This document shows positions 1 to 64,000 of a stretch of DNA of 64,000 nucleotides, piece by piece. The first letter of the stretch is position 1. Each line of letters starts with the position of its first letter. Source of the stretch: Cyclospora cayetanensis. Its lineage: Eukaryota; Apicomplexa; Conoidasida; Eucoccidiorida; Eimeriidae. The stretch is from assembly GCF_002999335.1 (NCBI RefSeq), contig NW_020312043.1, forward strand, positions 1 through 64,000, written 5' to 3'. Both the position numbers and the translations under genes were made by a program. The notes below the pieces were generated by a model. It was given only the letters and a program-made list of their open reading frames with translations, searched no databases and was not told the origin of the DNA.

Positions 1-9
1 TTTTTTTTT

Positions 10-72
10 GAAGCAGAGGACGGCATACGGTACCCTCTTGTAACTGGAGTTCTGACGTGACATCTTCCGATC
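10..72 (+). other. Illumina P7/index adapter-like sequence (probable artefact)
   Basis: The first bases are a run of T followed by a string that lines up, with scattered mismatches and small gaps, to the Illumina multiplexing adapter: AAGCAGAGGACGGCATACG near 11-29, an index-sized variable block, ACTGGAGTTCTGACGTG near 43-59 and TCTTCCGATC near 63-72. The order and spacing of the three blocks match the published adapter as I recall it. The mismatches suggest the adapter came in through an error-prone read. I read this as unremoved library sequence at a contig end, not biology. Confidence 0.85.
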
Positions 73-78
73 CAGTCG

Positions 79-142
79 TATACATACACACGCATACACA
101 GACACACACAGACACACACAGACACACACACACACACACACC
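79..142 (+). repeat. CA-rich microsatellite
   Basis: This is an imperfect CA dinucleotide tract interrupted by CACACAGA units, directly after the adapter-like block. No coding frame is supported across it. It lies downstream of the MORN gene's stop codon. Confidence 0.8.
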
Positions 143-359
143 TTCCGCTCCTACAGAACAGCGAAGAGCATGAAGACGCGCCAGTGGGCCAGGGGAACGA
201 AGAACTCAGGAACTAAGCGCCTCTATATTCAGTAAGGGCGAGGCGACAAGGGAAGGGGAGCGGCAGCATACGCCAAACTCGCACGCTTTGGAGACCTTTG
301 GACAAAAATGCTGTGAATTGGCTAGATGCCATGTCGGACTGTCCGCTTATGCTTGGCAG

Positions 360-2519
360 CTACGCAGGGAGGGAGGCCTCGTGCTGAGGCCCCTTCTCAA
401 GGTGTCTAGCCGAAATAGGCTTACCCACGCGCTTCTTGCCGCTAGGCATAATTTCGAAGAGTTGTCCATGCATCTTATTTCTGTGAAATTCCCCGCTGTA
501 TCGCCTGCCGTCTCTCACGTGGAGTTTCCCCTTGCCCTCCCGTAGACCATCTTGAAAGCCACCTTCATATTTGCTGTACTGCCCACCCGGCCATGTGTAC
601 ACTCCTGAGCCGTTCATGAGACCCTCCTTCCACGCTCCGTCGTACTTGCACTTGTTCGCCCACACGTAAACGCCCTTGCCTGTGGAATGTGCATCATATG
701 CAACACTTGCGGTGCATGCACCACCGCTACCCTCGGGCACCCCTTCAGGCTGTAGACTCCAGCACGCAATTGCTAAAGAGGCCACGGCTGCAGGGTATAA
801 TGTACCATCAATCAAATCGGCCTTAAAACTGCCTTCATACGTAGAACCGTCCGGGAAACGAATTTTGCCCCTGCCGACCTTGTCACCGTTTCTGCAGCGC
901 CCAATTGAGGCAACACACGTACACAATTCAGCCTATGGGGACTAAGATTTCTAGAGGTGGAAGCGAACATTGAAAATACATTGCTGTTGGTTTGACGCCC
1001 TTTCCACCTCTTCAAGCCATGGCTTGCATTCCACAGGCTCGGCTGTCTTAGAGCGAGCCACCCGCCTGTACGCTCGCGAGTATGGATCTGCAAGAAAGAC
1101 CCACTTGAATTCTCCCTCAAATACGGTACCGTCCGACCAGGTCTCTACTCCCCTGCCATTCTTGATGTCCATCTTGAATTCGCCAACGTAGCTGCGCGCA
1201 CACCTCAAGGACATGGATACACGTATTTGTAGCACTCCCGATGCCACTTGCGAGCCTCTGCTATGCACTCTAACAGAGGCACAGCTGCATAGAACAGTGC
1301 TGCTGCGTTGGATAAGGGGCCCATCCAGTTATCCCCCCCGTTCGGGCGATGTATTTATGATCCTCGACCATTTGTTGCACGCAAGCTTCGCCTTCCACTC
1401 TGCTACCGCATCGCCCTTTTGCCCCTGTGCCCTCTCCTTCCTGCCCTAGTCCCCGTCGCTCTGTGCACCGTGTTCTGAAAAACCATTTCCCCCCGTTCTC
1501 TCAGCGCCTCAAGCTCCCTTTATGTGGCGCTTTGCCTTTTGGCTGTCCCCCGGTCAAGCAAAACTACCCTCCCCCCTCTACCTTCCTGCGAGAGCCCGTG
1601 ATACGCCCTTGGCAAGCCTTATGCAGGGAGAGTGCTGATCCTCACGAAGACCCGTCTTCGTTTGTGAGTTTGCCTTTCCCATCCCCTTTTCCATCCTTCC
1701 AGTGCCCTTCGTATCGCTCGCCTGCAGGGGATTCCCAGATACCCTGCCCCTCGAGCTTCCCGTTGACAAACTGCCCTGTGTATGTCGATCCATCGGAAGC
1801 TTTTAGCGTCCCATGGCCGTCAATCGCGGATCCCTACGCACCCCAGACACCCGCGAAGCACACAGCAAAACCGTCCTCTACTAGCTTAAGAATACGTGTC
1901 TTATTGCCTCTTCCAGCACATAGGTCCCATGATACAAATAAACGGCAATTCCGCCTTTTTTGGCTGTGCGCGCACACGCGGTGAAGGGACGAAAGCACTC
2001 CATGGCACTGGCGTAGAAGGTCAAGAGAGTGAAGTAGGCATCTGTGAGAGGTTTCGCTATCAGGAGCAGCTTATTTTAAAGAGGGGCATAGGTTGAGTAG
2101 AGTGTGACCTTCCATGTGCCTGCGTAGGTCATGCCACCGCTGAGCTTCACTTCGTCCCTTTTCACTCTCCCGCTGCCGCAGGGCTCCCCCGGAATCTCTT
2201 GCAGGTTGTCTGGGGGGGTTCCAACCTTCATAATGCCACCTTCTCTGCCTGCCGGGGGGGGCGTACAGACTGTCCCTACGACAATGGGGGCATCAACTTC
2301 TGCGGTAGATAGCTGAGGGGCGGCGGATCCGCCAAGGGCGCATGCTTCGTTAGGCCGCATCTTGCCAGCCGGTTGAGCTGTAGCGACACTTTGCAGCACC
2401 ACCTCGGGCAGAGGGTCACCTTGAGTGCCCCCACCAGTCCCTGGAGGACCGTTACGATGGCCAGCGGTCGCGACGGAAGCCCCCTGTGGGGAAGCCGCGG
2501 ATGACTGTGTGCAACCCAT
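360..2519 (-). CDS. MORN-repeat protein with MGC acylation-type N terminus
   Basis: Five exons join in frame: 2109-2519, 1646-1833, 1105-1191, 806-891 and 360-679, giving about 363 residues. Every junction has GT-AG ends and matching phase. I chose the ATG at 2519 because it opens with MGCTQSS. In that context Gly2 can be myristoylated and Cys3 palmitoylated, as in membrane-anchored apicomplexan proteins. An unstructured Gly/Pro/Ala region of about 120 residues follows. The rest is eight or nine MORN repeats, for example YVGEFKMDIKNGRGVETW and YDGAWKEGLMNGSGVYTWP, with exon borders falling inside repeats. MORN proteins bind lipids or scaffold the inner membrane complex and basal ring in apicomplexans. 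A scaffold at a membrane is inferred here, not shown. A possible GT donor late in the last exon (KKRV) leaves the C terminus slightly uncertain. Confidence 0.85.
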
Positions 2520-4111
2520 CTTTTGGCTACGGCAGGCTGAGGTGACCCTGTCCAAAGATGCATGAAAATGCAGACATTCGGGACCCGACAAACTCACTCT
2601 ACAGACCTTCTGTTGAGCGTGAACGGTAACAGTTGCTGCCTGTGTACGGAAGAAGGCCCTTCGGAAAAGATGGCGGAAGCAGCCAAGGGACAGCACGGCA
2701 GCAACAGAGGCAAGAAAGGGATAATCAAGGGGAAAAGACAGCACGTTTCTTTTCTTCAGTTAAACAGTGGGCGTAACTGTTGCCAATGTGGCTTCCAAGA
2801 TCCCAAGGGCTTATGTGGACTAGATTGACGGAATGGAGTGTCGGTGCCTTCTGAGGCTGAGGGAGAGAAGAGCACATGAGGGTAGCACGCTGAGGACGAG
2901 CAAAAGAGACACCAACGAGTTTGATGTAGCAGACAATGTCTTTTGGTTTGAGTCGTTACGGCAGCAGTTGGTGCCGTTAGAAAACTTGAAGCCTTGTGGC
3001 AAGGCAGCCTGCAGGGGTAGCGGCTGCAGCAACCACAACGATAACGGCGGCAGAGAACGCTAATTATCGGATTTAAATGGCTGAAAATTTACTAGGGGTG
3101 TACGTCTTCACTGCTTTCTAAGTCACCAAGCCCACAAGGCATCTGCGCACTGCAGCTGTTGGCGATTCAAGACCGAGGCCGAGCTTACCTCGAACCACCA
3201 CTAGCACTGTGTCGTGGCGCTGCTTTGCTAGGAAGAAACCCAAAGGTATAAGCAAGGACAACAGCTGCACCTAGTACATTTTCGCACCCAGAACTTAAAT
3301 ACTTAAGTCACTTGTTTTGCTGTAACTGCCGAGAATATGGCTGCAAAGGACGGTCAGCGTACTGCTGGGTCCTGCTGGCGCACACACCACGCCTGGTGCC
3401 AGCATGGTCGTATGCACGTCTGACCCCCTGAGGCACTTTGCATGTTATTTGACCACAAAATTCCCCTCGACTATGCTTTTCACACCAGTCTACTACTGCT
3501 CATTCTTGAGAAGGCAGGAAACGGCAATTGTTAACGGCGAAGCCGGACGAGCGTGTCTGCTGCTTGGCACCAGCCACTGGGTCAACGACGGAGCACACCC
3601 GACGAAGTGCAGGAGACTTCTATTGGACCCTCCTAATATTGTAGGAAACAGTTTTTACCTGTGCTTCTCTTTCCCCTTTGTGTGTGTTCCACTGAAACCC
3701 GCACGATCCACAGCAGCGTGTGTCAGTGTCGGAATTTTGACGAGTGGGCAGTTACACGTGCAGACAAGCCGATCTACATGTTTTGTAAATGCTGCCTTCC
3801 TTGCTGCTGTAGCAGCTATATAAGACGACATTGTTTTTCATACACTGCGCGAAAACCCTCCTGCACAGCACGGCCGTCCATTATGCACAGTAGAGTGGCC
3901 TGACCATCCTCGCCATCAGTGTGGCGACCTGTCGGTATCCCGAGCACGCAAGGGGCCGGGCATGTCTCACGTCTTCTTTCGGCATTAACATAGACCTTTG
4001 TTCAGTTGCTTTGCACAGCAGCTGCTGCCTTCCTTGCTGCTGTGGTTGCTTGTGTCTCTAGTGCTACTGCTCCTGCAACTGCTGCTGCTGCGCTGTAGCG
4101 CGTTTGCCACG
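2520..4111. other. Intergenic region between divergent MORN and catalase genes
   Basis: The two flanking genes start at 2519 (minus) and 4112 (plus), so this 1.6 kb must hold both promoters. Open frames here are short and overlapping, with no recognisable domain and no codon pattern like the neighbours. CTGCTG-rich sequence begins near 4018, just upstream of the catalase ATG. I see no clear regulatory motif. Confidence 0.6.
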
Positions 4112-7100
4112 ATGGACGGAGGCCACCCGGTCATGACGACCTCCACGGGGGCCCCCGTGGGAGACAACCAAAACTCTCAGACAGCTGGGCCGTATGGTCC
4201 TGTGGTACGTCCTCCCCCCTTTCTCTCGAAAACGGAACGCGAGACTGTAGGATCTCTGGGGGGTAATCGTTAAGCGAGCTTAAGGCAATTGAGTGGAGGG
4301 TTCCTGTCCGTTCAGGTCATCACAGACTTCCATCTTCTGGACAAGCTAGCGCATTTCGATCGCGAGCGCATCCCAGTACGGCTTCAGCTAGGCACTCCCC
4401 TGTGGTGTATGAAAAGCCTTTTCGATGGCCTCCAGGGTGGCCCAACGTTTTTCACATTAGATGATGGGTCGTTCATGGCGGGCAGTGTCAACAGCTTCAT
4501 GTGCAGCGAATGTGGTGTTTTGTTAGTGGTGCCTGTGATGATCTACTGGTTAATTAAGGAGACTGGAACATGGCGTCAAGGAGGGCGGGTGTGCCTAGGA
4601 TTGAATGTGCTCGATTGTTGGAGAAGCTAGCCATTCTTTTCCACTAGAGCCAGCACACGCTAACATTTCAGAGCGGGAACTCTGCGTGTTTACAGGAACG
4701 CGTAGTGCATGCAAAAGGAGCCGGGGCTCATGGATACTTCGAAGTCACCCACGACATAACGAAGTCTGCCTTCCACACCTACAGTTCATGTTGCTTAGTG
4801 TGTATGTCCAGTGTTTGGAGCTTCTCAACCAATGTTTGTAATTATGGTCTGCATGTTTGTTCTAAATGCGCTTCGATGATGCTTCTACTGCCCCATTTCC
4901 AAGAGAGCTCTGCTAGGGGCCATTTCTGACTCTCTCTCGCATCCTTTCTTCCACCTGTTGCCTGATCTTCAACGACTGAATGGCGTATATATATATATTG
5001 ACAGATACCTCTTTGTGGCCGCGTCTTCAGGTGTGCCCATCTGCCACCAGCTACATGTATGACGTTGCGTAACTGTAGCCTCTAGGGAGCTCGTCTCCGA
5101 TCCTCTATTCTAACGTCGCTTGGCTAGGCCTTGTCAGCTTTCTGTTCGCTTGCTTGCTTCCACATTTGCCTTGGCCTGCTTCCTTTTCTGCTGGCGTCAC
5201 TCCACTTCATAGAAATCAGACTCCTGTCTGGCTGCCTGCAGGTACTGCAAGGCAAGGTTGTTCTCTTCCATGGGCAAGCGAACACCGGTGTTTGTTCGCT
5301 TCTCTACCGTCGGGGGAGAGAAGGGCAGTGCCGATACTGCACGAGATCCTAGGGGCTTCGCGATCAAGCTGTACACGGAGGACGGCAACTGGGATTTGGT
5401 AGCCAACAATACCCCCGTTTTCTTCGTCAGAGATCCTCTGAAGTTTCCCGATTTTATCCACACACAAAAAAGACACCCCCAGACAAATTTGCCGGATGCC
5501 GACATGTTTTGGGATTTCCTTTCTCTCTCGCCGGAGTCCATTCACCAAGTTACGATCCTCTTTTCTGACAGAGGAACACCCGATGGCTATAGGCACATGA
5601 ACGGCTACTCGAGCCATTCCTTCAAGACCGTGAACGCGTAAGTTGATGGGGGTCGAAAGGCCGACGGCTTCAACAACATGGAGGGAGACGCATGTCTACC
5701 TCCTCTTCTTCTCACGTTCGCTTGATTTCAAATCTAGGGGCTCTTTAGGGAAAACCTCCTTCGTGGCAAAAAGTACTGAAACGCATGGTAGGAAATTACT
5801 TGTTTTGAGTCAAGGCGATCGGACTAGCCGTGGACATGCATACATGCAAATACAGGCTATGGCTTTGATTTGCCCGTCCTTTGCACAGGTTGCCACACGT
5901 ATACCTTACCATTTCATGCATACATGTACAAGGCGTCTGGATAGATGTGCGAAAATGTGTGGGTCTATAAATATCTGCCAAAGCATGCCGGGTGTATGTG
6001 TTCATTCAATTTTGCGTAGCCTGTTTGTTTCAGCTGGTACTGTTTCGTCTTTTACCGGTTTCCTGGGCTCGCATACTTTTGTATATGCGCATTTCATCAC
6101 GCACTTTCAAGTTCATCATTTTTTGCTTGCGAACTCGTGGCGCTGCAGTGCCGGCGAGGTCTTTTACGTCAAGTTCCATTTGAAGACAAATCAAGGCATC
6201 AAGAATCTTACAGCCAAGAGGGCTCACCAGCTGGCCTCTACAGATCCTGATTATGCTACCCGCGATCTGTTCAACTTCATTGACGCGGGAAACTATCCTT
6301 CGTGGACTCTATGTGTCCAGGTTAGGCAGGCTGACGACTCCCCCCCTTTGCCGCATCGCAGCTGGGAGCCGGCCTTAGCGGGATGCCACTGTATCTCCGC
6401 TAACCCCGTATTGTCGTATCAATGTGTCTTGCGTTCGCCTCTTGCGCGTATGTTTATCGCTTCTTCTACCTCATCCTGCCACCCTTCATAATACAGCATT
6501 TCCGACTTTGTGCACCCGTTTGTCTGCTCGTGTGGTGCTATTAGTTGTGGTGCTGTTAGTTTCGGGAGTCGCCTTGTGCTTTTCTCTCCAGTCTCCGCAT
6601 GGCCTCCCCCTGCCAGCCGTATCTAGCAGCCGTCGGCGCGTCTGTTACTCTGATTCTATGTGCATCTACACGGATCCGTCGATGTGCGTCTGTGTATATG
6701 TGTATGCATATGTGTATGCATATGTGTGTGTGTATGTGTGTGTGTGTGTGTGCATGGCTGGTGTCCTCTGTCTCCAGGTGATGCCCGTCAAGGCTGCCGA
6801 GTCGTACAGGTACAACGTGTTGGACGTGACTAAGGTGTGGCCTCATCATGACTATCCCCTGCAGCCCGTGGGAAGGCTGGTGCTCGACAGAAACCCAAGC
6901 AATTACTTCCAGGAGGTTGAGCAGGCCGCCTTCTCCCCAGGGCATCTCGTTCCAGGCATTGAAGCGTCTGAAGATAAAATGCTGCAGGGGCGACTCTTCT
7001 CGTATCCTGACACCCACAGGCACCGACTGGGAGGTACGCTTTCGCTGCATTGCAAGGCAAACACGCACAACTTAGACGCATCAAGGCCGGAAAGTGTATC

Positions 7101-8958
7101 TGAAGCGGCGGCTTATGAGAATGCAGAAGCGCATGATATGTGCACCTGCATTCTAAAGCACACCGTTTGTCCTCCTCTTTGTTTCATGACGCGCTCGATT
7201 CTGCAAGGCCCGACGCGTTTGCTTGCTCGGGATTATTAAGGTCTTTTTTTTGCCTTTTGGGTTTTCTTTTCCCGCGGATCCTGTGTGCTTGGGGATGGGT
7301 GCCTCTGTCAGTCGTTGTGCCTTCGCCGCTTTCTCTCGGATGATGTCACGGGGGGTGGGGTGGGGGAGGGGCTCAATCCATATGTGCCCCTACGTTTTTT
7401 CCCGCCTGCTTTCCACATCTCTGATATACGTGTGTGTGTGCATGTGTGTGTATACGCATATGTATGTGCATACATATATATGTATATATATGTGTATGAG
7501 TGTATGTATACACATGTGTGTATGGGTGTATGTATGTGTGTGTGAGTTTGTGAGTTTGTTTTGTGTGTGTGTGTCTTTGTGTGTATGTGCAGCGAATTAC
7601 GACCAGATCCCCGTGAACGTTCCCCGTATGTGCCCTTTCCTACAGGCTTTGCACATCAGGGACGGCCCGATGTGCGTCAGTGGAAACTATGGAGGCGCTC
7701 CTAACTACGAGCCAAACAGCATCCGCGGTGCTCCAAAAGAAAACCCCCAAGCGAGACCTTCAGCGACGCCCCTCTCTGGCGTGGTGGCACATCATCCCCA
7801 GAACCATCCTAATGACGTGAGGCAAATTCTCACAATGCATTTAGAGACGGGCTAAGAGAGGTCCCAAAGCTCAAGCTTGTAGTACCGCTTTCTGGAGCAG
7901 GTAGTGGTGCGCCTGTGTGAAGAATATGTCCTCTGCCTTTCGGTCCGAATGTTTGAGTACTTGAATATGCATCATGTGAAAGCTCAGGTGAATAAATACG
8001 AGTGTAGATGCGTGCGTATACGCGCGCGTGTATGTATTCCCTTGTTCGCTTGCTTTTGCTTTTGATTACGCCTCCCTCTTCCCCCCGTTCCCCTCCCCCC
8101 CTTCCTGCACCTTTTCTTTCTGATGCTCCTTCTTATTTCTTCGTGGAGAGCTAGAGATCAATGCGTTTTCAAAGCCTTCTTGCATGCATCTAGCGTCTCC
8201 CATCTGCCGCTCGCTTTCCTGCCCCTCCTCCTACTGCCTCCCCCTCCCGTGTGCGCACTCACACCTTGGTCTATTTCCCATGCCAGCTGTATGCCTCCTT
8301 CAGAGAAGGCCTTCTTTTCTGCAGCTTTTTGTGCATTTGTTGCTGTAAAGGATTTTGAGCAAGCAGGGGCACTCTACAGGAAAGTGATGTGCCCTGCTGA
8401 TCGCGATGCCCTCATCTCCAACATTGCTGGCCACTTGAAAAATGCACGGAAAGAAGTAAGACAGATGAACATTTATCCTTTTTGCCTTACTCAAAAAGCC
8501 TCGGCAGCGCTCTTCTTTGCGTTCTTCTGTGCGGCAAACAATTTCTCACCACTGTGTTGGGCTCCCCGGTGGTGTTCTATCGTCTGGTCTCATATTTCAA
8601 CCCTCACCTGTGCTTGCCGGTTCAGTGAAGTCTGTTCGCAGTCTGTCTACTCACCTTACTCATTGCCTTCCCCTCTCTTCAAATCCTGTCTCTTTGTCGT
8701 GTGGGCTTCTTACTTACGTCCTCTACCACAAGGCTCATATTGACTCAGGGAAGAACAGCCCGCAACGCCAGGGGACACTCCACCGAAATTCAGCGCATAC
8801 GGGAAGGGGGTATGCTTGCTGACCTGCTAGTATTGTTGTTGCTGCAGATTCAGGAGAGGCAAGTAAAGCTTTTCGCAAGGGCAGATAGGGAGTACGGTGC
8901 GCGGGTAGCTCACGCCCTCGGACTGCCAGACTCGGTGTGCGACTCGGCGAGGATGTAG
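4112..8958 (+). CDS. CAT: Catalase, peroxisomal type
   Basis: Nine exons (4112-4204, 4316-4375, 4696-4763, 5242-5637, 6149-6320, 6778-7033, 7593-7816, 8351-8455, 8848-8958) join in phase to a protein of about 494 residues, the usual size for a small-subunit clade 3 catalase. It breaks down hydrogen peroxide to water and oxygen using haem. Visible hallmarks are the distal-histidine block [17 protein letters not shown], the substrate-pocket Asn in [10 protein letters not shown], and the proximal haem ligand Tyr in [14 protein letters not shown]. The last three residues, ARM, resemble a type 1 peroxisomal targeting signal; T. gondii catalase ends in a similar tripeptide (AKM, from memory). The ATG gives [19 protein letters not shown], which matches the catalase N terminus. 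The exon 3 donor (GTCTGC) is weak but is fixed by phase and by homology. TG-rich repeats fill introns 5 and 6. Confidence 0.95.
6691..6754 (+). repeat. TG/TATG microsatellite in catalase intron 5
   Basis: TG-rich tract with TATGCA units lies in the intron between 6320 and 6778, ending about 24 bases before the acceptor. On the transcribed strand it gives a U/G-rich run close to the 3' splice site. Confidence 0.85.
7431..7590 (+). repeat. TG/TATG microsatellite in catalase intron 6
   Basis: About 160 bases of TG repeats with TATA and TATG interruptions run directly into the acceptor of exon 7 at 7593. The tract appears to serve as the polypyrimidine-poor 3' end of the intron, which is unusual. 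Confidence 0.85.
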
Positions 8959-10458
8959 ATTCAGAGCACCTTCGAGGCTACAGAGGCGGTGCCAAGGGCC
9001 GCCTGCCTCCTTCAGTACAGTAATGGTATTTCTGTAAAATAGCTTGGCAGCTAAAAGTGCCCCGCAGCATTGTGTTCGAGGGGCTCTAAAAAGACTGTGT
9101 GGAGTAGACAGACCCGTAGGGAGCAAAGAAAGCGTCCTCGAAACACATGCCCTCGCAACGCAGCACAGTGTATTTATTCGTAAGCTTATTCGAGGTCGGA
9201 GACTGATCCGGCTCGGTGATAGGCTGCCTCCAGGATGTTTTGGGGGTAGCCCGTACGAACCAGTTTTTCTAGGGTCGACTCTGGCGCTGTACAGTGGCAG
9301 CGCTGATTGCCTGTGATTCCGCGTGTGGCTCCTGCCATCTACGCTACCTAATAGATGCCGCGAGAGGCTGCAGTTTTCAAGGCTGTTTGTAACGATGTTC
9401 GTGGCTGAGACTTCTTGAGCCCCCATGTAAAGGACTTGGGCGTTCTCCGGGCCTTATTCGCGGTTTTACTTCCGACGTTGGAAGATCGTAGGGGAGGGCT
9501 GTACATGTGCAAGTATAGTTTCTCTTGCTTTTGGCTGGAATACAGAGCAGATGTAATCAGTTCTCTTCGCTCCTTAACGGTTTGTTTAGGCTGGTGGCCG
9601 CTGAAGTTTAGGGTCCGGTGTTGCAGCTTTGGGTGTGTATATAGAGGACTGTTGTAGCTGCCTCAGAGCTATTAGCCTGCGTAAACGCAAAAGGCTCCCG
9701 CTTCCTTTACGGTTTGCGACAAGGGCGCGGCACTGTGATGGTGTCCCTTGCCGCTCAGGCGGTTCTCTTTTTTGGTGTGGGGTTGTCTTTAGGGTTTCCT
9801 GGGGAATCTAATAACTGGGGGCAGAGACACCACGCCTCTGTGCAGCCTCCTCATTCTGTGTCATCTTTGCGTTAATCAATTGGCTACGCGCACACGCAGC
9901 CGAAAGGATTACCCGTGCTGTTTGTTGGCCTTCAACGCCATTGAGAATGCCGTAAAGTTCTTTGCGAGCGTTCCTTGCTTAATGAAAATCATGGTAGCCT
10001 TGGGATGTTTTGGCTTTCTTATTTCAGTGTGCAAGGAAACAAAAGATGTCCGTGCCGGCAGCATATCGCATGGGAAAAGAGCCACTCATGATGCTTGTGT
10101 CCATTTCTCGGATTTTCTGAGTATAGCTGTTGCATTACCTGCAAATCAGCCCGATTTCTGCTGTGATACTGTGCTTGCCCTTGGCGCTCTTGGGCAGCAG
10201 CAGCTCGAGGGTCACCTCAGCCACACCTCCGGGTCTCTCATTGCTGCTTCCGCCACTTTCCAGCAAAACAGGCGATCCCTTCCATTTGCAAACTTGTATT
10301 AAATGCCCAGAGTTAAATTCCTTTTAAGGATCTTTCAAGGTAGGGCTCTCAAACGCACACAGTACGCTTTCCGTGAGAACACTTGGGGACCCCTGGAGCT
10401 CGGGGGTGCCTAACCTGCAGTCACCATCTGCATCTGTCGAACCGAACGCTCATCAGAC
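8959..10458. other. Intergenic region, no gene supported
   Basis: This lies between the catalase stop and the start of the next plus-strand gene. Open frames such as the one at 9880-10302 are short, lack recognisable domains and show no matching splice sites. The region presumably carries the catalase 3' untranslated region and the promoter of the downstream gene. No repeat or motif stood out. Confidence 0.5.
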
Positions 10459-13400
10459 ATGGAGGTCCCTGTAAAGGCCGTTGCAGAGTCGTCGCAGCGC
10501 CTGATAGTGCCCTGCTGCTGCGCTCCTCAGCAGCACCAGCCTCAGTCGACAGGGCCTCTCCCCGCTGCGGGATTAACAGATTGGGATGCTCTGTTGGATC
10601 AGGTACAGTCGGCTTTCAGCCGCGGTAACACGGAGAGACACGCGGGTAGTCTCCGTCGCATTTGCCGGCGCTATGGAAGCGGCGGCATTCCCTACGCCGA
10701 ATGGGGGCCTGTGGCCCGCTTGGCTGAGGTGTACCTACAGCTAGCTATGAAGGGAGACGCCCAGATAGCAAGTGCCCTTGCTAGCCTTTGCAAGAAAGCA
10801 GCGAAGGGCCCTCAATCGAGGGCCACTACCGATGCCACATTGCATGCATCAGACGCAGCAAAGCTCGTCGAAGTCTTCTCCAGAGTCCTTGTGGGTATGA
10901 GGACAACGGAACCAGCGTCGGTAAAAGAAACAAGTGCCTCTGAGACCCCTGCTGCTGCTTCCAACTCTACTGTGGCAGGTCTAGGGAATAGTGCAGGCGT
11001 CGAGGAGTCCGAGCAGTCCTGTGGGAGCCCGTGCGTCCTTAAAACACCTCAGAAACGGCCTTTAGAGGGGGAGAATTGGGGTTCATGTGGGTCACTCGTG
11101 GTTCAATGCCCGGCTTCGGCAACAGAGACACCTGGAGCTGCATCAATTGCACCCATGTTAAGAAGGGCTGCCAAAGGCAACAGCAAGAACACCAGCACTT
11201 TCGCTGCTCTCCGCCATGCAGTCATTGAGCTCATGGAAGCAACAGCGATAGAACTATCAAAGCTTGTATTCCGTCACCAGTAAGCGAATAAACAATGCTG
11301 CGATGTTAATTTTGCTGCTATTGCACTAGAAGTCCAACTACGGTATTTCCTATCCCCACACACCTGTACGTTGAGAGTTCCTCTTGTGAGTAGCGGCCGT
11401 GCCTCCCTTACCTCCTCAGGCCGCTCAGGGATGCAGGGGTGGCAGTAGCAACATCAAGCAAACAGCACGAGCACCTCTGCAGCTCCGGAGAGGTCACTCT
11501 GAAGATGGCCCTGGACAACGTAATAAGGGCCTTAAAGGAACACAACGAAACACAATGGGGCAACCTAGAAGTAGAGGAGGAGTTCGCGCTGCTGCGAGTG
11601 CTGCAAAAATATGCCAGAGAGCCACAGGTGGCAGCGCACCTCTGTTGCTGCAGAACACTAAACGGTCTCCTATCTAAGTGTGTTGCTAGCTTGCGCGAGA
11701 TGGCTAATGCCGATTGTGAAGCACAAGAAGGTAGCTCAAATACACAGGAGCAGGCAGAGCCCTCCGGAGAACCGGAGGCAGATGCTGCAGTAGTTGAGTT
11801 ACGGCAAGCAGGGCCAGCGGCAGCACAAGGAACTACGGCAGCACCACCACCTCGAAGCTCCTCAGCGACCCACTGGACACGCCAGGAGTTACTGTTGCAG
11901 CTGCTACTCCAGATTCTTCAGGCTTATCCTGCGAGCCTTCATGAGGATCCGTGGGAAGCCCGCGAGCTGCTTGCAAAACTCTCTTTCTGGTTACATCAAG
12001 TGCTGTCTCCTAAGGCTTCCTTCCGAAAGAAACAAGTGCGAAATGACCTAATATGTGTACTACTCTTGATAGCGCGCCAGCCCAGGCTGCTTCCCCTTCT
12101 AACACCCAGCGGGGCTCTGTGCCAGATGTTGCGGTTCTTGACGTGTGGTTCTGCCTTGAACAAAAACGATACCGGTTCTGCTTCTTCTACCACGGCCCTG
12201 GCAGCCAAGTCACAAGCTCTAGACACAGGATGCAGCGGCAACAGCAGCTCCATTACCAGCCGCCAGAAAGATCTGGCATCGCCGGAGGACGTGGAGCTGC
12301 TGCAGCTGCTGTGGCTGTGCGTCTGCCAATGCATGGTGCATCCCTCTTGCTGCGCGAGGGCCCTCCACTTCAGTACAATAGAGGCACTACTGGCCTTTGC
12401 GGACTACGGAGATCCCCGAAGGCAGGATCTGCTAGCTTTTGCTCCCTGGCGCTTTTCCGGTGAAGTCTCCATTAGAAATGCTAGCACTGTGTTGCGCAAC
12501 TCAAGCAGTGACTCGTTTAAAATCGTGCTTTCACTGGATACTGCCCCAGCGCTGCAAGAACAAGACTAGCACTGACGACCGTTCTAGGAGTACAGCCGCC
12601 AGTATAAGGACCTTAGCTCTTCTTGCACTTCTAGTCTGGTGCACAGGGTGTTGGCTTGTTTCTGCAGAGTGCCAGCTTAGAACACTTGGAGCCGCAGCAG
12701 TGAATTGCCTGGGAACCTTAGCGGTAGTGTGTCCTGCTAGCGTTGTTGCTGCTGGAGGTCCAACTGGCTTGCTGCGGATTGCGGTGTCGGCTGCGGCAGC
12801 AGGGGATGCTGACAAATGTGGCAGTGCTCTGAGGCAAAGTGTGGCCCTCCTAAGACCTCGTGGTGTTGCAGCACCCGGGGAAGCAGGAGCCAACGTTGAA
12901 GCGCCAACAAAGCAGCATCCTGTCGTCCTAGGAGGGAGACAAGTATGTGCAGTGGCCCGCAGGGCATTCCTAGAGGCCAAAGCACTAGAACAACTTCTAC
13001 AACTGCTTGAAGCCCTCATGAAACAACAGCAGGAACTAGGCGCGATGGCATTTGAGGAGTTCGGCAGGCCCGGTGTTTCTCTGGAGGATTGCAGCAACTT
13101 CGGGGACCCCTGTAGTCTCACATCCTCAGATGTATGCACACCCATGGCAGCCTGCTGCTGCGTTGCGTGGCTGCTGCTAGCTCTGCTGTGTGCAGGTGAT
13201 GCGGCAGCAGCTTCAGCAGTTGCTGCTGCCGACGGGCTTTCCCGTTTCTCCCGCTGGCTACGGCAGGGCATTCCCTCAGAGCCCCCCACTGCTATTCCGC
13301 TGTTTGTCTCTACAGCAGCAGATGGACTCCGGGCACTCGCGCTTAGCAGCAAAAAAACTATCGAGGCCTTTGTTGCTGCGGGGGGCACTGAGGCCCTTGT

Positions 13401-15490
13401 TAGCGCGTTAGAAAGGGTCCCCCGCAAGCACATCCAGCCAGTGAGCTTCGCCCTAGGTCCTAGCTAGGCGTTCTGCAAGCCAGACGCAACGAGCCTCCCC
13501 AGCACACAAATCACAGTATACACAGTTGCTGCAGCACCCGCCCGCATTATACGCTAGGTCTGACGGAGCCTACCTCCCCCAGCCAGGCAGGTAGCTACAA
13601 AACCACTAGTGACAGCTCCAGCAGAGAAGGAAAGACGATACCATGCCACGTGAACCTCAACGCAAAGGCCGGCACGACATGGAGAGGGTGGCCCCTTCAT
13701 GCGCAACCCGACCTTTTGCAATGCTGTGTGGGGGCCGCCTGCAGCTGTTAGCAGCACTCACTGACGCACTCGGAGTGCCCATTGTCGCCGATGCGCTCCG
13801 GTCCTGGAAGGGTGTGCTGCAAGTTGACGGGAAGCAACAGACTCTCCATCAGTTGCTGCTGCAGATGTGGCTTGGTGAGCAACAGCGTTTCCAGTGCCTC
13901 TCTCCTGGGGGTGAGATCGCCGACCCGGCACGTCCAATGCGCCTCCGCTGTTTCGAAGAACCGCATCCTTGGCAGGAGGCAGTTGACATCAAGAAGCTTT
14001 GTAGCACTGCAGGTAAGAGGCTGCGAGACAGAGAGGCACCCACATAAGACAAGGCCCTTGACTGTGACACCGCCGGCGAGATGGTGCACCCGGTCATCGA
14101 GTTGGCCCCCTGTAAAACTAGGATGCCTATGCTCCTTCAGGGTGCCAGCAGACATCGACCCTTTAGTATGGCAAAGACTCTTCCCTAGCCTGTGGCCTCT
14201 CAAAGGTATACTGTGTATGCAGGTAACGGCTGCTGCGGTAAAACTGAAACAAACGGGGATGCGCTCGTAGCCCCTTGGGCACGCCAGCTGCCTAATGCAC
14301 TTTCGGATCTCATGAAAGCCGCTGCTGAACCGCACGATGTGAGTATGATCCCCTTCAGGTACCACATACAAAAGGGCTCACACTATGGCTTCTCGGATAA
14401 CCATTCAGGGACCCCAAAAAAGACTTCAGTAAATATGTTTCCAATGCCCTTTTTTCTCACAATAGGCGTGACGCGATAGGTACACTGTGAATGCTGCTGC
14501 TGTGACGTGAAACTAAGGGTGAAGGAGCACGGGGGAATTGTGGAGTTCGTGGCTTTCTCATGCCTTTCCGCTATCTGTTAGGATCTGCGGTTTGAGCTGT
14601 ACACGGCGCTTCAGCAACTCTCAGCTGGCTGTGACGCCTCTCCAACTGAGCTGACCGTAGCGGAGGCACAGCAGCAGCTTCTCTTGAACGCAGGGGAGGT
14701 GCTGTGGCGCCTTGAGGCCCTAACGGAAACAAAAACCGCCCTGGCAGGTTGGCAGCTGCACAGCCTCCTTTTAGCCAGGCACTTATTACTACTCCACCAT
14801 ACCTAATGCCTAGCCTTTGCATAGAAAGTAAAATACATCGACTAGCGCCTCTTCCTGAAATGAAACGTTGCTCCCGCTAATACTGCCCGAACTGGTTCTG
14901 TTAAGGCGACTCTTAATACGTACATGGTCATGCCCCTACCTTCGCTTCCGCCAAGTAGTGCACACCAGTCAGAAAAAAGGTTTTGCCACTCGAGCAAAGG
15001 GCCCACCAGGAAGAAGCACCTCAGGGCACTGTGGGTGTTTTAGTGACATAAAGGCATCTGAAACAGGGCAATGCGCTCACTCTGGACAGTCATGTACTAA
15101 AAGAACTTTCCAGCCCAGACACACAGCGGATGACAGACTCAGCACAAACGCCATTTTGCACACGTTTTATGCATGTAGTTTCTTGAAGCCAATGCTGTTC
15201 TTGTTTCTCGTGATTTTACAGCAGCGGGTCTCGAACCCCTTCCTGCAGATGCAGAGTGGCTACGTGTCTCTTGGGAAAAAGCTTTCGGACGGTCCATCGA
15301 GGTACGAGATAGGCAAAGGCAACTCGCCTTTGAGCATCAGGCTAAGGAGGCAGCGGAGGTCGACGAGACAATGCAGCAACTCTCTGACGAGAGGCAACAT
15401 GCAAGGAACAGGCGTAGAAAGGCGCTCGGCTTAAGCATCCCTTGGGCAGCACGAAGGGGCACTAAGAGTGACACAGGGTCCGCCAAATAG
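10459..15490 (+). CDS. Large helical (armadillo/HEAT-like) protein, unknown function
   Basis: Eight exons keep phase across the whole model: 10459-11279, 11420-12459, 12596-13440, 13625-14012, 14149-14205, 14223-14338, 14582-14747 and 15222-15490, giving about 1233 residues. The middle is dominated by Leu/Ala-rich amphipathic helices (for example LLLQLLLQILQAYPASL and ALEQLLQLLEALMKQQQ) broken by low-complexity Ser/Ala/Gln linkers, which looks like an armadillo or HEAT solenoid. The last exon is strongly charged and coiled-coil-like (RDRQRQLAFEHQAKEAAEV) and ends in an Arg-rich tail. I do not recognise the family. The donor before the last exon (GTTGGC) is weak; without that splice, translation would run on to a stop at 14804-14806, so two C termini are possible. 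The 12460-12595 intron is also less certain. A scaffold role is only a guess. Confidence 0.65.
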
Positions 15491-17459
15491 CTGGAGGTTC
15501 CCCCTGCGATTGACAAAAAAAGGAAATTACAAATTTTTTGAAGACATTAAGAGAAGCCCCCATGGGGCACCAGATAAAAGAGCGGTCATTGTACCCCGGC
15601 CGTTACAGAGGTACTAGGAATGGCGACGGCCGCCGACGTAGTAATCTGCAATGCGGTCAGCACGAGGCCTCCCTGGAAAGGGACGCGCAGGGTGCTTGAA
15701 GGCCCCTTTTGATGCTACTGCACAGCACTTCGGCGGATAATGCTGGCTGGCCTCATGCGGGGATCTCCCTTCAGATACACGGCAATCACATCTCCGTGTA
15801 CTCTTGGTTTAGAGATGCAGTCCAAAGGTCTCTGTGCTCGCTAGGTGGAACGTTCACCTCCTCGTAGAAGCTTGTCCAACCTGTTTTGGATGATCCTCAG
15901 ACTTTTTCTGTTATTCCTGTCCAGTCTGTTCTACCCGCACTTCTGCACTCGTCATTCCCGCCTGGTCAGAATGCGTCCATCCACTTTGTTGTACGCTTCT
16001 GCCACTGTTTTGCTTGGTGTAGCCCCAGAAAAATAGAAGGATCCTCCTTCACTGCAGCACGATTCCTCATGCTCGAGTAATCTCCAGGCGAAAGGGCACA
16101 GCAGAAATACAGTACATAGAACACAAGAATGGCGGCGATCAGCACCTACGAGGGCTACTTTTGCACAGGCTTCCAAGTTGCGAGCAGCAGCTCTAATAGC
16201 GGAGACTCATTATAATGCTTGGAAAAGATTATGCCGTATTCAACTCCAGTACTCCAGGTCTAACGGTATCTAACACCTTCGCGTCCACTGACAGGAGCAA
16301 AAGCGAAGAAGATATATTCGACGAAGCGGAGCTTTCCTGCACTACGTGTATCCTCATGAACCAAAGAGGCTGACTCCTAGGCTCTGGATACCACGGATCC
16401 GTTCAAGACGCAGCATTGATATTGGCGAGTGCTGCGTCCGTCTGGCATAATACAGCATCGAAACAAGCCTTACCACAGCTGCTGCTCGCTCTTGCGCAGC
16501 TCTCACATAGTCTCCAGTCAAAAGCACACGGGCTCGGGGTCCCACTACACAGGTGAACCCCATGGTTTAGGCTCCAGCCAGGGAAGTGACATGCACACTT
16601 CACGCCTAAACTGCTCCCATTTCACTGCCCGCGGTGTAGTGCTAGGGAGAACAATGATAGACTGATGATTCCTTTGTAGGACAAAGGATACTCAACTCCT
16701 GAAATGAAAGGGAAGGAAACGATAAAGAATAAAGATGCTCCAGTTACATACACGACGACTCCTAACACGAGGCACACTGAACCCAATTACAGGGGGCCGA
16801 ACAACTGCCGTGAAGTCGGGAGACTTGTCAGTACTTCGAAAAATGTGCGGGGGCGTCACTGCTTAGTCTTTGTTATTCCCTTGTAATCAGTGGCTCTTGA
16901 TATTGTGAATGCGTTAAATTTGACTTATCCTTGCACTCAAACTGTCAGCACGCCAGTAGCTTAGGTGAAGCAAGCGGCCTTGCCTACTGCGGTATGGCTT
17001 TTCTTCATGTTCAAAAATATACATACGGGCTTGAACATCACCTGCATCCTTAGCCAGCTATGATGACGCATCCTTAGTACTCTAGACTCTCGTGGCAATG
17101 AGGAAGTATGCAGATGGGTGGTGCCTATGTTGGACACAAGAACTAAAGAAGGACCCATGACAGGCTCCAAAGCCTTACAAGCAGTGGATACCGGTGCTTT
17201 GCTAAGCATTTCTAGATGGCTGAGTTGGCCCGTATCTCATACTGGGCTGCTGTGTAGTATTAGCGAGCTACGCTACACGTAGACACCTCCAATACACGCT
17301 ATATTTGAGATACGAATCGGTTATGTATTAGCTAATTAATCTGTCAGTCTGCATACTCATTTACCGCAGTGGCATGTCAGTTAGCTGTGACAAGCCGCAG
17401 CGTTGTGTACATCTGCGCTAAGAGCAATGTTTAAATTACTGTGAATACCCGCAGTGCTG

Positions 17460-18520
17460 TAAGGGTGCAGCTACGCGCACCCTAGCTGTACGTCATTCCT
17501 CATGTTAAAAATTCTACGTAGGGGTAGAAAAATGGTAGGAGTTCTTTTGAACTTCCTCGGTATTTTCCATTCCGTGCGTATGGAGCCAGGCGTTGAACAA
17601 CTTCCTGCGCTGACCTTAGGTGAAGCGCTACCGCTGGTAGTACCGTATGCTTCTACGCAGCCATTAAGCATTGCAACCGCTGTTGTGTGTGACTATTCAT
17701 GAATCTATTGAAGTCGGGTGTATCTCACGTGTCTTTGCAGCCACACATCCGCTATTACTGCCAACATCCCGAATGCCAAACGGGTGAAGCTTTGACAAGG
17801 ATGACTTGCTGTGGCTTAAAGCGAAGTGGGGGCTCCGCTATTTGTACATCCTCCCACTTGCATCCGCAGTGATGCTTTGCACAAATCAGCTTATAATGTT
17901 CTTTCGGGGCGTAGTGTGATTCACTCTACAGTGGGAAAGCTCTAACGGGCTTTCTGGTGGCCTGGGATGCGTTCCGCGACACAAGTGTATGCACCATGTT
18001 GGGCATACTTTCAGCAACCGAATCAGCGAAATACTGCTAACCCGGACCTTTCAAAACCGTCCGGGACCTGAATGGAGCTAGACTACTACAGCCATTGAAT
18101 ATATTGTTTGGCTAACACAGGCAAAGGGAGTTAATGACTTTCACGTAGTTGCCGACAGATGTTGCAATTACGTCCATTCCGCCCCGTGCGCCTGGTCTCT
18201 GCCGGCTCAGAAAGTCGCTCAATATTTTTCCTCGTGCTTAAAAGTTTACCGGATCCAACAGGGACACAATCACGGGTAGGGATCCAGAAATCTTCGGTGC
18301 GCCCTGACTGCCTTTGTGACCCTCTTACACGTTGACCGTAATATGACCACTGCGAACCACCCTGAGCTAGATGGGCAAGCAAAGCGCGCCAACCATACTC
18401 TTTTGCAGTATTTGATGCTCGTTGAAGCAAAATTTCAATTGGTTAGCTCAACTTTGACACAGGGTTGTGTCCTCTTGTATTGATCTTGCAGTATGCTGCA
18501 CTAGATGATATTTACGAACA
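17460..18520 (+). mobile_element. Decayed Ty3/gypsy-type retrotransposon, integrase remnant
   Basis: Between 17,880 and 18,440 the plus strand, read with frame shifts and stops, shows integrase landmarks in the right order: a zinc-finger-end block with FWWPGM, then NDFHVVADRCCNYVH, then GRDPEIF where SDRDP is expected, then MTTANHPELDGQAKRANHT followed by LLQYL. The three acidic catalytic positions all appear changed, with the last Glu replaced by Lys in QAKRAN. About 300 bases upstream (17,571 on) lies SVRMEPGVEQLP, a motif also found in two minus-strand copies in this window. Gag, protease, reverse transcriptase and RNase H are not visible between them, so this copy seems internally deleted. 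Chromovirus-like LTR elements are known in Eimeria. I found no LTR pair. Confidence 0.75.
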
Positions 18521-20639
18521 GACGAACCAAACAGGCGATTCTTCAATAAATTCTTGATAAATATAATGAGTGTAGTAGAAACGGTCGAAGTGCAGTTCAG
18601 GTGACTACATCTTCTCCTCCCTTTCTTCCCTCCATTTCAAAATACGCGCCTGCGTATTTCCCACCTATATGTCGAGACAGAGTGTATGCAAAACTGCGGA
18701 AGTGTTCCCGCTCTATCACCAATCCATAGGCAGATGGAGACGCTAAGGCATTAGAACTTAAACAAGCAAGTGTGTGCTTCAAGCGCTTCAGTGAAGTCTA
18801 CATTAAAAATGGCACCTAGTGGCCAACAATGAACGAGGCACTTACCAACACAACCGCTGCGGCACAATGGCTCCCTGTCGTCGGAGAGCTGAAATATGTG
18901 AGGTTTGCGCTACAAGACAAAAAATACAAGCAAAATGTGTGAAGAGAATCAATGCACACCCTAGCGAATAAAGATCAAGGCACTTCCAAACAGAAGCGCG
19001 GCAACATGATGGCTCACTTTGGTGGAGCACTGAGTGTGTGAGCCTCCTGCTAGGAGAAAGGCGAAGAAAAAATGTGTAAAGGGATAACAAACACACAGAC
19101 TAGCTCAGTAGAGCCTCCGTGTCTCATATAGCCATTTCTGCATGCAAATACAGCCGGCGCATGCACAAGTGCCTATTTCAAAAGGCGACCACCACAAAAG
19201 AGGCTTGGGGACAAACGTGGAAGCAGCACACCTGAGAACGCCGACGCACAAGTCTGACTGTAGAAAGTACCTTAGAAAAAATCGGCGACTCCTAAGCAAC
19301 ACCCATAGATCAAGGTACGTGATTCAAGCACAGAGCATGCGTTGGGGTAGGGCAACTACAAAAAACTGTAAGACCGTCTATGGAGAAAAGTGTCAAGCAA
19401 AACACAGCCGTCACTTCTTCCACAGGCAGCAACGCCCGCAACTGCTCCGCCGTACCACTAAGATTGGCATTCTCTACCCTAATCCACTAAAACCTGCCGC
19501 CTAGTGTGTCTTCGGCACTTGATAGCCCCAGAGTCCAGCACTTCTGGAGCTTCTTGTTACCCCAAAGCTACCTCACGGGTCACTTTTCTGCTTGACAGAG
19601 TCCGTTGATAATTTCAAAAGTAATAATGCTTCTTTAGGAAGTGAATATTGATAGTAAGGTGGTACTGCTCCACTTGTAGGCGATCGGCAGAGTAAGGAAG
19701 TGTATCGAAGCGTGAGAAAACGCCAAGTGGCCTAGCGACAAGGAGGAAAACCTTATCTTGGCACCTTTCAGTGCATCTCAGAAGACTTGCTGATTCATCA
19801 GAATCAAAGCTCCAGGCTCGAAACACGCACCAGACCGCGGTTCCTAGTTTTATTATTTTCAATACAGAGCTTAGCGCATACATTCGCATAGACCAGCCAG
19901 CTGCTCTCAGGATGCTTCCTCTGCTAAAAATGGATGCTGGCTCCATACCAGCAGGTCCCAGATCGGAATGGATAAGGGCTCCCTAGTGTGGACCAGGGAT
20001 GTGGGAGAGCAACGCGTAGAGGAATTTACTGTCGTATTATACACGCACTGAGCAAACGGAGGAAAAACAAGTCTGCCATCAGAATTTTTGTGCTCATAAC
20101 GTTGCAAGGACTGCTGCAGCATGAGCAGCCCACCTCACTGATGCGTCTTCTTCGCTTTTCATGCAGCTTGCTTCCGCTGAAGCCCGTTGCCTTGTTCAAC
20201 TTCTATGGCTTATTGTGTGTGCTTGTTGCTCTGAATTATATTACCTAATCCCCCCACTATAAAGGCAAGTGAGCTCTAAGAAGGTTGTCTGGAGCTGTTT
20301 AGTATCCCGGGTTTACTCGGGCTTCCTCTTCGCATTTGCCGCGTCCTGTACGCCAAGACCAGTTGACACAGCCCCAACTTCCATGCTTTAGAAGTCTTGA
20401 GTTGTCTCTTCCTTCTTCGACAAAGGCATAGAAGCATCTCTCATTTGCTTCTCGAACCTCATTGGTCGAGTGTAAGAGTGCTGAGTGGCTGCTCGTCCTC
20501 TGACTACTTGGCATGACTGTTCAGGTCGACACCAAATATACTAGCAGCAAAGCAACTCTTCCTCTACGTTGGAATCTTTCAGGCCACAGATTCATATTTT
20601 TCTATGCAACGATCCATTGAATTATTCTCTTACTTCAGC

Positions 20640-21440
20640 TTCCTGAAGGTTCGAACAGCTTGCTAAGCTGAACTCGGCAAACCCCGATGAGTCGGGGCTT
20701 GTGTAAAGGCTTGAACTGTAGCAATCCCTGCAATAAGACCAATTTCTGTACAGAAATAAGGCCGCAACCGAACTGTTTCTCCCTCCACAAGGCTTGCCGA
20801 GGAATCAGTCGTTTCTCTTTAACGGATTACAAATCGAAGAACACCTTTATCTGGCTGAGGAAATTTTCGAGTACTTGCCCATCTTTACGGCTGTCGTGCT
20901 CTTCTTGTCTGAATAATCTCGTCAATGCATCCATACCCATATTATCTGCTGAGAGCTCATGCCTTTCCGCCCACGGTGGAGCTACTGCATTCACATCAGC
21001 TTGCACTCAAGCGTTGTGCCACCGTCAACTCCCATTACCAGAGGTTATATCCCCAGCCTATTGACAAAGCAATAACTCACTAAGTTGTCAATTACATTGT
21101 TCGAGACCAGACACATGTTAGAGGAAAACAAGGCATCCTAGTACATTCACAGCCAGTGGGTGATCGGGACACAGCTGCCTCGAAGCACGCCGTGCTACCA
21201 GCTGTAGCGCTTCAGCTCTTTCCGTAGGGAGACACTTAATCCCAGGCTCAACACGCACGGAATATAAAATTGTTGAGTGCGTTCCACAGAAACTCGCCGC
21301 TTCCCCCGCTCCCCGTGTGTTTCTCAGAGTTCCCAACATGAGGAGAGAAAGGCATTTAGGCATGCGTAGCTCCACTCGAAAAGCACTAGGAACACTCACA
21401 GCAAATTGCACAGAGCACCTAGTGCAGACGAACACAGCAT
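20640..21440 (-). mobile_element. Retroelement remnant, 5' (gag-like) portion
   Basis: Read on the minus strand, 21,435 to 21,118 gives SVRVEPGIKCLPTERAEAL followed by QLVARRASRQL and AVNVLGCLVFL. Further down, about 20,990 to 20,850, it gives MGMDALTRLFRQEEHDSRK and then DGQVLENFLSQIK. The same two blocks in the same order occur at 33.3-34.0 kb, and nucleotide identity is plain in places (GAGTACTTGCCCATC near 20,871 and 33,414; ACATCAGCTTGCA near 20,994 and 33,538). The second block resembles the N-terminal part of Ty3/gypsy Gag proteins. It is broken by stops and frame shifts. Confidence 0.55.
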
Positions 21441-23346
21441 TGCACCCTCTAGTATCGAGCTAAAGCTGCTTTGCAATAAATGAGATGTACGAACAGGTAA
21501 ACCAATAAGTGTAAAACCTGTTACTTCTTAACCAGTATAGCCAGTGCAATGGAAAATGCTCACGCATAGCATAGCCTCATTCAGCGAGAGAGGGTCAGCT
21601 AGGGAAAACGGGCGATGCTGCACGCTACAAGCACTAATAGTGCAAATACTTAGAGACAGTTGCACACTGCAACACGTAAGGCATAGGCATTAATCGTTTT
21701 TTTGTACCGTGTTGAGCTCACTAACACTACAACAAATAGCCTGTAGGAGGAACCACCCCTAAGAGACAATTTTCCACTATTTCATGGAGAAAGTTTGCCA
21801 GTGATGTAGAGGATGCCAAAATACAGCTTTGAACCCGCTACACTCCACTAGGGGCTCTTGTCATCTACCTTCGTACCGTGAACTGAGGAGAGCGTGGTCT
21901 CTGACTGAGCATCAGAGAAAGTGAGGATACAAGCTGATGTACAGGGGCGAATGACTTCTCTTTCGAGAAGCAGAGAAGAATTTCTTTCGAAGATGCATTG
22001 GGCTCAGCACTGCAAAGGGGATCCCCAAAAGGAAATTTCTACTAAGAGTGTTGACGGCGGATGAAGGAGCCACGGCGAGCAAAGGAGCCCATATTGTAAC
22101 CTTCAGGCAGCTACAGGCAGGCAGCTCTAGTTCTGCATGCATAAAATCACTTACTGAGTGTTACAGGCGCCCAATTAATATACCGTGTCAGACAAAGCAT
22201 GCGCGCTCCGCAAGCCAGCCAGACCTCGGACGCACGCAAAGGGCACCCAGAATGGGCTAAGAAATGTGCCGTTACATAAGAAAGATCTGAAGGGTCATGA
22301 CCAGCTCTTGTAAATATCAACAGTGCTTTAAAACGGGCTGTGCCATACAGTGCATGGTGACACCGTAGGAGCCACCCCAAAACTAGCATGCTCTGCAAGT
22401 AAGGGGGAGCGTTGGCATAGCTGCCAAAATAAGGGCCCACAGATTCTGAGCGATACCAAACGAGACTACATGCACAACATTTGCAGGCTACAGCTTGTCA
22501 ATGTGCCAGCAATTGGAGGAGTCACAGAGCCTTCGCGTGCTCCCCATGCTTGTGAGAAAGGATCTGGTCCCACGGATAACATCGCCACGATCCCAAAGAG
22601 CTACTTCGAGTTCTATCAGTGGGAGAAATGCGCCTCTAAGATGACCAGAAAACGCACAAGTAGTAGCGGAATCGGTTGCAGAATTCGAACTGACATCCTC
22701 ATGAGAGCGTTGTATACGGTGATCCTCCACTTGTCTGTGACTGCAATCCTCTACGGCTAGCCACAAACAGCTGCACCTGCTCCTCTGAAGGGTAGCACAT
22801 AGTATTGTTCCACGGCAGTGGACGCGAAGCATCCACGAAGCCGTCCTCTAAATGTTGCCTATCAGCCAGCCTCTACATTAGGAGCATGTCTTTTGATTGA
22901 TCTTTCAGCTAAATTTCAAGGCCAAGATACTCGTACTCCTGTGCAGGGTTCTTTTAAAGCGCAGACGTCCTACGATACCCGAAGCTTCTAAGCGCTCAAG
23001 GCCTTTCGTACACCTGGGAAGAGGCCTAATGCCCAACACGAGGGAGCCAAGAAAAAGTCTGCGCTGAGAACCCCGCTAAGGGTTTGGGGAGACAGGGTGT
23101 GGCTTAACTCCCCGTGGGTATACTCATCAGCGCAGAACAGGAAGACTGCCGACAGACGGCATCGCGGAACGAGGCGGTCACATCCTTTCCCTAGAAAGAT
23201 TACAGGAAACTAGCAGATGCACTAGAAATAGATTGCAATCAGAAACAGGACAAGGGGGTAGGAAGCAGTGTTTCAAGAACCTGATTTTCCTTGCTTAGGT
23301 ACCTACTACCCCCGGAACAAATGATCTCTCCCCCCCCTTCCCCTCA

Positions 23347-23532
23347 GTGCCTTCTGCTAATGAAAAAAGTACACCAAACAGTGCCAACATCCGGTCTAAA
23401 CAATTGCCAGCACCTGTCACACAGGCAGCTGGGAAGATGGAGGAAGCCGTTCTCTCTTGTTTGAGGCTTTTGACACAAGCACACGCCCACATTCGAGCGA
23501 ATAGGAATGCAAGTAGCCTGACCCTGTCCTAG
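23347..23532 (+). other. Candidate orphan terminal exon
   Basis: A strong plus-strand acceptor (a C/T run then CAG ending at 23346-23347) leads into an open frame containing QLPAPVTQAAGKMEEAVLSC and ending at a stop at 23532. Composition looks protein-like. No upstream exon could be joined with confidence. The complementary strand also has a fair open frame here (containing NCLDRMLALFGVLFSLAEG), so at most one of the two is real. Confidence 0.25.
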
Positions 23533-23649
23533 TGACGCCCCTACCAATGCATTCACAACTGGCCCACGCCGAAGCAGCTACTCCTGGGAACGACCTAAAA
23601 CGAGGGCAGCAAGACGTGTGAGATGGCGAAGGCGGAAAGGAGAGGACTC

Positions 23650-26600
23650 TCAGTTTCCATCAAAATGCAGCTGGTCTCTGAAGGCCCTCACGTCACTCTC
23701 AGTGATGGTGCACGACGAACCCCTCTCCCGCACGCAATCCTGAAGAAAAGACTGAAGCAGGAACAGGCACAGATACGGCACACATGCCAACAGCACTGTA
23801 GCAACAAGAAGACGAGACACCCTTGGGAGGCAGGCAGCAGCTATGCGCATAGGCCACACGACTAGCCAACAACAGCAGCTTCTGAAGCAACCAGCCCCCG
23901 TCTCTTTCCGTTCTTTCCCGCCCCTATCCTCACCCCCTTCCCACCCCCCACTAAAAACGGAATCTGCCAAGAGTAGATAGTTAGGCCCACGGTGGCAGCC
24001 AGAAATAGAGGCAGCAGACACGATCAAGGAGAGGCTGCGCATTGCACAGGGAGCTGCTGCTGGTTGAGGCCTCTTACCACGAACTTGTCTGCAAAGGACC
24101 GGTAGTTGCTAGCCATGATCATTTGCTGCGGCGACCACAGCAACACCAGAAGGACACTCCCACCGAATGAAACAGGATAGCAAGAGCAACAGCGGTCCAA
24201 CAGTAACAGCAGCAACGAAGAAGTGCTGCACCCTTACCGTTTCCAGAGGCAGTCGATTGAAGGCCGCCATGAGCGCTGCCTCCGCCGTAGGCGTCTCGCT
24301 AGTCCCCTGCGGCATCGCACGCACCATAACATAGAACTGCCGAATGCAGACAGCTACCGGCTGCAGCAAGACGTAAGCGCTGCCGCAAGAATATGTTGCG
24401 ACAGCCGGAAGCACAAGACCAAACAGCGCGTGTCGAGGTGTGGCGAAGGCCAAGCGAGAAGCTAACAGCGCCCTCAGCAGGGTCAGCATACAGCCACGCA
24501 GCCACAAGGAAGGAAGAGCTGCGGTATACAGCCAAGTCCAACCTGCTCGCGATCGAGCCGTTCCTGTTCTCTCAGAATCTCGGCAACAGACACGAGCCCA
24601 TCCCCTTCGGCGTCCGACTGAGCCGTCTCCGAGTCGGTGGCTGCAAAGGCACATGCAAAAAGCGCAAAGAATAGCGGCAGAGGGCGTGGAGGCAGCTGCT
24701 AGTGAAGATACTGCTCGCCACGCTACACTAGGGGCATAAAGCAGGAGAAGCAGGGAGAACACGACTGGCAGCCTCGAGGGCCATACATGGGGGCGATGGT
24801 GAGCCACGGCGTCTGCAGCGCAGCCGGGGAGCATCTCGCAGTTCCTCGTCCAATGTGAGTTGCTGTTGCTGCTCCTGTTGCTCCTCTTGCTCCTGTTGCT
24901 GCTCCTGCTCCTGCTGCTGCAGGGGGGTGCCCAAATGCCTGAGCGTGTGGGGCCCCTCAAAGACAACACGGGTAGCTTCTCCAGGAATTCCGCTGAAGGG
25001 AAAATAATGCAGCAAATACTCGGCACGACCTGTTCTGTCTAAGCGGCGTCGAGGTGCCCTCCGCAGCTCTGCTGGCCACCATACAACACGCCCCTGTTGC
25101 TGCTCTTGTTGCTGCTCTTTTGGCTGCTCTTGTGGCTGCTCCTGTGGCTGCTGCGTGTCGTCAGCGATTTCTGGGGGGTCCTGGTCGTCTAGAAGCACCC
25201 AACGGACTTCTAAGCTGTCTCCTACGCGCAAGCCAGCGTCTTCCAGCAGCCTTTGAGCGTCGGCTGCAGCCTCGGATGCGGCAGCAGCGGAAGGTCTTGG
25301 TGCCGACTGCAGAGGAAAAGCAGCCCTTCGGGATAGCAGCTTGCTCACGGGAGGAGATGACAAGAAAGCAGCCGATCGCGTTCGTTTAGGCCTGCCTGGA
25401 AAGCCAGGAGGCGGTATGCCTTCGAAAGCGGCATCTGCAGGTGCTGTCTGCTGATCCTGCTTTGCAGCCGACATGGCTGGAGCCTCGTCTTCCAGAAGCG
25501 TTTCAAGAAGAGACGCGTTGCTGATAGGGCCTTGATCTGGATGCCCTCTTGGTGCCTGCGAAATCGCCGGCAGCTGCTGGTCGATAGCATCAGCAAAAGA
25601 AGAAGTCGCTGCTGCTGGCGTCGCTGCTGCTGGCGTCGCTGCTGGACTGGCTGGCGATTCGTGGGGAGGAGTGCCTCTGGAACCCGCCACTGTCAGAGCA
25701 GCTGTAGGAGGACACTCAAAAGAAGTTGAAATCACCGACTCCACCACGTCTGCATGCAGGGCAGTCGCCACTGCTGCTGCTGCTTCTGCTTGTTCTCCCG
25801 GCTTCTCGCTTGCTAGATCAGTTGCTACGGCTGCTCCAGAGTTGGGGCGGCGGGCGGAGGGAGTCGCCATTCCCCCCCAAACAAGACTGGCCGTAATAGC
25901 AGCAGCCGTGGAGGAGGACGCAAAAGAATCTCCTGCGGAAGTTACGCCTGCTGGTGCAGAATCTCCTGCGGAAGTTACGCCTGCTGGTGCAGAATCTCCT
26001 GCGGAAGTTACGCCTGCTGGTGCAGAATCTCTTGCGGAAGTTACGCCTGCAGGTGCAGAATCTCGGGATGTAGATGGGGCCGTGGTGGAAGCCAATGCGG
26101 GAGTTGCAGGTGCAGAGTCAGACGCTGATAGGACTGGCGATGATACTGCGAGTGCGAGCGCCTCGTGCAACGTGGAGGTCTCTACTCTCACCGTAAAAGG
26201 AGCAGCACCTGGAGGGCTAGCAGCAGTCAGATTTGGTGGCATTGCTACGGCTGCTAACACTGTGCGTGGAGATGCCGCTTTAAGGCCATCTGGGAAAGTG
26301 GCATCTGCAGCAGAAGATCCAGCCGATCGACGCTGCCGATTAGTCTGCCGAAAGGGATCATCCTGAGAAGGCCCCTGTATCGGCATGCAAGGCTGCTTCT
26401 GCTGCTGCTGCAGCAGTAACTGTTCTCTCGAGGCTTCCAGCTGGACCTCCCTCGCTGCTGCAATAGGAGCTAGCACTGCTTCTGCTGCGCACGGACGCAT
26501 TTCGGAGGGAAGTGCAGCGGCGGAGGGGCGTTGAGATGCTTCTGAAAAAGCTGAAACTTCAGGTGCTACAGTCATTGGTGATTCTATTGGCCTCTTCAGC

Positions 26601-29014
26601 GTCGTTGCTGCTGCAACAGGCGTCTTAGTTGCAAGTGCTGCAGGTGACTGCTGTGGAGAGGGTAGTGCTGCTGGGGAAGGACTCGTAGCAGCTGCTGCTG
26701 CAGTTGCAGAGGCTTCGATACCACTTGTGGTTGAAACTGCTGCGGAAGCAAGTGCTAATTGTCTTGTAAGCTGTGCTGCTGCTGATGCCACGTTTGCCTG
26801 TGCAGCAGGTGTGTCGGATGCAGCTCTAGTCACAGCTGCATTCCTTGGCAGTGCTTCTCGTTCAAGTGTTGTTGTCGCGCTGCTTGCGACTGCCGCGACT
26901 GCAGTGGGAAGTGGTGAAGCTGCAAGCGGTAGATTTGCAGGTGCCTCACTGTGCGCTGCTGCTGCAGAGTAAGGCAGTACTGCCGCACGACTTGCAACAG
27001 CTGCTGCTGCTGCTGCTGCAGGCGAACAGGGTGTTGTTGCTGCTGCAATTACAGGTGCCTCACTGTGCGCTGCTGCTGCAGAGTAAGGCAGTACTGCCGC
27101 ACGACTTGCAACAGCTGCTGCTGCTGCTGCTGCAGGCGAACAGGGTGTTGTTGCTGCTGCAATTACAGGTGCCTCACTGTGCGCTGCTGCTGCAGCTGCT
27201 GCAGTAGAAAGTGATGCCGTTGCAGGAGATGCAGCTGCCTTAGTTGCAAGCAGAGGGGAAGCTGTTGGGCGTGCTGCAGCGGATATTGTTGCTGTTGCAG
27301 CTGCATTCGGTCCAACTGCGTCCCCTGCAGCCGATGCAGCAGCAAATGCAGCAGCAAATGCAGCTGCAGACACAGGCCATGCACCCACAGCTACATTAGG
27401 TGTATGGGATGCCGCTGCAGTTTCAGACGATGCTGATCCTGAACTTGCAAGTGACGCTGCTACAGCTGCGCCCGTCACTGCTGCTGCTGCTGCTGCAGTT
27501 GTAGGTGAAACTAGTGCATCGGGAGCAGCAGCAGCAGTGGCTGCCTTCGCAGCAACAAGTCTCTGGAGAACTGCTGCTGACTGCGCTGTGGGGGCTGTAG
27601 ATCTTGCCTCTGTGGCTGCAGTGTCAGTAGGTGCTAGCAGCATGGCTGCTGAGGATACAGCCGTTTCAGACAACGCAGAGGAGACCGGAAGAGGCGCAGC
27701 TGCATCTGCATCTGTACTTGCAGAATCTGGTAGCCTTTGCGTTTCTTTGGCTCCCCTTGAATCCCCCAGTCCACGCACGTGTGCTGTTGACACAGGTGTC
27801 GCTGAGTTGGAAGCAGGCATGTGCAGGATCGCTCCTGCTCCTCCTTGTGCAATTGCAGCCACAACGCGCGGCAAGGCTTCGAATTTCGTTGGAGCTGCCA
27901 CGTCACAAGCTCCTAACAGCATCTGAAACTCAGTTTCCAGTGGCAAAGTCGCTGCTGTTTCTGCTGCTGTTTCTGCTGCTGTTTCTGCTTCTGTTTCTGC
28001 TGCTTTTTCTGCTTCTGTTTCTGCTTCTGTTTCTGCTTCTGTTTCTGCTTCTGTTTCTGCTGCTGCTTCTGCTGCTGGTGTTGTCGTTTGTGTCGGGATG
28101 GGTGCGGCAACGCTAGCTGTTGCTGCCGCTGCTGCAGCGGCTCGTGCAGTTGAGCAGTCTGCTAAAAGAGCAGCAACACATGCCGAAGAAGGCACTGCAA
28201 CCTGTGAAACAAGCGCCTCGGCTGTGGCTCCAGATGCAGTGGGGGGGCAGCAGCCCTGTGAAATCGTGCCTGGTAGTGGATTGCTGCTTCTGCTGCTGCA
28301 GTCGGCTGTCGGGAGAGTGGAGGGAGGCGGAAACAAAGCCTCTCTAGGGGGTTCAGTGATAGTCAAAGCAGCGGTCTGCACCACTTTTGCCAAGGACAGA
28401 CTGACATCCATGCCACTGTCACTGGAAGCCTTGGGGAGTTTCACATTGGGGACTGCAACGCATTTCCCAGTCTGCGGATTGTGGGTGTACTGCCGTTTAA
28501 GCGAATGCTCCTGCTGCTGCGCCTCTGAGGTCAAGAATGCCAAAGGAGATGATGGCTGAGGCAGTAGTACAGCTGGGCAGTGGCTTGTTGTTGCAGCAGC
28601 ACCAGCAGCAGCAACAGCAACCAGAGCAGATATATCCCTAGACATCGCGTTGTTATCCTCCGGCTCTGCGGCATGCTGGATATTGGCAGCAGTGAACGCG
28701 CCACTTGCTTCTGCTGACGCTGCTGCTTCTGCTGCTGATGCGAGAGCTCCTGTTACTCCTCCGGGTGCCGCTGTTTCTGCTGATGCTACTCCTCCTCCTG
28801 CTGATGCGAGAGCTTCTGCTACTCCTCCTGATGCCGCTCTTCCTCTTGATGCCATTGTTTCTGCTTGCGCCACGACGTCTGCCTTTCTGTGCGCTGCATC
28901 CTCTGCTGTTGGCGCTGGTGTTGTTGGAGGTGCTTCGGCTGCAGGACTGCTCTGTCTGCTGCAGGGAGTGGCCTCAGAGGCTTTAGAAACGCCGTTGCTG
29001 CAGCATATGTCCAT
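23650..29014 (-). CDS. Giant Ala-rich protein with possible Tudor/PWWP-like module
   Basis: The main exon, 24766-29014, reads about 1416 residues from an ATG at 29014. Four small exons then fit in phase: 24543-24640, 24238-24360, 24078-24125 and 23650-23739, giving about 1535 residues. Most of the protein is Ala/Ser/Thr/Pro low complexity with internal tandem repeats. The only folded-looking part sits near the end of the large exon: VGDSLEVRWVLLDDQDPP, a Gln/Glu insert, then VVWWPAELRRAPRRR and EYLLHYFPFSGIPGEATRV. That order resembles a Tudor, Agenet or PWWP chromatin-reader fold. The downstream exons encode an acidic stretch, QFYVMVRAMPQGTSETPT, NYRSFADKFV and a short tail. The first donor (GTCGTG) is weak; otherwise the protein stops at 24728-24730. 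Function is unknown; chromatin binding is inference. Confidence 0.6.
25926..26062 (-). repeat. 33-bp coding tandem repeat, about four copies
   Basis: Units start at 25926, 25959, 25992, 26025 and (partly) 26058, nearly identical, each encoding DSAPAGVTSAG on the minus strand within the Ala-rich protein. Copy number could vary between strains because the unit preserves frame. Confidence 0.9.
26941..27195 (-). repeat. 114-bp coding tandem duplication, about 2.2 copies
   Basis: The block starting GTGCCTCACTGTGCGCTG recurs at 26941, 27055 and 27169, an exact 114-base period, with the first two copies essentially identical. It encodes a 38-residue unit (containing AHSEAPVIAAATTPCSP) in the Ala-rich protein. 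The near identity points to a recent duplication or gene conversion, or to an assembly artefact. Confidence 0.9.
27949..28078 (-). repeat. TTTCTG/GCTGCT coding repeat (Ala-Glu-Thr)
   Basis: Short units of TTTCTGCTTCTG and TTTCTGCTGCTG repeat for about 130 bases. On the minus strand they encode alternating Ala, Glu and Thr (AETEAETEAE), forming an acidic linker in the Ala-rich protein. Confidence 0.85.
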
Positions 29015-32000
29015 TTTCAAGTGGTTTCGAAAGCGTCTGCTGCAGGTGAGCACTGAAGGAGGAGGCTCTCACTCACAAGGTCACTGAGCAGCTCCTCTCT
29101 GGGCTGTTCGGATGCTGTTGTTGCAACTGGCCACGCGTCCGCGCACCTAAAATTCGATAAGAAAGACAACTCTATAGCATTTAAAGATGCTCGGAAACTG
29201 CCGCACAAAGGCCTTCGAGTTCCCAGGCCTCGTCACTGCCTTCATAACGCCCGATCGTACCGCCGCGGCTGCCGTACCACTATAGCGACAAGAACAACAG
29301 CGCGCATCAGGAGGCTCTTGCATGTACTTCTCCTGCTGTTACTCTGAAATCTGGCCTCATTTGCACCGTATTCTCGAGCTGCTAATTCGGTAGCGTCTCG
29401 GAAGGTGCTTGGGAAGCTTGACACACAACGGGTTCCCCCGGGGGCCGTGCAGAGGCCCTCAAGACCGTAAGGGAGGCTGCGAGATGCTCCCAGATATTTG
29501 TTTAGAAAATCTCAGCTAATAAGAAATCACACATTTAGTCAGTACGGCTTTTATGGGAAGGCTCAATCAGCTGGTAGCGGCCCCGCAGTGGGGGGCTGCT
29601 GCCACTTTTATCGCTGCGGGGGCCGCGCGTGTACAACTACGGTGTCTGCACGTGTTGTTGCTTTTGTTGCTATTGCTGTTACTGCTGCTCCATTAACTGA
29701 AGACAACTGACTCCTCTGAAGCCTTATACGCAGGCAAATACTCCCGGGGCTTCCCCCGAAGCGTTCCCCCCTTTCTCAGTAGCGCAGTCGCAATCCACGA
29801 AATCATACGGAAAGGCGCTGTGTCCACTGAACACTGGCTGCAGAAAACAGACAGACCGTAGTGCTCCTCTTTCTGCATAGTCTTGCTACCGAAGGCCTCG
29901 CTGAGGGCCCCGCAAATGCACGCTAGAAAGCTCGCAGTCAAATGTGCAGGGATCACCGCTAGCCACCGGCTAGCGTAGATAGACCCGCAGGTATCCTGTC
30001 TTTCGACCAGTTCGATACTGCAGTTAATGAGCGATGAGCGGCCTGAAGAGAGGGCTAGCAAGCTTGTTGGCCACTTTCAGATACTTAAAATAGGAAGCTA
30101 GATAGATGACCATACAGTTAACAAGAGCACTGGCCATGCCTACAACTTGTGCCTGCGCGAAAGCGTTGTGGCTCGTGCGCTCCTGGTGGACGGTGAAGCT
30201 TCCCGGGGGAGAGACACAGGCAGATGTGGACAGCATACTGCAAAGTGCAGCGTGCCTGGCCTACGACAGCCTTGCTTTGATCCGCCGGCGGCCCATCAAG
30301 TAAAGCCCTTATGGCGGGAGGGGGACGAACAAAAGCGAGTAGGGGGGCGCTCTGTACTGCAAACCGTGATCACGACTGTGCGTCGTCAACGGAATATCGT
30401 GCAGTCTCTCCCTACAGTAATTGAGCCTGTATTTAGCCTGTTGCTTTCTTCTAGGCCGGTTGCCAATAACCCGGTGTGATGACAGTTTAGCATCAAAATT
30501 TAAAAGTGCATGGCTCACGGACATCAGCTAAGGCAAAGTGCCAGCAGATACTAGTGGTGCATTCACACGCAGAGAAGCACGGTCAAGTGCTTCCCCCCTC
30601 TTGCGTATTTGGCCCATATTTCACACTAAATTACGCTACCAATACACATGGAGGCTCTATAGCTGCTCCTTGCCCCCACCTTTAAAACCTGTCTCCCCAT
30701 TTGCTTCTTGTGAAGGTTCACTGGTGAAGTGAACAGTTACGGTGCGTGCAAGCTCGTGTCTAAGTTGAATGACTTGGTGATGTGAGGTACCAAAATGGGA
30801 GAAACGTTGGACAATGGCGAACATTGGTACAGTGATGGGTGCATGAAATTAATCTCCAAGCCATCCGATGCGCTCTACTCATGCTTTGCATCGCCACTGT
30901 GAAGGCATGCCTTGCTGTAGGACTCGGTTGACATGCTGGCGTTCGGTAGTAGACTACTCGCTAGATGACTTTTTCAATGCTTTCGCATATTATACTGAAG
31001 TGAGATATGCGGCATAGACTGCATATGTAGGATGGTGGATAGCACAGTGGCATTTTGAAGGCTAGCGGAAAGGCGTACACATGGCAACAAAATGCAATAT
31101 TTACTCTTATTTAGCTCGAAAGTTGCAAAAATGTCCTTTCACATCATGTGCTTTACATGTAGAAGGAATATTTCCGGCATCCCTTGCAGTTCACAGCATG
31201 CGACGGAGAGAGCGCGTGTGGTGTCTTGGTTTGGCGCTTTTGTCTTTTTCTGCTGCTCTGCACGGCTGCGATCTGCCTCCTGGAGATGCTTTCGGGGGAG
31301 CTGTGCTTGCAATGCTCTAGCAAGCAGTTTACATACGACTCTAGCTAAGTTATTCACTTATTCTTCTCCTGACAAGCATTTAATAAATGGAGCGATTCTT
31401 CGCCATGAAAGCGTCAAGAAACATGCCATGCGAGCAACGCTGTGAAGTATCTCGTCACCGGAATACACCGAGTTGCCGTAGTTCATGTTTATGCATCCAT
31501 GGCATGTGTCTTGATGTGGCTCTTTCGCGCTGGCTATTGGAATTTAGCGTATTTTCATGTAATCCATCGCCTCTCCTCCGGTGACTTCTTTGGCAAATTG
31601 CAGAGTACATACCGTCCTTGGACCACTGGGAATTATGTCGGCATTATACAGCAACCGCGTTGCAGTCAGTGCCCCTCTTCAGCGTTGAGATTAGTAGGTA
31701 GATGGATGCAACACCGGAAAGCGTTAGCTTAGCAGCGGTGATGTGCCAGAAATCAATGCTGGTTTTGCTGAAGGGGATTGCCTCTCTCCACAATCACTAA
31801 TCAGACACTTTTGCCTGTTGAAATGAAACTGCTATGCTGCTTCGTGGGAGTTATTGCTAGTAAGGATTTGTCCACAGACCCTTTTCGCAATGCAGGTGCA
31901 TGGACGTTTACGTCAGTCGTGAGCTGATCATAAGCATATGCAGTGTTCGTGCATACAGCTCAAGAGGGATATCCCTATTTATCTAGCTCCTCTCCGTCAC

Positions 32001-33289
32001 TAGTGGCGTTTTGCCCGATGCCGCGCAAGGCTGCTCCTGCACTTTTTCTACAAGTATGCGGTACAGCAGCGACCAGCTGTGTTTGGGAGGCTCCCTCCCA
32101 ACCCATCAAAAACACGGCAATGCTGACCGATGCAATTGGCTTACCCCACTTCAGTCTGTCCTTGCTAAAGGCTATCTTAAGTCATCATGGTGCTTGCCAT
32201 CTCACAAAATAACGGCGTATCAAATAGTGCAGCCCCTGTTGATTCGTGTAAACGGCAACTGGCGCAACCAGAAGTAAGGGTCTTTATCTTTCAAGCGCCA
32301 TTCAAACACGCAATAGCCCTGGATCCTTCGCTGCACTGCCCTGCGCAGTTGCAGATGTCGCTGACGCACTTTTTCGCAGCAGACCGACCAACAAGAATGC
32401 ACTCTACCCGGGGTAGAGGCTCATGCTGATTTTTGGAAGGCTGTTCGGGTAGCAAGTCAAGAATACGCACCGGCAACCACGTTGGTGATGGCATTATATG
32501 CTTCACTGTGAAGCTGCACTGCAGAAGGCGCACAAGCCATCGAAAACCTCTAGGATTATCAAACTCTTGAAAAACTTTATGAGATGCACGCGCAAAACTG
32601 ATCCCCGGTGGGTCCTCTACAACATTTTATCCTCTGTCGCTTTCTTCACTGCGTCACAGCGCGCGAAAGCTTTTTATTTCTCCTACGTGCCTTCTTGGCT
32701 CGCTAAGCAGGCAGCTTCTGCGGGTCGCAGTCCCGTCGTCCAAGTCCTTTGGCTGTTCGCATGCGCCTGCAGTTTCCAATTATATGACCCGAATTCCCCA
32801 AAACCCACATTCTTTGCTTGAAGGCTGTCTGTGGCTACCGAAACGCGGGTTCCCCCTATTTTTCTCCTCTGGTTCCAGTTTAGACTGGAAGCTACGGCCG
32901 GTTGGCACAGTCTCAACATCCATAGATTCGATACATTGACTTGGCTGTTCCCTTAGCCACAGATGCAAAAGTTGCGCTCAGTTGCAATTGCAGCCTGAAG
33001 TAGTCCACCCTTTGTGAAAGCCCCAACGTTTGGCTGTGTAATCGTGATTTACTACTCATCCTGCGAGCACCTAACTTGACCAGCTAGACCTAAGATCAAC
33101 CACTGACCGAGCAACTGCTCGTGACCGTTGTAGCTTTTGCTAACCATGTTCTATATTTTTGCTTCATTCCAGTTTGATAGATTCCGCTGCCTCAGCCCTC
33201 TCGATTCCCCCAGAATTTGGTGTTGAGCCAATCTCGGCCTAATTGAATGAAGGATTGTACAGTAGTAGGCCCTGCAGGCAACCGACCTC

Positions 33290-34030
33290 CTTTACTGAGA
33301 TAAAGTCAATATTGCAGTGCTGCTACATCCAATAAGCATGCAGCAAGGAGCACTGGCTTTTGTTAACCTCAGGCGTACAAAGCGGCATCTCCAAACGGTT
33401 GTTGAAGTCTTAGAGTACTTGCCCATCCCCACAACTGTCGTACTTTTCTGGGTTCCATAGGTCCACCGAAGCATTGCTATTCACTTTACGTACTAACAAA
33501 TCAGCTGTTTCTGTCAGCTGTGAAGCTACTCCGTAAACATCAGCTTGCAGCCCTTGTCGCCCAAACAGGCGATATGCCAGTCTACCTCTACTCAGCAATA
33601 ATTTTTCTCAGCGCGCATCAAACTACTGAAATATCTTAAAACAATTTCGAAACCAGACAGTTGCTGTAGGGAAACCTGGCATCCCACTGCATCTACAGCC
33701 TGTGAATTAGCGGCGAACAGCTGCATCCTCACACAACGCAATACTGTCAACTGTAGCGTTCCATCCAAGGCGTCCGTGGGTAGACACTCAGATCCAGAGT
33801 CTATATGTACGAATGAATACAACATTTGCCCTTCCTTCCCTCTTGAAGTGACGAACATGAGGGGAAGCTGACAGCTAGGTGCAAGTAGCTGCACCCTCCA
33901 CGCCTTTCGAGCGGTTACAACTAGTTGCTTGTAGCATTTAGTCAGCACGCAAACAAGATTGCGTCTTTGTGTTTCGAGCCAAAGGCACTGTGTAATAGAG
34001 AAAATACACAGACATACAAACCTAATACTC
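33290..34030 (-). mobile_element. Retroelement remnant related to the 20.6-21.4 kb copy
   Basis: On the minus strand this carries, in order, FVHIDSGSECLPTDALDG with LRCVRMQLFAANSQAVDAVG (34,030 to 33,640) and then ADLLVRKVNSNASVDLW with PEKYDSCGDGQVL (33,570 to 33,410). These are the same two blocks seen at 20.6-21.4 kb, with shared DNA runs. The second block resembles a Ty3/gypsy Gag N-terminal region. Frame shifts and stops show it is not functional. It shows the family was present in several copies. Confidence 0.55.
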
Positions 34031-34659
34031 ATTGACTTACTGAGTGCTCGCTGAACATCTAACGACCTCAGTAGAAGGTGTTGAAGTGCAACTTGGCTCG
34101 CTACAGAAGAAATGATTCACTGAACATTGTGTACAATGTGATAGGGAAGTGGTAACATTTCTTACCAGCAAACGAAACGCAATTACAAGTACAATACTAA
34201 ACGCGCGAAGAGTAGCTGCTTTGTTAGGGACTCTTTGGCAGTGTATTAGGAACAAGTATCTCCTACTACACGTTGGGGCTTTTCCGAAGGCGATCGGGCT
34301 ATGGGATATAAAACCTCACACTGCCGAGTCTCCGAACGACGCCTTCTCAAACGGCCTATTTTAAGCTCGTTCAGTAAAGTAGTTTGCATCGTGTTAGGTG
34401 TACAGGGAGACTGTCCTGTATCCTATCACTGTTTTAGGCCTGAGTACATCCTATCTAAAGGCTTTGGAGCCCCCTCTGGAAACCTCTACGACCCGCCGCC
34501 GTCTGCTATCCTCAGCTGAGCACAAACATAGAACTTGCAGAAGCTTTTGTAGGCAGCCGCAAAAAATTTGGCTCGCCAGTGAATGAACCTTTATCAAGGT
34601 AAACACTTGTATTTTTTGTAAAGGCTGCTCAGGAAAGGAGAGGTGAAACATCCACAGGT

Positions 34660-35000
34660 GTGCAGTTACATATACAAATGCAGGTGTTTATGTGTTACAC
34701 AGGCTACCACGCAGTAAGCGCTTACACATGTGTACGCCTTTTGAATGTGAACTTATCATGTGCCTACACATGGATACATCCAAATATGTTGTAGGCATGT
34801 ATCTACTCCATCACATACCAAGGCATGAACACGTATGTCCATGTACAAAGGTGATGCACAAGCAAACATTTACATACATGGGCGCATATAAATACATCCA
34901 GGTACATATATATACACACGAATCAAGTATGAATATTCATGTTTTCATACCACATGTGTACTTCGAAGCACACATGTACACAGAGGAAGCCAATACATGC
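34660..35000 (+). repeat. ACATGT/ACATAC-rich simple sequence
   Basis: A stretch rich in CATG, ACAT and TACA words, including ACATATATATACACAC near 34,900. It is imperfect and has no fixed unit. Similar word use appears in introns elsewhere in the window, such as DHFR-TS intron 6. Confidence 0.5.
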
Positions 35001-35639
35001 CCGTCTGCTCGCGTCACGGTGCTCGCCTGCTCCTAAAGATTGCACGGGGATACAAATGAAGAAGTGCATACACCGTACGCATTTGTGCTGCCACACAATG
35101 AATGGCAACGCCGCGATACGTGTGATGCATGCGTACAGATTGATAGAAATAACAGTTCTGCGCCTAATTCATGTGACCTTTGGGCTGTAGGGGCGCCTCA
35201 AACAGAAGCAGACAACACTGGTTGCTCTTGTTCCTGCGGTTGCTGTACGGAAACCTCCGGTTTGCCAATATCTTTGCCGCACGCTACAAGCCTTGCGGCT
35301 GCTAGAAGCGGCCCCACACATTGCGGGCTTCCCACTCGTTCAACGAATTCCTAGGCCAATGGAGGACAGGAAGCTTCGTGCCTCGTTTTTTAATTACCCC
35401 TCTTCTCACTTGACTCCAAACAGGCTTCCACTTTCCCTATAAAGGGGTGGCGCCGTCCAGAAAGGCCATGCATAGCACAAAGCCCCTCACGGTACCCTTC
35501 CTACAGAGAGCTCATACATATGGGCTATTTGTCCAAGTGACTGGCACCTCCCCTGCGAGGGCCCCTATGGAGCGGGGGCCCCATCAGACGAAAGCCAATC
35601 CATACAGGTCCTCTCACCATCGTGAAGTCGGGAGACGCA

Positions 35640-38324
35640 CTAGATAGCCCCCATCCCGCTGGGGTAGCGAAAGCGCCCGCACATTGGGCAAGAGGCTTTC
35701 AGTCTTTTAAAGAGCCAAACGTCGAGGCAAGCCGCTGCAGCACACCGCACACCCTAGATCGTAACTGCAGCAGCATTCGCGAAGGCGGCGAAAGTTTCCT
35801 CTTAGGAGTGCAGCAAGAGGCATCTCAGTTGCAGTGCGCCACTAAACCAATGCACGTCCTCAACAAGGGAGCCGCAGCCGTTAAACCCTCCAGAAGCTCC
35901 AAGATGGCAGCGCGCTCATGACTGCATGCAGGGGGGCCCTCTAGAATACACAAGGCCCTCGATCGAGCACACCAACGTCCCTCCAGGCTCTCTCCCATGA
36001 GTCCTGGAGGGGCCCCCCGGAGGGCCCTCGGCGTGCAAGGGCATAGAAGTGGATGGGAAAGCCTACCATGGAATTTATGCTGGCATGCCGAAACTACGCG
36101 CAGGAGCTCCCCCGGCTTCATGTCGTCAAAGCAGAAGATACAGAACTGAAGCACACAAAGGAAGGCACAGCGGCCATAGAACGCTCACACGACCCGCGCA
36201 AAATTTGGAGGTTCTAAGTAGTAGCGATTCGGGAGAGGGGCCTTTGCGTACGTGCCCGGGTGTATCAGCGTGTATGCGCATCGCATCGCGTGCGAAGGCA
36301 CCTCGAGTACAAACAAAAAGAGGCGTTTCATTCACGGGCTCACTTCTTGCTCTTTGGAGTGAGCGGAGGAAGGCGTAGCATCACCAGGCTGGAAATCATC
36401 GTGGCTGACCTCAATCGGATCGCCCTGAGATCTCGATCCCTCAACGGGGGCGGAGGACCTCGAAGAAGACTTCTTCTTGACATCCTCCTGCAGGAGGAGA
36501 TGAGTGCAGGAAAGAACCCGCGTGTAATGCAGGAGTCTCGAGGGGAGGAGATCTGCTGCTTTGAGGAGAGAAAGAACCGAGATGGAGGCGACGAGTCCGG
36601 CAGCACACAGAATAGCTAAACACATGAGGAGAGCCTGCCCCTCTGGGGGCCCCTTGGACAGGGGCCCCATAACTGCGGAAGAGGGGGCCCCCAACAGCGC
36701 GTCTAAGCGGTCGGTGTACATCCAGCGGGTCAGCATATACGTCATCACCGAGAAATAGAGACGCCTCGTCGATGAAAAGAAAAATGCCATAGGGGAATAC
36801 AGCAGACACCGTTGCAGGAGCCGCAACAATTTGGGGCCTATGCCAGCAGCAAGACGGAGCCACGCAGCAACATGCATCCCTTTAGTACCTCCTAGGGGCC
36901 CCCTACATGTTTGATAGCTCTCTGCGAGTCTCCCATCACGCGCAGGCGCTGAAGGGTGAGCTTCACTTGGCGGTGAATGCCCTGCAGCGCTGTTGCCGCT
37001 GCTGTTGCTGCTGCTGCTGCCGCTGTTGCTGCTGCTGCTGCTGCCGCTGTTGCTGTTGCTGCCGCTGTTGCTGCTGCTGTTGCTGCTGCTGCTACCACTG
37101 CTCGGGGGGCTAGACACCTCCGAGCTCGCCGCTGCTGCAGCGAGCCTGGAGAGTGAGGAGGCGGTCTCTGGGGAAGTGCCTCCTTCAGGGGTGAAGCCGT
37201 CCTCAACGTTGAGGGGGGCCCCAAAGCTTTCGCCCAGAAGATACAGCCACCTCGAAAGATGCATGGCCAAGGTGAGGAGAGGAACGTCAACAATGATGCG
37301 GCAGTAGATGCCAAGCTGCAGCGCTCCGCGAGCTCCAAAGGACCCCAAGGGGCCTCTGTTCTCCGACAGCCTCCAGGTGGACTGACTCGATCCAACGGGC
37401 AGACAGAGCCCCCACACGTCAAGCCCGTGCCAGGGGGCCCCCCCTCCTCCCAGGAAAACGCTCCCATGCAGAGCAGCGCTGCCGCCGTATCTACTGCCGG
37501 TGCTACGAACGCTTGGCGCTCCGCAAGTCGGCGATTCATTCCAGACGGGAAACCAATTGAAATGATCCAAGACGAGAAACGCCGGAGGGGCCCCCGCCAG
37601 AGACACCAGTTCTGCCGCTGCAGCCTGAGGTTCTGCCAGCGTCGCGTCAAAGAGCTCCACCAACCACAAACACAACGCAGTCAGGGAAGCGAATGGCGAA
37701 AGGACGCCGAGCATGACGCAGGTAAAAGGATACAGCAGCGCGGGGGCCCCTATCGCGCAGAAGTGGAAGAGCCACTCGAACGCACGACCAACCACGGGGC
37801 ACGCATGCAGCACCACCAGCAGCGGCAGCTGCAGCAAAACGCGCAGTCGGACCCTTACGTGATGGCGGCACCCAAGAACCCGGCAACCCATCGCCCGCAG
37901 AGAGCACAGAGGGGCCCAGAGGGCCCCCCAGGGGGCCCCCAACAACGCGTCCTTTGCCACTTTTCTGTGGGTGGGCCACCCAAGCCAGCGCACGCCTGCG
38001 GAGGCGCCGTCTCGCGAACTCTGGATGGCAGGGGGCCCCGGGGGGCCCCCCCTCGATCGAGTTCGCCTGCTGCACCGTCTGCCTCTGCTCAGGCTGCTGC
38101 CGGGGGGAGCCGTCGACGGGGAGGGAGGCGGAGTCGCATCTCCCCGAAGGGGCCATGGCTTAGCAGTTCCAGACAGCCGCGTCCAGATGCTGCCGCTGCT
38201 GGCTGGCAAAACTGCTTGGGAGCGCACCGGATCACGCAGTGCACGCTGATCCTCCACTGCAGCAGCTCCAGCGGTGTCACAAGGCGCCTGACGGTCCTCG
38301 TTTTCGACTCTGGGCAGGAGGAGG

Positions 38325-38367
<43 letters not shown>

Positions 38368-38785
38368 AATCGGTGCCGCCGTCACTGCCTTTTTGAGAAG
38401 TGCTGGCGGCGAGGATTCCTGCAGATCTGGGTTTTCCTGGGGCAGTCGATCTTTTGGATCTGACGGCTCGGCTGCCACTCCCTCTGCTGCCGACCCCCCT
38501 CCCTCTGCTACTGTAGGGCCCCCCCCCCTCAGCGGCAGAGAGTGATCCGCTGTCGTGGGCTTCTTCCGAGCACTGCGCCTCGCTTAGGTGCCTCGGATGG
38601 TTAATTCTACACCTCTTGTTGGTTCCTCCGCTGCAGAAGCTGCTACTGTGGTTACTGCTGGCGTTGCCACCACTCCCTTGAGCGGCTTGTACGCCCCTCA
38701 GGTCCCCTGCTGGTGGGTTCTCCATTGCGGCAAGGCATAATGCGTGCAACGACGGCTTTGGCCGCACATCCGAATCCCCACCCAC
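35640..38785 (-). CDS. Multi-pass membrane RING-H2 E3 ubiquitin ligase
   Basis: Three exons (36344-38785, 36067-36145, 35640-35734) join in phase to about 871 residues. The first exon starts with a Ser/Gly/Arg-rich low-complexity region, then several hydrophobic segments (for example LLQLPLLVVLHACPVVG, IIVDVPLLTLAMHLSRWLYLL split by charged loops, and LLMCLAILCAAGLVASISVL), interrupted by a poly-Ser/Asn/Gly insert. The RING domain only appears when the small exons are joined: FCIFCFDDMKPGELL, then CQHKFHAACLDVWL, then CPMC, giving the C3H2C3 (RING-H2) ligand order C-x2-C, C-x-H-x2-H-x2-C, C-x2-C. Membrane RING proteins of this layout transfer ubiquitin at the ER or other organelles. The target is unknown; an ERAD-type role is a guess. 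The ATG at 38785 is the first in frame. Confidence 0.85.
36987..37095 (-). repeat. CTG/GCTGTT triplet tract (poly-Ser/Asn/Gly)
   Basis: An imperfect triplet tract encodes a Ser/Asn/Gly run between two hydrophobic regions of the RING ligase. A second short GCT tract at about 38,328-38,369 encodes a pure Ser run near the N terminus. Both are in frame and may vary in length. Confidence 0.85.
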
Positions 38786-39773
38786 GCTGCAGGCGCTGGT
38801 GTTGTTGCCAGTATTGTTGTCTCTGTATCGTCTCTTTTGCTTATGAGGGGCGCGCAGTCCGATCTCACAAGGAAGGCCGCTTCGTCTGTTTCATCTCAAA
38901 GTACGATCCGCTCTATGCAAATATGCCGCTGGAGCAGCAACAGCAGCAACTCCCAGGGAGGCACCCGCCGCTGCACAACCCTGCAACTCGCTGATACAGA
39001 AGCCGGGGAAATTCTCTGCTGGGTATGAGAAAGTACCTCGTTATAATGCGTTTAAGGCTGTTTGGGACTAAATGCATTCAAAAAGAAGCAAAGACATGAG
39101 GAAGGGGCCGACTGCCTCCTAGCCACGGAATGACGAAGCGCAAAGTTGGGGTGGTGCAACTGAAAGAGTGGCAGTGAAAGGAAACTGCCACTTGCTGGCT
39201 GTATTTCTGGGAGCCTTGGCGAAGAAGGGCCAAAAGAAGTACAGGGAATAAATCCGAATACTGCAAACAACCGACAGGCGCCGCCGTCTGGCTAAATTAT
39301 TAAGACAAAAAGGCAGTGAGCTGTGTGGACCTGCACCCAAGGTGAAGAGTGGACAAAAAAAGCTGCCAGTTTTATTATTAATTGCATCACGGTTTCTCTG
39401 CAGCTTCTGCTTTTGCGGTTACTTGCCACCATGAAGCAGACACCACAGCCCACTACCGAACCCAGACGACGGCAGGTGAGGTAACCTCTGAACAGCTTCC
39501 CGAGTTTTTTGTGTTGAGAAACGCGCATTAATATTGCCCTTTTCTATGTTTCAATTGCTAGTCATTGTTATACGCAAGATTACTTCCTAATTATAGATAT
39601 CCCACGAATGTGGCAAAACCAGGCATAGGCAAGTAAGATGCAACCAGACATTTGCAGTTGCATGCATGTATATTCACTGTTTAAACGTCGGTATTCCTAG
39701 CGGCAACGGGAGCACCGGTAGTCATTGTTCGGACCCCGCGCCATTAGTTGCTGTTACAGTGGATGATCCTCGC
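38786..39773. other. Intergenic region
   Basis: This lies upstream of the RING ligase and downstream of the next minus-strand gene. Open frames on both strands are short and unsupported. It should hold the RING ligase promoter. Nothing else stood out. Confidence 0.5.
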
Positions 39774-41579
39774 TCATGAGGGAGAGGCCTGTGCGTTTCT
39801 AGTCCCGAGAACAAGCTTCATCCCGCAACTTAAGAGGACGGTTCTAATGCGCCTTGCCAAACCATCCAAAGGAGCTTGGTCTACTGAAGAGGAGCGCTTG
39901 ACTGCACGGTGTGTCAAGGCTACCAGCACAAGCGCTACCATCCCCTGCAATGGACCTTCCTTGGCGTGAAATGCAAAAACTTGTTCCTTCAGGAACATTT
40001 GTTCGTTCTCCCTGCAGCCCGAGGAAGCAAGAGGGAGTCCTCAACGACTGAGGAGTGTAAAAGTTAAGAAAAGTAAAAACACTTCTTCTCAAGCAAGCGC
40101 CACAGCAACTTCCATAAAGGCTCAGAGGACGACTGAGAGCCACTATAAGCAAACCAAATATCCTGGATAAAGGGATGTCTCAGTTTTTGTATAGACAAGA
40201 GGAAGAGGCTATTTGCGTGAGGAGGACTGGCAGCTGCAGCGCATCGAACGCTGACGGACCTTTTAGGGCCGTTCGAGCAGGACTCTCCTTGAGGAGTACA
40301 GGGGACTAAAGACACCCTCATTATTGGATGGATTCCACTCGAGCCCTTATGTTTGCATGACTAAGCTTATGCACGATCTGGTTAAGAGTCTCAGGACCCC
40401 CCGAATATCTGTGATGCAAAAAAACCGAACCACACGCGATACCAGCGAGAAAATGCATAGACGTACAAACGAAACCAGCAGAAGATGATCCGTTCAAGGT
40501 TCTTAGATGCCACAGGAGATGGCAGCCTTAGCATTTGAAGAGCATCAATGAAGTCCTTAGTATACATAAAATTGACGCACATGCGTGCCGACAGGGAAGC
40601 TACGCTAGTGGCAAAGCAACTTGTATCCCCCCTAAGCCCTACGACATGCCCGGTTGCTCAGTAACTGGCAGGCGATACAAATTCACGACTGCCCTACAAC
40701 GAAGCGCCACATAGTACGTCTTCTCTTACCTAAGCGTTACCTTTGCTCCACCCGTGCACTCGTTTGTTATCGGATCCGCCGCAATGTCAACTTTAAGAGC
40801 TCCCAGCCTCAAAGGAGGAGAAGGGGTTCCTTCAGGGCCTCTTTCGGAGCCTTTGATGAGCCGCAGCAAATCCTCTTCCCGATGGGTGCGAGCCAAGCCG
40901 GAGAGGTGCAGCACAACGAGCTGCAGCACCGTAAGGCAACAGTGTGTCAGAGTGTGCGTTAAATTTGTGCGATTCTTGTTGCCGATTTCCGGTTCTGCTG
41001 CTGCTGCTGCACGCGCTGCATCCTACTCTTCTGGCGCTCCCAGCCTCTGGTGCCTCTTGTTATTGCTAGGCGGTCTTTAGGAGGCAAGGCTACTTTATGC
41101 TACTCGCGCTCCTGCCCTTTCCCCCCTTCCCCTGTCAACGTGTGGTACCTCAAGACCACCGTCTTCTGATTTCGTTTTGGCGTCTTGTTCCTCGCAGAGT
41201 CTCCCGAAAACGCGACTCTCTGCGTGAAAGCGGCCTCCCTTGCCCGCTTGCGTAAGTTCTCGTAGCTCCTTCTGCTGCTGCAGCCCTAAGGAAGTATCGA
41301 GAGGACGCACTCGCTGCAGGCAACAACACACGCGAGGCGCTACGCGAGCCTGCAGCTCGTGCAAGTGGCGTCTTCGCCGTGTGTCCAAGTGGAGAATGAG
41401 GAAGTCTTGCCCGAGTGGAAGCACCCCGACGCGCGCACAGGAAAAGCAGTGCAAGTGTCACGACTCCACCAGCGATTGATCACACGCGCACCCAAACCGC
41501 AACTGCAAAGTGCTGCATGTCTCACGGCGGATGTGGGGGGAAGCGGCGGCTGGGTTCCCATGTCGATTGAGGAGCGCAT
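39774..41579 (-). CDS. Hypothetical five-exon protein, about 241 residues
   Basis: Exons 41526-41579, 41149-41313, 40741-40920, 40467-40555 and 39774-40011 all join in phase with GT-AG ends. The reading is protein-like throughout: QQQKELRELTQAGKGGRFH, then LSGLARTHREEDLLRLIKGS, then DFIDALQMLRLPSPVASKN, then ENEQMFLKEQVFAFHAKEG across the last junction, then charged helices to a stop at 39774. I do not recognise a family. No signal peptide or transmembrane segment is evident. I placed the start at ATG 41579, but the frame continues upstream to an acceptor-like site at 41592, and a further protein-like stretch (41,600-41,904, beginning ANLRRRQEQLRNPQFSDLF) could be an extra 5' exon or a separate gene. 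Confidence 0.55.
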
Positions 41580-42030
41580 TGCTCTATGAAACCTGTGGGG
41601 GCAGACAGAGAGAAACAAACACGCAGGTGCAGCGTCCGAGCGGTGCCGATGGTGCACCTACGGCTGGCTGGCTGCCAGTGCTGCAGACGCTGTGTGCCAT
41701 CACAGTGCTCTTCAGCTGCTGTTTTGCTAACCTTTCATGTGCGGTAATATCTTCCTTGGGGACTGCAGACCTTGTGGTGTCAACGCCGCTCTCAGTAGCC
41801 ACAGCCGCGCCAGAGACAGCAGCGGGAGGAGATGGAGTAGGCCTGCCAAACAAGTCGGAGAACTGAGGGTTCCGTAGCTGCTCTTGGCGTCGTCTCAAGT
41901 TAGCCTGCACCGCAAATTTCCCCCCAAAATGCCAACATGCTCATGAACTTGGCTGCAGACACCTGCAACGTTCCCTCCAAACAAGCAGATCCCAAGCACT
42001 CATCCGCCTAGAAACCGTCTACGCAGCAAA

Positions 42031-42117
42031 GTGGGTGTATGTGTATGTGTGTGTCTATGTGTGTGTGTGTCTCTGTGTGTGTGTGTGTCTCTGTGTGTGT
42101 ATGTCTCTGTGTGCGTG

Positions 42118-42150
<33 letters not shown>

Positions 42151-42217
42151 GTCTGCATTTCTGTCTGTCTATCTGTCTGCATGTCTGTCTGTCTATCTGC
42201 CTGTCTATCTGTCTGCA

Positions 42218-42274
<57 letters not shown>

Positions 42275-42291
42275 GTCTGCATTTCTGTCTG
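42031..42291 (+). repeat. TG then TCTG tetranucleotide repeat
   Basis: TGTG and TGTCTC units pass into a long run of TCTG with occasional TATC and GCAT interruptions. It is open in several frames on both strands because of the repeat, but no frame carries splice or domain support, so I treat it as non-coding. Confidence 0.85.
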
Positions 42292-42351
42292 TGGTTTTCC
42301 GTGCTCATCAGCACCGGCGGCAATCAGCCAACACGACTAGAAATAGCGACA

Positions 42352-44434
42352 TCAGTGGCAATTCGAGCTGGCCCTCCCCGAACGCCCTTCATACCCCCTT
42401 CCCCTCGTCTTCCTTCCCCGTTTTGCATTTGTTCTCAGCACTCGCAGCAGCAGTAAGCTTGTTCCTGGCTCCAGACACACCGTTTTATCTACGAGACAGC
42501 AGTCTGCAGCTCTTGGAAGAGGCGCAGGCTCTCCAAAGGCCCCTCCTCCCACGTCTCCCACCACAGCCATATCTCCGAAAATCGTGCTGCGGCTTTGCAA
42601 CAACCGACGCTCACGAGCAGAGCAGCAACTGTTGCAGCTGCTCGAGCTCGTACTGCTGATGACACTGCTCCTCCCACTGCAACTGCTGACTGCAGACCGC
42701 GGAGTGCTGCAGCCACTAGCAATGGCAGAATGACGCTGCTGGCAGCCAAGACAGGAGGAAGAGGCCCCCCCTCCGTGGGAGATATTTCGGGAGATCCCTC
42801 GCGGAACCTCTGCACTAAACCATTGGCAGTCTCCCGGCAGTAAACCTCCAGAGCCTGAGGCAGATGCAGAATCAACAGTAGAAGCAGCAGTAGAATCAGT
42901 AGAAGCAGCAGCAGTAGAGGCAGAAGTAGCAGAGGCAGAAGTAGCAGAAGCAGAAGTAGCAGCAGAAGAGGCATCAGCAGTAGAATCAGCAGAAGCAGCA
43001 GGAGTAGAATCAGCAGAAGAAGCAGCAGTAGAATCAGTAGAAGCAGCAGCAGTAGAGGCATTAGCAGTAGAGGCATCAGCAGTAGAAGCATCAGCAGTAG
43101 AGGAAGTAGAGGCATCAGCAGTAGAGGCATCAGCAGTAGAGGCATCAGCAGTAGAGGCATCAGCAGTAGAGGCAGTAGAATTAGCAGCCGTAGAAGCAGT
43201 AGAAGTAGCAGTCGGAACGGCTGCAAAGCAGACTTGTCCCACGGCTCCTCCTCCTGCTCGTGCTGACTTTGAGGCGCATTCCCAGTTCGCGTTTCAGTCG
43301 CAAGTGGTGACGGAAATTCCGTGTCACACCCCTTGCAACCCTCAAACCCGCATGCATGGATATAGATATGTATACATGTATGGCCTTACCGACGTGGTGT
43401 TTGCGTGGTTCGTTTTTTTTGCCCATGTTGCAAAGGGGGAAGGGCGGAGGCTCCGGCTGCGTCTGCTGTTCTTGCGAAAGATTGCCGCTGCTGTTTGCTG
43501 CCGATTCTGTTAGCGGGAGCACTGAGCCTGTGCTGCGCAGAGCGTCCAGCAGCTTGGTGCGGCTGCTGCGACGGTCTTCACGCGGCCTGAAGGGCGAGTA
43601 AACCCTGCTGCTGCTGCTGCTGCTGCTGCTGTACACCTCGCTGGCGCAGTAGTTGCTGACAGAAGCGCTGTCACAGCTGCTCAGTTCTGCGGGCATGTCT
43701 GCGGCTGCTGTGGGAGCCGCTTGAAGCCTCTGCCCCCCCCTAGGATTTGCGATCAAGTGGTAACTTCTAGGGGCGGAGGGGGGGGGGGCGGCATGGGCTA
43801 CCCCGTTGACAGTTGGGGACATGTCGGTGCTGCCCGCTTCGGAGAGGGCGGAGCTGCCGCAAATGAATGCGTGGTGCTGCTGCTGCCGTTTTCGGAATGC
43901 GGCGGCTTGCTGCTTTTGACCCAAGTACTGCTGCGTAGCTGCAGAACTAGCCAAAGAAACTACTGATAAGGTGTCTGTTCTGTCCACTGGGAGCCGGGGG
44001 TCCTCCACAGGGGCATATGGGTAGCCGTAGCGTGGCGGCAGTTGCTGGGGAGGAGAGAGTGGCTGGCGTTGAAACTCGTGGTGTGCATGCGGGGGGACGG
44101 TGAGGTCGTCACGAGGGAGAAGGGGCGCCCTTCCTTCGTCAATCCTAGAGGGAGAGTGATCTTCGCTGCAGTTGTTTACGTAGTGGTGAGGAGCATTCGC
44201 CGAATGGGGGCGGGGGGTCTCAGGGGCGTTTGAAAGATCTGATGGATAGTTGTAGCAGCTACTGCTGCTGCTGCTGCACTGGGGCAGCTGCTCGTGCGAA
44301 ACCTCCATGGCACCTGGGAGAGCCTCTAGAGCGTCCAGACGCCCCGGAGTTTTATCCCTGGGGGAAAATGCTGCACCCTGTGGGACCCTTAACTTTGGCA
44401 GCACCGCAGGGAGAGCCGCTGCGTGGATATCCAT
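42352..44434 (-). CDS. Ser/Thr/Ala repeat protein, C terminus unresolved
   Basis: Exon 1 (43390-44434) starts at ATG 44434 and is rich in Ser, Pro, Gln and Arg, including a poly-Ser run (EVYSSSSSSSSRVYSPF). Its donor at 43384-43389 (GTAAGG, phase 1) pairs in phase with an acceptor before 43220. That opens a frame encoding a repeated STADA unit down to about 42,850, a mucin-like, possibly O-glycosylated stretch. Read straight on, the frame ends at 42352. A different frame over 42,489-42,850 looks at least as protein-like: ALEVYCRETANGLVQRF, a hydrophobic VLAASSVILPLLVAA, and FSEIWLWWETWEEGPLES. So the true end may need one more splice. I do not recognise the family. Confidence 0.45.
42850..43215 (-). 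repeat. GCAGTAGAGGCATCA-type tandem repeat
   Basis: Units of about 15 bases, built from GCA, GTA, GAG/GAA and TCA words (plus strand), run for some 360 bases. All three minus-strand frames and at least one plus-strand frame stay open. The minus frame joined to exon 1 reads Ser-Thr-Ala-Asp-Ala; G/A differences between units (GAG/GAA on the plus strand) are silent in that frame. Confidence 0.85.
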
Positions 44435-45828
44435 GGTGGCTAGCTGGCGCGCTCAAGTGGGGGATTAAAAGGGGAGAATGGGCCTCCAGATCAGAAGGCA
44501 GCTGATCTTACATGTGTATGAGAAGTACAATGAGAGAAAGAGGCACAGACAAGCAGCTGAGAGAGGCGCGGGTTTCTCTGTGCCCCTAGGGCCCTTGATG
44601 TGTACATACGCCTCAGGGAAAGCCACCGACAGTCGACAGGACAAATCTAGTCTACGCGACAAAAGGAAAATAAAGCAAAAGGAATCAACAGACAAAATCG
44701 CTTCAAGAGAAAGGGGCGAAGAAAGGAGGATGTCGCAGTCGCAGCCGCTAGCGCCGCTACTGCTGAGGCGGTTAGAGCAGTGGAGTGGTAGAGTGCTGCC
44801 GCAGAAATTGCTTATCTTTGCCTCATTTCGTATCAAATCAATGAAATGCGCATAAATGATTCAAAGGAAATTCAATATAGAATACAAGCCATTTCAACTG
44901 AGAGGAGCTTCCCCTCGTGGTACTGCTGCAGTGCTGGCTGGGACTATTGCAGATACCTCTGAGGCCCCTTGGGTATTTAGCGCTTCAACTTGCCCTTCCT
45001 TGAGAGCGTTGAGTTTGTTTTTGTCATACTTATGCTTTCAAGGATCTGTGTCACGTCTCATGTGCAAAACCCAACTTCCACTGGGTAGGCATCATACAAC
45101 ACCAAAGGCACCTGCAGCAGTTCTGGAGCTCTCCTTTCGTCTTCCCTCCGCCCAGAATATACAGCTGAATTTTCGAGCCGTGTGTAGGGCCTTCAAAGAT
45201 TCTTGGGACCCCCTAAAAGTCTAGGGGGAGGCAGAAGAAACCACCGCTCTGAAGTGCAATGTCGTGTTTCGCATACTCATTTCGAGCGCCGCCAACAACT
45301 GTGGCCCTGAGGGCGCAGATTTGGCGCATTAACAATTCTTTGCAGCTCCTTGAGCGCGCGCCTCCTTTTCTACACGCATTCAGCCGTAGGTAGTTACAGC
45401 TAGTCAAGGTTACACGTTGTACGTCTAGCTCTTCACACCTAGGCAAGCGATAAATACATGTCAATCTGAAATAAGGGGATTTCTGGGAGGCTCGTTTGAG
45501 ATCTGAGCAATAGATTGCCCCAGCGATCGGCTTAGAGAAAAAAAGGCTCTTCCCCTAATGCAAAGGCTGATCCGTCTCTTGGGAAGCCTGGTAGTAAGAA
45601 GCTGATGTGCAGGTAACATTAGGGAAATCTGTTAATTTAAGGGGGCACTTTAAAGACTCTACACGAGCCACCCGAGAGATTCAGAAGCCCTCGAAAGTAC
45701 ACTCCGAGTCCGAATTTTCCACCACACGGAGCCCCTCCGCAGAGAGGCTACCCTTCGCGCGTAACTGTTCGGATGCTGCAGAGGGATGAGGCGTCCACTG
45801 CATGGTGCTGCAAATAAGAGTGGTGTTG
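44435..45828. other. Intergenic region
   Basis: No supported gene. Open frames at 44,465-44,855 on both strands overlap each other and show no domain. The region should contain the promoter of the 42.4-44.4 kb gene and the 3' end of the SLX9-like gene. Confidence 0.5.
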
Positions 45829-46548
45829 CTACACTGGCTGCTGCTTTTGCTGCTGCAGTTTGAGGGTGTTGTTCAGATGGGTAGAGAGAGCAGCTGCAGG
45901 GTCCTCCCTGAATGCCCCCAGGGCCAAAACGGCTGAATACTGCCTCAGTTCCCGTTGCAGTGCCAGCGCCCTCTTCTTGTTGCTCAGCTTCTTTGGATTC
46001 GAACTAAAAGAGGCTGTGCAGGGGCCCCCTGAGCCCTCCCGAAGGGCCTCCCCCACGAGGTTCATGGTGTCTAAAGCAGACGGATTTTCGCCTTCCGCCG
46101 CGGCCCCGCGTTGCTGCAACAACGCCTCCGCATAGACACCAAAATTGCGTCTTCTCTCTGCCGCTTCCCGCTTCCCAAGTCGCTTTCTCTGGCCCCTCGA
46201 GAGGCTGCGTATTTCCTTGCTGAGAAGCTCGACCACTTTTTCGGGGGCGGAGACACGAGGCTCTCCGTGGGATGCCCCTGAGGCTTTTTCCCCCCCTCGG
46301 GGGGGGCCTTGGGAGTCTGCTGCTGCGGCTTGATCGGCTGCTTCTGAAGACCTCAGAGCGACAGAAGGCTCAGGAGACACCTGGAGGGGGCCCTTTGGGG
46401 GGGCCCCATAGGGCCCCGTCGCTGGGGCTCTCGCGGGGTAAGGAGAGGAGCCTCTCAAAACTCCCTCAGGCGTAGAAGACGCGCTGTAGGCACCCAGAGC
46501 CGGGGCCTTTTGGTGGTAAGTTGTTCGCTTGCGTCTGATGGGAGGCAT
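45829..46548 (-). CDS. SLX9-like ribosome biogenesis protein
   Basis: A single exon of 239 residues starts at ATG 46548 with a basic N terminus (MPPIRRKRTTYHQK). A low-complexity Pro/Ala region follows, then a basic helix (SRGQRKRLGKREAAERRRNF) and a C-terminal block with KKRALALQRELRQYSAVL, FREDPAAALSTHLNNTL and a Gln-rich tail. The basic middle, a spacer with a short acidic helix, and the C-terminal motif of a coiled segment then FxxDPxxAxxxHLxNTL match the SLX9/FAM207A family, which binds pre-40S particles and aids small-subunit rRNA processing and export in yeast. The length fits. Assignment is from the C-terminal motif only. Confidence 0.7.
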   Translation of the reverse strand: MPPIRRKRTTYHQKAPALGAYSASSTPEGVLRGSSPYPARAPATGPYGAPPKGPLQVSPEPSVALRSSEAADQAAAADSQGPPRGGEKASGASHGEPRVSAPEKVVELLSKEIRSLSRGQRKRLGKREAAERRRNFGVYAEALLQQRGAAAEGENPSALDTMNLVGEALREGSGGPCTASFSSNPKKLSNKKRALALQRELRQYSAVLALGAFREDPAAALSTHLNNTLKLQQQKQQPV

Positions 46549-47946
46549 CGGCTTGCATGCAGAGTTTGGGGTGTCGGGTTAGAAGGCCGCCTCGAAAGTC
46601 GCAGGAGTCGAGAGACTTACGGCCTTTCGTCTATGCCATGGCAGCCGCAAGCAGCACGAAAATGTACGTTCTGCTCTCGAATGGGGAACTGCCGTTAGCA
46701 GAGACGGTTCAAAGGGCCCCCCGAACAACTGTGGGGCCCCTGCCTTTCAAAACTCCCGACGCTGACCTTCTGCCCCTCTGAGTGCTCCTTCTTCCATTCG
46801 ACTGCTCGTAATATCATATGAAACGAACAAAGCATGGCTTTGGAAGCTCAGATCAAGAGTAACTGCGACAACTCGGGGCCCCCGGCAGAGTGAGGTAGCC
46901 ACGTTGGGGGCCCCTGTTGGGGGCCCCCAACAGGGGCCTCGCCTTCGGGGGACCTAAGTACAGAACGCCTGATTACAGACTTCCTGGTCAGACCCTATAC
47001 CTATTTTCTCGACATTTGTCTGCTCAACTGAATACATTCAGCGGCAGTGACCACCGGTCCACACTGCCCGCCTTCATCAACTACCCAGAAGCGCTACAGC
47101 TACTGTATTGGAAGCAGACGAATCAGGCTCCTTGAGCGCTCATCACAGCACATGCATCCTTTCCAAATCTTAACGCTCTGCCCCCTCTCATCTATAAACG
47201 CCGCAGTTCACAGCCAAGGAAAAAGGGACCCCCTCCATCTGGACTAGCCCAAACACAGAGGGCGAACCGGATCTCCCTAACCAAAACTGCGTTAGAAGTC
47301 GCCGCAGGAGCCTCCTAAGCGTCCCTGGAGAAGGCATGGACATTGCAATGCCTTGGCTGCTTTCCACGCATTTCGAAAGCAGAAGGAACGCGCGCCAGAA
47401 AAGCCCCAAGACTCCAATCCCCGCCTGTCTCCGCGTCAGCCCCTGGCTAGCATGCTAGCTCGACATATGGCTGACTGGATACCAGCGAGGCTGAGAAGCC
47501 AACATATTTAGAACTCTAAACACCCAGCAGAAGAGCTGAGGGAGTGCCGATAAACCGTGTCAGCCTGCCATCTAACGAGCCGGCTGGCTAGCTTCCTAGT
47601 TCGCCACATACAAAAAAGCCATGTAGCGCGCTCAATCGGCACTGAAGTAGCGAGGCAAGATGATGCTGCCTTTCAATTCTCGGATCTCTTTAGGTCAGCT
47701 GCGGAGGCCGCTTCACTAGTTGGCGTCTGCGCATAATTCACCAACCCCATGCCGTCACCGCCATCCTACGCGCTAGGCCCTACCCTTCAAACCCAAAGCG
47801 AAAATAGCGAGGCTTATCTAAGGCCCTTTAAGCCAAATGATCGACGAGCGAGAACCCCTCAGCCCGAGCTCTCTAGCGAGAGAGCAAGGCGACCAGGGCC
47901 AGCCAGCCAAACGAAGACACAAAGCGAGGCACAGAAAGGAAATGGG
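46549..47946. other. Intergenic region with GGGGCCCC palindromes
   Basis: No supported gene. The part near 46.85-46.95 kb is dominated by GGGGCCCC words and a perfect 30-base palindrome. The 47.4-47.7 kb part has several CTAGC-containing words. It should hold the SLX9-like promoter and the 3' end of the methyltransferase gene. Confidence 0.5.
46909..46938. repeat. Perfect 30-bp palindrome
   Basis: The sequence is its own reverse complement, with arms GGCCCCTGTTGGGGG. It could form a GC-rich cruciform or, if transcribed, a very stable hairpin. It sits about 360 bases upstream of the SLX9-like ATG. Confidence 0.85.
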
Positions 47947-49593
47947 CTACCCCACCTGTTCCTTCCTGCAGATGTAAATGTAGTGAACGTTTGATTTCTC
48001 CTCCACTTCAGCTGCACAACACAATTCCTCAAGACCCCCCAAAAGCCAATCCAACTCAAAACCTTCGAGCCCATAAACCCTCACAACGGACTCAGGGAGG
48101 CCATTTTACCCGGTGTATTGAGGGACGGCTTCTCCAAGGTTTGGAGCTCGACAGTCCATCCGAATTCTGCCTTTTGCAAGTGATTCAAACGGAACATGGG
48201 TGCGCCGTAAGACACCATCAGGTACACCCCGCCAGGCCTGCACAGCCACCGTAAAAGCCTCAGCCCGAAGTCACATCGATCCCCCCCTCTACGCGACAAA
48301 TGGAAATACCCAGTAGTACCTCCAACATCCTGCGTCACAGAAGCGCGGCCTAACGCCTGTGACGACGTGGATTTAAAGGATTAGACGAAGGGCCCGAGGG
48401 CTGCTGCGATTTCAGCGTTTACTTGAGGGTCTGCGAGATGTGGGCAAGAGCCTTGTGAACATTCTCAAATGATTTCTCCCCACACTGTAGCGACAGCAAC
48501 AGCAAAAATGAGATCGAAAGCCGCTGCACCACCATGGCAAACATGTACACGGCAGCAGCTCAGGTGTTTCAGAAGGTTCAGCCCTTTCTGAATCTCAGTA
48601 CTCTTCCACGCTCCAGTTCAAATTCTCCTGTGCGTCTCGGAGTTCGCGTGGCTTACGAGAATGCAGTCAAGGGTGCCCTTGTCAACGATGAGATCGAAGG
48701 ACGATTGACCTTCCAGCTCATTAAGATCCAAGACGTTCAAAACTTGAACTGCGCAACAATAAAAAGCTTGCCAAAAGCCCCATGGCGACCGTTTCTTGAT
48801 GTCACTGCTTCTGAAAGCAGTGCCTGAGGTAGAGGAGCAATTGCAACATTTGCTACAAGTGCAACAATAGGCGAAGGGCCATCGTACAGGTCATTCCTGC
48901 TTTGTCTGCGCATCTCTTCTGCATGAGGCTGATGCACTGCGGGGAAAAATCAATGTTTGTAATGTTCCTGTAGCCGTCATCCCACATGCTTTCGCTCATT
49001 GCTGCGCCCCCCCCCCACCCCCCAATAAACACACACACACCGCATCGTTCCATTTGGAGGAAGAAAGGCTCAAGCAGACACGTGCCGAACAGAAACTGAG
49101 CCTGCAGTGCAGCGGCGGGAGGAACAGGAGGTGCATGCATGTGCCTTCTCTCAGCACCCTCCCCCACCGAGCCAACCAGGGGGCCTCACTTGAAGTGCCG
49201 CATCCCAGCATAAGGACGCTACTGTCTTCATTCAAGCCCGCGGCGAGCAGAAAAGGTTTCAGCGCGGCATATTTGTTAAACCAGTCAAACGGTTCTGGAT
49301 CTCTACACAAACCCGAAGCGCAAACTTACAAGCGAAAAAACCTGAACGTGTCTGAATCGACGCACAGCTATATACGGGGCCCCTCTATATACGACACCCT
49401 AAAAGGCAGGAAACGGCAGTACACATGCCAAGCTAACGCATGCCAAGCTAGTCCCAATGAGGGATCCAGATACACATTCTAGCCCTAAATCGCTGCAGAC
49501 GTACTTCTTGTACCTCTCCTCCCAATGATCAAGGCATGCATACTGCGGTCGGCCAGAGTGGAAACACACGCACACGCATATTGACACACACAT
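47947..49593 (-). CDS. METTL13/EEF1AKMT4-like SAM methyltransferase
   Basis: Seven exons (49505-49593, 49190-49302, 48888-49001, 48657-48748, 48423-48484, 48110-48237, 47947-48011) join in phase to about 220 residues. The protein shows the whole family signature in order: HWEERYKKDPEPFDW, the SAM-binding motif I VLMLGCGTS, YRNITNIDFSP (post II acidic), FDLIVDKGTLDCIL, LKPGGVYLMVSYG and the terminal HYIYICRKEQVG. This family methylates lysines of elongation factor eEF1A in animals. The usual GCGN of motif I reads GCGT here. The first exon's start is uncertain: the ATG at 49593 lies in GT-rich sequence, and an acceptor-like CAG near 49,550 could mean an additional upstream exon. Exon 1's donor is GTACGT. 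Confidence 0.85.
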
Positions 49594-52437
49594 ACACTCA
49601 TGACTCTAACCCAGAATGCCGCTGCTGGGTGCCGAACAGACAGAGACATCGGAGCGAAGGTAGCCGCCCTCCCCTCAGTCTCGCAATGAAGCGTCTGCGG
49701 TGTCCAGCAGCCAGGAAGGTGTGCTGAGGCGCCTTGGGGAGATCTCCATCCCCTTGGAAATTCATATGATTCATTATATAGCGTGAGATTTCAGGGTGCG
49801 ACTCACGCGGGTCATTTTCGGCAAGCGCCAACCGAGTCAGCGGGTGGCTTCAGTGCGTGAAACCCTTAACCCCAAGTCGACAGTTCAGCAAGCGACATGT
49901 CAGGGGGCGCACTCCGAACCTGCACCCCGTAACGGCAAGCGCTTGAGCCCCTTCCAGTGTCTGGGGAGGAAAACCGACCGATAAATCCGCGAACGCTTCC
50001 CGTGAAGTCGGTTTGGAGCGTCAGAAAAGTCCAGCAAGACAAGCCGCAACGGATGGCGCTCTCAGCAAGCGCTAAACCCTAAACTCTAAAAAGAAAAATG
50101 AATGTGTTCACTTTCTTGATCTATCAACCCGGCAATCCCTGACCGAGACCAGCTTGCACCTAAAGCACCGGGGCCCCCCTCCCGAAACCACAGAAACCGC
50201 GTCACGCACCCCCGATCGCACTGTCCTTGCATTTGTTGCTGTCAAATTACTTTTTATTTCCTGATCTACCTCCACATTCCAGCGAGGACGTTTGGTGGCC
50301 TCTTCTGTTCATCCACTGAACCCAAACACATAGCCCTCGAACCATAGAAAGCACAGCGACACCGCTACGAATTGACACATGCGGAGCTAAATGGCTGCTG
50401 CCGACAGGTTCGATTGCTGCTACAGCATTCCGCGATGTGCATCTTCCTTTTTGCGAAGTTGCATGACTTTGGCCTCACAGGATCTGCAGAGCGCTTAAGG
50501 CTCGACTTCGGTGCTTTCGCCCGCACCATTTGTACTTGACTTTAGCAAACAGGTAACTTATCGATTTGTCTGCTCACACGCGCTATGGGCTACAGAGTTG
50601 ACCTGGCTGAATACTATAAACGTCAACGCTTTGTGCGTATGCGTTCATGGTTTCATGCAAACGCGGGTGAACGCATACTCGGGGTGCTTATAGGTCCAGC
50701 AACGCGCATCCTAGCTTTGTCCCTCTCCCGATACCAAAACCCTGTGGGGCGGAGAAAGGGAGATAGGCGATGGATCTCTACAAGGAGGGGCATCTCAGGA
50801 CCTTCGATTGAGCTCTTGTCTGGGTTGCGAGCGAAAACTGCCTCCCTACTACGCAAGCCGGAGTAGTGGATGGCGCTTATTGTTGCAAAGGCACTGCCTC
50901 TATAGAGTTCAGCCACACTTCTTTGTAACACTCTATCTAAGGTCTGATTCCGTGCAAAGTGTTTTCCAGAAGAGCTCTTTTCCTATGAGAGTTTCGGCAC
51001 TAGGAGAGAGAGGGTAGGGGGTGCGCGTAGCTTAGGCCCCCCGTCTTTCCGAGCATTCACGGCTAGTTGGGCATAGCATCTAGCACACAAGGTGTATCTT
51101 CTTGTGTCCGGCTGCCGAGACTTTGGAAGCAGCGAAGCATGTGAAGAAGAGAAATCAGTAGTTGATTTCTTCTCCCCTAGTTGACTGTATTAGTACAGCC
51201 GAATGCTGAAGTGTAGCTTAGCCCGCTATGGACACTAGAGGTCTAGCCCTTATATGAACCCTGAAATCTCGCTTTACGTCGAGATAAGCAAAATCAGAAG
51301 CCTTCGGAGACCGGAGAAAGCTGAAGCAGGGACTTCTAGCAACACACCATTGGATGGAAAATTATGAAGCCATAAACCGGTGTATGCCAATGAACATACA
51401 GTTGCAAAGCCTTCACAGAGAGATGCTTAAAATGGTGGCTGCGTGGTATTTGGGGACGCGTTTAAGAATCCAATGCTCAGAGTGCGTTTCACAAGCTTCA
51501 GCATGGTTTGTAAGCCGCTCAGGAGGCTGAGAGGGTGCGTTGAGAACTGGTGAACCACAGCTTCAAGAGCTGCCTCAACGCTGAGGCTCTGTGGTGCTCG
51601 TAAGCATTCGAAGAACAGGGGGTCTTCAACGGGGTTGAGGCCGTCGAGCACTGTGCGCCTGTCTACAGAAAGGTCGAAGAGAGGCAGGTGACAGACCGCT
51701 GGGAACGGTGTTTTTTGGAAGTTTCTGTAATGAGCTACCAACTAGAGCAACGCACTACGACTGCATTTCGCAGTTCACACGGTCAACATGAGCCACCAGT
51801 TTCCTGTTGTTTAAGTAGCGGCAGCGCTGTTTGTTGCGGCATACGTGAGGCCTAGAAGTGGCGTCCGTTCCACTGTATAGTGCTGCATTGACTTCTGACC
51901 TTGCCACCTCCGCTGCTCCTTAGCAGGGCTGGATAACTACCCTCCTACTCCTTTCAACTATTGGTTCAGCGTGCTCGCTGACTCTTGCTCTGCGAGCCTC
52001 TGCTGCTGTCTCTTTGGAGTCTGAGCTGAGCAGCAAGCCGCACAGGCGGCCATCTTAGCGTGTAGCTAGCCATCGCTGCTCCCGCGCAGGCGGAAAGGTC
52101 GACCCCCTTGGTTGTTTCGCCTGCTTTCTGTTCCTAAAGGCTGTGACACTACTCGCTACAGTCGGTTCGAATGCTCGAGAGCAAGCTGCAGAGCCTCTCA
52201 GCTTGCAAACTGATCGCCCCAACGCAGCCACTCCTCAAATCAAGAATCCCCCTACATCGACGCGCCAGAGGCCACAAAGCATCAAAAGGTTTCTGGCTTC
52301 GGGTGTAAGAAAGCCTACACTAAACCAGCAAAAAGCAGCAAGAGAAAGAGGCCTCAGTCGCCTGATTCCACCTGCTGCGAATGCCTGTGACAAGCTGCTC
52401 CTTTCCTCCCTCCTTTTTCTGCTCGCCACTCCTGCCG
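49594..52437. other. Intergenic region with one weak candidate exon
   Basis: No complete gene could be built. A minus-strand open stretch at 51,427-51,732, preceded by an acceptor-like CAG, reads protein-like (PFPAVCHLPLFDLSVDRR, LSVEAALEAVVHQF) and could be an exon or old element debris. Telomere-like words (CTAAACCCTAAACTCTAAA) occur at 50,072-50,090. Other frames look random. Confidence 0.4.
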
Positions 52438-52923
52438 TCAACACGAGTCCTCTCCGTTTTGCTGCTGCTGCCGCTGCTGCTGCCTCATGAGCTTGAACTT
52501 AGAAGGGGGTCTCTTGTGCGACACTTCGTCTTGCGGCGCAAAGCGCTGCTCAGGCTCCTGAACACCCCCGACTTTCCTTTCAGTGATGGTATCCTTGATG
52601 CCGCCTACCCAACGATCACTGGTGCTGCTGCTGCTGCCGCTGCTGCTCCCCGCAGCCACTGGCCTTGTATGTGGCGCAGATGCTGATTCTACGCGTTGCT
52701 GCGTCTGTTGCTGCACCCGCTCGCGCATGTCGGCAGCAGCAGGTGCAGTGACAGCAGCAGATGAAGTGTCAGCAGCAGGTGCAACGCCTGAGGAGGGCTT
52801 CGGCGGAAGGAATGTCAACAAGTCGCCTTCCGTCGCTCCTTCCGGTAGCGCCTCCCTGATCTCCAAGAACCCTTCCGGAGTCAGTTGAATTGTGCCTGCT
52901 CCTGGCCCTGCGTCTTGGTCTGT

Positions 52924-52957
<34 letters not shown>

Positions 52958-53835
52958 AGCCTCCGCGAGGAGGCTTCTGCTTCCTTCCAGAGAGGATCGC
53001 CTGCTTCGCCAAGCAACAGACGCGTTGCCGCCACGTCCTTTTCGACCCGCTGCAGCTGCTGCTGCAGAAGCCGCTGCCGTCGCTGCAGCACGCCTAGGCA
53101 TCCAGCGGCAGGAGTGAGCGGCGGATCCTCCGACTCTGCTGCTTTGGCGGAGGGGGGGCCCTTCGTGTCGTCTGGCGAATCTGCAGCGCTCTCTGCAGCA
53201 GGAGCGTCAGCAACAGCTCCAGGTTTCAGCATGGCGAGATAATCAGAACCCAAGTGAAGAATAGGAGCTCCAGAAGGCAGCAATTCGGCCCGCAAAAGCG
53301 CCTGGGAGGTCAAAGGCACCATGCAAGGATCGCACATCCTGAAGTTTCTGCTGCTGCTACTACTGCTCTTATTACTGCTACTGCCGCTGCTACTATTGCT
53401 ACTGCTACTGCTGTTGCAATTACTACTATTTTTTTTGCTGCTGCCAAGTGCGATCGACATGCCGCCTCCCGAAGTTGCTGCTGCACGGCCACTACTGAGC
53501 CCCTCGATGCCATGCTGTAAGAAGAGTACGGCATCCTGTAGCCAAAAAAACAGCGCAACAGCAACAGACATGCACAAATGCAGCAGCGGGGGTCCTTGTA
53601 GAGTTCAGCGGGTGCCGCGGGGTGCGCCTTAGACTTCCTGGTGTTTATCGCGAGCTGAAGCCGTTCGCGTGAAGGCTCAAAGCCCCTATCAAATCTCCTC
53701 CCTCTTCGACCCCGTTTCTTGCACCGTATTAGAGCCTCGAAAAATTCTCACCCTCAGGACTTGCAGGTGACTGACAAGCTCGAGCTTGGCATTTTGCTGC
53801 TTCTCTAGCTGGCGCTGTGCTTGCAGCTGCGCCAT
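52438..53835 (-). CDS. URI/prefoldin-like protein
   Basis: Two exons (53752-53835 and 52438-53535) join in phase to about 393 residues, starting MAQLQAQRQLEKQQNAKLEL. Together they form an alpha-type prefoldin fold: an N-terminal coiled coil, then CMVPLTSQALLRAELLPSG and PILHLGSDYLAML (the beta-hairpin region), then a second coiled coil GVLQRRQRLLQQQLQRVEKD. Further on is GFLEIREALPEG and, at the C terminus, PPSKFKLMRQQ, which resembles the end of URI1/Bud27 proteins. URI binds RPB5 and R2TP and helps assemble RNA polymerases and other complexes. A Ser/Asn/Gly run of about 45 residues splits the prefoldin domain between its first helix and hairpin. The function is inferred from family; the closest alternative is a plain prefoldin alpha subunit. 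Confidence 0.7.
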
Positions 53836-54645
53836 CTTTCGTCGGCGACAACGAGGTCGGGCGAAGGGGCCCCCAGGGTAAAAATCGGCTGCCTGGGGGG
53901 CCTCCCAGCACTCCGGCTGTTGCCGCGGGAAGGCAATGCGTAAGCCAAGGAAGCAGAGGCACAAACTGAGCACAGCAGGTGAATGGGCAAGGCAAACGCG
54001 ATAAAACCACGAAGGGTGTGCAGGGTCAAGAGCTCAATCGAACGGGATTATGGTCGCCTCGAAAAAAGACCAAAGCCTCGTTCAAACGAAGCTTCCATGA
54101 AAGAAGAGTTTTGAATTGTCGTACTGCATTTGCTTGGAGGGAGGGGGCCCTCTCTCTACGTGCAGAGAAAGGGATGCATTCCTCACGAAGGGGCCCCCTC
54201 CCCTTGCGACTGGGGAGGGGGGCCCCCACAGGAAGGGCCCCGCCGACCTTCGTTGGGGTTCGCTGGAGAAGCCGTGCGGGTTCGACTTTGTGAATTTAAT
54301 AGCTTCTCCTTTGTGGCAATCGCCTCGCCGAGCAGCACTTGTGAAGCGCGATTCCGCGTATCTCGGGTAGACAGAGACCCCTCTCGAGCAAGGCGTTTGA
54401 ATGAAGTCCTCTAAAGAGTCGAAGGTGCACACGTACCGCGGAACAGACGGCAGCAACAACAAAAACGGCGACTGTCGCGTTGTCGGTGGCTCCAGCAACA
54501 GGAGGCTCGACAGTATTTCCTCATGGGCAAAGGAGGCGCTTTCTCCGAGGCTGCAGGAGCTTCCCGTACGGCAGCAGCTGCGACTGCCGCTGCTGCCGCC
54601 TTCTCATGCCTCTTTCTCAGTGTCTGCACAGCATAGGATCTCAGG
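53836..54645. promoter_or_regulatory. Probable bidirectional promoter region
   Basis: The URI-like gene (minus, ATG 53835) and the DEAD-box-like gene (plus, ATG 54646) start back to back about 810 bases apart, so both promoters must be here. GC-rich words such as GGGGCCCCC (54,187-54,235) occur in the middle. No TATA box or other known motif is evident. The call is from gene arrangement only. Confidence 0.4.
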
Positions 54646-57600
54646 ATGCTTATAGGCCTCCGCTGGGGCCCTCGGAGGGGCCTCCTTCCGGTGCAGGGGC
54701 CCCTGCGAGGGCCCCCCGCCGTGCCAAGCCGCAGCCATAAAGCCTTGCTCCATGCTGCCGTAAGAGCACTTTCCAGCACTCCTCACCAGCAGAGTCACTC
54801 AGAGCAGCAAACTCCCGCTCAGGAGCATCCAGAGAGGGCTGGGGAGGATCGCACGTATCCTGAGAGGCGTCGAACGCGCCTAGCAAGCCTCCGCAGTCTG
54901 CCGCTGCCTCCTCGCAGTGTTGTCGCCTCCTTCCTCAAAAATGAGGCGCTTTCGCCGACGGAGGCTCCTCCTTTGCAGGGGCAGGGGCCCCCTGCAGGTT
55001 GTCAGACTTCATATGCAAGCCAAGAGCCCCCGAGGGGCCCCTCTGGGGGCCTTCCTGAGAGTCCAGGCCCGTGGGCATACGAAGCCTCATGGGGGGCCCC
55101 CGGGGGGCCCCAGTGGGATGTGCGGGCATCCGCTTTGCCTGCGGAAGGGAGAGCGATGCGCGTCGACGAGGTGTATCTACACCCGGCGTTGGTGGGGGCC
55201 CTTAAGGGTCTGGGGCTTTCGGCCTTGTCTGCGCCTCAGACCTGCGCGTTCTTCAACATTTCTTGGGGTCGAGACGTTTTGCTGCAGGAAGAAAGGCGAA
55301 AGGGGAAGACTCTGGGAGCGCTGCTTCCTGTGATCAACAGACTCTATGAGGCTCATGACCTTATCCAGCATGTGCAGCGAGAGCAGCGAGAGCAGCGGCA
55401 AGCAGGCGATGAAAGCCTTTGCCTTGCAGCCGTAAGAGGGGAGGGGGCAGCAAAAGCAAAGAGGCCCCTAGAGGGCATTGCAAGGGCCTTGATGCGGGCA
55501 GCAGTCGAAGGCGAGTGGCGTCATGCGTCTCTGCCACCTTTAGAGCTCTTGCAGCAGGACGAGCGACAGGCGCTGCGGCTGCAGCAGCAGCAGCAGCAGC
55601 AGCAGCAAGCTGAGGGCGGTGGAGCAGCAGCAACAGCAGCAGCAGCAAATCCGTTGGGAGTCCTTAGGCCGGCTGTTGTGTTGGTGCCTTCACAAGATGC
55701 TGTCATTTCCCTCCTGCACCTTCTGCAGCAGCTAGATCCCTTGGGTCGCATTGCCGTGCAGTGTCTCTCAGATGTTGGCACTGCTCAGCAGGAGGCAGAG
55801 CAGCAGCAGCAAAAAGAGGAGGAAGTGGATGCGCAGCAGCAGCAGCAAAAAAAGGAAGAAGTGGATGCGCAGCAGCAGCAGCAAAAAGAGGAAGAAGTGG
55901 ATGTGCAGCAGCAGCAGCTTCAAGATATACCTGCAGACGCGTGGAGAACACTTGGCAACTCCTGGAGGCGTCTGGTGCTGAAAGACCCACACCACGCACA
56001 GCGCGTTGCAGCAGAAAAGGCTTTGCAGATGCAACAGCAACAACAGCTTCAAATGCAAGAGCAGCAGAAGCAGGAGCAAGAGAAGCAGGAGCAGGAGACG
56101 CAGGAGAAGCAGGAGAAGGAGCAGCAGCAGATTATGAGGGTTCCGCCAATCTATGGCTCCCGTATCCGGTTCGCTCTTGCTGCTGATGTTGTTGCAGATT
56201 CTTGTTGCTGTAGTCCATGTATTAGTGCTGTCACCCTTACCAGTGCATACACGAGGCAGCAGGAGCAGCAGCAAAAATGCTTGCTGCAACATCGAGCCAT
56301 TGCATATCGATGCATCGACGCGCGTCCACGGCTGAACCCTGCAATCTCCTGTTCTTTCTGCGTTTGCATCCATCTGCTGCCTTCTATCTTCGTGCACCCT
56401 TTGTAGCTGCGTGTGTGTTTTAGGTGGGGTTGCGTTGACCTCATTTTGGCCACCCCAGCGGCATTCTGGGCTTCTTGGGGGCCCCTGGTCGGTGGCGGGG
56501 GCCCCTGTGTGGAGGGCCTTCCGATGGGGGCCCCCTTGCCTTCGTTGGTAATATGCGAGGAAATAGACATGTTGCTGCAACAGAATAAAACGAAGAACGC
56601 AATGCTGCAAATCTTGGGGGCACTCAGACCGAGGCCCCCCATCAATGCCCCCAATACTCAGAAGAAGAAGGTACTTTGCTGCTGGCGCTGTTGGTGTGTT
56701 TGCAATCATTTGGATTGAAGAAAGTGCAGCTCGATCGGCCGGTATATATATATAGGGGCTGGCAATGTTGTTTTGCGCTTATTTGGACTCAGGCGGGGGC
56801 TTTTCCTCCTACGCAGCTGGTGTTTATTGGATCGACTGTCTCTTTTGGGGGCCCTTGCAGCAGCGGTGTCTTGCTGCTTGAAAGGTTTAGCACTGCTGCT
56901 GCTGTCCACCCTTCCGCCACACCTGCAGTGCAACCCCAGCAGCCTCAGCGGCACCTGTGGCTGCGCCTTAATACCAGCAACATTAAGAGGGAGATGCAGA
57001 AGCAGTTCCCCGCGTGGAATGAAGACAAGAGGGAGCAACAGCTGCAGCAGCAGCTGCTCTTGGTTCGGCAGCAGCAGCAACACCAGCAGCAGCAACACCA
57101 GCAGCGCTCTGGCCAGCCCATTTCTAAACAAGCAAACCAGCGGCAACAGCAGCTACTGCATCAGCAGCAAGAAAAGCAGCAGGATATGTTGCTAGAGGCC
57201 ATGAGCGACTTGGACCTGGAAAAGGATCGACAGCAGTTGCTGCGTGCTGCCGCCTTCAAGGAGAGGTTTAACGTGCTGCTGCTGCTGCTGCAGCAGGTTC
57301 CTACTCCACTAACAATCATTTTTTGCAACAGCAGCAGCTGCTGCAGAGATCTTGCGGCCCTGCTGCGACAACACAACTGGCCAGTCTCCTGCTACCACAA
57401 GCAACAGTCCATGCGCAGGCGTCTGGCTGCCGCTGCCGCTGCAAATGCAGCGGCAACGCCTGCTGCATTCGCAGCAAGCACACCGGCAGTGCCGCATGTA
57501 ATCGTGGCCACAGATCTTTTAGCACGATCTGGACAAATACGCGGGGGAGCCCACGTCGTAAATTTTACATTTCCATCAGATGCAACGGCATTCATACACC

Positions 57601-57664
57601 GGGCGGCACTCGCTGCGGCATCACCGAGTACGTGCCTGTGCTGCTGCCAGGGGTGGCTTGCTGT

Positions 57665-57719
<55 letters not shown>

Positions 57720-58634
57720 GTGATAACTTCAATTATGTTCTCCATTGTTGCTTCCATCTGCGAAGTCGGGGCATCTTCTATGTGGGCTGCAGGTGGTGCG
57801 CATGACGGCGAAGTAGGCGCGTCAGGAGGCCCCCTGATCACCCCCTTTACTGCGGGACTGGTTTCGAATATTGTTGGAGATGAAGACGTCGCTTTCGCAT
57901 CTCAGATTTATCGCCTTACAGCGCAGCAGCAGCCTCTGCAGCAGCTCTTCTCGAGAAAGAGGTCCCTGAGGAAGAGATCCTCCAAGGTGCTGCTGCAGCA
58001 GCTTGAACGTGAGGAGCAGGAGGACGAGGGTCAGCAAAGCGTTGGAAGGAGCAAGAGGACTGTTAAGGAGGAGCAGGGCCCCTTTAAAGGAGGCCCCCTC
58101 TTTAGCAAAGTGCAGTGGGTGGGGAAGGGCGTTCATGGCTTCTTTGCTTCTCCTGCTGCTGCAACACCTGTTGCTTCCACTTCTGCAGGGGGGGTTAGTC
58201 AGCAGACACTTGCCTTCCTTAAGGATATGGAAGGGCGTGGAAGCAGCAGAAAGTCACCTGCTTCCGCAGTGGCTGCTGCTGCGAAGGCGCGTGCTGCAGC
58301 AGCAACAACTGCGGAAGTAGGGGCCAACCAGCAGCAGCAAGACGATCCGATCTCGTGGTGCTTTGATTCGGATGATGAAATTGAAGAGATGGGCAACAGC
58401 AAACCAGCGGGAGTAGTGGCGCCTCCTGTTGCTCTTGCTGGAGCAGGAGGCTCTCCCCGACAGTGGACTAAGGAGGACTACACACGGCTGGTTATTCAGC
58501 GCATGCGGCGTAGGGGGCCTTCCCTCTCGTGGCAGCAACAACAGCAGCAAAAGACAGCAGAAGTAAGGAGGACGAAAATGCTTCTTAGAAACTTCCAGGA
58601 GGAGGATTTATTTCCGGATGAGCTAAAACTGTAG
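54646..58634 (+). CDS. Divergent DEAD-box helicase-like protein, probably mitochondrial
   Basis: Four exons: the first from ATG 54646, its donor lying somewhere in 55,930-56,190, then 56424-56670, 56817-57627 and 57793-58634. The N terminus is basic, without acidic residues, and contains RSHKALLHAAVRALSSTP, typical of a mitochondrial presequence. Helicase landmarks come in order but are altered: APQTCAFFNISWGRDVLLQ (Q-motif region), RRKGKTLGALLPVINRL (motif I), VVLVPSQDAV (Ia), VDLILATPAAF (Ib), VICEEIDMLL where DEAD is expected (II), LVFIGSTVSF (III), IIFCNS (IV), HVIVATDLLARSGQIRGGAH (V) and HRAALAA where HRxGRxxR is expected (VI). Large Gln-rich inserts (QQQQKEEEVDA repeats) sit between motifs. 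RNA binding or remodelling without normal ATPase activity is a possible role; mitochondrial location is inferred. Confidence 0.7.
55797..55915 (+). repeat. CAG/Gln-Glu coding repeat
   Basis: Three near-identical units of about 48 bases encode QQQQKEEEVDA-type blocks between helicase motifs Ia and Ib. A second Gln/Glu run follows at about 56,030-56,130. Both keep the frame and probably vary in length. Confidence 0.85.
57665..57722 (+). repeat. TG microsatellite in intron 3 of the helicase-like gene
   Basis: A nearly pure TG run of almost 60 bases lies inside the intron 57628-57792. Skipping the intron joins ...ASPS to GAHDGEV in phase and restores the helicase C-terminal order TAGLVSNIVGDEDVAFA. 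Confidence 0.9.
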
Positions 58635-59133
58635 ATGCAAGGAGCCGCAAGCCAGCAGCGTGATACACAGCCGTTACAAAACGCACAAGTGTAACCGGTG
58701 ATGCAGAGGCGGGCCCTTAAGCAACAGATTGCGGTGTATATATATATATGTATGGATGTCTTAAGCTTAGAAGGGTCCACGGGTTCAAAACGCTCCAACG
58801 GAATGCTCTCTAGGTATCCGTGTGTACCAGGGTCCATGTGTTGCTGAAGCGTTTCTGCTTTGTGGATGCTCAGTTTGCTGGTGTGTCTCCCCATGCTTCA
58901 GTCTCCCCCTCACTGTCTAGGCCCCCGTTTTCATTGCCCTTCGTCACTTGCTTTACCACCATATTGGCTAAAAAACAGGATGCGCCCTAAACTCCGCACT
59001 CTGAGTTTTTTACACTTGAGATGAGTCCCATATAGACGGCCTAGAGCCGCTCCTAGCCTTGCCTGTGCACCAAGCAGTAGTATGCGTGGAAGGTAGGTTG
59101 CGATACAGACTAGGATTCGAGGGGTAGGAGGAA
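58635..59133. other. Short convergent intergenic region
   Basis: Two genes end toward each other here, the helicase-like gene at 58634 and DHFR-TS at 59134, leaving 500 bases for both 3' ends. There is a TATATATATA run near 58,737-58,748. No coding sequence or clear polyadenylation motif was recognised. Confidence 0.55.
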
Positions 59134-63400
<4,267 letters not shown>

Positions 63401-64000
63401 GTCGAACCCAGGAACAGCAGGAGCATTGGCAAGGTCGGCAGCAGGGGAAAGATGCAAGGGGGTACTGAGGACGGCGGGTGCTTCGGAGGAAGGGGAGTGG
63501 AAATCACGGGAGGCCCTTGCTACCTTTGAAGCAGCAGGCAGGAAGCCGCGTTCTTGGGATACGATACCCGGGGCAGCCGGCATTGCGAAGAGAGGTGTAG
63601 AAAGTCGAAACAGCAAAGACACTCCGCCTGGGCGGCTGGAAGGCGTGGGGTGATAAGGGGGCAGGGCACTCAAGAGTGCAGTTTCCTGCTTTGAGCCTGA
63701 TAGTGTTAAGAAGCAAGAAGATGAGAGCCGGATATGAAAGCGCAAAGCGAGTGTAGAAGGCGTTAGGCCCCCACGCATGAACATGGTGGTGGAGGCAGGA
63801 TCACTGGGTGGTGAGCGTGGTCGGTCCTGTTGAGAAGAACAACCAGCCCCCAACCCCCATTCGTTTCCCTACGTTTAGAGGAGGTTATTCAGTTCTTCTA
63901 GCATAAACAAGTACAAAAGTTTGCACCTAGCGCGGACGCCAACCACCCACCATGCAGCAGCCACCACGATGGAAGGAGCGAGATGAAACGGATCCGCTAC
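63401..64000. other. Upstream region of DHFR-TS
   Basis: This holds the DHFR-TS promoter or 5' leader. The DHFR frame has no stop back to 63853 and contains further in-frame ATGs (near 63,586 and 63,784), so part could be coding. The composition here (Ser/Pro/Leu-rich reading) does not resemble a DHFR N terminus, so I left it out of the gene. Confidence 0.45.

What the first reader, a model, noticed from the sequence alone, without database searches (positions are those of the whole stretch)
10..72. Diverged Illumina adapter at the start of the window
Three separate blocks match the P7/index adapter in the right order and spacing: AAGCAGAGGACGGCATACG, then after an index-sized gap ACTGGAGTTCTGACGTG, then TCTTCCGATC. 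Chance similarity over some 60 bases is implausible. This suggests an untrimmed contig end, so the MORN gene's downstream context may be artificial and other contig ends of this assembly may be affected.
Basis: partly seen in the sequence, partly recalled or inferred. Interest (0 to 1): 0.75.

Follow-up and report, generated by a model that had tools for sequence, protein, structure and literature searches.

The report
Sequencing adapter left on contig end
The first 73 bases of this parasite contig are not parasite DNA but an error-ridden copy of an Illumina sequencing adapter that was never trimmed off, and similar remnants sit on other contig ends of the same assembly; it is an ordinary artefact that should be removed.

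Summary
Confirmed artefact. Window base 1 is base 1 of contig C8. Bases 10-73 align without a gap to Illumina P7 + 6-nt index + read-2 primer site: 47 of 58 fixed adapter bases match, against at most 30 in 2,000 shuffles and 33 elsewhere in the window. Searches of the assembly (43.2 Mb, 392 contigs) gave 14 P7 copies including C8 and one P5 copy, each within 263 nt of a contig end. A screen of 160 of 784 ends found 6 with P7, 4 of them new. The "divergence" is scattered substitutions plus one base in which this library's adapter differs from the canonical one (T for A; 12 of 14 copies T, none A); that T form occurs verbatim at contig ends of unrelated public assemblies. Two published primer pairs point to Cyclospora cayetanensis. 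The MORN ORFs (from base 360) lie outside the adapter; what really lies left of base 74 is missing. No biology: trim it.

The parts
1..9 (+). T9, cut by the contig end; fits the T10 stem of the flow-cell P7 oligo (recalled), i.e. the poly-A that a read shows after running through the whole adapter
   Evidence: Sequence. The 10 bases before the adapter hold 6-10 T in each of the 12 other copies that have sequence there; C159 has none
10..33 (+). P7 segment with errors
   Evidence: Ungapped alignment to P7 (sequence recalled)
34..39 (+). 6-nt index, CCTCTT here (AAGAGG in read direction)
   Evidence: CCTCTT exactly in 8 of 14 copies
40..73 (+). Read-2 primer site with errors and the library's T at base 53
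   Evidence: the T form is verbatim in unrelated assemblies
74..141 (+). Start of the insert, mostly (CA)n-type microsatellite (tandem array 82-141); best other copy in the genome at the right end of contig C269 (94% over 73-141)
360..1268 (-). MORN-repeat ORFs of the neighbouring gene (360-926 and 951-1268), outside the artefact
   Evidence: Pfam PF02493, E 6.7e-20 and 9.2e-7

Best explanation
The first 73 bases are adapter read-through. A short library fragment ended at or in a (CA)n microsatellite; the sequencer read through the fragment into the read-2 primer site, the index, P7 and the flow-cell T stem, with many errors. Adapter trimming missed the error-laden read, and the assembler, with few reads at the microsatellite, kept it as the contig end. 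Shown: adapter order, register and spacing, contig-end position, outward orientation, recurrence at other ends, a shared index and a shared non-canonical base. Inferred: low read quality, too few reads for a clean consensus, escape from trimming and from the database contamination screen because no copy has a long exact match to the standard adapter.
For: Alignment and controls. Window base 1 = contig base 1. 14 P7 copies at ends of 14 contigs and 1 P5 copy at C133; no hit of these searches is internal; reversed-pattern controls 0. 6 of 160 screened ends score above all 640 control alignments (top control 16.4; hits 20.6-54.4). Index CCTCTT exact in 8 of 14, T at the variant site in 12 of 14 with no A; since later queries carried those letters, the fairer subset is C8 plus the 5 contigs found with the canonical-A, N-index query: T in 5 of 6 (the other C), index exact in 3 of 6. 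In the MAFFT alignment of 10 copies gaps fall only in the outermost columns, so the errors are substitutions, as Illumina errors mostly are. Sequence outside the adapter on C181 and C336 matches nothing else in the genome, as expected of signal past the template end. With match +1 / mismatch -5 the best segment score of the 14 copies against the canonical adapter is 11-20.
Against: 11 of 58 mismatches is a lot for an assembled consensus, and no reads were available to show depth or quality. The expected rise of errors along the read is not secure: 55 of 462 in the read-2 site against 82 of 335 in P7 over all 14 copies, but 21 of 198 against 19 of 144 (p 0.50) in the fairer subset of 6. C159 has neither the T nor the index. 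The canonical query did not return C8 itself. The exact assembly and its library kit are not identified.
Confidence: 0.98

Rival explanations
1. Genuine genomic sequence that happens to resemble the adapter (chance, or a dispersed repeat of the parasite).
For: 11 of 58 mismatches, so not a clean adapter.
Against: Shuffles reach 30 and random window stretches 29, against 47; every copy found lies at a contig end with P7 outward; a P5 copy at another end; T stem and index in register; the T form verbatim at ends of unrelated bacterial and viral contigs.
Confidence: 0.005
2. An adapter, but from an error-prone long-read platform or of a degenerate synthetic design, rather than Illumina read-through with errors.
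For: Error rate far above ordinary Illumina.
Against: No gap in 64 aligned bases of C8 and none inside the alignment of 10 copies (the other 4 were only aligned ungapped); the errors differ from copy to copy while index and T are shared, which a fixed degenerate oligo would not give.
Confidence: 0.015

Closest known systems
Illumina TruSeq-type P7 index adapter read-through (T10 stem + P7 + 6-nt i7 + read-2 primer site; sequences recalled)
   Same: Order, spacing, 6-nt index, T stem, contig-end position
   Different: T instead of A at one read-2 site base in 12 of 14 copies; scattered substitutions
T-form adapter at contig ends of unrelated public assemblies (e.g. L126 = IMGVR_UViG_3300003437_000057; three contigs of MAG CATBQD01)
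   Same: Read-2 site with the same T, verbatim; L126 also carries a T stem, intact P7 and a 6-nt index
   Different: Error-free in the searched stretch by construction of the search; other indices
P7-to-read-2 adapter sequence in deposited phage genomes (e.g. Klebsiella phage phiKp_32, Salmonella phage TS13; 22 of 50,697 phage records match)
   Same: Lies within the first 72 bases of those two records
   Different: Other organisms; 91% and 89% identity to the T-form query

Membership tests
Illumina P7 adapter read-through | P7, 6-nt index and read-2 site in ungapped register | tested here: met
   47 of 58 fixed bases, no gap
Illumina P7 adapter read-through | T10 flow-cell stem outside P7 (recalled) | tested here: met
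   9 of 9 T up to the contig edge in C8; 6-10 of 10 in the 12 other copies with sequence there
Illumina P7 adapter read-through | At a contig end, P7 outward, insert inward | tested here: met
   14 of 14 copies found (places; contig lengths)
Illumina P7 adapter read-through | Recurs with the same index at other ends of the assembly | tested here: met
   Exact index in 8 of 14 copies; 3 of 6 in the subset found without the index in the query
Illumina P7 adapter read-through | Partner P5 adapter present in the assembly | tested here: met
   One copy, C133:16-71, 82%; none among the 160 ends
Canonical TruSeq read-2 site | A in GTTC[A]GACG | tested here: not met
   12 T, 1 G, 1 C, 0 A in 14 copies: a vendor or custom form rather than the canonical oligo
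NuGEN Ovation adapter | Index AAGAGG belongs to the vendor list and the vendor oligo has the T | tested here: inconclusive
   Index list only recalled; paper search for it returned 0; published C. cayetanensis genomes used that kit
Illumina P7 adapter read-through | Low depth or low base quality of the reads at bases 1-73 | not testable with these tools
   No reads held

The most novel reading that the evidence does not exclude
A library-specific adapter with one base changed from the canonical TruSeq sequence was trimmed against the canonical sequence and so leaked preferentially: with one canonical query each, 5 P7 remnants against 1 P5, and 6 against 0 in the 160-end screen (which used the T form of P7). 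The same T form is left at ends of unrelated public assemblies, so it can serve as a marker of the kit and is a candidate missing entry in adapter screens.
Probability: 0.35. Interest if true: 0.25.

Novelty: not a real feature. Interest (0 to 1): 0.1.

Why it matters
Housekeeping value only. Bases 1-73, and the outer stretches of the 18 other contig ends found here, should be trimmed from this assembly, and gene models, primers or markers should not be placed there. The T form of the read-2 site is worth adding to adapter screens, because a screen built on the canonical sequence loses its exact run across that base.

Tried and rejected
Other adapter designs (8-nt index P7, TruSeq P5, Nextera P5 and P7, old paired-end primer, small-RNA primer, single-read adapter; all recalled) match the first 150 bases at only 22-33 bases, close to their best elsewhere in the window (20-33); those that share P7 get their score there. 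The row 'T10+P7' (28 of 68) is no counter-evidence: the contig edge cuts the tenth T, so the script could not place it.

Index identity: the best of 24 recalled TruSeq indices is 2 mismatches away.

C8's own 30-nt altered read-2 stretch is in no viral contig (0 matches): its particular errors are not a shared design.

Source species: Eimeria falciformis was considered for its 43.7 Mb and dropped because it was sequenced with 2 x 100 and 2 x 50 reads and has 753 contigs (passages of PMC4287421), while C57 has 263 nt from contig edge to insert. The rabbit Eimeria assemblies do not fit in size (39.7 and 52.8-73.3 Mb; passages of PMC12659853). Protein searches did not name the species: only catalases of many organisms, nothing, Eimeria flavescens at 53% as the best named hit.

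C269 as the true left neighbour of C8: 94% over 69 nt, reaching exactly base 73, but the test whether C269's end continues as C8's unique sequence failed (23-33% of 2,000 control pieces score as high). Left open.

A profile search of the genome was not possible, so the 14 + 1 copies are a lower bound; the 160-end screen found 4 ends that the searches had missed (C14 right, C62, C64 and C100 left). A further weak candidate (C11 left, score 14.4) is below the top control (16.4) and is not counted.

Full report
WHAT IS THERE. The window is G000:C8:1-64000, so its base 1 is the first base of a contig (contig length 143,540). Bases 1-73 read T9, then 64 bases that align without a gap to P7, a 6-nt index and the Illumina read-2 primer site: 47 of 58 fixed bases (adapter sequences recalled). 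The best of 2,000 shuffles of the first 150 bases is 30, the best place elsewhere in the window 33, the best of 300 random 400-nt window stretches 29. The T9 fits the T10 stem by which P7 oligos are fixed to the flow cell (recalled): in read direction this is the poly-A that follows complete adapter read-through.

OTHER CONTIG ENDS. A search of the assembly with C8's own 73 bases found C111. The canonical adapter with an N index found C111, C181, C336, C162 and C176, though not C8 itself. Their consensus found these, C8, and C343, C364, C97 and C25. Two short patterns with up to 3 mismatches added C326, C50 and C57 and C159, with no match to the reversed control patterns. That makes 14 P7 copies including C8; P5 was found once, at C133:16-71. 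The inner end of each lies at most 263 nt from a contig end (places; contig lengths), with P7 (or P5) outward. I then fetched 160 of the 784 contig ends, chosen by contig number (C8's left end not among them), and aligned them directly: 6 of 160 exceed all 640 control alignments, namely C111 and C97 (known) and C62, C100, C64 and the right end of C14 (new); no P5 copy did. Together 18 P7 ends and one P5 end are known, a lower bound.

WHY IT LOOKS DIVERGED. The 14 copies match 39-52 of 58 fixed bases (C159: 47 of 57), with scattered substitutions that differ from copy to copy. Two features are shared and so belong to the library: the index CCTCTT (8 of 14 exact) and a T in GTTC[T]GACG (12 of 14; one G, one C, no A). 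Among C8 and the five copies found with the canonical query, which if anything favours A, the T is present in 5 of 6 and the index exact in 3 of 6. Whether errors rise along the read is not settled: 55 of 462 in the read-2 site against 82 of 335 in P7 for all 14, 40 of 330 against 52 of 240 for the 10, but 21 of 198 against 19 of 144 in the subset of 6; some copies were found by patterns lying mainly in the read-2 site, which biases the first count.

THE T FORM ELSEWHERE. Three strings of the T form are in no main text of the paper library (0 papers); two strings of the canonical form are in 1,555. In sequence collections the T form occurs verbatim in 7 public genome contigs (34-base pattern) and 3 viral contigs (26-base pattern), in all 10 near a contig end; L126 shows T stem, intact P7 and another 6-nt index. 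The stretches outside the adapter on C181 and C336 match nothing else in the genome, as expected of a read that has run past its template. Scored as match +1 / mismatch -5, which is how I recall the usual vector screen, the copies reach only 11-20; this would explain why they survived deposition, but it is inference.

SOURCE. Two of the four published genotyping primer pairs for Cyclospora cayetanensis (table in passages of PMC7147239) were tried and fit this genome: GT3-F exact with its partner exact at the published 220 bp, GT1-F exact with its partner, one mismatch, at the published 175 bp. GC of the window is 53.5% (published genomes 52%). Published C. cayetanensis genomes were made with NuGEN Ovation Ultralow V2 libraries and 500- or 600-cycle MiSeq kits (PMC4653782, whole text; PMC6182803, passages), which fits the long read-through. 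I did not identify the deposited assembly: those papers list about 44-45 Mb and 669 or more contigs, G000 has 43.2 Mb in 392. That the T form and the index AAGAGG are NuGEN's is recall only (one search found no paper).

CONSEQUENCE FOR THE NEIGHBOURHOOD. The insert begins in a (CA)n-type microsatellite (array 82-141), where the short-read contig broke; in 10 of the 14 copies the insert starts directly in a simple repeat. The MORN ORFs at 360-926 and 951-1268 are on the minus strand with the last stop at 360, so coding sequence is not touched; what lies left of base 74 is simply unknown. C269's right end shares 69 nt at 94% up to exactly base 73, but a test for continuation was negative.

VERDICT. 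The observation and its reading are right; the feature is a technical artefact, not biology.

Noticed in passing
window 73-141 and C269:15260-15328 (L002): The right end of contig C269 matches C8's first genomic bases at 94% over 69 nt, up to exactly the adapter junction; it may be the true left neighbour, but a continuation test was negative.
   Followed up: partly
L117, L121, L122 (MAG CATBQD01), L118, L119, L120, L123, L124-L126: The T form of the Illumina read-2 site stands verbatim at contig ends of unrelated bacterial MAGs and viral contigs, with various indices.
   Followed up: partly
KY555145.1 150479-150542 (Caulobacter phage Ccr29; L247:201-264): A P7 to read-2 adapter (92% to the T-form query) lies inside a phage genome described as complete, between two annotated genes, 150 kb from the record start: possibly two contigs joined over an adapter.
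   Followed up: partly
G000 contigs C75, C76, C103, C104: Apart from long contigs that recur about every eleventh number (as when names are sorted as text), lengths fall with contig number; but C75 (90,060) precedes C76 (90,180) and C103 (75,000) precedes C104 (75,490), as if some contigs had been trimmed after sorting.
   Followed up: no
window 5258-5641: Catalase exon (PF00199, E 6.6e-70) a few kb from the MORN ORFs.
   Followed up: no
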